The notes under the pieces: model-generated
What the model was told of the DNA's origin: nothing
Database searches by the model: none
The model's input: only the letters and a program-made list of their open reading frames with translations
Made by a program: the position numbers and the translations under genes
Shown here: in pieces, positions 1 to 59,417 of the stretch
Position numbering within the stretch: the stretch's first letter is position 1
Layout: every line of letters begins with the position of its first letter
NCBI GenBank assembly: GCA_002717385.1
Contig: PBDR01000022.1
Location: 1-59,417 of the forward strand
Reading direction: 5' to 3'
DNA length: 59,417 nt
DNA from: Chloroflexota bacterium
GTDB lineage: Bacteria; Chloroflexota; Dehalococcoidia; Lucifugimonadales; Lucifugimonadaceae

Positions 1-1695
1 AATGTTTTTTTCAATTTCTGTTTTGGATTTATCATCAATATGATCTGATTGTTCTTTAATTAATTTTTCTGCCTGAAAAATCATACTTTCAGCATTATTT
101 CTAACTTCCACTTTTTCTCTCTTTTCTTGATCAGTTCTAGAATTTTCTTCAGCTTCCTTAATAAGATCATCAATTTCTTTTTCATCTAAACCTGATCTAC
201 CCGTTATAGTAATATGTTGCTCCTTATTAGTACCTTTATCTTTAGCCGATACCTTTAAAATACCGTCAGCATCAATATCAAAAGTAACTTCAATTTGTGG
301 AACTCCTCTAGGAGCAGGCAAAATTCCATCTAAAGTAAAACGTCCGATAGAAATATTATCTTCAGCCATCTCTCTTTCACCTTGGACTACATGAATTTCG
401 ACACCTGGTTGATTATCTGCTGCTGTAGAAAAAGTTTCCGTTTTAGATGTTGGAATTGTGGTATTTCTATCTATTAATATCGTACGAACACCACCTAATG
501 TTTCTATCCCCAAAGTTAAAGGAGTTACATCAAGCAAAAGTACATCTTTAACATCACCTTGTAAAACACCAGCTTGAATTGATGCTCCTATTGCTACAAC
601 TTCATCAGGATTGATTGATTTATTTGGTTCTTTACCAAAAGTTTCTGTGACCTGTTTTATTACCAAAGGCATACGTGTCATGCCTCCCACCAAAACAATA
701 TCATCTATATCATCTGATTTCATACCTGCATCTCTTAATGCATTTTGCGTGGGGTTTACAGTACGTTTAACTAATTCAGTTGACAATTCCTCCAGTTGTG
801 CTCTAGATAAAGTAATTTGTAAATGTTTAGGACCACTAGAATCTGCTGTAATGAAAGGCAAATTAATTTCAGTTGAAGTAACTGATGACAATTCGATCTT
901 TGCCCTTTCTGATTCTACTCTCAATCTTTGATGAGCAGCTGGGTCTTCACGAAGATCAATTAAATGTTCTTTTTTGAATTCATCAGCTAAAAAATCAACA
1001 ATCGTTAAATCAAAATCATCTCCTCCTAGATGTGTATCACCATTAGTACTTTTAACTTCAAATACTCCGTCACCTATTGTAAGAATAGTAACATCAAAAG
1101 TCCCTCCACCTAAATCATAAACAGCAATAGTACGATCACCTTGCTTATCTAATCCATAGGCTAGAGAAGCTGCTGTAGGTTCATTAATTATTCTCAATAC
1201 CTCTAACCCAGCAATTTGACCTGATACTTTTGTTGCTTCTCTTTGGCTATCATTAAAATACGCTGGAACTGTAATTACTGCTTGTTCAACTTTTTCACCT
1301 AATTTTTTTTCTGCATCTTCTTTAAGTTTCCGTAAAACCATAGCTGATATTTCTGCAGGTGGCCTTGTTTCACCTTTTAAATCTATACCTACATCACCAT
1401 TTTTTAATTCTTTTAAATTAAAAGAAACTCTTTTAATATCACGTTGTACAGAAGGATCATCAAAACGTCGACCTATAAATCTTTTTGCAGAATATATTGT
1501 ATCTTTTGGGTTAGTTATTGCTTGTCTTCTAGCTAATTCACCAACAAATCGTTCATCAGTTTTAGAATTGATAGCAACTACAGAAGGAATAGTTCTGCGA
1601 CCCTCAGAAGATTCTATTATTTCAGGTTCACCAGCATTTATCACAGCCATAGCTGAATTTGTAGTTCCTAAATCTATACCAATAATTTTAGCCAT
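1..1695 (-). CDS. dnaK: Chaperone DnaK (Hsp70), C-terminus beyond window
   Basis: ATP-dependent cytoplasmic Hsp70 chaperone that works with GrpE and a DnaJ co-chaperone; no dnaJ is in view. The 565 visible residues start [15 protein letters not shown] (phosphate-1 loop). They contain DLGGGTFD near residues 184-191 and GGMTRMP near 330, then the beta-sandwich substrate-binding domain. The reading frame is open to base 1, so about 50-70 C-terminal lid residues are missing only because the window ends. The nucleotide-binding domain keeps the long segment around residues 74-108 ([11 protein letters not shown]) that many Gram-positive DnaKs lack. It is the last visible gene of hspR-grpE-dnaK, 28 bp after grpE, and is probably controlled by the HspR operator upstream of hspR. 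Confidence 0.98.
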
Positions 1696-1723
1696 AATAT
1701 TTTCCTTTACTAAAATCTATATG

Positions 1724-2254
1724 TTATTGTTCAATAATTTCATCGTCAATAGAAGCAGCAATTTCTACAGTCGCCGGTTTAACTACTATTTCATCACGCA
1801 TATAACCAGGTGAAAATTCATTTAGAATTATGCCATTATCTACATCATCAATTGGAGTGTTCAATATAGCCTCATGTAGTCTTGGGTCAAACTGTTTACC
1901 AATTGTCTCAATGCGAATAAAACCTTCATTAGATAATAGATGCTCAAAATTTCTATAGATTACTTCAACACCTTCAGTCCAGGGGTCAGAAGAAGTTTTT
2001 TTAACTTTAGATTTAATAGCTGATTCAAACTGATTAATAACATCAATAAACTTGAGAATTATTCTCAGTTCAGCACGATTACGTATTTCCAATTGTTCAT
2101 TTTGAATCCTATTTCTAAGATTTACTAAATCTGCTTGAGCACGTGCTGTAATGTTTTGAAGTTTTTCATATTCTTTTTTTAAATCTTCTAACTCTTCAAA
2201 ATAATTATGATCATCTGAATTTTCTTTTTGTTTTATTTTGTTTTCGTTATTCAT
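1724..2254 (-). CDS. grpE: Nucleotide exchange factor GrpE
   Basis: GrpE releases ADP from DnaK. The 176-residue length is normal. Residues about 15-60 form a charged, coiled-coil-prone helix. The C-terminal beta domain carries the family signature around GFIRIETIGKQFDP and LHEAI (about residues 112-132). The start is the ATG at 2254, 14 bp after the hspR stop, so it is co-transcribed with hspR upstream and dnaK downstream. Confidence 0.95.
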   Translation of the reverse strand: MNNENKIKQKENSDDHNYFEELEDLKKEYEKLQNITARAQADLVNLRNRIQNEQLEIRNRAELRIILKFIDVINQFESAIKSKVKKTSSDPWTEGVEVIYRNFEHLLSNEGFIRIETIGKQFDPRLHEAILNTPIDDVDNGIILNEFSPGYMRDEIVVKPATVEIAASIDDEIIEQ

Positions 2255-2268
2255 TAAAATTTATTTTA

Positions 2269-2685
2269 TTATTTATGATCTGGAGCAATACTATTAATTA
2301 ACGATTGAATATTATGAGATATATCTCTCAATTCAGGTAAATCATTAAGTTGTCTTTTCTTATCAATTGAAATTTTCCAAGAATTTAATACATCAAGAAT
2401 TTTGAGAATTAAACTAATACCATTTAAATTAAGACCAAAATCATCAATTAATTTTTTTGTTACTAACAATCTATGAACATCCATATCAGAATATAAACGC
2501 TGACTTCCAGTAGTCCTATTCGGGGAAACAACACCATGTCGTTCATATTTCCTTAAGGTTTGTGGATGCATTCGAGCCATTTTTGCAGCTACACTAATAA
2601 CATAAACACCTGGAAGATAAGTAAAATGTTCAGAATGATTATCTAAATAAGTTTGATGAGAAAATAAATATGTTTTCTTTTCCAT
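2269..2685 (-). CDS. hspR: MerR-family heat-shock repressor HspR
   Basis: Probable transcriptional repressor of the dnaK operon. It is 138 residues long. A MerR helix-turn-helix lies at about residues 28-70, with the HspR-like motifs YVISVAAKMARMHPQTLRKYE and RLYSDMDVHRL. Known HspR proteins bind HAIR inverted repeats with DnaK as co-repressor. A matching inverted repeat lies 57-83 bp upstream (2742-2768), which supports autoregulation. The N-terminus is about 25 residues longer than the HTH needs, and no clear Shine-Dalgarno precedes the ATG at 2685, so the exact start is uncertain. It is unusual here as the first gene of the operon; in actinobacteria hspR typically follows dnaJ. Confidence 0.88.
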   Translation of the reverse strand: MEKKTYLFSHQTYLDNHSEHFTYLPGVYVISVAAKMARMHPQTLRKYERHGVVSPNRTTGSQRLYSDMDVHRLLVTKKLIDDFGLNLNGISLILKILDVLNSWKISIDKKRQLNDLPELRDISHNIQSLINSIAPDHK

Positions 2686-2741
2686 AAAAAAAATCTGCTA
2701 AAACTGGTAAATACCCCAGTACCTATAGTGTATCATATCAG

Positions 2742-2768
2742 ATACTTGATACGATATATATCAAGTAT
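2742..2768. promoter_or_regulatory. HAIR-like HspR operator (inverted repeat)
   Basis: Two perfect 10-nt arms, ATACTTGATA and TATCAAGTAT, flank a 7-nt spacer. The core CTTGATA-N7-TATCAAG closely follows the HAIR consensus CTTGAGT-N7-ACTCAAG in both arm sequence and spacing. It lies upstream of hspR, where the operon promoter should be. A second, weaker repeat GTATC-N6-GATAC (2730-2745) overlaps its edge. Assignment as the HspR site is inference from the consensus and the adjacent gene. Confidence 0.8.
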
Positions 2769-2982
2769 ACATGTAATTTCGTAATAAAAATTTATGATTA
2801 TCCGATCAACTTAAACATATTTAACGTTTTATAGTTAAAAAGTATAGACTTATTACTTTTTTCGTAGTAGCATCTGTTTCGGTAAAAAAATATTTATTAG
2901 AATATTAAACAATTCGCAATAAATTTTAATTTATGGAATGCTCTGACATTTATAGCAGAGACAATTAATAGGAAAATTAACA

Positions 2983-3159
2983 ATGATATTTATAAAAGCT
3001 TGCCCAAAATGTAAAGGTGATGTTGAATTCACGTTTGATTCATTTGGAAAAAGTTTAGAGTGTCTCCAATGTTCTTATACTGTAGACTCCAAAGAATCTG
3101 CAAAAAGAGCTATAGGAGAAACCCAAGCATCAAACGTCGAAGCAAAAGCATCCATTTAA
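2983..3159 (+). CDS. Small zinc-ribbon protein (58 aa)
   Basis: Small protein beginning MIFIKACPKCKGD with two Cys-x2-Cys knuckles, CPKC (residues 7-10) and CLQC (about residues 27-30). This is a classic zinc-ribbon spacing, followed by a polar tail of about 28 residues. The ATG at 2983 is preceded by AGGA at suitable spacing. Function is unknown; such ribbons often bind nucleic acid or a protein partner. It converges with atpC (41 bp gap) and diverges from hspR. The intact Cys pairs and the RBS argue that it is real despite its size. Confidence 0.75.
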   Translation: MIFIKACPKCKGDVEFTFDSFGKSLECLQCSYTVDSKESAKRAIGETQASNVEAKASI

Positions 3160-3200
3160 TTTTCACTAGAAGATAATATCCTATAAATAAATTTTAATAT

Positions 3201-3626
3201 TTATTGGTTCCTTCTTCTGTTAGAGTTTCTTTTTTTACCAATTTTAACCCTGATAGTTGCACGACGCATTGACTGAATAGATCTTAGTAAATCCACCTCT
3301 GATTCACTATTATCTAATCTCTCTTTGGCTCTTTTCAAAGCTTCTTCTGCTCGCTCGATATCGATTTCGCTATCTCTTTCAGCTGAATCAGCAAGTATTA
3401 TTGCTAAATCATTATTAACTTGAACAAAACCTCCAGAAATAGACAAAAATTGTTCTTCATTGTCAATTTTAAGTCTTAATTCTCCAGGTGAAATTGAAGA
3501 AATAATTTTTACATGAGAAGGTAAAACAGTAATCTCCCCTTCAGACGCTGGTAATGTAATTGAATCAACTTCACCAGAAAAGACTTCTGATTCTGCTGTT
3601 GTAATTTTTAGATTTAATTTAGACAT
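3201..3626 (-). CDS. atpC: ATP synthase F1 subunit epsilon
   Basis: Central-stalk subunit epsilon of the F1Fo ATP synthase. It is 141 residues: an N-terminal beta-sandwich (about residues 1-85, with LPASEGEITVLPSH) and a C-terminal helical hairpin (IERAEEALKRAKERL). The last 15 residues form a strongly basic tail (KKRNSNRRR) longer than needed for the fold. It is the last gene of the atp operon, 5 bp after atpD. Confidence 0.95.
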   Translation of the reverse strand: MSKLNLKITTAESEVFSGEVDSITLPASEGEITVLPSHVKIISSISPGELRLKIDNEEQFLSISGGFVQVNNDLAIILADSAERDSEIDIERAEEALKRAKERLDNSESEVDLLRSIQSMRRATIRVKIGKKRNSNRRRNQ

Positions 3627-3631
3627 TCAAT

Positions 3632-5059
<1,428 letters not shown>

Positions 5060-5066
5060 TTATATT

Positions 5067-5936
5067 TTATTTCTTCGATTCAAGTGCAGTAACGCCACCA
5101 ACTATATCAAGTAATTCTGATGTTATTGATTCCTGCCTTGCCTTATTTAAATCCAATGTTAATTCATCAATTAATTCATTAGCATTGTCAGTAGCATTCT
5201 GCATAGCTACCATACGTGACGAATGTTCACTTGCAATTGCTTCAAGTACGCTTTGAAATATTAATGTTTCAACATATCTAGGAATTAATTGTTTTAATAC
5301 TGATACCGGGTCAGGTTCATAAATAAACTCTCCGGAATAAATTTCATTTTTTTCTAGTGATGATACTGGTAATATTATTTTAGTTTCTGGTACCTGAACA
5401 GCAGTATTAAGAAATCTAGAATATATAATTACAACTTTATCAAAATTTTCATTTTCATATTGACTAATTAAAAACTTAGAAACAGAAAGAATATCTTCAA
5501 GTTTAGGTCTATCAGGTACTGAATATGAAGCCAATAAATCTTGAGATGTCCTAGCTATAAATCTTTCGCCTTTTTTCCCAATTGTTACAACAGATACAGG
5601 TGCTTTAGATTTGGTAATAAATTCTCCTGCTTCTTTATTTAAATTTGACACTAATGGACCAGCTAATCCTCTGTCAGGGGTTATAAGTAACATTAAGGTT
5701 TTTTTCACTGTCCTAGTTTTAAGTAACGGTAAAATTTCCAATAAATCTAATCCCTTAACTTCATCTGAAATAACAGATAAAACAGAAGTTATTTGATCAG
5801 AATAAGATCGACTTTTTTGTACTGCTATTTGAGCACGATTCATTTTGGAGGCAGCAATTAATTGCATAGCCCCGGTAACTTTTGCAGTATTTGATACTGA
5901 TCTAATCCTATCTCTTAAGTCTTTTGTACTTGGCAA
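5067..5936 (-). CDS. atpG: ATP synthase F1 subunit gamma
   Basis: Rotor shaft of F1, 289 residues. The conserved N-terminal coiled-coil is visible (RDRIRSVSNTAKVTGAMQLI with ASKM), as is the C-terminal helix (ASEHSSRMVAMQNATDNA with LI). The start is a TTG at 5936 with GAGG six bases upstream. No in-frame ATG precedes the conserved N-terminal helix, so this is a convincing TTG initiation. It lies 15 bp after atpA and 25 bp before the atpD ATG. Confidence 0.96.
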   Translation of the reverse strand: MPSTKDLRDRIRSVSNTAKVTGAMQLIAASKMNRAQIAVQKSRSYSDQITSVLSVISDEVKGLDLLEILPLLKTRTVKKTLMLLITPDRGLAGPLVSNLNKEAGEFITKSKAPVSVVTIGKKGERFIARTSQDLLASYSVPDRPKLEDILSVSKFLISQYENENFDKVVIIYSRFLNTAVQVPETKIILPVSSLEKNEIYSGEFIYEPDPVSVLKQLIPRYVETLIFQSVLEAIASEHSSRMVAMQNATDNANELIDELTLDLNKARQESITSELLDIVGGVTALESKK

Positions 5937-5951
5937 TTTTTTCCTCTATAA

Positions 5952-7463
5952 CTATTTAGTCATAGTTGACTTGAATGCAGAGAATGCATCATTGAGTTTT
6001 ATTTCATTTTCTTCATTAATTTCTTCAGATTTTGAAATATCACTCATAACTTCTGGTAAATTAGCATTAACATATTCATGCCATTCTGTTTCATATCTCC
6101 TTACCTCTTCAACTGGAAAATCGTCAAAACCTCCAGAATTGGCTATAAAAATTATTGTCACCTGATTTTCATAAGGAAGAGGAGAATTTTCATCTTGCTT
6201 AAGAATTTCTGTCAAGCGGGCACCTCTTTCCAATTGCCTCTTCGTAACAGAATCCAAATCTTCTGTACCAAACTGAGCAAAAGTCGCCAATGAGGCATAT
6301 TGGGCCATTTCACTTTTTAAAGAGCCTGCCACTTTCTTCATACCTTTTAATTGAGCAGAAGATCCAACTCTAGTGACAGATAATCCTGAATTAACTGCTG
6401 GGCGGACACCTGAGTTGAATAAATCTGGTTCAAGATATAATTGACCATCAGTGATAGATATAACATTGGTTGGAATATAGGAAGAAACATCACCAGCTTG
6501 AGTTTCAATTATGGGTAAAGCCGTAATAGAACCTCCTCCAAAATTTGCATCTATCCTTGCAGCGCGTTCCAATAATCGAGAGTGAAGGTAAAACACATCC
6601 CCAGGATAAGCCTCTCTACCAGGAGGACGTTTCAAAAGTAAAGACATCTGCCTATATGCCCAAGCATGTTTTGTTAAATCATCATAAACTATAAGTACAT
6701 CTTTTCCTTGACTCATAAAGAATTCTGCCATTGCGCAACCGGCATATGGTGCTAAGTATTGTAGTGGAGCAGGATCAGATGCATTAGCTGTAACAACTAT
6801 AGTATTATCAAGAGCACCATTCTCTTCCAATCTGGAAACGATTTGAGCGACTTTAGAAGCTTTTTGACCAATAGCAACGTAAACACCCAAAATCTCACTA
6901 TCTTTTTGATTTATTAATGCATCTACACATAAAGAGGTTTTCCCCGTTACTCTGTCACCTATTACTAATTCTCGTTGACCTCTACCAACAGGAACCATAG
7001 CATCAACAATCTTTAGACCAAATTGAACAGGTTGATCTACAGATTTTCTTTCTACTACTCCAGGGGCAATTTTTTCTACTGGAAAAGTATCGGATGAGGA
7101 AAAATCACCTTTTCCATCTAAAGGTCTTCCAAGAGGATCAAGTACTCTTCCGAGCATGTCATTACCTACAGGAACTTGTATAATTTTTCCAGTACTCTTT
7201 ACCTCATCACCTTCTTTAATTCCCAAATAATCCCCTAAAATCACAGCACCGACACCATTTTCTTCTAGATTCAATGCCATTCCCAAGACACCTCCTGGAA
7301 AAGATAGTACCTCTGAATATTTTACTCCAGATAAACCATGAATCCTTGCAACACCATCTGCAGCTTCTATCACTGTACCAACATCCACCATAGAAAGTTC
7401 CCCACCAAATTCTTCAATTTGCTTTTTTATTACTGATGCTATATCTTGTCCTGCTGAAGGCAT
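5952..7463 (-). CDS. atpA: ATP synthase F1 subunit alpha
   Basis: Non-catalytic nucleotide-binding subunit of F1, 503 residues (normal length). The P-loop reads GDRVTGKT where the usual alpha sequence is GDRQTGKT; the rest ([32 protein letters not shown]) is conserved. The ATG at 7463 is preceded by AGAGGT. The C-terminal tail is acidic and polar ([16 protein letters not shown]). Confidence 0.97.
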
Positions 7464-7509
7464 TTTTACCTCTTATTCTTTTCTACTATTATTAAATAAA
7501 TTTTAACTA

Positions 7510-8043
7510 TTATGCCGCTCCTTTTAAAAGGAAATCTTTCATGTTATTAATTTTAGTTTTAGAGCTTGCATCGATCACTTTATCTCCGATACGAATTATA
7601 ATTCCTCCGAGAATATTTTCATCCACTATTTGTGAAATTTCTACTGTCGAACCTTCAACAAATTCCAATAAACTTTCCTTCAATTTTTCAATTTGATTAG
7701 TAGGTATCTGATTAGCAGTTTTAACTTGTACCCTAGTAATCTCAAAATGTTTATCAACTAAATCATTAAAAATATCTTTAAATAAGTTGAATTTCGTAAT
7801 ATCTCTATTACGAGTCATTAAAAAGATCAAATTCTTCACAAGTAAATCAATATCAGAAAATAAAGTTTCAATTCCATCAAATTTTACATTTTCTGGAACT
7901 TGAGGAGAATCTAACAAAACAATAACATCTTCATTATCCAAGATCAAAGATATATTATTAATTTGTTTTAGCCATTCATTAATTAATGATTTTTCAATAG
8001 CAATTTCAAACAGAGCTTTAGCATATCTTTGTGGCGAAATCAT
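7510..8043 (-). CDS. atpH: ATP synthase F1 subunit delta
   Basis: Peripheral-stalk subunit delta (OSCP homologue) connecting F1 to the b subunits, 177 residues. It begins MISPQRYAKALFEIAIEKS and ends with the typical GGIIIRIGDKVIDASSKTKI element. Its ATG overlaps the atpF stop by 4 bp (ATGA), indicating translational coupling. Confidence 0.94.
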   Translation of the reverse strand: MISPQRYAKALFEIAIEKSLINEWLKQINNISLILDNEDVIVLLDSPQVPENVKFDGIETLFSDIDLLVKNLIFLMTRNRDITKFNLFKDIFNDLVDKHFEITRVQVKTANQIPTNQIEKLKESLLEFVEGSTVEISQIVDENILGGIIIRIGDKVIDASSKTKINNMKDFLLKGAA

Positions 8044-8540
8044 TTCTTTATAGAATCCAGTTCAGTATTTAATACTTCATCAATTAAAGTTTCATGATCT
8101 TTTTGATTAATGCTTCTTTTTATAATCTTCTCAGCAGCAATAATAGAAAGTCCTGCAAAATCTTTCCTTATACTCTCGATAGCAGATTCTTTTTCATGAA
8201 GAATTTCTGTTTTAGTTTTTTTTATCAATAAATCAGATTCTTCCTTAGCCTTTTTTATTTCTTGGTCTCTAATTCGCGAGGCAGCTTCACGAGCATCAGC
8301 AATTAATTTCTGTCCCTCTTGTCGAGCTTTAGAAATTTCTTCTTGAATTTTATCTTCTGATTCCTTAACTGATTCCTTTGCTTTCTCAGCTGCATCTAGA
8401 CTTTCCTTAATTTTATCTGATCTAGAATCTAACATTTTTATAAGTGGGCCATAAGCCAACTTATAAAGCAAGAAAAAAAGTATCAAAAAACTTATTACTT
8501 GCGTAAGCAACTGTGAAATACTGATACCTAATGCACCCAT
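8040..8540 (-). CDS. atpF: ATP synthase Fo subunit b
   Basis: Peripheral stalk of the ATP synthase, 166 residues. There is one N-terminal membrane helix (about residues 10-30, LTQVISFLILFFLLYKLAYG) followed by a long, charged coiled coil (about residues 35-150) rich in Lys, Glu and Ala. It is a single b-type gene, with no b-prime paralogue in the cluster. Its end overlaps atpH by 4 bp. Confidence 0.95.
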   Translation of the reverse strand: MGALGISISQLLTQVISFLILFFLLYKLAYGPLIKMLDSRSDKIKESLDAAEKAKESVKESEDKIQEEISKARQEGQKLIADAREAASRIRDQEIKKAKEESDLLIKKTKTEILHEKESAIESIRKDFAGLSIIAAEKIIKRSINQKDHETLIDEVLNTELDSIKK

Positions 8541-8592
8541 AGCTTGAACCTCAATATTTGTTGATTGTCAAACAATTTCAAAATCATATATT

Positions 8593-8865
<273 letters not shown>

Positions 8866-8908
8866 TTAATTAATATTTACACGATTTAATATAATTTCAA
8901 GCCTAAAA

Positions 8909-10216
8909 TCAATGATCTTCTGAATCTGAATCATGACCTTCATGACTTGCTACAGCCATCACACCGAAAAATAGTGTCAACATTGCAAAAATAAATGCTT
9001 GAATAGCTCCAACAAATAATTCCATTCCCATAAATGGAATTATACCTATTAAAGGAAATAAAAATGCCATTGCAATAAGAAGTATTTCCCCCGCAAACAT
9101 ATTCCCAAACAATCTAAAAGTAAAACTAACAACTCTAGTAAATTCTCCTAAAAATTCAAGAATACCCACAAATGAATTAATTGGACCTTTACTAATAGGA
9201 TTGACAAAAAACTTACCTGCATAAGATTTGAATCCTAGAGCTTTAAATCCCCAAAATTGAACAACAATAATTACAAAAATAGCTATAGCCAATGGTGTAT
9301 TTAAATCCGTATTAGCACCTCTGAAAAAAGGTACAAGTAAGCCCGCTGTTTTACCTTCATGTTTATCCCAATTATTGTAATTTGAATTGCCTACTAGATC
9401 GAAATTTTTTATTACTTTACCAATTTCAATATCATTATGTAAAGATTCATGGAGTTCTTTCAAAAAGTTCATATCTCCAGAATTCAAAGATTGATCCAAA
9501 GAAGTTATGAAATAATCAGACTTTATTTTTTTATAAACCTTATCTACCTTATCTGCATCAAAATTAGCCAATGCACCTATAGGAACTCTGTCTTTTTCTC
9601 CCATTCCTAAATGCACCCATGGTCCATCAAATACTACAAATGTTTCATCCTTAGATAAGATTTTTAAATCAATAAGAAATTTATGATCTTCATGATTCAG
9701 ATTTGGATAATTTTCTGTGATTTCAGATTCTATTTGATGTTCTTTATGATGTACCCAATCACTTAAAGTTTCTATTTGACCAATAGAACCCACGCCTGGA
9801 ATGATACCAACCCAGTTTGAGAAAAGAACAACAAGAAAAATAATTACAACAAGAGGTAAAAATCTTCTCCCAGACTTAACTCCTCCTCCCGCAACTGTAT
9901 CACACAAATTAGAAAAGAATTCAAATATAACTTCTAGTAAACCTTGCATACGGTTTGGAATTTGATTTATATTTTTAGTTCCTAACCAAACTATTAACAT
10001 TAAGATAAATCCAGCAAACCAAAACATAATAGTAGAATTAAGTAATTTATAGCTTCCCAATTCGATCACTTTTTCCGCAGGAACAGAGATAAAAGGAACT
10101 GGTCCACCTAAAAAACCACCAAAATTTCCAAAAGAATTACCTAAAGCGCCACCTAACACTGACAATACGAATACTAAGATAAAGAAAAGAATTAAAATAG
10201 ATTTAACAGATAACAT
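8909..10216 (-). CDS. atpB: ATP synthase Fo subunit a, with ~145-aa insertion
   Basis: Membrane subunit a forms the proton half-channels against the c-ring. The C-terminal half is canonical, with the essential Arg in FTFRLFGNMFAGE and the last helices ending in a His/Asp/Glu-rich tail (HEGHDSDSEDH). At 435 residues it is far longer than the usual 230-300. Residues about 147-290, between the helix ending SNWVGIIPGVGSIG and the segment FFRGANTDLNTPLA, form a hydrophilic insertion with many His, Asp, Glu and Lys. By the E. coli topology this loop faces outside the cytoplasm. No frameshift or stop is seen, so the insertion is read through. Confidence 0.95.
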   Translation of the reverse strand: MLSVKSILILFFILVFVLSVLGGALGNSFGNFGGFLGGPVPFISVPAEKVIELGSYKLLNSTIMFWFAGFILMLIVWLGTKNINQIPNRMQGLLEVIFEFFSNLCDTVAGGGVKSGRRFLPLVVIIFLVVLFSNWVGIIPGVGSIGQIETLSDWVHHKEHQIESEITENYPNLNHEDHKFLIDLKILSKDETFVVFDGPWVHLGMGEKDRVPIGALANFDADKVDKVYKKIKSDYFITSLDQSLNSGDMNFLKELHESLHNDIEIGKVIKNFDLVGNSNYNNWDKHEGKTAGLLVPFFRGANTDLNTPLAIAIFVIIVVQFWGFKALGFKSYAGKFFVNPISKGPINSFVGILEFLGEFTRVVSFTFRLFGNMFAGEILLIAMAFLFPLIGIIPFMGMELFVGAIQAFIFAMLTLFFGVMAVASHEGHDSDSEDH

Positions 10217-10277
10217 TTTATAACCAAATTCATGTTAAAACTATTTACAAAAAAAGTTAAGTATTAATTACACGTTT

Positions 10278-10496
10278 TTATTTATTATTAATTTTTTTTA
10301 ATAACTTAACAACTCCAGTAAATGCAACTAGAGATCCTAATAACACCCCTATTAAAATAAAAAAAGGCTTCGTAGAAAATTGATTATCTAATAAAAATCC
10401 AATAAAAGAAAAGAGAGATACAGAAATAGCAACAAACCAACCAATTCCAGCAACTTTCGACAATATAACCAAAGTATTTCTATGATTGGTTTTCAT
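10278..10496 (-). CDS. AtpZ/AtpI-family small membrane protein
   Basis: A 72-residue protein with two hydrophobic helices (about residues 15-35 and 42-65), the second being FFILIGVLLGSLVAFTGVV. The FIGFLLDNQF segment between the helices matches the AtpZ/AtpI type found as the first gene of many atp operons, where it helps c-ring assembly or forms ion channels with AtpI. It lies 61 bp upstream of atpB and 25 bp downstream of the BFN gene. The family call comes from size, topology and position. Confidence 0.8.
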   Translation of the reverse strand: MKTNHRNTLVILSKVAGIGWFVAISVSLFSFIGFLLDNQFSTKPFFILIGVLLGSLVAFTGVVKLLKKINNK

Positions 10497-10521
10497 TGAA
10501 TGTATTTATTTCGTGATTTAT

Positions 10522-11109
10522 TTAAGATGTAGTTTCTAAATCATCATTTTCTTCGTTTTTCTGATTTCCTATCCCTTTCATATCAAGAGATTCGACGAAA
10601 TCTTCAAAAGAAGATAACGATGCTAATTCTTTATTACCTAATGGACTTGGGGGTGTTTCTTTGGAAGAATTCTCTTTTCCATTACCTATGATCGGTATAC
10701 CAGACTCAGGATCTATAGTGATTGCACAAATATTCATCACTTTTTCATTTGCAAATATGGGAGCTTTTGAACGAATAGCAATATTTAAAGCATCCGAAGG
10801 TCGAGCATCTATATCTAGAGTTTTATTATCTTTGCTGATAATAATTTTTGCATAAAAAACATCATTTTCGATTTTCGATACTATTATTCTTGTAACTTTC
10901 CAACCCATCAATTCAAAAATCTGACAAATCAAATCATGAGTTAAAGGTCTTTTTGTCTCAAATTCTTCTAACTTTACAGCCATAGCTGAAGCTTCACTAT
11001 TCCCAATATATATAGGCAGATATCTATCAGAATTTATATCTTTAAGTAGTACCACACGAGATTGAAAAATTTTATTAACTCTTATACTTTCTATTTGTAA
11101 TTCGATCAT
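10522..11109 (-). CDS. Bifunctional nuclease (BFN/DUF151) domain protein
   Basis: Residues about 1-135 form a BFN/DUF151 domain, with the conserved LPIYIGNSEASAMAV, PLTHDL and ARPSDALNIAIRS motifs. The remaining 60 residues are polar and low in complexity (PPSPLGNKELASLSSFEDF). Members of this family have reported DNase and RNase activity in plants, but the bacterial role is unclear. It lies directly upstream of the atp operon and may be its first gene. A GGAG element is 12 nt before the ATG, a longer spacing than usual. Confidence 0.87.
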   Translation of the reverse strand: MIELQIESIRVNKIFQSRVVLLKDINSDRYLPIYIGNSEASAMAVKLEEFETKRPLTHDLICQIFELMGWKVTRIIVSKIENDVFYAKIIISKDNKTLDIDARPSDALNIAIRSKAPIFANEKVMNICAITIDPESGIPIIGNGKENSSKETPPSPLGNKELASLSSFEDFVESLDMKGIGNQKNEENDDLETTS

Positions 11110-11234
11110 ATAAAATATTTTCTCCAGTTGAAATATTAATTTTCATTTAATACATTATCGTATACTTACTATTCAATAACATTCTATATAAAATTTCAGT
11201 GTAAAATCTTTTATCCGTGTTTTTTTAAGCTTTT

Positions 11235-12047
11235 TTAACCGGAAATCAACAAATCATTAATTTGATTTTTTAATTCTAATGTTTTTTCTCTTGCAATATT
11301 GGAAAATCTTTTAGGATCTTTTGAAGCATAAATTATAGACCTAGAAGAATTAATTAAGAAACCATTATTATTAACGTTCTTTGCAACATCAACCGAGGAT
11401 TTTAAATCACCTTTTTGGGTTCCAATTCCAGGAATCAAAAATGATCTTTGAGGAAATTTCTTCCTCAAGTTTCTAATTTCATTAGGATACGTAGCTCCAA
11501 TCACAAATCCTAAATTACCACTACTAGAAATATCTGCACATTTACTCGCAACTAATTCATAGATTTTCTCACCTGAATTTGTTTCTAAATCTTGAAAATC
11601 TTTACTCCCTGGATTTGAAGTTCGGCAAATCACATATATTCCTTTATTTTCATATTGTAAAAATGGCAATATACTGTCAATACCCATATATGGGTTAACT
11701 GTTGCTATATCAACTCCCCAAAATTTAAAATAACTTTTTGCATAAGCCGCTGATGTTGAATCGATGTCTCCACGTTTACCATCACCAATAATTATTATGT
11801 CTTTTGATAAACTTCTGATATATCTAATTGTTTCATCTAAAGCCTTTAAACCTTCAAATCCAAAAGCTTCATAAAATGCAAATTGAGGTTTATACGCGAC
11901 AACCAAGTCATATGTTTTATCAACTATTGAGCGATTAAATTCAAAGATATTCTCAATAGGCATATAGTTTGGAATAGGATCAAGACCTATACATATATTG
12001 GATTGAAATTTTTGGGTAAGAATATTTAATTTTGAAAGTATTTCCAT
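11235..12047 (-). CDS. pyrF: Orotidine-5'-phosphate decarboxylase (type 2)
   Basis: Converts OMP to UMP, the last step of de novo UMP synthesis. It is 270 residues. The catalytic Lys/Asp cluster reads GDGKRGDID at residues 88-96, followed by STSAAYA, which is the type-2 (archaeal/actinobacterial-like) subclass. PGIGTQKGD near residue 210 is the phosphate-binding loop. It is separate from the pyr operon at 15.6-23 kb and lies 19 bp downstream of modC, so it may be carried on the mod transcript. Confidence 0.95.
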   Translation of the reverse strand: MEILSKLNILTQKFQSNICIGLDPIPNYMPIENIFEFNRSIVDKTYDLVVAYKPQFAFYEAFGFEGLKALDETIRYIRSLSKDIIIIGDGKRGDIDSTSAAYAKSYFKFWGVDIATVNPYMGIDSILPFLQYENKGIYVICRTSNPGSKDFQDLETNSGEKIYELVASKCADISSSGNLGFVIGATYPNEIRNLRKKFPQRSFLIPGIGTQKGDLKSSVDVAKNVNNNGFLINSSRSIIYASKDPKRFSNIAREKTLELKNQINDLLISG

Positions 12048-12066
12048 TATACAAATCCTTATTTTT

Positions 12067-13143
12067 TTAATACCTCAAGACACGACAACTAGAACTTTTA
12101 AGTAAAGCATATATGGTCGAACCTTTATTAATACAAAGTTTCTCAATAGAATATCTTGTGATTTCTACATAAATTTTTTTGTCCAAACTAATCAATATAG
12201 TCAATAAATAACTATTATCCATTTCTTGCAAAAATAATACTTCACCCTTAATTATATTTCTTGCGGATACATTTGTGAGTTTTTCTGTTGAAATAATCAC
12301 ATCAGAAGCAAAAAATTGAACAATAACTTTTGATCCTAAAGAACAATCATTTATTGGTACAACTAATTTAATTTCACCTATCGAAACTACTCCTGAATTA
12401 TCTTCTTTTTGTATTTCCCCTGTTACAACACCTGACAGATAATTATTAATTTCACTTGTTGGAAGTTTTTTTAATTTTTTTGAAATTATCTCATGAGGAT
12501 CTCCAATTAATTTAATTTCACCTTCATCTATTAAGATTGAATTTCCTGATAAAAAAAACATTTCTTGGTAAGAATGGGTGACAAATAGTATTTGTAAACG
12601 CAATAATTTTTGAAGTTCCTTTAAGTAAAATAAGATAGGTGCTTTAGTAACTACATCTAAAGAATTGAATGGTTCATCAAGCAATAGAATATAAGGATTT
12701 GAAAATATTGAACGGGCTAAGGCCACTCTTTGTGACTCTCCACCAGATAGTTCCGATGGTTTTTTATGCATTAATTTGTTAATTTTTAATATTTTAGATA
12801 TTTGCTGAATATTTAATTTAGAAGATTCTTTATTATCTTTATAACCATATAAAATATTTTTTTTTACAGTCATGTGTGGAAACAATAAGTCATTTTGATA
12901 CACCATAGAAATATTTCGTTTATTTTGAGGGATTTCTATTTTTTTATCTGATGAAAATAAAATTTCAGATCCAATTTTAATGTACCCATAGTCAGGTTTT
13001 AAGTCACCTGAAAAACATTTTAAAAAAGTTGTCTTCCCTGAACCAGATGGACCTATAATAGTGGTTATAGACCCTCTAATATTCCCAACAAAATTTCCAG
13101 CAAAATTTCCGTTTTTTATTCCGAAATCAAATTGAATATCCAA
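12067..13143 (-). CDS. modC: Molybdate ABC transporter ATP-binding protein
   Basis: ATPase of the molybdate importer. Walker A GPSGSGKT is at residues 31-38, the ABC signature LSGGESQ at 132-138, and Walker B ILLLDEP at 152-158. The C-terminal third (about residues 235-358) is a molybdate-binding MOP/TOBE region with the NVSARNIIKGEV strand. The start is the TTG at 13143 with AAGG eight bases upstream; there is no ATG before the first conserved strand. It is 26 bp after modB. Confidence 0.93.
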   Translation of the reverse strand: MDIQFDFGIKNGNFAGNFVGNIRGSITTIIGPSGSGKTTFLKCFSGDLKPDYGYIKIGSEILFSSDKKIEIPQNKRNISMVYQNDLLFPHMTVKKNILYGYKDNKESSKLNIQQISKILKINKLMHKKPSELSGGESQRVALARSIFSNPYILLLDEPFNSLDVVTKAPILFYLKELQKLLRLQILFVTHSYQEMFFLSGNSILIDEGEIKLIGDPHEIISKKLKKLPTSEINNYLSGVVTGEIQKEDNSGVVSIGEIKLVVPINDCSLGSKVIVQFFASDVIISTEKLTNVSARNIIKGEVLFLQEMDNSYLLTILISLDKKIYVEITRYSIEKLCINKGSTIYALLKSSSCRVLRY

Positions 13144-13169
13144 ATGTCTAACCTTAATTATTTCATAGC

Positions 13170-13847
13170 TTATTTTTGCTTTGTTCCGATATGTATCAGC
13201 CTATTGTGAACTACCAAAGTAATAGTGGCTATAAAAATTGATACTAAAATCAATCTAGTTGCTGATTCTGAGTCTCCAATAATTATATTGGAATATATTG
13301 ATAATGGAACTGTTGATGTTTCACCAGGTATATTTCCAGCAACAATAATAGTAGCCCCAAACTCAGAAAAAGCTCTAGCAAAACCAAGAATTAAACCAGC
13401 GAAAACACCCCTTAATGATAAAGGTAATGTAATTGTAAAAAAAATTTTAATATTATTAGCTCCTAAACCTCGTGCACATTGTTCTAAGTTTGGGTCTACG
13501 GATTGAAATGCAACTGTAAATGCCCGAACTGATAAAGGAAAAGATACAACTGCAGCGGCCAGTACTGTAGAAATCCATGTAAATGCCAAATTGTCACTGA
13601 AAACAATTTCTATATATCTTCCAGTAATTGAACCAGAACCCAAAAGCCATAGTAAAAAATATCCAGTAACGACTGGAGGTAAAGCCAAAGGCAATGAACT
13701 AATTAATTCAAGGAAAAATTTTCCTTTAAAATGAGTTTTTGTAATTATCCAAGCAACAAACACACCTAACGGTAAAATAATTAATATTGCTAAAAATGAC
13801 GCCCGAAGAGAAATTAATATTATTTGAAATTCAGAGCTTGAAATCAT
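13170..13847 (-). CDS. modB: Molybdate ABC transporter permease
   Basis: Inner-membrane permease, 225 residues, with about five to six helices. The conserved LPLALPPVVTGYFLL segment and the EAA-type loop GARAFSEFGATIIVAGN family motif (here GFARAFSEFGATIIVAGN) identify ModB. The start codon overlaps the modA stop by 4 bp, so translation is coupled. Confidence 0.93.
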   Translation of the reverse strand: MISSSEFQIILISLRASFLAILIILPLGVFVAWIITKTHFKGKFFLELISSLPLALPPVVTGYFLLWLLGSGSITGRYIEIVFSDNLAFTWISTVLAAAVVSFPLSVRAFTVAFQSVDPNLEQCARGLGANNIKIFFTITLPLSLRGVFAGLILGFARAFSEFGATIIVAGNIPGETSTVPLSIYSNIIIGDSESATRLILVSIFIATITLVVHNRLIHIGTKQK

Positions 13848-14605
13848 TTTTTTGCACCAATTATAAATCCATAATTTTCAAAAACTTCTTGCCCAGACTT
13901 AGAATGTATATAATCAAAAAACATATTGATATCTTTAAAATAATTAGACGAACTAACTGGAGCCATATTGTAGTTGATAGAATCATAATAATCCGGATTT
14001 ATCAAAATATACCCAATTTTTTCTTTAGAATTTTTTAAATCAGACAAATATACAAATGCATAATCAGTATTTCCAGAGTATAAAGTATTAAGTGTTGCTC
14101 TAACATCAGAAAGAAACACCAATCTATTAATCACTTTATCAAATATCCCAGACGTTTCTAGTGCGTGATGAGCATATAATCCTGCAGGAGACAAGTCTTT
14201 ATCTGCTATAGCAATTTTACCTTTAGTTGAAATAATATCCTCAAAAACTTCTAATGAATTGTGATTACCTACCCAAGCTAAAGCCAAATGGTTATTAGCA
14301 ACAACAGAAAGATCTTTTTGCATAATAATTGCATGATCTAATAAAATTTTCATCGGTTTATCACCAGCAAAAACTACGCCGTCAGCAGGTGCATTATATG
14401 ATTTTATCTGTATCGCTAAAGCATTAGATCCACCAAAATTAAACCTAATAGAACGATTGTACTTATCCTCATAGTTTTTCTGTATTTCTGTAAGAACATC
14501 GTACATAGATGCTGCAGCAAAAACTAACGGTGAATCTGTATCTTTATTTGAACACGCAAAAATTATAAAAAATAATGATGATATAAATATTAATTTTAAT
14601 TTCAT
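13844..14605 (-). CDS. modA: Molybdate-binding lipoprotein
   Basis: Extracytoplasmic binding protein for molybdate (perhaps tungstate), 253 residues. The N-terminus is a lipoprotein signal (hydrophobic residues 4-16, then FACS with Cys18). The mature part starts LVFAAASMYDVL, the ModA oxyanion-binding loop, and has the FNFGGSNALAIQI segment. It is first in modABC and diverges from the methyltransferase gene across 163 bp. I see no ModE-like site upstream. Confidence 0.93.
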   Translation of the reverse strand: MKLKLIFISSLFFIIFACSNKDTDSPLVFAAASMYDVLTEIQKNYEDKYNRSIRFNFGGSNALAIQIKSYNAPADGVVFAGDKPMKILLDHAIIMQKDLSVVANNHLALAWVGNHNSLEVFEDIISTKGKIAIADKDLSPAGLYAHHALETSGIFDKVINRLVFLSDVRATLNTLYSGNTDYAFVYLSDLKNSKEKIGYILINPDYYDSINYNMAPVSSSNYFKDINMFFDYIHSKSGQEVFENYGFIIGAKK

Positions 14606-14705
14606 TACTCTTTGATATTACCAACTAATATAATAATATATATAAATAACCTAAAATTAATTCTTATTTAAACTATATTAAAATAATGAGTCACAATTAG
14701 TATCA

Positions 14706-14755
14706 TTGACTAATATTTTTTGTTTGTTGTAAAATCCTAAAGATAAATATCTTTA
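14706..14755 (+). promoter_or_regulatory. Putative promoter and palindromic operator
   Basis: TTGACT (14706-14711), an 18-nt spacer and TAAAAT (14730-14735) resemble a sigma-70 promoter driving the methyltransferase. At the expected start of transcription is an 18-nt inverted repeat, TAAAGATA-AA-TATCTTTA (14738-14755). This is a good position for a repressor operator. Both are inferred from sequence alone. Confidence 0.45.
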
Positions 14756-14768
14756 CTGGTGGAATTTA

Positions 14769-15599
14769 ATGCCAAATTATTCTGAAGAATTTTCATTCTC
14801 TAGTTTTTCAAATCTTCCTTTTTATAAAAAGGTTAATAAGAGATTGCTTGACATTGCCAAAATAGGTGACCAGAAATCAATTGTAGATTTAGGTTGCGGA
14901 ACTGGTTTGATTACGAAGTTAATATTAAAAAAACTTAAAAAGGACGCAAATGATTCTATTGTTTATGCCGTAGATCACTCTTCAAATGCATTGAAAACTG
15001 CAGCAGAAGAAATAGGTGAACGAAAACAAGCAACTGTAAAATATATTCATTCCGAAGTACAAAATTTAAAACAAGTTCTACGAGAAAAGGTTGAGGCAGT
15101 AATTTATTGCAATTCTATTCACTACGTTCCAGATAAATTATCCTTAATAAAACAAGTTAAAAATCAGTTGAAACCGAATGGAATATTTGTATTCAACACC
15201 TCTTTCTTTGAAGGTTCACATCCTCCCGAAACACACAATTTTTACCGGAAATGGATGATACGATCTCTCAGGGAACTTAAATATAAATATGGTTTATCTC
15301 CTGATAAAACTGCTAAAGTGGAATCCAGAAAACAACTAACTCCTGATGAATATATTTGTATTTTAGAGGACGCAGGTTTCAATATAGTTGTTAAAGATAT
15401 TCAAAGAATAGAAGTCCCACATGATGGGTACTATCATATCTCTGGTTTTTCTGATTGGATTGAAGGTATATTACCCGGTATACCTCTAGATAAAGGTTGT
15501 CATGCTCTACAAAAATCCTTAAAGCTGGTTTGGGAAGATATGAAACTCAGTTCTGTACCAAGATTATGGCTGTCAATTTCAGCCGTAAAAAGAAATTAA
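14769..15599 (+). CDS. Class I SAM-dependent methyltransferase
   Basis: A 276-residue Rossmann-fold methyltransferase. The SAM-binding motif I VDLGCGTGLITK lies at about residues 39-50, with an acidic motif II (VYAVDHSS) and post-I strand AVIYCNSIHYV. The C-terminal part differs from common UbiE/arsenite types, so the substrate cannot be named. GGTGG lies 6 bp before the ATG. It is alone on the plus strand and its stop overlaps the carB stop in a shared TTAA (15596-15599). Confidence 0.85.
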   Translation: MPNYSEEFSFSSFSNLPFYKKVNKRLLDIAKIGDQKSIVDLGCGTGLITKLILKKLKKDANDSIVYAVDHSSNALKTAAEEIGERKQATVKYIHSEVQNLKQVLREKVEAVIYCNSIHYVPDKLSLIKQVKNQLKPNGIFVFNTSFFEGSHPPETHNFYRKWMIRSLRELKYKYGLSPDKTAKVESRKQLTPDEYICILEDAGFNIVVKDIQRIEVPHDGYYHISGFSDWIEGILPGIPLDKGCHALQKSLKLVWEDMKLSSVPRLWLSISAVKRN

Positions 15600-18500
15600 T
15601 TAGATAAATATTCTTTCAGAGTCATTATATTAAAATTCTGTGTGTTTTCTAAACTTTCAGATTCAACAGCACATCTTGCTGTATCTATAGAAGTGAAACA
15701 TGGTACGTTCATTTCCGCTGCAGAACGTCTAATATAGAATCCATCCTGCATTACAGATCTGTCTCCAGTTACAGTATTAACTACCATCTCAACAGTTCCA
15801 TCTCTTATAATATCAACAACGTTTTTTTTATTAGAATTATTTAGTCTTTTTTCCACAATTTCTGCATTAATACCCATTTTTCTTATGAATTTTGCTGTCC
15901 CTGAGGTTGAAAAAATTTTATGCCCAGATCTATCTAAATCTTTTATTAAAGGAATTGAATCTTCTTTATCTATATCTGCTAGACTAATTAATACAGAAAT
16001 ACCAGGCTTAACGGTTAATCCAGAAGCAATTAATGCTTTCATTATCGCAGAATCAATATTTTTATCTATCCCCATAACTTCACCTGTAGATTTCATTTCA
16101 GGACCTAAAAAAGTGTCTACACCTGCTAATTTTGACATTGAAAAAACAGGTGCCTTGACTGCATAAAGATCTTTATTAGGAACCAAGTCCATCCCATAAT
16201 GTAAATCAGTAAGCTTTTTACCTGTCATTACTGTTGTAGCAATTTCAATCATAGGGATTCCTGTAACCTTTGAAATAAAAGGAATAGTTCTCGAAGATCT
16301 AGGATTCACTTCAATAATATTAATTTTAGAATGCATTTCTTTTTTATATAAATGCAGTTTTCTTATTGATCTATAATTTCCTGATCCAGTGATGACAAAT
16401 TGGATATTCATCAAACCAATAATTCCCAATGATTTTGCTATCATTCTAGTATATTTTACAAGTTTTTCAATTTCTAAATCTGAAAGTGAAACTGCAGGAT
16501 ATATAGCCATGGAATCTCCAGAATGTACTCCAGCTCTTTCTATATGTTGCATGATGCCAGGAATTAAAATATTTTCTCCATCTGAAACTGCGTCTACTTC
16601 TACTTCTATCCCAGTTAAATATTTATCAATCAAAATATTTTGATCAAAAATATCATTTGAAATATGACCAAAATAGCGGTCTAATTCTGATGAATTCTGA
16701 ATAATTTCCATTGCTCTGCCTCCCAAAACATAGCTTGGTCTAACTAGTACAGGGTAACCTATAGTATTTGCTATTTCTTTAGCTGTTGAAGAAGTAGTAG
16801 CTGTACCGCCTGGAGGTAACGGTAAGCCATTTTTGGATGAAAGCTTTTCAAATTTTCCTCTATCTGATGCCATATCAATTACTTTATGGTTCGAACCCAA
16901 AATAGGAAATCCTTGTTCTCCTAAATTTTGTGAGAGATTTATTGCTGTCTGTCCACCAAATTGAACTAATGAACTTGGTAAATATTTTTTATTTGTTTGA
17001 TCAGTAAATGTTTCATTTTCAATAATATCCATTACACTTTCATCATCTAAAGGTTCAAAATATAATCGACTTGAAGTATCAAAATCTGTGGAAACAGTTT
17101 CTGGATTAGAATTAATCATCACACTATAAAGTCCCAGATTTTTTAATGCCCAAGCAGCATGAACAGAACAATAATCAAATTCTATCCCTTGACCAATTCT
17201 AATGGGGCCACTACCTAAAACGATAGCTTTAGTTAAATTTTCGGATAGAGCTTCATTTTCTAATTCGTATGTAGAATAAAAATAGGGTGTGATTGAATCA
17301 AATTCACCAGCACAAGTATCTACCATTTTATATACAGGTTTAATATTTAATGATTTTCGCATTTCTCTAACTTGGATAGGTAAAAGATCTGATAAAGTCG
17401 CAATTTGTTTATCAGAAAAACCAATCTTCTTAGCTTCAAGAAGAAGGTTTTTTGTTAATTTTTTATTCATTAATCTTTTTTCAATTTTAACTATTTTTTC
17501 CAAGGAAAAAGTAAACCATGGATCAATTGAAGTTTTCTTGCTTACATCTTGATAGGTTCCTCCATTACGTAAATATTTCATAATAGACCATAATCTATCA
17601 TCATCTGGATTTAATTCATTATCTTCTAAACTTGAATTTTCCCATAATAATGAACCTCTTCCATTTTCCAAAGACCGGACGGCTTTTTGTAACGCAGACT
17701 CAAAGTTTCTATCTATTGCCATGACCTCACCTGTTGCTTTCATTTGTGTACCAAGAGATCTATCTCCTTTACTAAATTTATCAAACGGCCACCTTGGAAT
17801 TTTCACAACACAATAATCTAATGAAGGTTCAAAAGCTGCAGTAGTTTTCCCAGTAACTGAATTTGAAATCTCATCTAAATTCTTTCCTAATGCTAATTTT
17901 GCCGCAACTCTCGCTATTGGATATCCAGTTGCTTTAGATGCTAGAGCTGATGAACGGCTAACCCTTGGATTAACTTCTATCACGTAATACATTGGCCCAT
18001 CATCAAAATAGCTTGAGTTTTTTTCTAAGTTTTCACTAACAATACTACTTGGTTTATATGAAAATTGAACATTGCATCCCCCTACGATTCCTAACTCAGT
18101 AATTATTCTGAGAGCCGAACTTCTCAATCTCTGGTAATCTTTATCGTTTAATGTTTGACTTGGTGCGACCACTATAGAATCGCCGGTATGAACCCCCATA
18201 GGATCTATATTCTCCATATTGCATATGGTAACAACATTCCCGGATTTATCTCTCATAACCTCATATTCAATTTCTTTCCATCCCAATAAAGATTTTTCAA
18301 TTAATACCTGATTAACTTTACTAGCATTCAACCCTGAAATCGTTATCCTTTCTAGATCATCAAAATTATACGCAATTCCTCCACCAGTACCTCCTAGGGT
18401 ATATGCCGGCCTAATAACTATTGGAAATCCTATTTCTTTTGCAGCAGATTTAGCATCATTCACAGTTTCAACTGCAAATGAAGATAATAAGGGTTCATTG

Positions 18501-18910
18501 ATTTTTTTTAACAACAAATTAAATTTTTCTCGATCTTCAGCCCTTTGAATTGAAGAAATTGAGGTGCCTAAAACAGAAACGTTATATTTTTCCAAAATCC
18601 CTCTGTTAGATATATCTACTGATAAATTTAAAGCTGTTTGTCCACCTAGAGTTGGTATTAATCCATATGGCCTTTCTCTATCAATAATTTTTTCTAAAAC
18701 TTCTACATTAAGTGGTTCTATATATATATGATCTGCGATATTCAAATCTGTCATAATAGTTGCTGGATTGGAATTAACCAGAACAACTTCGACACCTTCT
18801 TCTTTGAGAGATTTACAGGCTTGAGTTCCAGCATAATCAAATTCAGCAGCTTGACCTATAATTATTGGTCCAGAACCTATAACAAGTACTTTTTTATTAT
18901 TATTTTTCAA
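15596..18910 (-). CDS. carB: Carbamoyl-phosphate synthase large subunit
   Basis: Makes carbamoyl phosphate from bicarbonate, ATP and glutamine-derived ammonia. The 1104 residues hold two homologous ATP-grasp halves, each opening with a VLGSGPI-type loop (VLVIGSGPIIIGQAAEFDY and IVLGSGPIRIGQGIEFDY). They are followed by a C-terminal MGS-like allosteric domain (about residues 960-1104, with FSTSGTAKFI). The start is a TTG at 18910; no ATG lies before the first conserved loop. Last gene of the pyr operon, 43 bp after carA. Confidence 0.97.
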   Translation of the reverse strand: MKNNNKKVLVIGSGPIIIGQAAEFDYAGTQACKSLKEEGVEVVLVNSNPATIMTDLNIADHIYIEPLNVEVLEKIIDRERPYGLIPTLGGQTALNLSVDISNRGILEKYNVSVLGTSISSIQRAEDREKFNLLLKKINEPLLSSFAVETVNDAKSAAKEIGFPIVIRPAYTLGGTGGGIAYNFDDLERITISGLNASKVNQVLIEKSLLGWKEIEYEVMRDKSGNVVTICNMENIDPMGVHTGDSIVVAPSQTLNDKDYQRLRSSALRIITELGIVGGCNVQFSYKPSSIVSENLEKNSSYFDDGPMYYVIEVNPRVSRSSALASKATGYPIARVAAKLALGKNLDEISNSVTGKTTAAFEPSLDYCVVKIPRWPFDKFSKGDRSLGTQMKATGEVMAIDRNFESALQKAVRSLENGRGSLLWENSSLEDNELNPDDDRLWSIMKYLRNGGTYQDVSKKTSIDPWFTFSLEKIVKIEKRLMNKKLTKNLLLEAKKIGFSDKQIATLSDLLPIQVREMRKSLNIKPVYKMVDTCAGEFDSITPYFYSTYELENEALSENLTKAIVLGSGPIRIGQGIEFDYCSVHAAWALKNLGLYSVMINSNPETVSTDFDTSSRLYFEPLDDESVMDIIENETFTDQTNKKYLPSSLVQFGGQTAINLSQNLGEQGFPILGSNHKVIDMASDRGKFEKLSSKNGLPLPPGGTATTSSTAKEIANTIGYPVLVRPSYVLGGRAMEIIQNSSELDRYFGHISNDIFDQNILIDKYLTGIEVEVDAVSDGENILIPGIMQHIERAGVHSGDSMAIYPAVSLSDLEIEKLVKYTRMIAKSLGIIGLMNIQFVITGSGNYRSIRKLHLYKKEMHSKINIIEVNPRSSRTIPFISKVTGIPMIEIATTVMTGKKLTDLHYGMDLVPNKDLYAVKAPVFSMSKLAGVDTFLGPEMKSTGEVMGIDKNIDSAIMKALIASGLTVKPGISVLISLADIDKEDSIPLIKDLDRSGHKIFSTSGTAKFIRKMGINAEIVEKRLNNSNKKNVVDIIRDGTVEMVVNTVTGDRSVMQDGFYIRRSAAEMNVPCFTSIDTARCAVESESLENTQNFNIMTLKEYLSN

Positions 18911-18953
18911 TTTATATTAATTTCTAATTCTAATGTAAAATTTTTATCAATAA

Positions 18954-20102
18954 TCACATGTTTTCTAAAACCATTGAAATAAATCTGTCAAACATATACT
19001 CTGAATCATGAGGCCCAGGTGATGCTTCAGAATGGTATTGAATTGTAATGATTTTTAATTTTTTATTAAATAAACCTTCTATCGATCCATCATTCAAATT
19101 TATATGACTAATTTCAAATCCTATAGGAAGTGTCTTTTTATCGACTGCATATCCATGATTTTGGGCAGTGACGTAAATATTCCCAGAAAATAAATCTTTA
19201 ACTGGCTGGTTACCGCCTCTATGACCGTAATGCAACTTATAAGTTTCAGCCCCCAATGATCTAGCTATAATTTGATGACCTAAACAAATCCCCATAATAG
19301 GAATTTTACCTAAAACTTTACGTATATCTTTCGTTACTCTATCAAGAAATCTCGGGTCACCAGGACCAGGAGACAAAATTATCCCGTCAGGATTAAGTTT
19401 TATAATATCTGAATATGATATATCGCTTGAAACTACCTTAACATTACATCCTCTTGCTCTTATTGATCGTAAAATATTATATTTAATCCCATAATCCACA
19501 ATAATTATATTTGGAAAATTATTTTTAGATCTTTCCCTTAAATTAGATCTTATGGACATATCAAAAAAATCCCTTGAATGTTCAAATTTTTCATCATCCC
19601 AAACATAAGTTTTTTGAGTACTAATATTACTTACTGAATCATATTCATCATATTTTTTTGACGATTTCAAACGTGAATAAGCGGTATTTTTATCACCGGA
19701 AGAAATTATTCCCATCATTACACCATTTGAGCGAATTTTTTTTGCTAGCGCTCTTGTGTCAATTCCTGAAATACCTGGAATATTCTCCTTAAGTAAATAT
19801 TCGTCAATAGTCATATTGGCTAATGGATGAGAGGGATATTCACAATGGCTCCTAACAATTAATCCTGATACTTGAATTTTATTTGATTCAACATCCGTGG
19901 AATTTATCCCATAATTACCAATCATAGGGTAAGTAGGTACTAAAATTTGACCTGAATATGACGGATCTGTAAGCATTTCTTGATATCCAGTCATTGAGGT
20001 ATTAAATACTACTTCACCAATTTTTTCAGAACTACTTCCAAATCTTTCGCCTTTGAAAATAGTTCCATCCTCCAGTAACAAATAAGAACTACAACTCATC
20101 AT
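18954..20102 (-). CDS. carA: Carbamoyl-phosphate synthase small subunit
   Basis: Glutamine amidotransferase subunit that feeds ammonia to CarB. The class-I triad is visible: Cys in MGICLGHQII, His and Glu in QYHSEASPGP. The N-terminal CPSase domain starts SSYLLLEDGTIFKGERFG. I place the start at one of two adjacent ATGs (20102 or 20099), which fits the family N-terminus; an upstream ATG at 20117 would add five residues. The start overlaps the end of pyrC by about 14 bp. Confidence 0.95.
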   Translation of the reverse strand: MMSCSSYLLLEDGTIFKGERFGSSSEKIGEVVFNTSMTGYQEMLTDPSYSGQILVPTYPMIGNYGINSTDVESNKIQVSGLIVRSHCEYPSHPLANMTIDEYLLKENIPGISGIDTRALAKKIRSNGVMMGIISSGDKNTAYSRLKSSKKYDEYDSVSNISTQKTYVWDDEKFEHSRDFFDMSIRSNLRERSKNNFPNIIIVDYGIKYNILRSIRARGCNVKVVSSDISYSDIIKLNPDGIILSPGPGDPRFLDRVTKDIRKVLGKIPIMGICLGHQIIARSLGAETYKLHYGHRGGNQPVKDLFSGNIYVTAQNHGYAVDKKTLPIGFEISHINLNDGSIEGLFNKKLKIITIQYHSEASPGPHDSEYMFDRFISMVLENM

Positions 20103-21414
20103 GAATAATCTTTCCATTAAAAATCGTATATACTATTCGGCCTTTTAATTCTTTACCTTTCAATGGAGTATTTGAACTTTTAGAAGATAATGTTCTTTCA
20201 TTAACAGTCCAATAAGTAGAAGGGTTGAAAACTGTAAGATTTGCTGGAGTATTTAAATACAATGATCCGTATTCAAATCGATTAATTATTGCTGCTGGAT
20301 TTACAGTTAATGACGATATCAATTTTTCTAAAGAAATCAAATCCCTATCTACCAGTTTATAAACTTGTGAAAATGCTGTTTCAATATTGTTAATCCCTGG
20401 TAGAGCCTCATCAAAACTACACTCTTTTTCATTCAAAGAATGCGGGGCATGATCTGTTGCAATTATATCCAACACACCTTCATTAAGACCTTGAATAACA
20501 GCAGTAACATCATTTTCAGATCTAAGTGGAGGGTTAACTTTTGCGTTTGTATCATATGCTGAAGTTGTAAGATATTCTGGAATATCACCATTCAAACCAT
20601 AAATCCAATTTTCTGTCATAGTTAGATGATGTGGGGTAACCTCTGAAGTAATATTGACACCCGATTTTTTTGCATCAAAAATATAAGATACAGATTGCTC
20701 AGTTGACACATGAGGAATATGAATTCTTCCTCCAGTCTCTTTCGCTAAGTCTATATCCCTTTTTATTATCAAAAATTCAGATGACGATAAAGTACCTTTC
20801 AGACCTAGTCTATCTGCAACAATCCCTGCATTCATAACACCATTATTTTTTATATTTACATCTTCTGCGTGGTTAATTATTGGTAACTTTGTTTCAATAG
20901 AATATAAGAGAGCTTGCCTCATAATATTTGAATCCATTATAGTATCACCATCATCAGAAAAACCAACTACACCAGCGTCTTGTAATTGAAACATAGGAGA
21001 AAGAGTTTTACCTTTTCTTCCTTTGGTAATAGATCCAAAAGGTAAAGCATTAACATTAGAGTTGTAAGATTTATCTATAAAATTCCTTACTATTGGAGCA
21101 GAATCTGGAACAGGATTCGTGTTTGGCATTGCACAAACTGTAGTAAATCCTCCTTTTGCAGCAGCTAAAGTCCCACTATGTAAATCCTCTTTCCACTCAA
21201 AACCAGGATCTCTTAAATGTGTATGAAAATCTATCAATCCTGGTAAAACTATCATCCCTCTTAAGTCTAAAACATTAAATTCATCTGACCATTCATTTTT
21301 CGTTGTTTTGCTAATTTCAGTTATTTTATTATCTATTATTAATACATCACATATCCTCTGAATTTTTTTCAAAGGATCACAAACTAACCCACCTTTTAAA
21401 ACTAATTTTTTCAT
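20089..21414 (-). CDS. pyrC: Dihydroorotase
   Basis: Zinc metalloenzyme that cyclises carbamoyl aspartate to dihydroorotate. It is 441 residues, class I size. The metal-binding motif DFHTHLRDPGFEWKED is at about residues 61-76. The active-site loops AMPNTNPVPDS and IATDHAPHS are conserved. It lies 44 bp after pyrB and overlaps carA. Confidence 0.96.
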   Translation of the reverse strand: MKKLVLKGGLVCDPLKKIQRICDVLIIDNKITEISKTTKNEWSDEFNVLDLRGMIVLPGLIDFHTHLRDPGFEWKEDLHSGTLAAAKGGFTTVCAMPNTNPVPDSAPIVRNFIDKSYNSNVNALPFGSITKGRKGKTLSPMFQLQDAGVVGFSDDGDTIMDSNIMRQALLYSIETKLPIINHAEDVNIKNNGVMNAGIVADRLGLKGTLSSSEFLIIKRDIDLAKETGGRIHIPHVSTEQSVSYIFDAKKSGVNITSEVTPHHLTMTENWIYGLNGDIPEYLTTSAYDTNAKVNPPLRSENDVTAVIQGLNEGVLDIIATDHAPHSLNEKECSFDEALPGINNIETAFSQVYKLVDRDLISLEKLISSLTVNPAAIINRFEYGSLYLNTPANLTVFNPSTYWTVNERTLSSKSSNTPLKGKELKGRIVYTIFNGKIIHDEL

Positions 21415-21458
21415 AATTTATTTATAAAAATATTCATTTTTTTCTTTATTTCTTCCAA

Positions 21459-22451
21459 TCATTTCAATATACAAAATTCTAATACTGACATCCTCATTGG
21501 TACTCCATTTTCCACCTGTTGGTCAATCAATGAATTATTTAGACTTAATATTTCTGAATCAATTTCAACTCCTTCATTAACAGGTCCCGGGTGCATTATA
21601 TAAATCTTTGGACACAAATTATAAAATCTAGATTTAGAAAGCCCCCATAATTTTGAATATTCATCTAAATCAGGTAAACAACCTTGATCTAGACGTTCCT
21701 TTTGTATACGTAAAAGCATCACTAGATCTGATTTTGCTAATTTTGACTCCATTTTCAAATAATGACTGATAATTTTAACTCTTTTTAAATTTCTTGTATT
21801 ATTTTGAACAACCCAAGAATCAGGTAACAATGTAGTTGGAGCAGCCACAGTAATATTTGCACCAAGTCTGACTAACAAATTTATATTGGAACGAGCTACC
21901 CTAGAATGTTTTACATCTCCAATTATCAAAATTTTTTTATTCTTTATCTCCCCTAATTCAGTTCTAATGGTATAAATATCTGTTAAAGATTGTGTCGGGT
22001 GAGCATGCATACTATCTCCAGCATTTATTACTGGTACATTTACGTTTCTAGCAATCAAGTAAGGTACTCCAGAATGATGATGTCTAACTATTAAACAATC
22101 CATACCAATAGATTGAATGGTTTTAATAGTATTTAATATTGATTCTCCCTTTGTCATGCTACTTGAGGGAATATTAACATTTATGAAATCTGCGCTGAGT
22201 AGTTTTCCTGCTTGTTCAAATGAGACTCTTGTTCTAGTACTATTTTCAAAAAAAATATTAACTATTGTTTTCCCTTTCAAAGTGGGGATTTTTGTTTTAG
22301 AAACGAAATTTTTTTTCGCTAAGTCTGTTGATTGAATCAAATTTTCTATTGAATTTAATGATAAAGAATCTACATCTAATAAATGATTTAATTTTCCCTC
22401 TTGAAAATCTATATTTGAATGATTTGAAGGTAAATTCATATCATATGTCAA
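21459..22451 (-). CDS. pyrB: Aspartate carbamoyltransferase catalytic subunit
   Basis: Condenses carbamoyl phosphate with aspartate. The carbamoyl-phosphate loop FENSTRTRVSFE, the HPTQSLTDIYT segment and HPGPVNEGVEI are all conserved; the length is 330 residues. The TTG at 22451 has AGGA five bases upstream and overlaps the pyrR stop by 4 bp; an in-frame ATG lies at 22439. No pyrI regulatory-subunit gene is present. Confidence 0.96.
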   Translation of the reverse strand: MTYDMNLPSNHSNIDFQEGKLNHLLDVDSLSLNSIENLIQSTDLAKKNFVSKTKIPTLKGKTIVNIFFENSTRTRVSFEQAGKLLSADFINVNIPSSSMTKGESILNTIKTIQSIGMDCLIVRHHHSGVPYLIARNVNVPVINAGDSMHAHPTQSLTDIYTIRTELGEIKNKKILIIGDVKHSRVARSNINLLVRLGANITVAAPTTLLPDSWVVQNNTRNLKRVKIISHYLKMESKLAKSDLVMLLRIQKERLDQGCLPDLDEYSKLWGLSKSRFYNLCPKIYIMHPGPVNEGVEIDSEILSLNNSLIDQQVENGVPMRMSVLEFCILK

Positions 22452-22981
22452 CTTAATCCTATATGCTGTAAATCCACTCTATCTACCCCATCAATATTTT
22501 TGATTTTAACACTAATTTTTTCTGATTCTGAAGTTGGTATATTCTTACCGACATAATCTGCTTTAATAGGTATCTCTCTATGCCCTCTATCTATTAAAAC
22601 CGCTATTTTTATTCTCTTTGCTCTGCCATATTCTGATAAAGCTTGAATAGATGCTCTAATAGTTCTACCAGTAAATAAAACATCGTCGACAAGTATCACT
22701 GTTCTATTTGTGATATCACATTTTAAAACAGACGGATCAAAATCGTATAAGGCATCGTTTTTAGAATCATCTCTAAAATGTATTGGATTTAATTTGTTCA
22801 CATATAACTTAAAACCTGAATTTAACAAAATGTTTTCTCTAATACGTTCAGCGATATTAACACCTCTGGTATGTATCCCTACAAGTACTATATCATCAAG
22901 GGAATTTCCTTCCACAATTTCATATGAAATACGTTTAATCGAACTTTTAATATTTTTTTCGTTCATCAAAATTTGATTCAA
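22448..22981 (-). CDS. pyrR: PyrR: pyr attenuation regulator / uracil phosphoribosyltransferase
   Basis: UMP-sensing RNA-binding attenuation protein of the pyr operon, often with uracil phosphoribosyltransferase activity. It is up to 177 residues. The PRPP motif VILVDDVLFTGRTI is near residue 100, with RGHREIPIKADYVGKNIP near the C-terminus. The TTG at 22981 has GGTGA four bases upstream; an ATG at 22966 lacks a well-spaced RBS. It is the first gene of the operon, just after an attenuator carrying a consensus PyrR site. Confidence 0.94.
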   Translation of the reverse strand: MNQILMNEKNIKSSIKRISYEIVEGNSLDDIVLVGIHTRGVNIAERIRENILLNSGFKLYVNKLNPIHFRDDSKNDALYDFDPSVLKCDITNRTVILVDDVLFTGRTIRASIQALSEYGRAKRIKIAVLIDRGHREIPIKADYVGKNIPTSESEKISVKIKNIDGVDRVDLQHIGLS

Positions 22982-22994
22982 TTAATCACCAATT

Positions 22995-23023
22995 AAAAAA
23001 AAAACCTCGCAATGAAGCAAGGT
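22995..23023 (-). terminator. pyr leader intrinsic terminator
   Basis: In the minus-strand RNA a 7-bp stem (ACCUUGC pairing with GCGAGGU, one G-U) closes a UUCAUU loop and is followed by a run of nine U. It ends 14 nt before the pyrR start. It is the terminator half of the PyrR attenuator. Confidence 0.88.
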
Positions 23024-23053
23024 TATATATACATCCACAATGTACTGCATGAT

Positions 23054-23087
23054 CCCTTGTAGCCTCCCTGGACTAAATATTAAAGGG
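23054..23087 (-). promoter_or_regulatory. PyrR-binding anti-antiterminator hairpin
   Basis: The minus-strand RNA contains AGUCCAGGGAGGCU (23061-23074), an exact match to the PyrR binding-loop consensus ARUCCNGNGAGGYU. It sits in a hairpin closed by CCCUU and AAGGG (23083-23087 with 23054-23058). The CAAGG on the 3' side can instead pair with CCUUG of the terminator stem, giving an antiterminator. With UMP-bound PyrR the hairpin should be stabilised and transcription should stop. Confidence 0.9.
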
Positions 23088-23095
23088 TATATTCT

Positions 23096-23125
23096 TTTAT
23101 AAATACAAATTTAATGATATAGCAA
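23096..23125 (-). promoter_or_regulatory. Putative pyr operon promoter
   Basis: On the minus strand, TTGCTA (23120-23125), an 18-nt spacer and TATAAA (23096-23101) lie just upstream of the PyrR hairpin. This would start the leader a few bases before the CCCUU stem. The match is partial, so confidence is moderate. Confidence 0.45.
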
Positions 23126-23130
23126 AAAAA

Positions 23131-24240
23131 TCAAATACTAAACCTTTTAATACTCAAAAAAGATGTATCAATTGACATTTTTTTTGACATCACCATTTCC
23201 GCGGCTCTAAGTCCCATTAGTGGTCCAAATAAAATACCGTTTCTACCACCTCCTGTTGAAATAACCAGACCATTAATCAAATCTGAAAAATCATCAATTA
23301 TTGGTTTCAAATCTTTAGTTATAGGTCTTAAACAAGCAGTATGATTGACCTCCGGAAGATCTTTGATGAAAGGGAAAATTTCTACAGATGAATTTATTAT
23401 CGATTTTCTACCTTGTATATCAGGTTTTTCATTAAAACCTACTTCTTCTTCAGTAGTACCTACCCATATATTGCCGTCATGTTTTGTACTCAAATAATTC
23501 GGACCCCACCAAAAATTTACTTTTATATCAGGTGGAGAAATTGTTTTCAATCTGACGATTTGACCTTTCACAGGAAACAAAGGGATTTCTATCCCAAGAG
23601 ATTCAAATATAAATTTACTCCACGGTCCAGCTGCTACAATTATATGGTCTGAAGGTATAATTTCTTCAGAATCTTTTATTTTCAAACCTTTAACACTATT
23701 ATTATTAACTTCTATTTTAGTAACTTCTTTTTTAATTAATTTTGCCCCAAATTTTTTTGATGATTCCCAAAGTGATCTGCAGAAATTATATGTATCTATG
23801 TCATAAGAACAGTTAAGATGTAAACCTCCAATAACCTTATCTGACAAACGGGCTTCTATATGTTTTAATTCAGAATTATTAAGAATTACAGGTTTATTTT
23901 GATAATGAGAAAACACCTGATTTGATAAAAATAATAACCTCTTCATCTCTGATTCTTTTTTTGCTAGGTGAATTGAGTTTTTTCGTTTGAAATAGTAATT
24001 GAAACCATCTTGGTCAAGATCGAATGAAATTTTTTTATGTAATTCGAGAGAAAAGTGTGATAAAGATAATAGTGGGTCTTTTGAATTGATTAATGGTGGT
24101 AATAATCCTCCAAAAGAAAAACCAGAAGCATGTGCAGCAATTTCATCTTTCTCAAATAAAGTTACTGAATGTCCCGATTTAGATAAATAATATGCAGCTG
24201 TACACCCTACAACTCCTCCACCAATTATAGAAACATTCAT
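23131..24240 (-). CDS. FAD-dependent amino-acid oxidase/dehydrogenase (DAO family)
   Basis: Flavoprotein of the D-amino-acid oxidase fold, 369 residues. The FAD dinucleotide motif VSIIGGGVVGCTAAYYLS is at the N-terminus. A second FAD strand (HIIVAAGPWSKFI) and the C-terminal GLVISTGGGRNGILFGP are present. It resembles glycine oxidase (ThiO-like) and related dehydrogenases, but no thi genes are nearby, so the substrate is left open. It lies 29 bp downstream of the ACT-domain gene and just upstream of the pyr leader. Confidence 0.85.
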   Translation of the reverse strand: MNVSIIGGGVVGCTAAYYLSKSGHSVTLFEKDEIAAHASGFSFGGLLPPLINSKDPLLSLSHFSLELHKKISFDLDQDGFNYYFKRKNSIHLAKKESEMKRLLFLSNQVFSHYQNKPVILNNSELKHIEARLSDKVIGGLHLNCSYDIDTYNFCRSLWESSKKFGAKLIKKEVTKIEVNNNSVKGLKIKDSEEIIPSDHIIVAAGPWSKFIFESLGIEIPLFPVKGQIVRLKTISPPDIKVNFWWGPNYLSTKHDGNIWVGTTEEEVGFNEKPDIQGRKSIINSSVEIFPFIKDLPEVNHTACLRPITKDLKPIIDDFSDLINGLVISTGGGRNGILFGPLMGLRAAEMVMSKKMSIDTSFLSIKRFSI

Positions 24241-24269
24241 ATCTTATCCTAAAAAGAAAGTGACCCAAA

Positions 24270-24584
24270 TCATCTTTTTGGTTTAAAAGATGCGTAAATT
24301 TCGTCTATATTTTTTTTTCTTCTTGCAACACCTATAGTAATAGCAGATTTGGAAACATTTTTTATAGAATCTACTACAACGTCTAAATGTCCCAAATCAG
24401 AAATACTAATAGTAAAATCTCTTGTCATTATATTTGTTTCAGTCTCGACAACATTTACAGCTCTAGCACCTCCACCTGATTTACCAATAACTGAGGTGAT
24501 TTCCCCTAATATTTCTGGTATGTTAGGGTATTCAGCTATAATAGTGATACTGTATGTAACACCTGGAGATCTTTTATAAATCAT
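24270..24584 (-). CDS. Stand-alone ACT-domain protein (malic-enzyme type)
   Basis: A 104-residue protein that is essentially one ACT domain (about residues 9-88: VTYSITIIAEYPNIPEILGE and ITSVIGKSGGGARAVNVVE). The strand order and the SVIG-x-GG turn resemble the N-terminal ACT domain found fused to some NAD malic enzymes. Here no malic enzyme follows; the next gene is the FAD oxidase. ACT domains usually bind a small amino-acid ligand, so it may regulate its neighbour. No signs of truncation beyond the missing partner domain. Confidence 0.7.
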   Translation of the reverse strand: MIYKRSPGVTYSITIIAEYPNIPEILGEITSVIGKSGGGARAVNVVETETNIMTRDFTISISDLGHLDVVVDSIKNVSKSAITIGVARRKKNIDEIYASFKPKR

Positions 24585-24667
24585 AATAATGGTAAAAAAA
24601 ATTGTAAGCTAAATTTAACATAAATTTCATTTTAAATTTCTGTCTACTAACATACAAGTTACTACAA

Positions 24668-24695
24668 ATGACAATTTCTTGAGTTACCCTATAAT
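24668..24695 (+). promoter_or_regulatory. Putative promoter of the FNR-like gene
   Basis: ATGACA (24668-24673), a 16-nt spacer and a perfect TATAAT (24690-24695) precede the reductase gene. An AGGAG ribosome-binding element lies at 24713-24717, 12 nt before the ATG. Confidence 0.5.
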
Positions 24696-24729
24696 AGTTT
24701 ATTTAATTTTTTAGGAGTAAACATTACAA

Positions 24730-25506
24730 ATGACACAACCTCAATCAAATACAATAAAAGGGAAATTTTCTACATGTAAAATAACCCAAAGAATAGATCT
24801 GACTGAAGACTTACTAAAAATATGGGTAAAACCAGCAGATCCATTTACTTTTAAACCTGGGCAATATTGTACGATAGGGAAAGAGGGAATAGAGCGTCCT
24901 TACTCCATTGTTTCTTCTCCTGATGAAGAAGAAATTGAACTTTTTGTTGAAGTTGTTCCTCCTCCAGATGGAAATTTAACACCAATTATACATAAATTAA
25001 AAGTTGGAGATGAACTCACCATACGACCCAGGGCAAAAGGTTTATTTGTCTTTCAACCAGATTTTAAAAATCACGTTATGGTAGGTACAGTTACAGGAAC
25101 CGTGCCATATGTTTCGATGTTACGCAAATTTATAAATGATGTGAATTGGCAAGCTGAAAATGCAATTCGTAAATCAGATTACAAATTTTTTATTTTAGAA
25201 GGGGCGAGTTATTTGGACGAGTTCGGATATGATGAAGAGTTGATAGACTTATGTAACACTCATGATTTCATAGATTTTATCCCTTCGATTAGTAGACCTA
25301 ATGAGGAAAGAAACAAAAAATGGTCTGGTGCTGTTGGAAGAATAAATACACTCGTTGAAGATTTTGTTAAAAATAAAAATCTTATCCCAAATGAAACTTG
25401 TATTTATGCATGTGGTCACCCCCAAATGATTGAAGATGTAAATAAAAGATTTTCAAAAACTGATTTCTATTTCATAGAAGAAAGATTTTGGAAAGAAGAC
25501 GATTAA
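24730..25506 (+). CDS. Ferredoxin/flavodoxin-NADP reductase family protein
   Basis: FAD/NAD(P)-binding oxidoreductase of the FNR (Fpr-like) type, 258 residues. An N-terminal FAD barrel carries FKPGQYCTIG and the flavin motif ERPYSIVSS (about residues 53-61). A C-terminal NADP domain has GTVTGTVPYVSMLR and YACGHPQMIEDV. The pyridine-nucleotide loop is usually GTGTGLAPF, so two glycine/hydrophobic positions are changed. It shuttles electrons between NADPH and ferredoxin or flavodoxin. It may be co-transcribed with the dehydrogenase 21 bp downstream. Confidence 0.87.
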   Translation: MTQPQSNTIKGKFSTCKITQRIDLTEDLLKIWVKPADPFTFKPGQYCTIGKEGIERPYSIVSSPDEEEIELFVEVVPPPDGNLTPIIHKLKVGDELTIRPRAKGLFVFQPDFKNHVMVGTVTGTVPYVSMLRKFINDVNWQAENAIRKSDYKFFILEGASYLDEFGYDEELIDLCNTHDFIDFIPSISRPNEERNKKWSGAVGRINTLVEDFVKNKNLIPNETCIYACGHPQMIEDVNKRFSKTDFYFIEERFWKEDD

Positions 25507-25527
25507 AATATTAGTTTGGAGAAAAAA

Positions 25528-26418
25528 ATGAAAAAGAATATTGGATTTGTTGGTTTAGGGATAATGGGTAAACCTATGGCAATAAATATCAAAAAATCTG
25601 GATATAATTTATCTGTTTTCGACAGACATCAAGAAAATATAAGTGAATTAACGCAAATTGGAGCTATAGGAAGAAAATCACCTTCCGACACTGCAAAGTA
25701 TAGTGAAATAATCATCACCATGGTTCAAGATAGTCCACAATCGTTAGAAGTTATAACTGGAAAAAATGGATTAATTCAAGGTGCTAACAGAGGTTCACTA
25801 ATAATTGACATGTCGTCAATAGAACCTGAAATATCGAAATTTATCGCAGAAAAATGTAACGAAAAAGACATTAATTTTATGGATGCCCCTGTATCTGGTG
25901 GTGAACCTTTCGCAATTTCTGGCGATCTTGCAATCATGGCTGGAGGAACAAGTAAAGATTATGAAATAGCAAAACCACTTTTCGATATAGTTGGAAAATC
26001 TTCTGTTTTATGTGGTACACATGGTTCCGGAAATGTTACAAAACTTGCTAACCAAATAATTGTTGGTGCTAATATCCATGCTTTATCAGAAGCTTTAGTA
26101 CTTTCAACAAAAGCTGGTGTTGATCCCGAAACAGTATTTAACGCTATTAAAGGTGGTTTGGCTGGATCAAACGTTTTAAATGCTAAAGCTCCAATGATGT
26201 ATGAAAGAAATTTTGAACCTGGATTTAGAATTGAACTTCATTATAAAGATATTAATAATGCAATGGCTACAGCAAAAAAATTAAATGTCCCATTACAAGT
26301 AACTGCAAATTTACAACAAGTTCTAAATTCTCTTATTCAATCAGGCAAAGGCAAAAAAGACCATTCTGCGATTTTACATTACGTAGAAACTCTTGCAGGT
26401 TTAGAAGTATCTAAATAG
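25528..26418 (+). CDS. Beta-hydroxyacid dehydrogenase, tartronate-semialdehyde reductase-like
   Basis: NAD(P)-dependent beta-hydroxyacid dehydrogenase, 296 residues from the ATG at 25528, which has GGAG five bases upstream. The Rossmann motif IGFVGLGIMGKPMA is at the N-terminus. The substrate motif FMDAPVSGGEPFA and the catalytic Lys in NVTKLANQIIV are present. The SGGEP form points to GarR/GlxR (tartronate semialdehyde reductase) rather than 3-hydroxyisobutyrate dehydrogenase, though either is possible. Confidence 0.85.
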   Translation: MKKNIGFVGLGIMGKPMAINIKKSGYNLSVFDRHQENISELTQIGAIGRKSPSDTAKYSEIIITMVQDSPQSLEVITGKNGLIQGANRGSLIIDMSSIEPEISKFIAEKCNEKDINFMDAPVSGGEPFAISGDLAIMAGGTSKDYEIAKPLFDIVGKSSVLCGTHGSGNVTKLANQIIVGANIHALSEALVLSTKAGVDPETVFNAIKGGLAGSNVLNAKAPMMYERNFEPGFRIELHYKDINNAMATAKKLNVPLQVTANLQQVLNSLIQSGKGKKDHSAILHYVETLAGLEVSK

Positions 26419-26419
26419 A

Positions 26420-27304
26420 TTATTCTTTTTCTTCTTTCCGTTCTTCAGAAATTTCTTTCAAAAAACTTTCTACCTCTGGAGAAAGAGAATATTCTTCAAA
26501 ATCAGAAACTTTTTGTTTATCATAATCTGCTTCAAACTTAGCAACAAGATCTTTCAATGAATCATTACCTATTAATGCTGGAGTAATTTGAGAGTATTGT
26601 TCTATACCAAGTTCTTGTTCAGGATAATCAAAATCTAACTTAAAAATTTTCAATAAAACGGATAACAATTTGGCTGCCCCAGAAAAATCATTATCTAATT
26701 TTATATACATTGGTAGATGTACAATCAATGAAATTGTACTAATCCCTAACTCTTTATAAACTCTATCCGTAATTTGAGAAGTTATAGAGGTAGGACCTGA
26801 ATAATTAGATTTAGATAAATTAATCCCAGGTAAATCTGATGGTTTCAATCCATTCGTAGATCCAGTGACAAGTAAAGACCTAGAATGGGGAACCGAATCA
26901 TACATAGACCCAATCAGTATATAAAGTTTGATTTTCAAAAAATCTAATAAAGATATTACGGAATCATTATATTTCTCAGAAAACATATGAGGTTCTAACA
27001 TTTGAATAAAAACAATATTAACTTGAGCATTATTTATTCGTATTAAACTTATTTTAGTATTAGGTATTTCAAGTGATCGACCAAAAGAATTTGAAACAAT
27101 TTTTGGGCGATACCTAGTGTAATCATAAAATTCACTGGGTTTATGTAATTCACCGATTTTTTTAGAATGAAATTTTTTTGAAAGTCTTTCAACTACAATT
27201 TTTGCCACATTCCCAACATTTATCCAAGGGTGTAATGATAGGACACAAAAAGTTTCATTCGATAAAATATCTGCATCTTCTATTGTAAAATCTTCAACTA
27301 TCAT
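26420..27304 (-). CDS. PAC2-family protein
   Basis: A 294-residue cytoplasmic protein with the PAC2 (proteasome-assembly-chaperone-like) fold. Recognisable parts are WINVGNVAKIVVERLSKKF, FGEL-type beta (KKIGELHKPSEFYDYTRYRP) and LYILIGSMYDSVPHSRSLLVTG. The C-terminus is acidic and helical (ending SEERKEEKE). Homologues occur in archaea and actinobacteria; no proteasome genes are in this window. It converges with the GarR-like gene with only one base between stops. Confidence 0.8.
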   Translation of the reverse strand: MIVEDFTIEDADILSNETFCVLSLHPWINVGNVAKIVVERLSKKFHSKKIGELHKPSEFYDYTRYRPKIVSNSFGRSLEIPNTKISLIRINNAQVNIVFIQMLEPHMFSEKYNDSVISLLDFLKIKLYILIGSMYDSVPHSRSLLVTGSTNGLKPSDLPGINLSKSNYSGPTSITSQITDRVYKELGISTISLIVHLPMYIKLDNDFSGAAKLLSVLLKIFKLDFDYPEQELGIEQYSQITPALIGNDSLKDLVAKFEADYDKQKVSDFEEYSLSPEVESFLKEISEERKEEKE

Positions 27305-27411
27305 TGTATTATTTTTTACATATATTCAAAATTACATATTATCAAATTAATTTAATTTTTTTTCATGTGCCAAAAAATACATTACCTGAAAATTTTACTA
27401 AGAAAAAGAAA

Positions 27412-28383
27412 ATGAAAAAATTTATTTTTTTACCCCCACATTCAAATATAATTTATGAATGGCAAACTAGACTAATTGATATTTTGGATGGATGGGATAT
27501 TAGAGTACCTAAAAACAGAAAAGAAATATTAAATATGATTGAAAATGCAGATGCTGTTTTCGGAACTTTGGATAATGAAATATTAGCTCACGCGAAAAAA
27601 CTTAAATGGATTCAAGCTCCTGCCGCTGCCCCTCCTGCTGGTTATTATTTTGATGATTTAATCAACCATCCTGCAATTGTGACGAATTTTCGAGGAATAT
27701 ACAACGACCATATTTCAGTTCATATTCTTGCTCTAATGCTAAATCTTACTAAGCATATTAATATTTATATAAACCAACAAAATAACAAAAAATGGGAACC
27801 TCTTGAGACACCAAAATTCCATTCAACTTTTCTCCCTGAATCAACAATATTAATAGTTGGAATAGGTGGTATTGGTCACGAAACAGCTAGATTGTGTAAG
27901 GCTATAGGAATGGAAGTCATTGGAATCGACGAAAGAATAAAAGAAAAACCAAAATATGTTGATAAACTGTTTTCTCCATCTGAACTTGATAAACAATTAA
28001 AAAATGCTGATTTCGTAGTCTTAACTATACCCCATACACCAAAAACTGAAGGATTATTTAACTTAGAAAAATTTAAACTAATGAAAGAATCTGCATACTT
28101 TATAAATATCGGCAGAGGTATGACCACAAAATTAGATGATTTAAATAAGGCCTTAAGAAATGGGTATATCAGAGGAGCAGGATTGGATGTTTATGAAATA
28201 GAACCACTGCCAATAAATCATCCTTTATGGAATGCCCCAAATATAATTCTTACTCCTCATATAGCTACACATGGTGATTTGAATATCGATGAAAGAAGAT
28301 TTGAAATAATCCTTGAAAATTTTAGACGATTTGAAAATAATAAAAACCTCTTAAATGTTGTAAACAAATCTCTGTGGTATTAA
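27412..28383 (+). CDS. D-2-hydroxyacid dehydrogenase
   Basis: NAD(P)-dependent D-isomer 2-hydroxyacid dehydrogenase, 323 residues. The cofactor motif VGIGGIGHETARL, the Arg in INIGRGMTTKL, the Glu in DVYEIEPLP and the His in LTPHIATHG form the expected catalytic set. I start it at the ATG at 27412 (MKKFIFLPP); upstream in-frame codons lie in an unusual hydrophobic stretch and would overlap the divergent PAC2 start. A second paralogue lies at 44.4 kb. Substrate not assignable. Confidence 0.88.
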   Translation: MKKFIFLPPHSNIIYEWQTRLIDILDGWDIRVPKNRKEILNMIENADAVFGTLDNEILAHAKKLKWIQAPAAAPPAGYYFDDLINHPAIVTNFRGIYNDHISVHILALMLNLTKHINIYINQQNNKKWEPLETPKFHSTFLPESTILIVGIGGIGHETARLCKAIGMEVIGIDERIKEKPKYVDKLFSPSELDKQLKNADFVVLTIPHTPKTEGLFNLEKFKLMKESAYFINIGRGMTTKLDDLNKALRNGYIRGAGLDVYEIEPLPINHPLWNAPNIILTPHIATHGDLNIDERRFEIILENFRRFENNKNLLNVVNKSLWY

Positions 28384-28395
28384 TATATACATATT

Positions 28396-28893
28396 TTGAT
28401 AAAAAAAGCTCTCAAAAGACATATAACTGTAACTGGTTTTATAGTTAATAAATCATCAACATTATTACATTGGCACAATAAGGTTAAAGAATGGCTACCA
28501 CCTGGTGGACATATAGAAACTAATGAAGATCCTGTAGAAGCTTTAAACCGAGAAATTTATGAAGAAACAGGATTAAAAATAGATATAATCAAAACCAATA
28601 AACTACTACCCATCAGTAATTTGAAACAAATAGTCCCGCCTTTTGCAATTATGATTGAAGATATAAATGATCCGGAAGAAGGTCCTCATCAACATATTGA
28701 CATGATATATTTTACAAAACTTAAAGAACCTAAAAATCATAGTGATTTTTATTTTAAAAATAAGTGGATTTGGATCACGAAAGAGCAATTGAAAAATAAA
28801 ACAAAAATTGGAAACGGATCAGGTAAAAAATCCCATCCACCGGAAGATGTAATTAAATTAGGATTAAAAGCTATAGAATTTTATAATAAATAA
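28396..28893 (+). CDS. Nudix hydrolase
   Basis: A 165-residue Nudix pyrophosphohydrolase. The Nudix box is complete, from GGHIETNEDPVEALNREIYE to ETGL (about residues 37-60). It starts at a TTG 12 bp after the dehydrogenase stop; no ATG precedes the domain and no strong RBS is visible, so translation may be coupled. Its substrate (a nucleoside diphosphate derivative) cannot be predicted. Confidence 0.85.
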   Translation: MIKKALKRHITVTGFIVNKSSTLLHWHNKVKEWLPPGGHIETNEDPVEALNREIYEETGLKIDIIKTNKLLPISNLKQIVPPFAIMIEDINDPEEGPHQHIDMIYFTKLKEPKNHSDFYFKNKWIWITKEQLKNKTKIGNGSGKKSHPPEDVIKLGLKAIEFYNK

Positions 28894-28905
28894 AAAGTGT
28901 AAGCT

Positions 28906-29997
28906 TCATCTAAATTTCCCTCTCGCATCTATTGGAATAATCATCTCTAATTTATTTCTTCTAATACCAAAATAGTAATCATGCAAATTAATCGTAGTAT
29001 CGCCGTGTTTTGGTAATAATTTTATTTTTTTCCCAATTGACAATTTGTCCGGAGCTGAAATTATTGTATGTTCTTCAGAATGTTTAATTATTTCTGAATT
29101 TTTTGGCTCAATTATTTCTGCTAAGCCTCTATCAACACTAATAGATTTAAGTCCGCAATCAATTACTACCTGATTATCAACATTATTAGAAATAACAGAT
29201 GACAATAAAAATAAACCTGACCTAAAGTCATCCATAACCTCAAGATAATCTCCATCCATAAAAATATAAGAACCACATTGAAGTTCAGTAACTAGATCCA
29301 TAGAACCAGAAAATCTATAAGTCCCTGTTCCAGCAACAGAAACAATTTCACAACTAATATTTCCTTGGTTAATAATCTTTACGGAGTTTTGTAAAATATT
29401 CATTGATTCTCTAGCCTTAATGCTTCGAATCTCATAATCTCTTTCATGAACAACGTGGCCTTCAAAACCCATTACACCCTTAAAAATCAATCCTGGGAGA
29501 GTATCTATTAAACGGGCAAAATCTAATACATTAGAAGAAGATATCCCACATCTATTCATTCCTACATTTACTTCAATTAGCACTCCTAAATTTACTTCAT
29601 CAGCTGAAGATGCCATTGACAATTCTCGTATATTTTCTTCTGAATCACATGCAACAATTACATTTGTCATTTTTGATATTGAAATCAATCTCTGAATTTT
29701 ATGAGCACCAATAATTTGACTGGTTATAAGAATTTCCTTAATACCAGAACGTGCCATTATTTCAGCTTCTCCAATTTTTGCACAACAAATCCCTATTGCT
29801 CCCGAATCTATTTGTTTCTTGGCCCAAAAAGTACTTTTATGTGTTTTTGCATGTGGTCGCATTGAAACGTTCATATTGTTTGCACTTTTTTGCATTTTTA
29901 AAATATTTTCCTCAACAATATCTAAATCTAAAAGTAAAGCAGGAGTATCTAAATCTTTTATGGATGTGCCTAATGTAGGTAAGTAATCAAAGTTCAT
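28906..29997 (-). CDS. D-threonine aldolase/D-serine dehydratase-like PLP enzyme
   Basis: Fold-type III PLP enzyme of the DSD1 family, 363 residues. It has the N-terminal DTPALLLDLDIVEEN, the PLP-binding Lys in MRPHAKTHKS (about residue 51), and GVMGFEGHVV. The C-terminal domain carries the metal site PKHGDTTINLHDYY. The His-rich metal loop without Cys is more like D-threonine aldolase than D-serine dehydratase. It probably breaks down D-3-hydroxyamino acids. It converges with the Nudix gene. Confidence 0.83.
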   Translation of the reverse strand: MNFDYLPTLGTSIKDLDTPALLLDLDIVEENILKMQKSANNMNVSMRPHAKTHKSTFWAKKQIDSGAIGICCAKIGEAEIMARSGIKEILITSQIIGAHKIQRLISISKMTNVIVACDSEENIRELSMASSADEVNLGVLIEVNVGMNRCGISSSNVLDFARLIDTLPGLIFKGVMGFEGHVVHERDYEIRSIKARESMNILQNSVKIINQGNISCEIVSVAGTGTYRFSGSMDLVTELQCGSYIFMDGDYLEVMDDFRSGLFLLSSVISNNVDNQVVIDCGLKSISVDRGLAEIIEPKNSEIIKHSEEHTIISAPDKLSIGKKIKLLPKHGDTTINLHDYYFGIRRNKLEMIIPIDARGKFR

Positions 29998-30148
29998 AAA
30001 AATTAATGTATATTTATATTTTAATCTATATTCTTCAGTAAAAATAATTTAAAACGATATCTATAAATGCTAACATCAGTTAAGTGAAAATCACAGTTCG
30101 TTCTACAAAAATAACTTTTTTATCTATATAGGAAACAAATCTAATAAT

Positions 30149-31888
30149 ATGAAAACAAAAAAAAGAGTTGCTGGTAAATGGCGTAGTTGGGAAACTACAG
30201 AAGGAGTTATAAGAGCTCCACACCGTTCGATGATGAGGGCAATGGGATTGACAGATAAAGATATTGAAGCTCCATTTGTAGGAGTTGCTTCAACACACAA
30301 CGAAGTTACACCATGTAATTCAGGAATATCTCCAATAGTGAACGAAGTGAAAAAAGGTATTTTTTCAGCAAACGGCACTCCTTTTGAATTTGGTACGATT
30401 ACAGTTTCTGACGCTATCTCGATGGGTACTGAAGGAATGAAAGGATCTTTAGTTTCTAGAGAAATCATCGCAGATTCTATTGAAACAGTATGTTTTGCCG
30501 AGAGATATGATGGTCTGGTTACTGTAGCGGGATGTGATAAATCTCTACCGGGTTCTATGATGGCAATGGCAAGATTAAACATACCTTCGATATTCATTTA
30601 TGGAGGTTCAATTTTGCCAGGTAGTTGGAAAGGAAACGATATTCAAATTCAAACAGTATACGAAGCCGTGGGTCAATATCAGCTAAACCAAATTGATGAT
30701 GAAGAACTAAGAAATATTGAAATCCGCGCATGTCCAGGGCCTGGAGCTTGTGGGGGAATGTTTACTGCAAATACAATGTCTTCAATTGGTGAAGCATTGG
30801 GCCTGTCTTTACCAGGGTCAGCTTCAGAACCTAATGTAGACCAGAGGAAAATAGCTTCGTCAAGAGAAGCTGGTCACGCTATATTAAATCTTTTAAAGAA
30901 AAATATTCGACCTAGTGACATACTTACTAAAGAGGCTTTCGAAAATGCGGTAACATTAGTCGTAGCTATGGGAGGATCAACTAATACAGCATTACATTTA
31001 CCTGCTATAGCTCATGAAGCTGGTGTCGATTTAACATTAAAAGATATTCATAATATATCAATGAGAACACCACTTTTAGCTGATATGAAGCCGGGAGGAA
31101 ATCATGTAATGCTAGATTTGGATAAAATTGGTGGAGTTCCAGTAGTAATGAAAAGGTTGTTAGAATCAGGTTTATTTCATGGTGATTGTATTACTGTGAC
31201 AGGAAACACTATGGAAGAAAACCTTAAAAATGTTGTAGACCCTGGTGAAAACAAAGTAGTATATCCAGTTAAAAAACCATTATCTAAAACTGGTGGATTA
31301 GTAACTTTGTTTGGAAATTTAGCTCCTGATGGATGCGTCCTAAAAGTAGCTGGACATCAATTTGGTTCAAAATTTTCTGGGCCAGCCAGAGTATTTGAAC
31401 AAGAAGAAGGGGTAATGGAAGCTCTACAAAAAAGAGATGTCCACGAAGGGGATGTAATTATAATCAGGTATGAAGGTCCTAAAGGTGGGCCCGGAATGAG
31501 GGAAATGTTATCAGTTACAGGCGCATTAGTAGGTCAAGGACTTGGAGAAAAAGTTTTCCTTATAACTGATGGAAGATTTTCTGGAGCATCACACGGGGCC
31601 ATGATCGGTCATGTTGGTCCAGAGGCAGCAATTGGTGGACCTATAGCAATAGTTCAAGACGGTGATACTATAGAAATTAATTTAGAAAAATTCGAATTGA
31701 ATATCATTGATTTTTTTGAATGGAAAAATACAGAATCTACTAATTCATCCAATCACAAAATAATTGAAAATGAAATAGTTTTTAGACAATCTCATTGGAA
31801 ACCGATAGACTCAAAATATAAATCTGGAACACTTGGTAAATATATTAAACTTGTTCAACCTGCATCAAAAGGTGCTGTGACAGGATAA
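30149..31888 (+). CDS. ilvD: Dihydroxy-acid dehydratase
   Basis: Third enzyme of branched-chain amino acid synthesis, 579 residues. The three iron-sulfur Cys regions are conserved: Cys56 (TPCNSG), Cys129 (GCDKSLPG) and Cys201 in [11 protein letters not shown]. The C-terminal beta barrel has [10 protein letters not shown]. It stands alone, without ilvB/C neighbours. Its TAA is immediately followed by the stop of the convergent sulfatase gene. Confidence 0.97.
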
Positions 31889-33511
31889 TTAATTAGTTGG
31901 ACCAAGTCTCGAAGATAGTTTAATTGGATTATTATCCTCGGTATTTATCATCCAATTCAATAAAAGCCTTCTTAATTCAGTGATTATTTCAGTGTGTTCA
32001 CCTAAGTGTGCTATGTTATATAATTCCCATGGGTCATTTTCTAAATCGTAAAGTTCATCAATATTTCCAGGACCTCCGTCAGAACCAGAATTTAATGTAG
32101 AACCTTCTGCCAAAGGATCAGTAATATATTTCCATTTTTTTGTCCTAACCATTTTCCTACGTCCTTCTGATTCCCTTGCCCATAAAGTGTCAATTAAAGT
32201 ATTATATCCAAATGGTCGATTCATCTTATTTAATTTTTCCATAGTAAATGCTTCTCCTCCTGCACCATACTCTGAAAATGCGGCATATCTTGGTTTTGAA
32301 TCAGTTACCGTAGGCAATAAATCCCCTTGTAAAAAATCTAGATTTTCATAATTACCATTTTCAAATTCCGATGGAATAGATTTTATACTAAGAAAATTCA
32401 ATAAAGTGGGTAGTATGTCCACAGTATTAACCATAGATTCATCTTTGGTTCCTTTAGCAAATCCTCCATCTAACCACGAAATTACTAATGGTACTTTCAC
32501 TAAACAATCATAAAAAACCCCACCTTTCACAGACATACCATGTTCCCCCATAAAATCTCCATGATCAGAAGTGAAAATTATTATGGTGTTTTTTCGAAGA
32601 TCGAATTGGTCCATCGCATCTAAAATTTTGCCTATAGAATCATCAATAAACTTAATCATCGCAAAATAAGTAGAAATTAGAGATCTGATATAAATTTCTT
32701 CATCTTTATCATGACGTAAAATTTCTGCCAATACTCTATTACGTTCTGGGGCAGTCCCATCAGAAAATTCATCATATCTTTGTGGTGGTAATTGGATTTG
32801 TTCAGGTGGAAACATTTTTTTATATATATCTGGAGTTTCATATGGTTCATGTGGATCAGGAAAAGAAACTAATAGTGAAAAAGGGTTAGGTTTTTTTGAA
32901 TTTTTATTATATTCCCCTGTCTTATAATTCTTTAGGAATTCTATACTTTGTTTAGAAATCAAAGAAGATGAATAATGTTCTAAAGAGTAATTTGTAGAAG
33001 CATATGCAATCCTAGGACTTTTTCTATGTCTCTTCATATTATTTCGTGTACGATTAGCAATATTAATTTTTTCTTCATCAACTACCCATTCCATACCTTT
33101 ATTGCCAACATTTTCACCTAAATTCTCCTCGGTAGGTAAACCACGGTGTGAAATCTCACATCTAACATCAAAAAGATCTAAATCTTCTTCTTCAACAAAA
33201 CAATGATTTTTACCGATTAAACCTGTTACATAATCTTCGTTTTTCAAAATTTTAAAAAGATGATTTGATTTTGGCGGCATTAAGGTTTGATTGAGTCTGC
33301 ATCCGGTAGAGTGAGGATACCTTCCAGTCATCATAGAAGTCCTCGCAGGAACACATAAAGGATGGGGAGTAATAGCATTATCAAACATAACTCCATCACG
33401 ATATAATTTTTCTATCGAAGGGGTTTCAATGCCTAACTCATTGTAAATATTTAATGCAGAAGCTTTTAGTTGATCCGCAACTATGAATAATATATTTGGT
33501 CGATTTTTCAA
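31889..33511 (-). CDS. Sulfatase (formylglycine type)
   Basis: Alkaline-phosphatase-superfamily sulfatase, 540 residues. The activation motif is Cys-type, PLCVPARTSMMTGRYPHSTG, with Cys53 to be converted to formylglycine and Arg57. N-terminal metal ligands are in FIVADQL, and TSDHGDFMGEHG gives the second metal pair. No signal peptide is visible, so it is predicted to be cytoplasmic, resembling choline-sulfatase or phosphonate monoester hydrolase types. The TTG at 33511 has AGG upstream. No maturase (FGE or anSME) gene is in the window. Confidence 0.87.
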   Translation of the reverse strand: MKNRPNILFIVADQLKASALNIYNELGIETPSIEKLYRDGVMFDNAITPHPLCVPARTSMMTGRYPHSTGCRLNQTLMPPKSNHLFKILKNEDYVTGLIGKNHCFVEEEDLDLFDVRCEISHRGLPTEENLGENVGNKGMEWVVDEEKINIANRTRNNMKRHRKSPRIAYASTNYSLEHYSSSLISKQSIEFLKNYKTGEYNKNSKKPNPFSLLVSFPDPHEPYETPDIYKKMFPPEQIQLPPQRYDEFSDGTAPERNRVLAEILRHDKDEEIYIRSLISTYFAMIKFIDDSIGKILDAMDQFDLRKNTIIIFTSDHGDFMGEHGMSVKGGVFYDCLVKVPLVISWLDGGFAKGTKDESMVNTVDILPTLLNFLSIKSIPSEFENGNYENLDFLQGDLLPTVTDSKPRYAAFSEYGAGGEAFTMEKLNKMNRPFGYNTLIDTLWARESEGRRKMVRTKKWKYITDPLAEGSTLNSGSDGGPGNIDELYDLENDPWELYNIAHLGEHTEIITELRRLLLNWMINTEDNNPIKLSSRLGPTN

Positions 33512-33531
33512 AATATGCCTAAATAATAAAT

Positions 33532-34893
33532 TTATTTCCCTTCACAAAGATCATATGCTAAAGTCAACATAGTTTTAGTACAACTTACAAGTGATGAAAT
33601 CCCTATTGATTCATCTGTACCATGTACATTAGCCAACATAGGATCATCATTTGGATGAGCTCCAGAAAATCCATAAGTTATCGTACCTGCATTTCTAGTA
33701 AATCTAGAATCTGTAAAACCATTGCTCGTAGAAGGAATCAATTTTATTTCTTCTACACCTATTGATTTTGAATGAGCTTTGCTAATAGCATCTTTTAATT
33801 CTGTTTCAAAAGGAGAATAATTGGGGACAGACATATAATCAATTTCATACTTAACTTCTTTTATATCTGAAAATAATTCATCCAATTCTTTAATAACATA
33901 CTTTTCATCTTGAAAAGGGAGTGTACGTATATCACAAATCAATTTTATCTGCTCAGGGACACTATTAGACTTAACTCCTCCATTGATAATTGTGGGTGTA
34001 ATTGTCATTCGTGATAAAGCCTTAGAAAGATAACTCAGTCTGGGTAATTTCTTTTTTAATAATTCAATAATTTTCTCTACATTTTCAGATGTAACATTTT
34101 CTTCTATACCAAAATGGTTTAAATACTTAAAAAAAGGTAGCGAAATATTGAGTTCTGGTTGATAATTTTGTATCAAATTTAATACTTTCAGTAAATTATA
34201 ACTAGCATTTGTTCCTAACCATGGCAGTGATGCATGAGCACTTTCTCCCTTAAGTTCAAGATTAAGCTCCAATCTCCCTTTTTCTCCAGTTCCCAATAAA
34301 TAATAAATTGAATCTCCAACTTCTACTGGAGTGCCTCCGCCTTCATTAATAGCATATTCAGCTTTTAAAATATTTGGATGATTTTCCAATAACCATCCAA
34401 AACCCCATCTTCCTCCATGTTCTTCATCTGCACCACTTATTAGTCTAAGCCCATTATTTAGTTTAATTTTTGACCTTTTCATTATAACCATAGCCATTAA
34501 TTGGCTCGTTAGTAGTGCCTTACAATCATTTGAACCTCTACCATATACACGTCCAGATGAAATATCTCCCCCAAATGGTTCATAATTCCATTTTGATTCA
34601 TTTTCCACAGGTACAACATCTGTATGAGACATAAATATTAACTTACAATCTTTTGAATCGGACAAAGGATAATCAATAATTAAATTATCCCTTCCATAAT
34701 CTCGAGATAAAAGTTTAGTTCCAATCCCTTCATTCTCCATAAATTTAGAAATATAATTACAAACTTCAGTTTCATTTCCAGTCGGCATAATTCCAGTATT
34801 CACCGAAGGGATTCGCACTAGATCTTGTTCTAATTTAACAATTTCTTCAATTGAAGTATCTACATTTTCTATAAGTCTTTCTAATGAAGTCAT
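33532..34893 (-). CDS. M20-family metallopeptidase
   Basis: Zinc amidohydrolase of the ArgE/DapE/dipeptidase family, 453 residues from the ATG at 34893, which has AGGA six bases upstream (a TTG at 34935 would extend it without RBS support). Metal ligands are visible as MSHTDVVPV, YGRGSNDCKAL, and GADEEHGGRWG. A dimerisation domain lies between. The last metal His is in NVHGTDESIG. It is 20 bp upstream of the sulfatase gene and probably in the same transcript. The substrate is unknown. Confidence 0.87.
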   Translation of the reverse strand: MTSLERLIENVDTSIEEIVKLEQDLVRIPSVNTGIMPTGNETEVCNYISKFMENEGIGTKLLSRDYGRDNLIIDYPLSDSKDCKLIFMSHTDVVPVENESKWNYEPFGGDISSGRVYGRGSNDCKALLTSQLMAMVIMKRSKIKLNNGLRLISGADEEHGGRWGFGWLLENHPNILKAEYAINEGGGTPVEVGDSIYYLLGTGEKGRLELNLELKGESAHASLPWLGTNASYNLLKVLNLIQNYQPELNISLPFFKYLNHFGIEENVTSENVEKIIELLKKKLPRLSYLSKALSRMTITPTIINGGVKSNSVPEQIKLICDIRTLPFQDEKYVIKELDELFSDIKEVKYEIDYMSVPNYSPFETELKDAISKAHSKSIGVEEIKLIPSTSNGFTDSRFTRNAGTITYGFSGAHPNDDPMLANVHGTDESIGISSLVSCTKTMLTLAYDLCEGK

Positions 34894-35070
34894 TTTTATT
34901 CCTTTAAGATTATCCAGATATGTAATTTCTACCAAATAAAAGTAAAAAATACCAATTGTTGATTGGTCATGAAATTAAAATATAGAAATATTCGAAAAGT
35001 TTTACTATGGTAATATTTTTAGTTTTATTGTTAAGATTTTTCAAATGAATTAATTCAAAGGCTAAGTTTA

Positions 35071-36069
35071 ATGATAATCAGCGAACAAAAAATATTAATT
35101 CTAATTTCTTTTACTTTGAGCATTTTTATATTATCTTGTTCATCTAACAGCATAAATGAAGATATAGTGTATTCTGCAAATAAGAATGGCAATATAGATA
35201 TTTATAAAATCACCTTAAAAGATTTTGAAGTTACTAGATTAACTACAAATGAAGGAATCGATACTCAACCAAGATGGTCAAACAATAAATCTAAAATAGC
35301 TTTTTTATCAAAAAGGAATTCTGATTGGTCTTTATATATTATGGACAAAGACGGAGAATCAGAAAAACCACTAATATCAAAAATGGGTGATATTGAAGAT
35401 TATAGTTGGTGCCCAAAATCTGAAAAAATTGCAGTTCAGATTAATGATGGCATAAGTAGATGGATCTCGATTGTAAATGTAGAAGACGAACAAATAAATC
35501 ACCTTACACAAAAAAGTGAAAACGCAACTTTAGGAGGTTGGTCTCCCGATGGGGAATGGTTACTTTTTTCAATAGAGGGTGATATTGATAATCCTGGTAT
35601 AAGAAAAAAGAATCCTGCTGGAGTAGATGAAGTAATGGTTACTTCTGGAAAAGATTCTAATGCAAATTGGTCTCCTGATGGGAAATGGATAGCTTTTAAT
35701 AGACTTACAGAAGATGGCTCAAATGATCTTTATTTACATAATATTAATGAAAATCAATCTCAAAATATTGCACCTGACGATTATGATGAAAATTTTCTTA
35801 CCTGGTCAAAAGAAAGTAAGTTACTTTTCACCAGTGTAAAAGAAGGAAATACAGAAATTTATAAATTCGATCCAAAAAATAATAATGAAACTAGACTCAC
35901 AAATAATAGAGTTGAAGACAACTATCCAGTCTGGAATGACTCAGGTAAATTAATATTATTTAGGTCAATGAATGATGGTGATTATGACTTATATTACATG
36001 GAAAAATCCGGAGAAAATCAGCAACGTATTACTAATACATCATATGAAATAGTGGATGCTGATTGGTAA
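35071..36069 (+). CDS. TolB-like beta-propeller lipoprotein
   Basis: Secreted lipoprotein of 332 residues. A signal peptide (about residues 8-22) ends in the lipobox ILSC with Cys23. The mature part contains about six PD40/WD40-like repeats with recurring patterns such as PRWSNNKSKIAFLS, GGWSPDGEWLLFS and ANWSPDGKWIAFN. These form a beta propeller as in TolB. There are no tol genes around; it probably binds a protein or polysaccharide at the cell surface. Confidence 0.85.
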   Translation: MIISEQKILILISFTLSIFILSCSSNSINEDIVYSANKNGNIDIYKITLKDFEVTRLTTNEGIDTQPRWSNNKSKIAFLSKRNSDWSLYIMDKDGESEKPLISKMGDIEDYSWCPKSEKIAVQINDGISRWISIVNVEDEQINHLTQKSENATLGGWSPDGEWLLFSIEGDIDNPGIRKKNPAGVDEVMVTSGKDSNANWSPDGKWIAFNRLTEDGSNDLYLHNINENQSQNIAPDDYDENFLTWSKESKLLFTSVKEGNTEIYKFDPKNNNETRLTNNRVEDNYPVWNDSGKLILFRSMNDGDYDLYYMEKSGENQQRITNTSYEIVDADW

Positions 36070-36076
36070 AAATATT

Positions 36077-36994
36077 CTAAATCCCTAATTTTTTTAACCA
36101 TCCATTTTTTTTACTAATTTTTTCTTCAGTTTGATTTGTATCAGTTCTAAGTTTTGGAGGAGCAATTTTCTTATAATCTCCATTGTCATTTGATGAACCA
36201 CCAATTTTACGTCTACTAGGGGTGCTTCTAAATTTCTTTTCATCTTGACCAATACCATTTTTTTTATTGGAAATAGAAGAAATTTTAGATTTTTTTATTT
36301 CTTTAACTTTAAATTTATCCTTATCGGAATTAGAGTTATTATTAATCCTTCTTCTAATATTTGTCGGTTTTTTTCTATTCCTGGATTTATCTTCGCCGTT
36401 AGGAGATGCAGCTTCGTCAGAAATTTCCTCTTTTTTAATAATAGTTGACAATTTAGGCATCCATAATCCCGTAAAATATGATTTCGTTAATCTGATGTGA
36501 ACATCAGCAACTTTTGACGATTCACTGGAAATATTACTTTCAAAAGCAGCAACTTCTACATGTTTTCCTACATCCTTTACAGCTTGTAAAGCAGGATAAA
36601 AATCTGCATCTCCACTGACAACTACTGCTGTATCATAATGATCTTTATATGCATGTACTACTAGGTCAGTCGCCAACATAACATCTACACCCTTTTCAAC
36701 AACTGCTTCACCTCTTTGCTTAGAAATACCAAGTTTTACTTCTAAATAAGGTGTATCAAACATAGAATCTAAAAATTTCTGTTGCTCACCATTCTGATCT
36801 TCTTGTCTAATGTTGTAATAATAAGTACGTTTTAAATCTCTCCCATTGGAAAGCTTATTTGCCAATTTATCAAAATGCACATTATGTCTAGAACAATTCT
36901 GACCTAGTACATGATATAAATTTGAACCATCTACAAAAACCATTACTCTTTCTGAATTCATATCAGAAGATTTAACCATTGATTTTGAAGGCAT
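36077..36994 (-). CDS. NYN/PIN-like nuclease-domain protein with basic tail
   Basis: A 305-residue protein with an N-terminal NYN (LabA/DUF88) domain (about residues 15-190). Acidic active-site residues are in VMVFVDGSNLYHVLG, GVDVMLATDLV and VVVSGDADFYP. The C-terminal 110 residues are Ser/Lys/Asn/Arg-rich and likely disordered, typical of an RNA-binding tail. The ATG at 36994 follows GGAG with 5 nt spacing. It probably cleaves or processes RNA; partners are unknown. Confidence 0.83.
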   Translation of the reverse strand: MPSKSMVKSSDMNSERVMVFVDGSNLYHVLGQNCSRHNVHFDKLANKLSNGRDLKRTYYYNIRQEDQNGEQQKFLDSMFDTPYLEVKLGISKQRGEAVVEKGVDVMLATDLVVHAYKDHYDTAVVVSGDADFYPALQAVKDVGKHVEVAAFESNISSESSKVADVHIRLTKSYFTGLWMPKLSTIIKKEEISDEAASPNGEDKSRNRKKPTNIRRRINNNSNSDKDKFKVKEIKKSKISSISNKKNGIGQDEKKFRSTPSRRKIGGSSNDNGDYKKIAPPKLRTDTNQTEEKISKKNGWLKKLGI

Positions 36995-37192
36995 AATCAC
37001 TCCGTTATACTTACAACATTACTGACATACAACAAGTAACAATAACAAAACGAAGCAAAAAATAATGTTGAAAGTTTTTTTAATTAAATAAATCTGCTTC
37101 ACAATTAACATGTATAGTTATTAATTATAATAGATTTTCATAATAAATTTATATATTTTTTTTTTACAAATTATAATTAGATTGTGGTAAAG

Positions 37193-37222
37193 TTGTTTCT
37201 CAAACCTTTTTATGCTTATAAA
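37193..37222 (+). promoter_or_regulatory. Possible promoter of the amidohydrolase gene
   Basis: TTGTTT (37193-37198), an 18-nt spacer and TATAAA (37217-37222) lie 20 bp before the ATG at 37243. The match is weak and AT-rich. The rest of the 248-bp gap (36995-37242) shows nothing else I recognise. Confidence 0.3.
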
Positions 37223-37242
37223 TATCTACCAATAAATTATCC

Positions 37243-38085
37243 ATGATTACAATAGACACTCACCAACATTTTTGGGAAATAAATAGGTTCGATTATAATT
37301 GGATGCCTGAAAAATCTCCTTTGAAAAGTGATAGAATTCCACATAATCTTAAACCCTTGATTGACAAAGCTAATGTTAACTATACGGTTACTGTCCAAGC
37401 TCATCAGTCTATAGAAGAAACAAAATGGCTACTAGAACTTGCAAAAAAATATGAATTTATTGCAGGAGTGGTCGGATGGGTTGATTTGAGCGACCCAAAA
37501 ATAGGAAGAATTTTAGATGAACTACAAAAAAATAATTATTTTAAAGGGGTTCGGCATCTTTGGCATGATGAAAAAAATGAAAAATGGATACTAAATTCAG
37601 GTGTGATAGAAGGATTAAAAGAATTAGCGGAAAGAAATTTAACATTTGACTTTTTAGCTAGGCCAAAACATATAAAATATATCCCAAAAGTTTTAGAAAT
37701 GGTTCCTAACTTAAAAAGTGTAATTGATCATATAGCTAAACCTGAAATAGCTAATAAAAAAATAGAACCTTGGCTTTCAGATCTCAGAAAGGTAGCGAAC
37801 ATTGATACCGTTAATATTAAATTATCTGGGATGGTTACAGAAGCTGACCATAATAATTGGAATATAGATGATATTAAACCTTATGTACATCATGTTCTTT
37901 CAATGTTTGGATATGACAGGATAATGATTGGCAGTGATTGGCCAGTATGTACATTAGCTGCTCAATATAACAATGTAATCGAAACGGTCAGAAATTTAAT
38001 TAACAACTTAGATAAAGATGATCAAAAAAAAATACTCGGTAATACTGCAATAAAATTCTATGATTTAGAAATTCCAATTCGTTAA
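37243..38085 (+). CDS. Amidohydrolase-2 family, L-fuconolactonase-like
   Basis: Metal-dependent hydrolase of the amidohydrolase superfamily, 280 residues. The first metal pair is in ITIDTHQHFWE. Other conserved segments are KGVRHLWHDE, SVIDHIAKP and MIGSDWPVCTL. These agree best with L-fuconolactonase and related sugar-lactone hydrolases. It is alone on its strand and ends one base before the convergent ABM gene. Likely a step in sugar-acid catabolism. Confidence 0.83.
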   Translation: MITIDTHQHFWEINRFDYNWMPEKSPLKSDRIPHNLKPLIDKANVNYTVTVQAHQSIEETKWLLELAKKYEFIAGVVGWVDLSDPKIGRILDELQKNNYFKGVRHLWHDEKNEKWILNSGVIEGLKELAERNLTFDFLARPKHIKYIPKVLEMVPNLKSVIDHIAKPEIANKKIEPWLSDLRKVANIDTVNIKLSGMVTEADHNNWNIDDIKPYVHHVLSMFGYDRIMIGSDWPVCTLAAQYNNVIETVRNLINNLDKDDQKKILGNTAIKFYDLEIPIR

Positions 38086-38086
38086 A

Positions 38087-38782
38087 CTATCTTTTTGGTT
38101 TTCCAGAACTCCATTTCCAATTATCAGGGGGCCAAATATTTTTCCCAACTCTACCACCTCCATCACGAGATAAATCATACCAATCCTTAACTGTCTCAGC
38201 CCATTTTTTTATATGCGGAGTCCCTTTATGATACTCAAAGGCATCTGGATTGACATATACCTCATACAAATATAATTCAGAAGGATCATCAATATTCTGA
38301 TATACATCAAACCGCAAACAACCAGGCTCTTCATTAGTAGATCCAATGCCATCTAAACTTACAGATTCAATGAAAGATTCGACCTTATCTGCCTGTATAA
38401 ATTTTGGAACATGAATTACATGTAAACTTGAAGAAAAATATTTATCGTCTACAGCATCCTTATTATATGAGTCCCAATTTGCATCTCCCAAAGGAAAAAC
38501 CGGTTTACAAAAAGAAACCTCTGGGTCAACTTCAAACATTTCCTTTGTATTATCTCTCCATTTTTCAAAATGTGGGTAAGTTGTGTGTGCATCAAAATCT
38601 AATTTACTATTATAAATTTCACAAAAAGCAAAATTAGTGGGATCAGTATTATCTTGTATAATGTCAAATCTACGACAACCCGGCTCATTAACAACAGAAC
38701 CTTTAGCATCACCAATGGATGCTTCAATAAATTGTTGAACCTTATCTTTTTTGATTTTCAACCTTACCATTAAAATATACAT
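38087..38782 (-). CDS. Tandem ABM (antibiotic biosynthesis monooxygenase-type) domain protein
   Basis: Two successive ferredoxin-like ABM domains make up this 231-residue protein (about residues 1-80 and 115-200). Each has the pattern E-PGC-RFD followed by a strand (NEPGCRRFDIIQ, then EEPGCLRFDVYQ) and a conserved H-x3 (HTTYPHFEKW, HKGTPHIKKW). ABM domains act as small cofactor-free monooxygenases or hydrolases. The fused pair would form the usual dimer within one chain. Substrate unknown. Confidence 0.84.
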   Translation of the reverse strand: MYILMVRLKIKKDKVQQFIEASIGDAKGSVVNEPGCRRFDIIQDNTDPTNFAFCEIYNSKLDFDAHTTYPHFEKWRDNTKEMFEVDPEVSFCKPVFPLGDANWDSYNKDAVDDKYFSSSLHVIHVPKFIQADKVESFIESVSLDGIGSTNEEPGCLRFDVYQNIDDPSELYLYEVYVNPDAFEYHKGTPHIKKWAETVKDWYDLSRDGGGRVGKNIWPPDNWKWSSGKPKR

Positions 38783-38843
38783 AGCTAATAATTTCCCTTA
38801 TGAACGTCTTAAATTAAAATATTATTTGAAGTATATCGTTTAT

Positions 38844-40730
38844 TTATTTAGATTCATCATTTGTATTTAAAAATTTAGTGTATTTATTATTTTTTTGTAA
38901 TAAAAAATTTATTCCTAATAAGAAAAAAAAGAATACCCCCCATGGTATTACCCCTAATAAAAATTTGTTCCTAATAAATATCATGCCATTTTTTATGGCC
39001 GATAATAATTCAAAGTTTATTATTTCTAATGATTTAGGGTCGGTAAAGAACGATAAATTTTTTACCTCAATTATTTGAAAAATTATTTCCCCAGGAGAAA
39101 CAAATCTCCATACCAAAGTAAATAGTAATAAATAAAATATAACCCAAAATCCAATAATCCCCAAAGACCATTTAATTTTCCCCAGAAAACCATGCCCACC
39201 TATAAAAGAAATTACTAAAATTATTGGGATAAAAATCCATTGGAAATAAGATAATAGAGATAATTTTGGTGCAATACTCTTTATTGGTTGAAAAAATCCT
39301 AAATTATTTGAATCAAATTTAACTGGAAAACCTTCTCTTATTAAATCAATATTTTCCTTGAAGTTTTGATTATTAGAATCCAATAAAATTTCATAAAAAT
39401 CTTCATCTGTAAACACTATACCTTTTTTCATTATTCCTTTTATTTCCCTAATAGATTTCTCTATATCAGAATTCTTTCCTCCAGAAACTTGAGAAAGAGA
39501 AAAATTAAAAGATATCGGTAAACTTTTAGTCACAAAAAAAGTAACCTGTGAATCAATCACTTGATGTAAACCAGAAGAAACATTATCTCTTAATTTTTTA
39601 TCTGCGGGTAAACATTTTGGAAGATCTGGTGACTTTAGATTAATTGTAAATAAAGCCGTTAACCCACTACATACTGGAAGATTCTCAATTCTCTGATCAA
39701 GTCTTTCAGATGTAAGAGTAATGAAATTACCTATAGCCGCATCTCTTAATAAGGCGATATCGACTATATATTCAAATTTTTCCTCATCACTATTTAAATG
39801 TTGAATAAACGCGTCAATAAATTTTCCTGATTCTTTTTTCATCCATTCATCAGAAGCTTTTCCTTTTATCGTTTCTATTATCTCTTCTCTAGTTAAACTA
39901 ATACCATAACTAAAATTATTAGTTGATTTAATCATTGATTTAGACATTGGTTCAATTATTTTTGTAAAAACTACTGCCCTAGCTGTTTCATCATTGTTTA
40001 ATTTATCCTTAAAAACTTCTCCAATTAAATTCACTCGATCTGATACAGGGATATTAATATTCAAATTATCCGATTTTCCTGAAAAATAATAGGTGCCTTC
40101 ATAGACTCCATTAATAAGATTTTGTTCAATCCACTCAATTGGCATTACTTCGTGGAAATAATGATTAAATTCTTCATTAGTAAAATTTATCCCAACAGAA
40201 TTTGAAACAGGCCCTGACACCTTATGATAAGCAATCGGAATAATAACATCATTGGATAAAGTTTCAACTAAATGAAGTTCAAAAATTGCTTCCTCAAATA
40301 ATTCCCCTATTGATGAAATTTTTTCATCTAAATTAAAATCAATTTCAAAATTATCTATATCTCCATTTATATAAGGGATCAAATTAGTAATTAATATTTC
40401 TATAATTTCAGAAACATATACTGGAGATATTAATTTCACAAATATTTCATTTATGACTTCTCCAGAAGATTCATCTGAATTTAATTTTAAATACAGTGGA
40501 TGGTTATCTATTTTAGTAATCTCAATTTCATTTTTTATAACTTCAGTAGTAATTTCTGGTAAAACAATTTCATAAAAATTTTCTACAAAATATGTTTTTT
40601 CTATAAATTGAGTCAAGGTATCGGGATTTTGAATCATAGATGAAACTTGAGAAATTGATAAACTAATTATGAACAGGGGTGTAAAAAAAACTAATAAAAT
40701 AGATGCTAATATTCTTCTTAATACTAGCAT
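38844..40730 (-). CDS. Large membrane protein of unknown function
   Basis: A 628-residue protein that I do not recognise. It has one N-terminal membrane helix (about residues 7-28), then about 460 hydrophilic residues, probably outside the cytoplasm. Three further helices lie near residues 495-512, 522-543 and 589-612. The large domain contains many repeated short acidic helices with Asn-Glu pairs and few Cys. Only two Cys are visible, close together (VCSGLT, PKCLPA), which may pair. Its ATG directly abuts the stop of the SDR gene, so the two are co-transcribed. Confidence 0.8.
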   Translation of the reverse strand: MLVLRRILASILLVFFTPLFIISLSISQVSSMIQNPDTLTQFIEKTYFVENFYEIVLPEITTEVIKNEIEITKIDNHPLYLKLNSDESSGEVINEIFVKLISPVYVSEIIEILITNLIPYINGDIDNFEIDFNLDEKISSIGELFEEAIFELHLVETLSNDVIIPIAYHKVSGPVSNSVGINFTNEEFNHYFHEVMPIEWIEQNLINGVYEGTYYFSGKSDNLNINIPVSDRVNLIGEVFKDKLNNDETARAVVFTKIIEPMSKSMIKSTNNFSYGISLTREEIIETIKGKASDEWMKKESGKFIDAFIQHLNSDEEKFEYIVDIALLRDAAIGNFITLTSERLDQRIENLPVCSGLTALFTINLKSPDLPKCLPADKKLRDNVSSGLHQVIDSQVTFFVTKSLPISFNFSLSQVSGGKNSDIEKSIREIKGIMKKGIVFTDEDFYEILLDSNNQNFKENIDLIREGFPVKFDSNNLGFFQPIKSIAPKLSLLSYFQWIFIPIILVISFIGGHGFLGKIKWSLGIIGFWVIFYLLLFTLVWRFVSPGEIIFQIIEVKNLSFFTDPKSLEIINFELLSAIKNGMIFIRNKFLLGVIPWGVFFFFLLGINFLLQKNNKYTKFLNTNDESK

Positions 40731-41474
40731 TTATCCTCTACCTAAATAATCCTGTTTTAAAGGTAAAATTATAGCTTCCAACATATTAGAATTTTCTGGT
40801 AATGTCGCCATTAATAATGCTGTTTTACCAATTTCTTCAGGTTGAATTAAAGGTTCTGGGCCTTCATCACGACCAGTAGATGATCTTCCATCATATCTTC
40901 TTTCTACAGCTACATTTCCAGGATGTATTGAACTGACAGCAATTCCAAAATCTCTTCCTTCTAGGGCTGACGATTGTGTAAGTCCCCAAACAGCATGTTT
41001 ACTGGTAGTGTATGGGACTGAGTTATGGCGTGCTCTTTGTGCAGCAATCGATCCAATATTAATGATCCTACCTCCTCCTTGTTTTTTCATAATAGGAAAA
41101 GCTTGCCTAGTGCATAAAAACATTCCTGTAACATTCACACTTATTACACGATTCCATTCTTCAAAAGTTATGTCTTCAAGAACTCCACCATCAAAAGCAC
41201 CAGAATTATTTACCAGAATATCTACTCTTCCAAATTTATTTGTAACGAAAGAAAACAAATTTACTACATCTGATTCTTTTGTAATATCAGTTTTAACAGA
41301 CAATATTTTAGTGCGATATAAATCATATTCTTTTCGTACACTATCCAAACGAGAAATATCTCTTGCTGCAATTATCACAGTGCAACCTTCAGAAAGAAAT
41401 TCTTTGGTAATTCCTTTTCCTATACCAGTTCCTCCACCAGTTACTATCGCAATTTTTCCTTCTAACTTTCCCAT
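40731..41474 (-). CDS. Short-chain dehydrogenase/reductase
   Basis: NAD(P)-dependent SDR, 247 residues. It has the cofactor motif VTGGGTGIGKG, the NNSGA motif, Ser in NIGSIAAQ and the YTTSK catalytic pair. The class cannot be narrowed. It follows the MFS genes by 32 bp and is followed immediately by the unknown membrane protein, so these genes form one minus-strand transcript from about 44.4 kb. Confidence 0.9.
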   Translation of the reverse strand: MGKLEGKIAIVTGGGTGIGKGITKEFLSEGCTVIIAARDISRLDSVRKEYDLYRTKILSVKTDITKESDVVNLFSFVTNKFGRVDILVNNSGAFDGGVLEDITFEEWNRVISVNVTGMFLCTRQAFPIMKKQGGGRIINIGSIAAQRARHNSVPYTTSKHAVWGLTQSSALEGRDFGIAVSSIHPGNVAVERRYDGRSSTGRDEGPEPLIQPEEIGKTALLMATLPENSNMLEAIILPLKQDYLGRG

Positions 41475-41506
41475 TTCTTTTCCTTTAAAGCTATTAATTT
41501 TTATGA

Positions 41507-42931
41507 TTATCTCATCTTAGGTTTAGTCATTACTGCTGCAATTAAACCAATAAATGTAACAATTATCACAAAAATATATGCTATTTCCCATCCAAAAATA
41601 AAAGCTTCAACTGTGTTAGGGATTTTTCCAATATCTGACAATTCAATATCAAAACCCTGTAAAGTCATTACAAATGAAATGATGGAAATGACTATTGCTT
41701 GCCCAATTACGTTCCCTGTATTTCTAGTAAGATTTACAAATGCTCCTACAGATCCATATTTTTCTTTAGGAATAGAATTCATAGTTGCCAACTGATTTGG
41801 AGTAGCCCATACTCCCATAGAAAATCCATTAAGTACTAATATGACAATTATATAAATTAGTGAAGTATTAACTTCAAACTGAGAAATAAAAATGCCCGTT
41901 ATAATAGCTAAAATAAATCCAAAAATTGTAAATCTTCTGTGCCCATAAATATCTGCTAGTCTTCCTCCCAGTTGAGCCCCTATACCCATGCCAACTGCTG
42001 ATCCTAACAATAATAAACCTACAAATCCTGGTTGTAAGTTTCTTATATTAATTAAATAAACAGGTAGTAATAAAAAAAGTGATGATCTACCTACAAATCC
42101 AATCACTCTAGTAATTGACGCATAACGAAAAACTGGTTCCAAAAAAAGATTTAAGTCAATTATCGGTGATTCAGAACGTTTTTCTACAATAATAAATAGG
42201 AATAAAAAAATAAAAAAACAAGAAACAAAAAAAAATGTAACAAAGTAAAACAATAATCCATCAAAAGGATTATTAATCGATATAACTAGGGAAAACATTG
42301 CTATTCCTGAGAAAACAGCTCCTACCCAGTCAAATTTCCTGTCTTTGCTTTGAAATGACCCTATTTTTGAGTCATCTAAAACTAAAAATGCCCATATAAA
42401 TGAAATTGATGCCATTATAAACATAGTAAAAAATAACGCTTGCCATTCAAAAAACTGTAGTATTAATCCTGCAACTATAGGACCTAAAGCTCCGCCGATT
42501 GCAACTGCAGTAGTCTGCGATCCAATTCCTTGACCTCTTTCATTTTTTGTAAAAATTGAAACAACTATTGCTGTACCTACCGATTGAGCCATAGCTCCAC
42601 CAATACCCATAATTACTTTTGAAAAAACTAGAATAATTATAGAGTTGGATAACATGCACATTATTGATCCAATTAAAAATACAAATAAACCTCCAGATAA
42701 AAAAAATTTCCGGCCAAGTAGATCTGAAAGTCTACCAAAAGGCACTAGAACTGCAGTAACTGTAAGTGCATTTGCAATAACTACCCAAGAAACAACCTGT
42801 AATGAAACTTCCAGGTATTCAGCGATAGATGGTAACGCTACCGCTGTCATACTCATACTCATCACCATAGTAACTAGTGACATACCTACAGCAGAAAAAG
42901 CTTTCCATTTATAGTCCATCTTTTTAAGCAT
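41507..42931 (-). CDS. MFS transporter, DHA2-type (14 TM)
   Basis: Major facilitator of the 14-helix drug/H+ antiporter type, about 474 residues. N-terminal motifs are TAVALPSIAEYLEVS and GRLSDLLGRK. It probably exports a small molecule. The start at the ATG at 42931 avoids a 32-bp overlap with the preceding gene; a TTG at 42967 is possible. It is a paralogue of the next gene upstream, from a tandem duplication. Confidence 0.88.
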   Translation of the reverse strand: MLKKMDYKWKAFSAVGMSLVTMVMSMSMTAVALPSIAEYLEVSLQVVSWVVIANALTVTAVLVPFGRLSDLLGRKFFLSGGLFVFLIGSIMCMLSNSIIILVFSKVIMGIGGAMAQSVGTAIVVSIFTKNERGQGIGSQTTAVAIGGALGPIVAGLILQFFEWQALFFTMFIMASISFIWAFLVLDDSKIGSFQSKDRKFDWVGAVFSGIAMFSLVISINNPFDGLLFYFVTFFFVSCFFIFLFLFIIVEKRSESPIIDLNLFLEPVFRYASITRVIGFVGRSSLFLLLPVYLINIRNLQPGFVGLLLLGSAVGMGIGAQLGGRLADIYGHRRFTIFGFILAIITGIFISQFEVNTSLIYIIVILVLNGFSMGVWATPNQLATMNSIPKEKYGSVGAFVNLTRNTGNVIGQAIVISIISFVMTLQGFDIELSDIGKIPNTVEAFIFGWEIAYIFVIIVTFIGLIAAVMTKPKMR

Positions 42932-42935
42932 ATGA

Positions 42936-44495
42936 TTATACTTTTGATTTAACTTTAGTAGACGCAAATAATCCTATAAGTGTAACTAAAGCTAATACAA
43001 GAAAAGTCACTTTCCATCCAAAAAGAAAACTATCATTCAAAGATGAATTGCCTGATATAGCGCTAATTTTACTCAATTCTACTTCTGTGCCATTCAATAA
43101 CATTATTCCTGTAATGATTCCTGTAGATACTGCTTGTCCAATTGCAGTCGCAACATTTCTTACAAGATTAAGAAAAGCACTAAATGTTGCATAAGAATCT
43201 CTAGATACAAGACTTAGTGTCGCTCTCATATTTGGAGCCATAAATAATCCCATTCCTAAACCGTTAAGGAATAATACTATCATCAACATAAAAGTATTTG
43301 TTCCATTGTTAATAAATGCTAAAAATATTCCTGTTAGTAAAATTAGTATTATTCCAAGTAATATAAATTTTTTAGTACCATATTTATCTGAATATCGACC
43401 AGAAAAAAGTGATGAAAGAACTACTCCTGCCGAAGTACTAAATAATATAAATCCAGTATTTATTGGGCTTAAACCCAAAAAACTTTGTACAAAAATAGGT
43501 ATTAGGAAAAAAACTGCTGAATTACCAATAAATCCACAAAATCTTACTGTAGTCGACAAAGAAAAAGTTGAATTTGAGAAAATCCTAAGATCAATCATAG
43601 GATTCTTGTTTTTTAATTCCCATTTAATAAAAACATATAAAATTCCAATGGAAATTAAAATTAAATTTAATAATCTGAATGATAACCAGGGAATCTTAAA
43701 CGGATTAGAAATTGTAATTATTAAAACTGTAAAAAACAAAGCAGATAAAATAGCTCCGAACCAATCGTAATCATAAATAGAATATGATTGTGTAGAATCA
43801 ATATTTCGTTTATCAAATATGAGATAAGATAAAAAAAGACAAAAAATCGATAAAATACCCATTGATATATACATACCTCTCCATTCAAAAACAGGAATCA
43901 AAAATCCTGACAATAATGGGCCAAAAATCCCTGCCAAACCTACAGTAGTAGTAATTATCCCTAAAGCTTTACCTTTTTGCTCATCTGGAAAACTAGATAT
44001 GATAATAGCAAAAGCTACAGCTGAACATATTGAGTTTCCTATGGACATTAAGAATCGAGCAAAAAGTAATAATGATAATTCTGAAGAAAAGGAAATTGTT
44101 CCACATCCAATAATGAAAATCAATAAACCTATAAGATGAATTTTTTTCCTCCCTACTATATCTGCAACTCTCCCAAGAGGTAACATAAATGCACACATGG
44201 TGAGAGAAGAAATTATCATTACCCAAGCTACAGATCTTAACGTGATAGAAAGATCATTAGCAATACTTGGAAGTGACATACTAGTAACAACAACATCAAA
44301 AACAAAGATGAATAAAGCACTAGCAGCCACTAAAACAACTTTCCAGAGGCTAAAAGATGACGAATATATTCCAGTATTAGAGGTCAAAAAAAAATTGAGG
44401 TAGTAATATGAAATAATTGTATACCCTAAAAAATTCGATATGAATAAATTTATGCTAAATAATAATAATAAACTAAATATTTTAATTCCAAACAT
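42936..44495 (-). CDS. MFS transporter, DHA2-type (14 TM), start uncertain
   Basis: Paralogue of the preceding MFS exporter, up to 519 residues, with the same TM-1/2 motifs (TSMSLPSIANDLSIT, GRVADIVGRK). The longest frame begins at 44495 and adds about 36 hydrophobic residues before the conserved first helix. That extension overlaps the start of the divergent dehydrogenase gene by 56 bp. A shorter start (TTG near 44387) would fit the paralogue better, but neither has a clear RBS. Confidence 0.82.
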   Translation of the reverse strand: MFGIKIFSLLLLFSINLFISNFLGYTIISYYYLNFFLTSNTGIYSSSFSLWKVVLVAASALFIFVFDVVVTSMSLPSIANDLSITLRSVAWVMIISSLTMCAFMLPLGRVADIVGRKKIHLIGLLIFIIGCGTISFSSELSLLLFARFLMSIGNSICSAVAFAIIISSFPDEQKGKALGIITTTVGLAGIFGPLLSGFLIPVFEWRGMYISMGILSIFCLFLSYLIFDKRNIDSTQSYSIYDYDWFGAILSALFFTVLIITISNPFKIPWLSFRLLNLILISIGILYVFIKWELKNKNPMIDLRIFSNSTFSLSTTVRFCGFIGNSAVFFLIPIFVQSFLGLSPINTGFILFSTSAGVVLSSLFSGRYSDKYGTKKFILLGIILILLTGIFLAFINNGTNTFMLMIVLFLNGLGMGLFMAPNMRATLSLVSRDSYATFSAFLNLVRNVATAIGQAVSTGIITGIMLLNGTEVELSKISAISGNSSLNDSFLFGWKVTFLVLALVTLIGLFASTKVKSKV

Positions 44496-45471
44496 TCCAT
44501 CGGGGAAAAAAGTAGAAGAAATTTGGCCGGTTAATGTGGAAGTAAATTGGGTTCAAACAGAATATGTGAATATGAGACCAGATCCTGCTAAATTAAAAAA
44601 CATAGATGTATTGATAGGAACTAGTTTTACTTACGAAATGTCTAAATATGCAAACAAACTAAAAGCGATTTTAATTCCGGCTGCAGGATATGAAGGTATA
44701 ATTGTTGATGCTTTACCAAATGGAACAATAGTAGCTAACGCCTATCATCATGAAGCTCCAATTTCTGAATGGGTTATGATGGTAGCAAGTGCACTAGATC
44801 ATAATCTAATTAAAAGTCATATCACATTTTCAAATGGCTCATGGAGTCAATCCCCATCACGAATTGGATTATATAGTGAACTTTACAATAAAACTTTTGG
44901 AATAATTGGACTTGGTAACATTGGATTACGAGTTGCCAAACTTGCGTTAGCTTATGAAATGAAAGTAATATCAACTGGAAGATCAAAAAAGAATATACCA
45001 AAATACAAAAAATTAGGGATTGAATATTTTTATGGTAAAAATGGAATTGATGAAATTTTAAAAAGATCGGATTTCGTATTAATTTCTACACCATTAACTG
45101 AGGACACAAGAAATTTAATCGGAAAAAGAGAACTTGATTTTATGAAAAAAAGTGCTTACATAATTAACCCTGCTAGAGGTCATATAATTAATGAAGAATC
45201 TTTATATAATGCACTTAAAAACCGAAAAATATCCGGTGCGGCAATAGATACTTGGTATACTTATCCAAAAGATCAAAAAGAGGAGCCTAGACCTTCAAGA
45301 TTCCCTTTTTGGAACTTGGATAACGTGATAATGACGCCTCATCATTCCGGTGCTACACATGGAACAATTGAAAGAAGATCTCTTACAATTGCAGAAAACA
45401 TTGATCGCCTCAGTATTGGCAAACCATTAATAAACCTATTAAAAGATATATCAAAAAGTAATTCGATTTAA
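44440..45471 (+). CDS. D-2-hydroxyacid dehydrogenase (second copy)
   Basis: A 343-residue D-isomer dehydrogenase. It has the Rossmann motif IIGLGNIGLRVAKL, the Arg in INPARGHIIN, and the His in MTPHHSGATHG. The usual glutamate segment is replaced by a longer KDQKEEPRPSRFPFW stretch. It diverges from the MFS cluster and its stop overlaps that of rlmB in a shared TTAA. Distinct from the copy at 27.4 kb. It could act with the nearby exporter in hydroxyacid metabolism (inference). Confidence 0.86.
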   Translation: MNKFMLNNNNKLNILIPNIPSGKKVEEIWPVNVEVNWVQTEYVNMRPDPAKLKNIDVLIGTSFTYEMSKYANKLKAILIPAAGYEGIIVDALPNGTIVANAYHHEAPISEWVMMVASALDHNLIKSHITFSNGSWSQSPSRIGLYSELYNKTFGIIGLGNIGLRVAKLALAYEMKVISTGRSKKNIPKYKKLGIEYFYGKNGIDEILKRSDFVLISTPLTEDTRNLIGKRELDFMKKSAYIINPARGHIINEESLYNALKNRKISGAAIDTWYTYPKDQKEEPRPSRFPFWNLDNVIMTPHHSGATHGTIERRSLTIAENIDRLSIGKPLINLLKDISKSNSI

Positions 45472-46244
45472 TTTTTGATCAATGATCGTTGGTCAATGAT
45501 ATGATATAAAAGTATGCCCGTAGAAACTGATACATTTAGTGAAGATATTTTCCCATTCATTGGTAAAGAAACTAAATAATCACAATTTTTTGATATAACT
45601 TTAGACAATCCTCCATTTTCAGATCCGGCAACAATTAAAATTGGTGATGAATAATTGAGATTTTTGTAATCATTTGAACAATTCGAATCTAAACCAACTA
45701 TGATAAAACCTTTTGATTTTAGATTATTTATAGTTGAATTTAAATTTATCTCCCTAGAAACCAATATATGTTCAAGTGCACCCGCAGAAGCTTTGATAGA
45801 ACCAGGAGAAATACTTGCCGATCTTCTAGAAGGAATCACTATACCATGCGCACCAGAAGCATCGATATTTCTAGCAACCGCTCCAAAATTTTGAGGATCT
45901 TGAACTCCATCCAACATTACTATTAATGGAAGTTCAGATCGACTAGAAGCAAGACGAAGCATATCATCAATATTTGAATATATTGGATCAGCAACTACAG
46001 CTATAATACCTTGATGTTTCTTTGTGTGAGCTAGTTTTTCTATATTTTTTTTACTAAGAAATTTTATATAAATCTTTTTTTTATCCGCCAGAATGTTAAT
46101 CTCTTTAATTTGTGGTCCATGCTCAATAAATTCATCAATTATTATTTCCTTAATCTCTCTATCAGATCTGATACTTTCCAATACTGCCCTACGTCCTTCT
46201 ACAGTCGAAGTATAATTTTTTTTTGCTCTACTATAACGAGACAT
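45468..46244 (-). CDS. rlmB: 23S rRNA (guanosine-2'-O-)-methyltransferase RlmB-like
   Basis: SpoU/TrmH-family SPOUT 2'-O-methyltransferase, 258 residues. An L30e-like N-terminal RNA-binding domain (about residues 15-85) is followed by the knot domain with LDGVQDPQNFGAVAR, GSENGGLS and the LNVSVSTGILLY strand. RlmB methylates G2251 of 23S rRNA in E. coli; TrmH-type paralogues cannot be excluded. It ends 4 bp inside the end of the dehydrogenase gene. Confidence 0.85.
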   Translation of the reverse strand: MSRYSRAKKNYTSTVEGRRAVLESIRSDREIKEIIIDEFIEHGPQIKEINILADKKKIYIKFLSKKNIEKLAHTKKHQGIIAVVADPIYSNIDDMLRLASSRSELPLIVMLDGVQDPQNFGAVARNIDASGAHGIVIPSRRSASISPGSIKASAGALEHILVSREINLNSTINNLKSKGFIIVGLDSNCSNDYKNLNYSSPILIVAGSENGGLSKVISKNCDYLVSLPMNGKISSLNVSVSTGILLYHIIDQRSLIKN

Positions 46245-46267
46245 TTTCTGATCAAAAATTCCTTTAT

Positions 46268-47143
46268 CTATTCATTAACAACAACATCATCAAAATCATA
46301 ACGAGTTTCGATGAGTTTAGAATACTCAAAAACATCTAAAGCTTTATCGTATAATTTTGGTTCTATTAATATTTCATTACTCCATGTACCAAGATTCTGA
46401 TAAAACTTAATAGCTCTTGAAATTGATTCTAATGATAATTTAGGAAAATAATCTGATTCCATTTCTGCAATTTCATCAGGGTTTGCAGAATTTACCCATT
46501 TACGAGCCTGAGAATAAGCATTTTTAAATTTGTAATATAAATCTGAACCAACCCAATCCCATCTACAAACTAAGCTACTAAAAGCTACAGGACCTATAAG
46601 TTCACCCACAGAACCCACTATAATTCCTTGATTCTCATATTCCAGTTGTTGAGGATAGGCTCCTTGTTCATGAAAATAATCAGCTTTTCCTTCGTACCAT
46701 TGTTTCATCATCTCATCACCTCCAATAGAAAAAATATTACTAATACTATCCAAATCTATTCCCTTTATCGACAAGGCATATCTAAGCATAGCCTCTGGTT
46801 GTGCTCCATGTACATATAAAAATTTTCCTTTTTTTAAATCATTCCAATTAAAAATATTTGATGTTTTTCTACTTAAGACAAAAAAACCATCATAAGAATT
46901 TATTTGAGCAAAATGCGCTACGGGTGATTTTTTCCCATTCTCTAAATAATTCCAACTCCCAGATACCGCAGCCTGACCTAAATCCATATTCCCTTTACTA
47001 ACTTCCTCTATAGGATTAGATTTATCAGCGATATGATAACTAGCAGAAATTCCATATTTATCGAGAAATTTTCCACTTATAGTAGCGATCACTGGACTAT
47101 AAAATGCTGAGTGACGTGAAACCATAATTCTAATATGTGTCAA
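46268..47143 (-). CDS. Substrate-binding-like protein (SsuA/THI5 fold), no signal peptide
   Basis: A 291-residue protein with the two-lobe NMT1/SsuA fold. Signs are FYSPVIATISGKFLDKYG, GNMDLGQAAVSGSW and HGAQPEAMLRYAL. It lacks any signal peptide, lipobox or membrane helix and has no permease or ATPase beside it. It may be a cytoplasmic enzyme or sensor, as in THI5-type pyrimidine synthases, not a transporter part. The start is a TTG at 47143 with a strong GGAGG six bases upstream. Confidence 0.72.
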   Translation of the reverse strand: MTHIRIMVSRHSAFYSPVIATISGKFLDKYGISASYHIADKSNPIEEVSKGNMDLGQAAVSGSWNYLENGKKSPVAHFAQINSYDGFFVLSRKTSNIFNWNDLKKGKFLYVHGAQPEAMLRYALSIKGIDLDSISNIFSIGGDEMMKQWYEGKADYFHEQGAYPQQLEYENQGIIVGSVGELIGPVAFSSLVCRWDWVGSDLYYKFKNAYSQARKWVNSANPDEIAEMESDYFPKLSLESISRAIKFYQNLGTWSNEILIEPKLYDKALDVFEYSKLIETRYDFDDVVVNE

Positions 47144-47159
47144 AATTTACCTCCAAAAA

Positions 47160-47181
47160 AATTTCTTAACATTAAGAAATT
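47160..47181. promoter_or_regulatory. Inverted repeat between divergent genes
   Basis: AATTTCTTAA, a CA loop and TTAAGAAATT form a perfect 10-bp stem with a 2-nt loop. It lies in the 132-bp space between the substrate-binding-like gene and the epimerase gene, where both promoters must be. It could be an operator for either gene. AT richness lowers the weight of the evidence. Confidence 0.4.
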
Positions 47182-47275
47182 ATAATTATATCTTCAATAG
47201 AGAATTAACTAAGTTTATATTTTTAGTAACAATAAATAGAATTATATAATTATCTAATCTTATAAGGGAAAAATT

Positions 47276-48223
47276 ATGTCGACAAAAACTGCTGTGGTTA
47301 CTGGTGGTGCAGGTTTTGTAGGTAGTCACATTTCTGATGCTCTCAAGAATGAAGATTGGACAGTTATAGTTCTTGATAATTTATCGAGTGGAAAAGAATC
47401 TAATTTATCCGACAAAATTGAATTAGAAATTTTTGATATTACTAAAGATAATGTTGAAACAATTTTCCGAAAAATTAAACCAGATAAAATTTTTCATACT
47501 GCTGCACAGATTAGTGTCAATAAATCTACTAAAAATCCTTTTTATGATGCCAAGCAAAATATTATAGGTACAATCAAAGTTCTTGATGCTATACGTATTA
47601 TAGGAAAAGGTATAGAACCTTTTGTGTTTCTTTCTACTGGTGGAGCAATTTATGGAAATACAGATAAATTCCCTGTAAACGAAAATACATATCCAAATCC
47701 TGAATCTCCTTACGCCATATCAAAATTTTCTGCGGAAAATTATGTGCAATATTACAGAAGAAATTATTCGCTGAATACTTCCATAATTAGACCTGCAAAT
47801 ATTTATGGACCAAGACAAGATCCAAATGGTGAAGCAGGAGTAGTAGCAATATTTATCAAAGCAATGCTTTTAGAAAAAAAAGTGAATATTTTTGGTAAAG
47901 GTGATAATATCCGCGATTATATTCATGTTAAAGACATTGTAAAAGGATGTATTCTTGCATCAGAACTATCATATAAAGGACCAATTAATCTTGGAACTGG
48001 CAAGGGAACGACAGTACTAGAACTTTTCAATTACTTATCTAAAAACTGTAATTATAATTCATCTCCAAATTTTATTAAAGAAAGACCAAGTGATGTCAAA
48101 TCTATAACTTTAGATTGTTCACTAGCACAAAAAGTCTTGAACTGGTCCCCAAATATTGATCTTGAAGAAGGATTAAAAAATACTATAAAATGGTTTGAAA
48201 ATTATAGTGAAAATTTCAACTGA
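47276..48223 (+). CDS. NAD-dependent sugar-nucleotide epimerase (GalE-like)
   Basis: Extended SDR of 315 residues. It has the cofactor motif VTGGAGFVGSHISDAL, a Ser/Thr in LSTGGAIYG, catalytic YAISK, and RPANIYGPRQD. Substrate is probably a UDP-sugar such as UDP-glucose/galactose. The ATG at 47276 follows AGGG. It converges with sufU with 4 bp between stops. Confidence 0.88.
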   Translation: MSTKTAVVTGGAGFVGSHISDALKNEDWTVIVLDNLSSGKESNLSDKIELEIFDITKDNVETIFRKIKPDKIFHTAAQISVNKSTKNPFYDAKQNIIGTIKVLDAIRIIGKGIEPFVFLSTGGAIYGNTDKFPVNENTYPNPESPYAISKFSAENYVQYYRRNYSLNTSIIRPANIYGPRQDPNGEAGVVAIFIKAMLLEKKVNIFGKGDNIRDYIHVKDIVKGCILASELSYKGPINLGTGKGTTVLELFNYLSKNCNYNSSPNFIKERPSDVKSITLDCSLAQKVLNWSPNIDLEEGLKNTIKWFENYSENFN

Positions 48224-48227
48224 TTTT

Positions 48228-48680
48228 TTAGTCTTGAATTAAATCTTCCAATCCAGTCCAACCAAGCAAAGCACATTTAATTCTCACTGGAAATTTTTTA
48301 ACCCCTTCCAACGCTTCAATATCACCCAATGAATCTCTTATTTCTTCAGAAATATCTTCTCCTCTCATCATTTTTCTTACATTGACTATTAATTCGAGTA
48401 TTTGAATTTTCGTTAAATTAATGACACTTTCTGCCAATAAAGATCCGGAACTTTGACTAATTGCACAGCCATTCCCTGAAACACTCAAATCTGTTACCAC
48501 ATCATTTTCTATATTTAGTTGAATAGATAATTCATCTCCACAAAATGGATTGTTAACATCTTTTTCTAAATCAGGACTAGCTAATTTTTTTAGATTTCTG
48601 GGATTACGATAATGATCGAGAATAATACTTTCATACATTTCATTCAAATCATCGACACCTGATAATCTACTCATACTCAT
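48228..48680 (-). CDS. sufU: SufU iron-sulfur/sulfur-transfer protein
   Basis: Zinc-bound sulfur acceptor and activator of SufS, 150 residues. Cys residues sit in NPFCGDE, GNGCAISQ and the C-terminal KCALLGW, with Asp in CGDE as an expected zinc ligand. The start overlaps the sufS stop by 4 bp. It is the last gene of the suf operon; no sufE or sufT is seen. Confidence 0.92.
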   Translation of the reverse strand: MSMSRLSGVDDLNEMYESIILDHYRNPRNLKKLASPDLEKDVNNPFCGDELSIQLNIENDVVTDLSVSGNGCAISQSSGSLLAESVINLTKIQILELIVNVRKMMRGEDISEEIRDSLGDIEALEGVKKFPVRIKCALLGWTGLEDLIQD

Positions 48681-49900
48681 AAAAAATAATCCTCCACATC
48701 TTTAATAGCTTCAAAAAATAAATCTACTTCGTTGAAAGTATTATATATATAGAAACTGACTCTTGCTGCTGCAGAAGTCCCGTAACTACGTACAAGTGGC
48801 ATGGCACAATGATGACCAGTTCTTATTGCAATTCCTTGTTTATCTAAAATAGTCCCAATATCATGTGGATGAATACTTTTATGTACAAAAGAAATTACAC
48901 CTCCTCTAGGATGATTTAAATTATTCCCCAGTACGGTAAAATTTTTGAATTGAGAAAATTTTTCAAGAGCATAATTAGTTAAATCAACTTCATGTTTCCA
49001 TATGTTTTCCATGCCAATATTTAATAAATAATCAACTGCAACTCCAGTAGAAATTCCACCTGCAATATTTGGAGTTCCTGCTTCAAATTTATAAGGTAAT
49101 TCGTTCCATTTCGCACCTTCATAAGAAACTTCAATTATCATATCTCCACCAAACATATATGGTTCCATATTTAGCAATAATTCTTTTTTACCATATAAAA
49201 CACCTATTCCCGTAGGCCCCATCATTTTATGTGCAGAAAAAGCCAAAAAGTCAATACCCAAATCATTAACATCTAACGGCATATGCGGAACAGATTGAGC
49301 AGCATCAACAAGAATTTTAGTATCTAGATTCATTTTTTTGATTAATGAAACAATATCTGAAATGGGTGTTACATATCCTAAAACATTTGATATATGTGTA
49401 ATAGAAACCAAGGCTGTATTTTTATCGAGAATATTTTTCAAATTTGACATTTCAAATCCATTTGAAATGTCAATATATCTTAATTCACATCCAGTTTTCT
49501 TTGAAATTTGTTGCCAAGTTACCAAATTAGAATGGTGTTCAGCATTTGTAATAATAATATTTTGCTCTGCCGAAATATTATTTAATCCCCAAGAAGATGC
49601 TACTAAATTTAAAGATTCTGTAGCATTTCTAGTCCAAATAATACAATCTTCAGGAGCATTTATTAGTTTAGCAACTTTAAATCTTGCATTTTCATAGGCT
49701 TCTGTAGCCTCCATAGAAAGTGTATGAACACCACGGTGAACATTTGAATTATATTTAGTATAGTATTCAGTAATTGAATCAATAACAATTTTAGGTTTTT
49801 GTGAAGTAGCTGCATTATCTAAATATACTAATTTTTTACCATTAACACTTCTTCCCAAAATCGGAAAATCTTTCCTAACTGAATCAATATTTACACTCAT
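48677..49900 (-). CDS. sufS: Cysteine desulfurase SufS
   Basis: PLP-dependent class-V aminotransferase-fold enzyme that removes sulfur from cysteine, 407 residues. The PLP Lys is in FSAHKMMGPTGIGVLYG, and the catalytic Cys in RTGHHCAMPL. It lies 2 bp after sufD. Within it is a perfect 14-bp inverted repeat (49444-49473). Confidence 0.95.
   Translation of the reverse strand: MSVNIDSVRKDFPILGRSVNGKKLVYLDNAATSQKPKIVIDSITEYYTKYNSNVHRGVHTLSMEATEAYENARFKVAKLINAPEDCIIWTRNATESLNLVASSWGLNNISAEQNIIITNAEHHSNLVTWQQISKKTGCELRYIDISNGFEMSNLKNILDKNTALVSITHISNVLGYVTPISDIVSLIKKMNLDTKILVDAAQSVPHMPLDVNDLGIDFLAFSAHKMMGPTGIGVLYGKKELLLNMEPYMFGGDMIIEVSYEGAKWNELPYKFEAGTPNIAGGISTGVAVDYLLNIGMENIWKHEVDLTNYALEKFSQFKNFTVLGNNLNHPRGGVISFVHKSIHPHDIGTILDKQGIAIRTGHHCAMPLVRSYGTSAAARVSFYIYNTFNEVDLFFEAIKDVEDYFL
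49444..49473. repeat. Perfect inverted repeat inside sufS
   Basis: Arms TTGACATTTCAAAT and ATTTGAAATGTCAA are separated by only CC. The 14-bp perfect stem lies within codons for ISNGFEMSN on the minus strand, so it is not regulatory by position. It is the third and shortest of the long coding-region palindromes in the window. Confidence 0.7.
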
Positions 49901-49902
49901 TC

Positions 49903-51237
49903 TTAAAATGTCCCGATAGTATCAGATTGATCTCTTAATTCTGGAATAATATCATCAATATAATCAGAAAGAAAACAATGTAAATCTTTTGGAGAAAATC
50001 TATCCAAAATTTCATCTGCAAATCCCCGGATAAGTATTTCTTTTGCTGTCTCTAGATCTAAACCACGAGTTTGAAGATAAAATAAAGTGTTCATATCTAC
50101 ATTACCTGCAGTAGCACCGTGAGCACAAATGACATCATCTGCATAAATTTCTAACGAAGGTTTAGTATCTACTTCACAATCTCTAGATAAAAGTAAATTC
50201 AAATCTTTTTGATCTGCATCCGTTTTTTGTGCATCTTTTTCAACTAAAATTTTCCCGCTAAAAACTGCTTTTGATCTTCCAGATAAAATCCCTTTATAAA
50301 ATTGCTTGGAAGTACAATCATGTTTCACGTGAGTTGTACTAATTTCATTATCTTGTTGTTGATCTCCACTAGTAATATATAAACCATATAAACCACATGT
50401 GGAATGTGGTTCTTGTAAAAGAACATGTAAATCGTTCCTACCAATTAATGCAGCAGTCGAAAAAGTAGTTGAATTAAAATTAGAATTTTCTTTTTGTTCA
50501 ATCCTAGTAGTTCCAATATTAAATGACTTTTTATTCTCTAGTTGGATTCTATAATGATTTATTTTTGAATTTTTAGATTGAACTATTTCTACAACAGGTA
50601 AAGTTAAATTATTTCCACTTGATAAATTTATGTATGATTCAATAAAGTTTAAATTTGAATTTTCACCACATTTTAAAAAAACTCGAGGAAAAGTAGCTAA
50701 ATTTTCGGAAGATTGAGAAGTGAGAAAAACTATATTTAAATCTTTACTAACTTTATTATTGTCAGGAATTTCTATAATAATACCTTCTGAAAAAAAAGCC
50801 GTATTTAACGCAGTGAATGGGCTTAAATCTGGATTTGCTAGTGTAGCAAATTCATCAGGTAATTTTGAGGAACTTAAAGGAACAATATTTATATCGTTTG
50901 TTTTAGTAGAATTCTCACTTAATTTACTAAAATAATTTCCATTTATAAAAACAATATTGTGCCAATTATCAGAAAATGGGATTAATTTTGTTATTGAAGA
51001 AAAATCAATATCTATATCAGCATCAATAGTAAATTTAGTTTCAGATAATGGATTTAAATTTGTATATTTCCATTCTTCATTACCACGTCTATGTAAAGGC
51101 AAACCAGTAGATAAAAAATAATCCCAAGCAATATTTTTAATTTCGTTTACTTTGCTATCAAAAAAAGATTTCTTTTTCGCATTATTAAATAAGATATTAA
51201 ATTGATCTATAGAATGAGAGAAAAAAATATCTGGCAT
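49903..51237 (-). CDS. sufD: Fe-S cluster assembly protein SufD
   Basis: Partner of SufB in the SufBCD scaffold, 444 residues. The C-terminal half has the beta-helix and signature DDVICAHGATAGNVDMNTL plus FYLQTRGLD. The N-terminal half is less conserved, with TGLPLHRRGNEEWKYTNL. It starts with an ATG at 51237, 9 bp after sufC. Confidence 0.94.
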   Translation of the reverse strand: MPDIFFSHSIDQFNILFNNAKKKSFFDSKVNEIKNIAWDYFLSTGLPLHRRGNEEWKYTNLNPLSETKFTIDADIDIDFSSITKLIPFSDNWHNIVFINGNYFSKLSENSTKTNDINIVPLSSSKLPDEFATLANPDLSPFTALNTAFFSEGIIIEIPDNNKVSKDLNIVFLTSQSSENLATFPRVFLKCGENSNLNFIESYINLSSGNNLTLPVVEIVQSKNSKINHYRIQLENKKSFNIGTTRIEQKENSNFNSTTFSTAALIGRNDLHVLLQEPHSTCGLYGLYITSGDQQQDNEISTTHVKHDCTSKQFYKGILSGRSKAVFSGKILVEKDAQKTDADQKDLNLLLSRDCEVDTKPSLEIYADDVICAHGATAGNVDMNTLFYLQTRGLDLETAKEILIRGFADEILDRFSPKDLHCFLSDYIDDIIPELRDQSDTIGTF

Positions 51238-51246
51238 AAATTTATC

Positions 51247-51996
51247 CTATTTTATATAGTCCTTATAGCCAGAATTTTCAATTTTTAATGCTAAATCAGG
51301 TCCGCCCGAATCAACAATCATACCTCCAACAAGAATATGAACAAAATCGGGTTTAACATAATTTAATAACCTCTGATAATGTGTCACTATCAGAAAAGAT
51401 CTCTGGTTAGATCTCATTGAATTTATACCATCTGAAATTATCCTAAGGGCATCTATATCTAATCCAGAATCCGTTTCATCCATTATTGCCAGTAAAGGAT
51501 TTATTATCTGTAATTGTAAAATCTCATTTCTTTTTTTCTCTCCTCCAGAAAATCCTTCATTTAGCGATCTTTTGATCAAATTTGAATTGATCCCAACTTC
51601 TTCAACTTTTTGATTGAAAATCTTTGTAAATTCTCTAACAGAAATTTTTTTTTCTCGATTTGCTTCTGCTTTTGCATCTAGTGAAGCCTTTAGGAATTGC
51701 CAAGGTCTTACTCCGGGAACTTCTACTGGATATTGAAATGCTAAAAACATACCTAAATGTGATCTAGCATCAGGTGCTAAATCGAGTATAGATTTTCCAT
51801 TAAATTCGACCTCTCCATTAGTAATTTCGTAACTAGGTCTTCCCATTAAAATATTTGCTAAAGTACTTTTACCACCCCCATTTGGCCCCATAATTACATG
51901 TACTTCTCCCTTCCGAATATATAAATCTAATCCGTTAAGTATTTTGATGCTTTTATTTTCCGCAACACAAGCATGAAGATTTTTAACTTTTAACAT
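51247..51996 (-). CDS. sufC: Fe-S cluster assembly ATPase SufC
   Basis: ABC-type ATPase that drives the SufBCD complex, 249 residues. Walker A GPNGGGKSTL, signature EGFSGGEKKRNEILQ and Walker B LLAIMDETDSGLD are intact. It lies 23 bp after sufB. Confidence 0.96.
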   Translation of the reverse strand: MLKVKNLHACVAENKSIKILNGLDLYIRKGEVHVIMGPNGGGKSTLANILMGRPSYEITNGEVEFNGKSILDLAPDARSHLGMFLAFQYPVEVPGVRPWQFLKASLDAKAEANREKKISVREFTKIFNQKVEEVGINSNLIKRSLNEGFSGGEKKRNEILQLQIINPLLAIMDETDSGLDIDALRIISDGINSMRSNQRSFLIVTHYQRLLNYVKPDFVHILVGGMIVDSGGPDLALKIENSGYKDYIK

Positions 51997-52019
51997 TTAC
52001 AAATCCTATATTATTTACT

Positions 52020-53482
52020 TTACCCTACAGCACCTTCAAGAGAAACCTTGAGTAATTGAGATGCTTCAACAGCAAATTCAAATGGTAATTCCTTAATTAC
52101 ATCTCGACTCCAGCCAGTAATGATCATATGATGAGCTTCTTCTTCTGAAAGTCCTCTCGACATAAGGTAAAATAATTGATCATCTGATACTTTTGATGTA
52201 GAAGCTTCATGTTCAAGCCTTGCAGTAGGATTCCGTACTTCTATATATGGAACAGTATGTGCACCACATTTATCACCAATTAATAATGAATCACATTGAG
52301 TATGATTGGTTGCATTTTCTGCTTTAGGCATTATTTGTACACTACCTCTATAAGTATTGTTACCTTTTCCTGCAGAAATGCCTTTAGAAACTATGGTAGA
52401 TTTTGTATTTTTACCTATATGAATCATTTTTGTACCAGTGTCGGCCTGTTGATGATTATTTGCTAGCGCAACAGAGAAAAATTCTCCAACAGAATTATCT
52501 CCTTTTAAAATCACACTAGGATATTTCCAAGTAATTGCGGAACCGGTTTCTACTTGAGTCCAAGAAATCTTAGCAGATCTATCAGCTCTACCACGCTTGG
52601 TAACAAAATTATATACTCCACCTTGTCCATCTTTTGTTCCAGGAAACCAATTTTGTATAGTAGAATATTTTATTTCACTATCATCCAATGCAACTAACTC
52701 AACGACTGCAGCGTGAAGTTGGCTGCTTTTTCTCATTGGTGCTGTACAGCCTTCAAGATATGAAACATATGAATTTTTATCCGCTATAATGAGAGTTCTC
52801 TCGAATTGTCCACTACCTTCCGTATTAATTCTAAAATATGTCATTAACTCCATCGGACATTTTACACCGGGTGGAATATATGTAAATGAACCATCACTAA
52901 AAACTGCAGAATTTAGACAAGAATAAAAATTATCAGTGTAAGGAACTACAGACCCTAAATATTTTCTGACTAAGTCTGGATGATTTTGTACTGCTTCTGT
53001 AAATGAACAAAAGATTATCCCCAACTCAGCCAATTTGTCGGCAAAGGTAGTAGCCACAGAAACAGAATCAAAAACAGCATCTACTGCTACACCAGCTAAT
53101 TTTTCTCTCTCATGAAGTGGAATACCAAGCTTGTCAAAAGCTTCTAACATTTCAGGATCAACTTCGTCTAAAGAATTGGGCTTTTTTTCTGAAGATACTG
53201 GAGCAGCATAATAATAGATATCTTGGAAATCTATTTCAGGATTTCTAATATTAGCCCATTTAGGTTGTTCTTTCTTTAACTCTAAATCATTCCAATGTTT
53301 AAAAGCCTTAATTCGCCAATCTAATAACCAATCAGGTTCTTTTTTTTTGAAGAAATCAATCTAACAATATCCTCATTTAAACCTTTAGGAGCTAATTCAG
53401 TTTGAACATCTGTTACAAAACCCCATTTATAATCCTGATTAGATAAGTCAGATTTACGTGATATGGTGTTTTTTGTTGACAT
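52020..53482 (-). CDS. sufB: Fe-S scaffold protein SufB, split by a frameshift at A9
   Basis: Scaffold for iron-sulfur cluster assembly. The large downstream part (376 residues from 53150, [16 protein letters not shown]) has the conserved C-terminal core with [16 protein letters not shown] and LEHEAST. The N-terminus lies in another frame from the ATG at 53482 ([12 protein letters not shown], then [10 protein letters not shown]). The two halves meet at the A9 run of the coding strand (53340-53348): nine A give a stop at 53321-53323, while ten would restore [11 protein letters not shown] and the full SufB of about 487 residues. The rest of the operon is intact. This could be a slippage-decoded gene, a young pseudogene or a sequencing error. 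Confidence 0.9.
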
Positions 53483-53651
53483 TTAATAAAAAAAAAATTA
53501 AGTAGTTTGAATTTTAATTAACGTAATTTATTTAGTAATAGTGTTATGAATAATAAAATAATATTTTATATGTACAATCTAATTATAAATCAATATAAAC
53601 AACAATAAATATATATAAAGATGAGTTTAATTAAAATTATAAATTTAATTA

Positions 53652-53679
53652 TTGAAAATATTTTATAGTTAAATATACT
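53652..53679 (+). promoter_or_regulatory. Putative gatB promoter
   Basis: TTGAAA (53652-53657), a 16-nt spacer and TATACT (53674-53679) lie 45 bp upstream of the gatB TTG. The remainder of the 241-bp sufB-gatB gap (53483-53723) is very AT-rich, with no other feature that I can support. Confidence 0.45.
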
Positions 53680-53723
53680 CATAAAATATATAAAAAAAAT
53701 TGATCAGATTTTTGGTGATATTT

Positions 53724-55196
53724 TTGAAATACGAATCAGTCATAGGTCTAGAAACTCATGTTCAACTGGACACTAAAACAAAAATGTTCAGCACATCTAG
53801 TAATAATTATCAATCAGCAGAACCTAATACACTAGTAGACCCAGTAACTTTAGCTCTCCCTGGAACATTACCACTAGTAAATAAACGAGCGGTCGAAGAT
53901 GCTATAACCATAGGTTTAGCATTAAACTGTTCTATAAGAGAAATAACAAAGTTCGATCGAAAACAATACACCTATCCAGATTTAATGAAAGGATATCAAA
54001 TATCACAATTCGATCAGCCTATATGTTTTGATGGATATCTTGATTTACCAAACAAAAAAACTTCAAGAATAAGAATCAATCGTGTTCATATGGAAGAGGA
54101 TGTAGCTAAGCTAATTCACGTAGAAGGACCAAGAGGGAACCCTTTACATACTCTTATTGATGTAAATAGATCTGGGGTTCCTCTAATGGAAATTGTAACG
54201 GAACCAGATATGCGCTCCACCGAAGAAGTAGAATTATACATTTCTTCTCTTCAAAAAATCATTAGATATCTTGGAGTAGGAACGGCAAATATGGAAGATG
54301 GTTCATTCCGCTGTGATGCAAATATTAGCGTGAGAATAAAAGGTGTAAAAAGGCTAACCACAAAAGTTGAAATTAAAAACATGAATAGAATCAAAGCTGT
54401 AACAAGAGCTGTGGAATATGAAATAAAAAGACAAATTCGAGAAATTGAATCTGGGGGGAAAATTATTCAAGAAACAAGAGGTTGGAATGATAATAAAGGA
54501 ATAACAGTACCTCAAAGAAGTAAGGAAGAAGCTAATGATTATAGATATTTCCCTGAACCAGATATACCACCACTAAAAATTCAAAAAACTCTAATAAAAA
54601 AAATCAAATCAAATTTGCCAGAACTTCCAATTGAAAAAAAAAGAAGGTTCATTAATGAACTTAATCTTTCAGAATATGATTCTGATTTATTAACTTCATC
54701 AAAAAATATTTCAATATTTTTTGATGAAGTAATTAAACATTCAAATAATAAAAATAAACAATACATAAAAAAGGTTTCTAAAGAAGCAGCTAACTGGATC
54801 AATGGAGAAATTTTTAGATACATCAAAGATACTGGAATTACAGATATATCTGTAATTCCAGTATCTGCAAAAAACTTATCAATTTTGATCACAAAAATTA
54901 TTGATAATGAAATAAATAAAAATTCCGCAAAAAAAATTTTTGAGATAATGTGGCAAAAAAAACAATCTCCAAAAGAAATTATCGAAAAATTAGATTTAGT
55001 AATAGTTAGTGATAGTAAACAATTACTCAATATTGTCGAAGAGGTAATAAAAAACAATCCAAATGCGGTAGAAGACTATAAAAATGGAAAAGACAATGCA
55101 TTAAAATTTCTTATGGGTCAACTAATGAAACTAACAAAAGGTCAAGCAGACCCAAAACAGTCGATAGAATTGATTCGTTCAAAATTAGATGAATGA
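53724..55196 (+). CDS. gatB: Aspartyl/glutamyl-tRNA amidotransferase subunit B
   Basis: Converts Glu-tRNA(Gln)/Asp-tRNA(Asn) to the amide form with GatA and GatC, neither of which is in the window. It is 490 residues. The kinase-like core has VIGLETHVQLDTKTKMF, DVNRSGVPLMEIVTEPD and MEDGSFRCDANISVR. The C-terminal YqeY-like tail ends FLMGQLMKLTKGQADP. I start at the TTG at 53724, with GGTGA five bases upstream; an upstream TTG (53700) lacks support. Two perfect long palindromes lie in the C-terminal half (54693-54730 and 54827-54866). Confidence 0.95.
   Translation: MKYESVIGLETHVQLDTKTKMFSTSSNNYQSAEPNTLVDPVTLALPGTLPLVNKRAVEDAITIGLALNCSIREITKFDRKQYTYPDLMKGYQISQFDQPICFDGYLDLPNKKTSRIRINRVHMEEDVAKLIHVEGPRGNPLHTLIDVNRSGVPLMEIVTEPDMRSTEEVELYISSLQKIIRYLGVGTANMEDGSFRCDANISVRIKGVKRLTTKVEIKNMNRIKAVTRAVEYEIKRQIREIESGGKIIQETRGWNDNKGITVPQRSKEEANDYRYFPEPDIPPLKIQKTLIKKIKSNLPELPIEKKRRFINELNLSEYDSDLLTSSKNISIFFDEVIKHSNNKNKQYIKKVSKEAANWINGEIFRYIKDTGITDISVIPVSAKNLSILITKIIDNEINKNSAKKIFEIMWQKKQSPKEIIEKLDLVIVSDSKQLLNIVEEVIKNNPNAVEDYKNGKDNALKFLMGQLMKLTKGQADPKQSIELIRSKLDE
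54693..54730. repeat. Perfect 18-bp inverted repeat, 2-nt loop, in gatB
   Basis: Arms ACTTCATCAAAAAATATT and AATATTTTTTGATGAAGT enclose a TC loop. It spans codons for the LTSSKNISIFFDEV region of GatB, which aligns with the normal family length, so nothing was inserted. Both strands read a similar peptide here. Confidence 0.85.
54827..54866. repeat. Perfect 40-bp palindrome (20-bp arms) in gatB
   Basis: Left arm AGATACTGGAATTACAGATA is followed directly by its exact reverse complement, with no loop. It encodes the DTGITDISVIPVS stretch of GatB on the plus strand and nearly the same peptide on the other strand. It is 96 bp from the first palindrome. The family alignment shows no clear insertion at this point. 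Confidence 0.9.
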
Positions 55197-55242
55197 TATC
55201 ATTGATATATAAAAATTTAAAATTATTTGGAAATTAATAATT

Positions 55243-55461
55243 ATGCAAACCACTTTTAATTTTGTTTTGATTGTGATAGCAATCATCACAATTACAGTTT
55301 TACTCTTACAAGCTAGAGGAACTGGGGGAAATCTCTTTGGAGAAGCAGAAACTACTTTTCGATCTAGAAGAGGTATTGAACAATTCTTATTTAGATTTAC
55401 AATTGTTTTAGCAATTATATTTGTGGCAGTAGCAATTCTGAATGTCAGGTTCAGCGGTTAA
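55243..55461 (+). CDS. secG: Preprotein translocase subunit SecG
   Basis: Accessory subunit of SecYEG, 72 residues. Two membrane helices (about residues 5-22 and 48-67) flank the conserved cytoplasmic loop LLLQARGTGGNLFGE. It is 46 bp after gatB and converges with cysS. Confidence 0.93.
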   Translation: MQTTFNFVLIVIAIITITVLLLQARGTGGNLFGEAETTFRSRRGIEQFLFRFTIVLAIIFVAVAILNVRFSG

Positions 55462-55462
55462 A

Positions 55463-56821
55463 TTATAATCTCTTCCATTTAGTTCCATCAGGACTATCTG
55501 ATATGCTTACTCCATTCTTTAGTAGTTCATCACGTAAATCATCTGCTAAAGCAAATTTTCTGTTATTTCTTGCTTCGTTTCTTTGAAGTATTAACTCTTC
55601 AATTTTTTGTTCTGTAAAAGTTGTATTTTTTTGTAACTTTTTGAAATTGAACCCTAAAATTTTAGAGAATTTTCTTAATGATTTAATTAAATCACTTACA
55701 TTTTCTTTTTTATCATTCCCTTTAAAAATAGCTCTAGCTATATCAAATAATGATGCTATCGCTCCAGGAGTTCCCAAATCATCATCCATTGATTTAATAA
55801 ATTTATCTACAAAAATTTTAGGACTTACAGGTTGTTTATTTAAATCAGATTTAATTTCTACTGCATTTCTAATTCTATCAAAAGATTTTTCAGCAGAAAG
55901 AATCTGTGCTTCATCTAAAATTAATGGTTTTCTATAATGACTTTGTAGTACCCATAAACGTAAAGCATCAGAAGAAAAAATTTCTAGTGCTTTTTCAACA
56001 TTAAACACATTTCCTATAGATTTACTCATTTTATCTCCGCCCATTCGAACTAATCCATTGTGAATCCAAAACTTTGAGAAATTATCATTTCCTGATGCAG
56101 CTTCACTTTGAGCAATTTCATTTTCATGATGAGGAAAAATTAAATCTTGACCACCTCCATGAATATCTATTGTTTGACCGAGGTGATGAAAAACCATTGC
56201 AGAACATTCGATGTGCCAGCCTGGACGACCAATTCCCCAAGGACTTTCCCAAAAAGGTTCTCCAGGTTTAGAAGATTTCCATAAAACAAAATCAGCAAAA
56301 TCTTTTTTATTATCATCTAAATCAAATCGAGTAGCTTCAAGCATGTCTTCAACACGTCTCCCACTTAACTTTCCGTAATTTTGATATTTTTTTACAGAAA
56401 AATAAACTGATCCTCCTGACTCATAGGCAAATCCTTTATCTATAAGAATTAAAATAATTTCTTTTATTTCTTCAATTTCATTTGTAGCTCTCGGATAAAG
56501 ATTCGCTCTTTTTATATTCAACCTGTCCATAACTTCAAAATATGCCGAAATATTTTTTTCAGAAACATCAACAGAATCTATTGAATCTTTATTAGCTCTA
56601 TCTATAATTTTGTCATCAATATCAGTAAAATTTTGTACGCGATTAACTGAAAAACCTTTATATTCTAAGTATCTATGTAGGGTGTCAAAAATTATATAAC
56701 TCATTGCATGACCAATATGAGGTTTATCGTATGTAGTTACTCCACAAACATATATACTTACGAAATCGTTTTCAGTGGTAAATATTTCTTTTTTTCGTGA
56801 CAGACTATTATAAAGTTTCAT
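55463..56821 (-). CDS. cysS: Cysteinyl-tRNA synthetase
   Basis: Class I synthetase, 452 residues. The HIGH motif (residues 35-38 in YDKPHIGHAM) and KMSKS (GGDKMSKSIGN) are intact. Zinc ligands include Cys26 (VCGVTTYD) and Cys in HIECSAMV. Its start overlaps the ispDF end by 14 bp, so the two genes are coupled. Confidence 0.97.
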   Translation of the reverse strand: MKLYNSLSRKKEIFTTENDFVSIYVCGVTTYDKPHIGHAMSYIIFDTLHRYLEYKGFSVNRVQNFTDIDDKIIDRANKDSIDSVDVSEKNISAYFEVMDRLNIKRANLYPRATNEIEEIKEIILILIDKGFAYESGGSVYFSVKKYQNYGKLSGRRVEDMLEATRFDLDDNKKDFADFVLWKSSKPGEPFWESPWGIGRPGWHIECSAMVFHHLGQTIDIHGGGQDLIFPHHENEIAQSEAASGNDNFSKFWIHNGLVRMGGDKMSKSIGNVFNVEKALEIFSSDALRLWVLQSHYRKPLILDEAQILSAEKSFDRIRNAVEIKSDLNKQPVSPKIFVDKFIKSMDDDLGTPGAIASLFDIARAIFKGNDKKENVSDLIKSLRKFSKILGFNFKKLQKNTTFTEQKIEELILQRNEARNNRKFALADDLRDELLKNGVSISDSPDGTKWKRL

Positions 56822-58010
56822 TACTTGAATGCTTTGTTCTACTAAGAGTTACTATTGATTGAGCTGCTATTCCTTCACCTTCACCGATTGCTCCAACTCC
56901 ATCAGTAGAGGTAATTTTAACATTAACTTGAGCTAGAGGTGAATTAACTAAAGATTTAATTTTGTTCTCGATATCAAATACATATTTTTTTAATTTAGGT
57001 TTTTCCGCAATTATTATGCAATCAAGATTGTTAATAATCCATCCACAATTTGTAATTAATTTCATAGATTCTTTAATAAAAAAAGAAGAATCAATATTTT
57101 TGTACCTATCATCAGAAGAGGGAAAATGTTGGCCTAGATCCCCAAGAGAAGCCGCTCCTAAAATAGCATTACATATTGAGTGCAAAAGAACATCCCCATC
57201 TGAATGACCTTTCAAATGAAATTCATATTTTATTCTCACACCTCCCAAAATCAGAGGTCCACCTGATTCTAATTTATGCCCATCAAAACCTATTCCATTA
57301 GACCATTCTAGTTCTAAATGACTTTTTTTTTGAACAAGTAAATTTTTTATAATTTCTAAATCTTCAATCTGAGTAATTTTTAAATTTTTTTCATCTCCTG
57401 GAAAAGTTGCAACCATTCCACCAGATATTTCTATAGCCATGGCATCATCAGTAATATCATCATTTAAAAATTCATACGCTGCAAGTAAAGAATCAAGAGA
57501 AAAAACTTGGGGAGTTTGTGAGAAAAATATTTTCTCCCTATTCAATGTTTTTTCAACTAAATTATTTGAAATTTTTTTTATGGTATCCTTTACTGAAATT
57601 ACAGGAATTGCTGCTCCAATATTTTTCGCTAATTTAATCCCATTTTCTAAAATATATTCAGTTATTAATGGTCTGGCAGCATCATGAATGACTATCAAAT
57701 CAGGTTTTTCCTTTAATGAATTAACATGATCAATTGCTAATTTTACTGAATCTTGTCTTCGTACACCTCCAACTATTACATCAAAAAAGAATGATTCATC
57801 ATTTAAAAAAAAATCTTTTATCTTTTGTAAATTAATTTTTGAGGTGACTACTAAAAATTCGTCAACTAATTTAGAATTTTCAAAAAAATCTATACTATAA
57901 CCTATAATTGGTTTCCCATTAATTTGATGCCAAATTTTATCTATACCTCCCATTCTTAAACTCCCGCCAGCAGCTAAAATAACAGCATAAACTTTTATAG
58001 GATTTTTCAT
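56808..58010 (-). CDS. ispDF: Bifunctional IspD/IspF (MEP pathway)
   Basis: Fusion of MEP cytidylyltransferase and MECDP synthase for isoprenoid precursor synthesis, 400 residues. Residues 1-230 are IspD (VILAAGGSLRMGGIDKIWHQ, IHDAARPLIT). Residues 240-400 are IspF, with the metal site GFDGHKL and the second His in DVLLHSICNAILGA. IspF ends in the expected TTDGVG-type loop (TSTDGVGAIGEGEGIAAQSI). No intervening IspE is present. Confidence 0.95.
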   Translation of the reverse strand: MKNPIKVYAVILAAGGSLRMGGIDKIWHQINGKPIIGYSIDFFENSKLVDEFLVVTSKINLQKIKDFFLNDESFFFDVIVGGVRRQDSVKLAIDHVNSLKEKPDLIVIHDAARPLITEYILENGIKLAKNIGAAIPVISVKDTIKKISNNLVEKTLNREKIFFSQTPQVFSLDSLLAAYEFLNDDITDDAMAIEISGGMVATFPGDEKNLKITQIEDLEIIKNLLVQKKSHLELEWSNGIGFDGHKLESGGPLILGGVRIKYEFHLKGHSDGDVLLHSICNAILGAASLGDLGQHFPSSDDRYKNIDSSFFIKESMKLITNCGWIINNLDCIIIAEKPKLKKYVFDIENKIKSLVNSPLAQVNVKITSTDGVGAIGEGEGIAAQSIVTLSRTKHSSNETL

Positions 58011-58155
58011 ATACTAGTCCAATTATTCATTTAGTTAATTATAATTTCAAATCCACCCATACATATCATTGATATATATGATGCTTTAATTACTTTAATT
58101 AATTTAACTAAACTAGAAAAAAAACACTCTGAAATAACATAACAATTAAGAAAGA

Positions 58156-59417
58156 CTAATTCTTTATCACAATAGAATCATTTTTAACACCAATTGAGAT
58201 TACATCACCCTCTGAAAAAGTCTCTGAAAGAATTTCTCTTGATACAGGATTTTCAACATATTTCTGTATAGCTCTTTTTAACGGTCTTGCACCGTACATT
58301 CGATCAAAACCTTTATTAGCTAACAAATCTTTAGCACTATTAGAAATTTTAATAGAAATTCCCATATCTTTTATTCTTTCTGAAATTTCTTTTAAAAACT
58401 TTTCTACTATGAGCTTTATATCTTTAGTAGTTAAGGAATCAAAAATTATATATTCATCTATACGATTCAAAAATTCTGGTCTAAAATGTCTCTTTAGGGC
58501 ATCTTCAACATTTGTCCTTATCTGTAAATCATCTACATCTGATTTTTTAAACCCAAATGATTCTTTTGCAATTCCATCTGAACCTAAATTACTTGTCATA
58601 ATAATAATACAATTACGAAAATCAACTGTTCTTCCATGCCCATCAGTTAAACGTCCATCATCCAAAACTTGTAAAAGTACATTAAAAATTTCAGGGTGAG
58701 CTTTTTCAATTTCATCAAATAATATTACTGAAAATGGTCTCCGTCTAACTTGTTCAGTAAGCTGACCAGCATCATCATAACCAACATATCCAGGAGGAGA
58801 ACCAATTAATCTTGAAACATTATGACTCTCCTGATACTCCGACATATCTACTCGAATCATATTATTTTCATCATCAAACATAAATTCAGCTAACGCTCTA
58901 GCTAACTCCGTTTTACCAACACCAGTGGGGCCCAAGAATATAAAACTTCCAATTGGCCTTTTAGGATCTTTTATACCTGCACGTGTTCGTCTAACAGAAT
59001 CAGATATGGACGACACAGCATGATTTTGACCTATCACCCTTGTATGTAACCTATCTTCCAAATTTAGAAATTTTTCAGCCTCACCTTCCAGTAATCTGGT
59101 CACCGGAATTCCTGTTTTTTCCTGAATTAAAACAGCAATATCTTTATCCCTCACAGTATCTGACACTTCATGTTCACTTTGCCATTCTTTTAACAATTTA
59201 TTAAATCTTTCATCTTCTCTAATATGTTCAGTTTTTAAGTTCGCAGCTATTTCATATTCATTCCTTGAAAATGCTGCCTGTTCTTGATCTTGTATATTAG
59301 TAATAGAATCTCTAAGATCTTTAATTTCTTTAGGCATAGAATCATTTTCTATACGTAGTTTTGCTGCAGCTTCATCTATTAGGTCTATAGCTTTATCTGG
59401 TAAATAACGATCAAAAA
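58156..59417 (-). CDS. clpC: ATP-dependent Clp protease ATPase ClpC (C-terminal part)
   Basis: AAA+ unfoldase, cut by the window end; about 420 C-terminal residues are visible. The frame is open through 59417, beginning DRYLPDKAIDLIDEAAAKLR. A short middle region with a UVR-like helix (QEQAAFSRNEYEIAANLK) favours ClpC over ClpB, which has a longer coiled coil. The second ATPase domain has Walker A GPTGVGKTE, Walker B VILFDEIEKAHP and the GSPPGYVGYDDAGQL pore segment. It likely works with ClpP in stress proteolysis. Confidence 0.88.
   Translation of the reverse strand, partial: FDRYLPDKAIDLIDEAAAKLRIENDSMPKEIKDLRDSITNIQDQEQAAFSRNEYEIAANLKTEHIREDERFNKLLKEWQSEHEVSDTVRDKDIAVLIQEKTGIPVTRLLEGEAEKFLNLEDRLHTRVIGQNHAVSSISDSVRRTRAGIKDPKRPIGSFIFLGPTGVGKTELARALAEFMFDDENNMIRVDMSEYQESHNVSRLIGSPPGYVGYDDAGQLTEQVRRRPFSVILFDEIEKAHPEIFNVLLQVLDDGRLTDGHGRTVDFRNCIIIMTSNLGSDGIAKESFGFKKSDVDDLQIRTNVEDALKRHFRPEFLNRIDEYIIFDSLTTKDIKLIVEKFLKEISERIKDMGISIKISNSAKDLLANKGFDRMYGARPLKRAIQKYVENPVSREILSETFSEGDVISIGVKNDSIVIKN

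Follow-up and report, generated by a model that had tools for sequence, protein, structure and literature searches.

In an uncultured marine bacterium of the Chloroflexota (SAR202-like), the gatB gene carries two long perfect inverted repeats within 174 bp, one of them a loop-less 40-bp palindrome, and we consider it probable that both are quasi-palindromes that were perfected by polymerase template switching and have no separate function. The window, i.e. the whole 59,417-nucleotide stretch of DNA that was analysed, is AT-rich (31% G+C) and derives from a MAG-like assembly (1.38 Mb, 33 contigs, completeness 86%, contamination 3.6%). The closest named entries that it matched in databases belong to Chloroflexota/Dehalococcoidia of the SAR202 kind. 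The features of the window that concern this analysis are as follows.

53700-55196, + strand: gatB, encoding Asp/Glu-tRNA(Asn/Gln) amidotransferase subunit B, intact (open reading frame, Pfam, orthologues).
54827-54866, no strand: perfect loop-less palindrome with 20-bp arms, residues K376-S389 (KDTGITDISVIPVS), absent from all aligned relatives.
54827-54846, + strand: left arm of the palindrome, with outlier residue T378 where relatives mostly have N, D or E (family alignment).
54847-54866, + strand: right arm of the palindrome, with outlier residue V385 where relatives have polar or small residues (family alignment).
54693-54730, no strand: second perfect inverted repeat in gatB, with 18-bp arms and a 2-nt loop, absent from relatives.
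54693-54710, + strand: left arm of the second repeat, coding for TSSKN as in sister species G001 (alignment).
54713-54730, + strand: right arm of the second repeat, with I339 where all relatives have E, D, N, Q or K (alignment).
49444-49473, no strand: third perfect inverted repeat of the window, with 14-bp arms and a 2-nt loop, in a sufS-like gene (48680-49900).

The gatB product matches the Pfam families GatB_N (E = 2.6e-113) and GatB_Yqey (E = 3.6e-42), both far over the cut-off, and orthologues were found in 56 of 60 related genomes. The gene is flanked by suf genes on one side and by cysS, ispDF and clp genes on the other (named by the look of their proteins), and the same order is found in two congeneric species, G001 and G002, whose GatB proteins are 75% and 70% identical, respectively, to that of the window. 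Both repeats in gatB fall in the interval from the end of GatB_N (residue 299) to the early part of GatB_Yqey. A second gatB, approximately 50% identical to that of the window, was also present in the assembly (G000:C31:8392-9834; L033, with the contig start in L143). Its contig, C31, is the compositional outlier among 41 stretches (36% G+C versus about 31%, and the largest tetranucleotide distance) and is probably a contaminant from another lineage; possibly, this second gatB is a paralogue.

The original prediction of a perfect loop-less palindrome within gatB was borne out in full, with AGATACTGGAATTACAGATA followed directly by TATCTGTAATTCCAGTATCT at 54827-54866 (20-bp arms, loop 0), as was its claim that such a length lies far beyond chance. 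At a pairing chance of 0.286, the expected number of loop-less sites with 20-bp arms is approximately 8e-7 for the window; for the genome, allowing loops of up to 8 nt, it is 1.7e-4. The longest stem obtained in 10 third-order Markov simulations of the window was 12 bp. This palindrome is also the longest perfect stem inside a gene across the 842 kb of the genome that were sampled. Its surroundings had been described as conserved GatB sequence with no insertion against the family. The absence of an insertion holds, the alignment being gap-free against either sister species, and the conservation holds in part: the left arm falls within one of the less conserved stretches of gatB. The IPVS encoded in the right arm fits the genus motif [IF]P[IV]S.

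The second gatB repeat, which that prediction did not mention, lies 96 bp upstream of the palindrome and, if mismatches are allowed, extends over 54686-54737 with 25-nt arms at 92%. Within the sampled 842 kb its 18-bp arms tie for the second-longest gene-internal stem with a perfect repeat at L115:2192-2235 (18-bp arms, 8-nt loop, in an ORF of 260 amino acids), for which no close orthologue was found among the sister stretches fetched. An imperfect palindrome (54638-54669; 18-nt arms, 78%) lies just upstream of the other two in gatB. The repeat in the sufS-like gene is missing in both sister species, without an indel. The chance that two repeats with arms of at least 18 bp cluster within 174 bp of gatB under a uniform mutation rate is about 0.002, as calculated post hoc, and the pair, again post hoc, suggests a local hotspot or linked events.

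Alignment of gatB with the sister genes showed both repeats to be lineage-specific and free of indels. The comparison set comprised the two sister species (G001 and G002) and about 30 further gatB genes of the family and order, all species-level relatives, of which the nearest are 70-75% identical in the GatB protein. No perfect stem of at least 10 bp occurs anywhere in gatB in either sister or in the approximately 30 further relatives, and both perfect repeats thus arose in this lineage. Over the two repeats the protein aligns with zero gaps to those of both sisters, and synteny is intact. The 40-mers homologous to the palindrome pair at 7/20 and 8/20 positions in the sisters against 20/20 here, slightly above the mean of 5.8/20 for same-phase 40-mers in this gatB. 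The 38-mers homologous to the second repeat pair at 10/19 and 12/19 positions against 18/19 here, and this site looks already quasi-palindromic in the sisters: when written in AT-rich codons, the conserved TSSKN and FFEEV-type motifs are near-complementary. Among the eight residues of GatB that are most atypical for the family, three (I339, V385 and T378) lie within the 27 repeat codons (hypergeometric P = 0.007, for a placement chosen post hoc). At the same threshold the sisters have 9-10 such residues each; judged from the alignment, the number of atypical residues in this GatB is ordinary and their placement in the repeats unusual.

Correction of a quasi-palindrome by template switching was one of two origins originally put forward, and it is the better supported: the repeats are lineage-specific and indel-free, have outlier residues in their arms and belong to a genome-wide excess of gene-internal stems. 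In this account gatB already contained a short and imperfect inverted repeat; DNA polymerase would have left its template for a few tens of bases, using one arm to copy the other, and then returned, leaving the repeat perfect, and the neighbouring 18-bp repeat would have originated by the same route. The change could have been tolerated because length was unchanged and the altered residues occupy variable positions at and close to where the GatB YqeY domain begins. In the second repeat, copying seems to have gone from the left arm to the right, since the left arm encodes the same TSSKN as G001 and the I339 of the right arm occurs in no aligned relative; the left arm was thus probably the template. 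The 40-bp repeat has one outlier in each arm (T378 left, V385 right), so its template arm is not evident, any direction of copying would be conjectural, and more than one event may have been involved. It also weighs against template switching that the 40-mers of the sisters pair barely above chance, with no strong ancestral quasi-palindrome apparent there, and that two long repeats within 174 bp would be rare under a uniform mutation rate.

Quasipalindrome template-switch mutation, as formulated in the Ripley model and known from thyA and rpsL of E. coli and rII of phage T4, similarly turns an imperfect repeat into a perfect one through clustered substitutions with zero net length change. The gatB repeats differ in being known as an evolutionary product alone, the event being unobserved, and we infer from this product the template-switch step, its date and the number of events. 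In yeast genes, template switching has been found to homogenise repeat arms, a process also described for phage T4 and E. coli (PMC8604942). As in those Saccharomyces cerevisiae cases, arms within a gene appear to have been homogenised here with changes to nearby amino acids, although the yeast cases were polarised on strain phylogenies and the present ones on species-level relatives only (PMC8604942).

Long perfect repeats within genes are more frequent in this genome than composition would predict. The scan covered 842 kb (61% of the genome), of which 766 kb were gene sequence, and allowed loops of 0-8 nt; intergenic long stems, many of them terminator-like, were excluded from the counts. 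Gene-internal perfect stems of at least 12 bp numbered 14 against 1.75 after synonymous codon shuffling (about eightfold, P = 6e-9), and those of at least 14 bp numbered 4 against 0.5, with at most a slight rise over the shuffles at 8-11 bp. A frequency no higher than composition predicts had originally been named as a refuting outcome, and the scan of this 61% did not produce it. The sequences of the 14 stems are mutually unrelated, and 1 of the 14 lies on the possible contaminant contig C31. The sisters G001 and G002 each yielded one gene-internal stem of at least 12 bp, in 223 and 247 kb respectively, while G008 yielded 5 in 148 kb and G017 yielded 2 in 184 kb, compared with the 14 in 766 kb of this genome. 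A high rate specific to this genome was rejected, as it is no clear exception in its family; since other family genomes have long gene-internal stems and the null gives almost none, the process appears general across the family, not peculiar to this species. All four of the longest repeats within genes here, whose arms measure 14-20 bp, are in phase 3; coding phase was set aside as evidence, four out of four being weak since phase 3 is the commonest for short chance stems.

A comparable coding excess in prokaryotes, that of Ladoukakis and Eyre-Walker as cited in PMC4060949, concerns short inverted repeats and has been ascribed to the same mutational process, template switching. That excess, in the terms in which PMC4060949 cites it, is small and involves arms of 6-9 bp, whereas the present one is clear at 12 bp or more and reaches 20 bp. 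The coding palindromes of Nematomorpha mitochondria are likewise perfect inverted repeats in functional genes that occur sporadically across species, but they extend to 284 bp, and phase 3 is avoided among the long ones, in contrast to the four longest here (PMC6649704).

A lineage with an unusually high template-switch rate or tract length, perhaps with weak hairpin processing, in which gatB is a local hotspot, is a doubtful alternative. If it were true, long coding palindromes would arise repeatedly in gatB and reshape the protein. The suggestion of weak hairpin processing stems from the SbcD family model, which gave no match in this genome (G000), G001 or two other AT-rich relatives of the family (G008 and G017). 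Weak matches were obtained in three other family members, none of those tested passing the cut-off, and the missing matches may be due to incompleteness of the genomes or to divergence of the family. The repair genes for the ExoVII large subunit and RecJ are present in this genome.

The second of the origins originally put forward, selection for an RNA or DNA structure, found no support and is improbable. It would act on a hairpin in gatB mRNA (through translation pausing where the domains meet, or mRNA stability or processing) or on a DNA cruciform. The hairpin of the palindrome was indeed predicted to be stable, as had been claimed (-27.1 kcal/mol as RNA; -17.6 kcal/mol as single-stranded DNA); the RNA fold of 54680-54880 is very stable, has a z of -10 relative to dinucleotide-shuffled sequences and contains both hairpins in its minimum-energy structure, and the hairpins lie between GatB_N and the early part of GatB_Yqey as described above. 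This strong fold follows from the perfect repeats themselves, however, and is thus no independent evidence of function. Neither sister forms a comparable hairpin at either site (-1.2/-0.5 and -8.3/-7.1 kcal/mol at the homologous places), nor does any other AT-rich relative, and the other coding repeats of the genome are in unrelated genes and of unrelated sequence. Both gatB repeats pair codon position 3 with 3 and 1 with 2, and the phase that pairs positions 1 with 2 is the most restrictive for the encoded protein (PMC6649704), not what selection for structure should prefer. A conserved functional hairpin was rejected on the absence of the stem from all other aligned gatB genes, and a known RNA family on the absence of any Rfam match in the window at gathering thresholds. 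We infer that the repeats lack a function of their own.

An assembly or amplification artefact might be suspected in a metagenome-assembled genome of 33 contigs and the stated completeness and contamination, yet we regard this as very unlikely. The ORF is open and equals those of the sisters in length, anchors within the arms (TSSKN, DI and P-[IV]-S) match the sisters, and three separate coding repeats in the window follow the same pattern. Fold-back chimeras add or invert sequence, unlike the codon-for-codon replacement seen here.

That point substitutions in an AT-rich gene converged by chance is less credible still. Composition does lift the pairing chance to the value of 0.286 used above, and the TSSKN and FFEEV motifs of GatB predispose it to partial pairing; against this stand the minute expectation for the window and the synonymous shuffling of the sampled genes, which gave no stem longer than 15 bp. 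Shuffles of gatB alone produced a stem of 16-18 bp in 3 of 300 cases; such shuffles retain the amino acids of the present protein, which could themselves be products of the event.

Rickettsia palindromic elements can insert in frame within genes, but an inserted mobile element of that type is hardly conceivable here and was rejected: there is no insertion relative to the sisters, the genome holds a single copy of the palindrome, the other repeats have no sequence relationship to it, and its arm was not found in the viral contigs searched. Such elements, which have been contrasted with coding palindromes (PMC6649704), are also palindromic DNA in genes but arise as repeated insertions, unlike the single-copy, non-inserted palindrome in gatB.

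The gatB repeats show no sign of a new element, a new mechanism or a function; the mutational process to which we attribute them is already known, and what they add is examples of unusual length, with a cluster of two in a single gene. They provide a clean natural example, in a housekeeping gene of a free-living bacterium, of coding inverted repeats far longer than the usual 6-9 bp. If template switching is indeed their origin, it would have altered a conserved protein at several residues while keeping the reading frame, a kind of change that can mimic positive selection.
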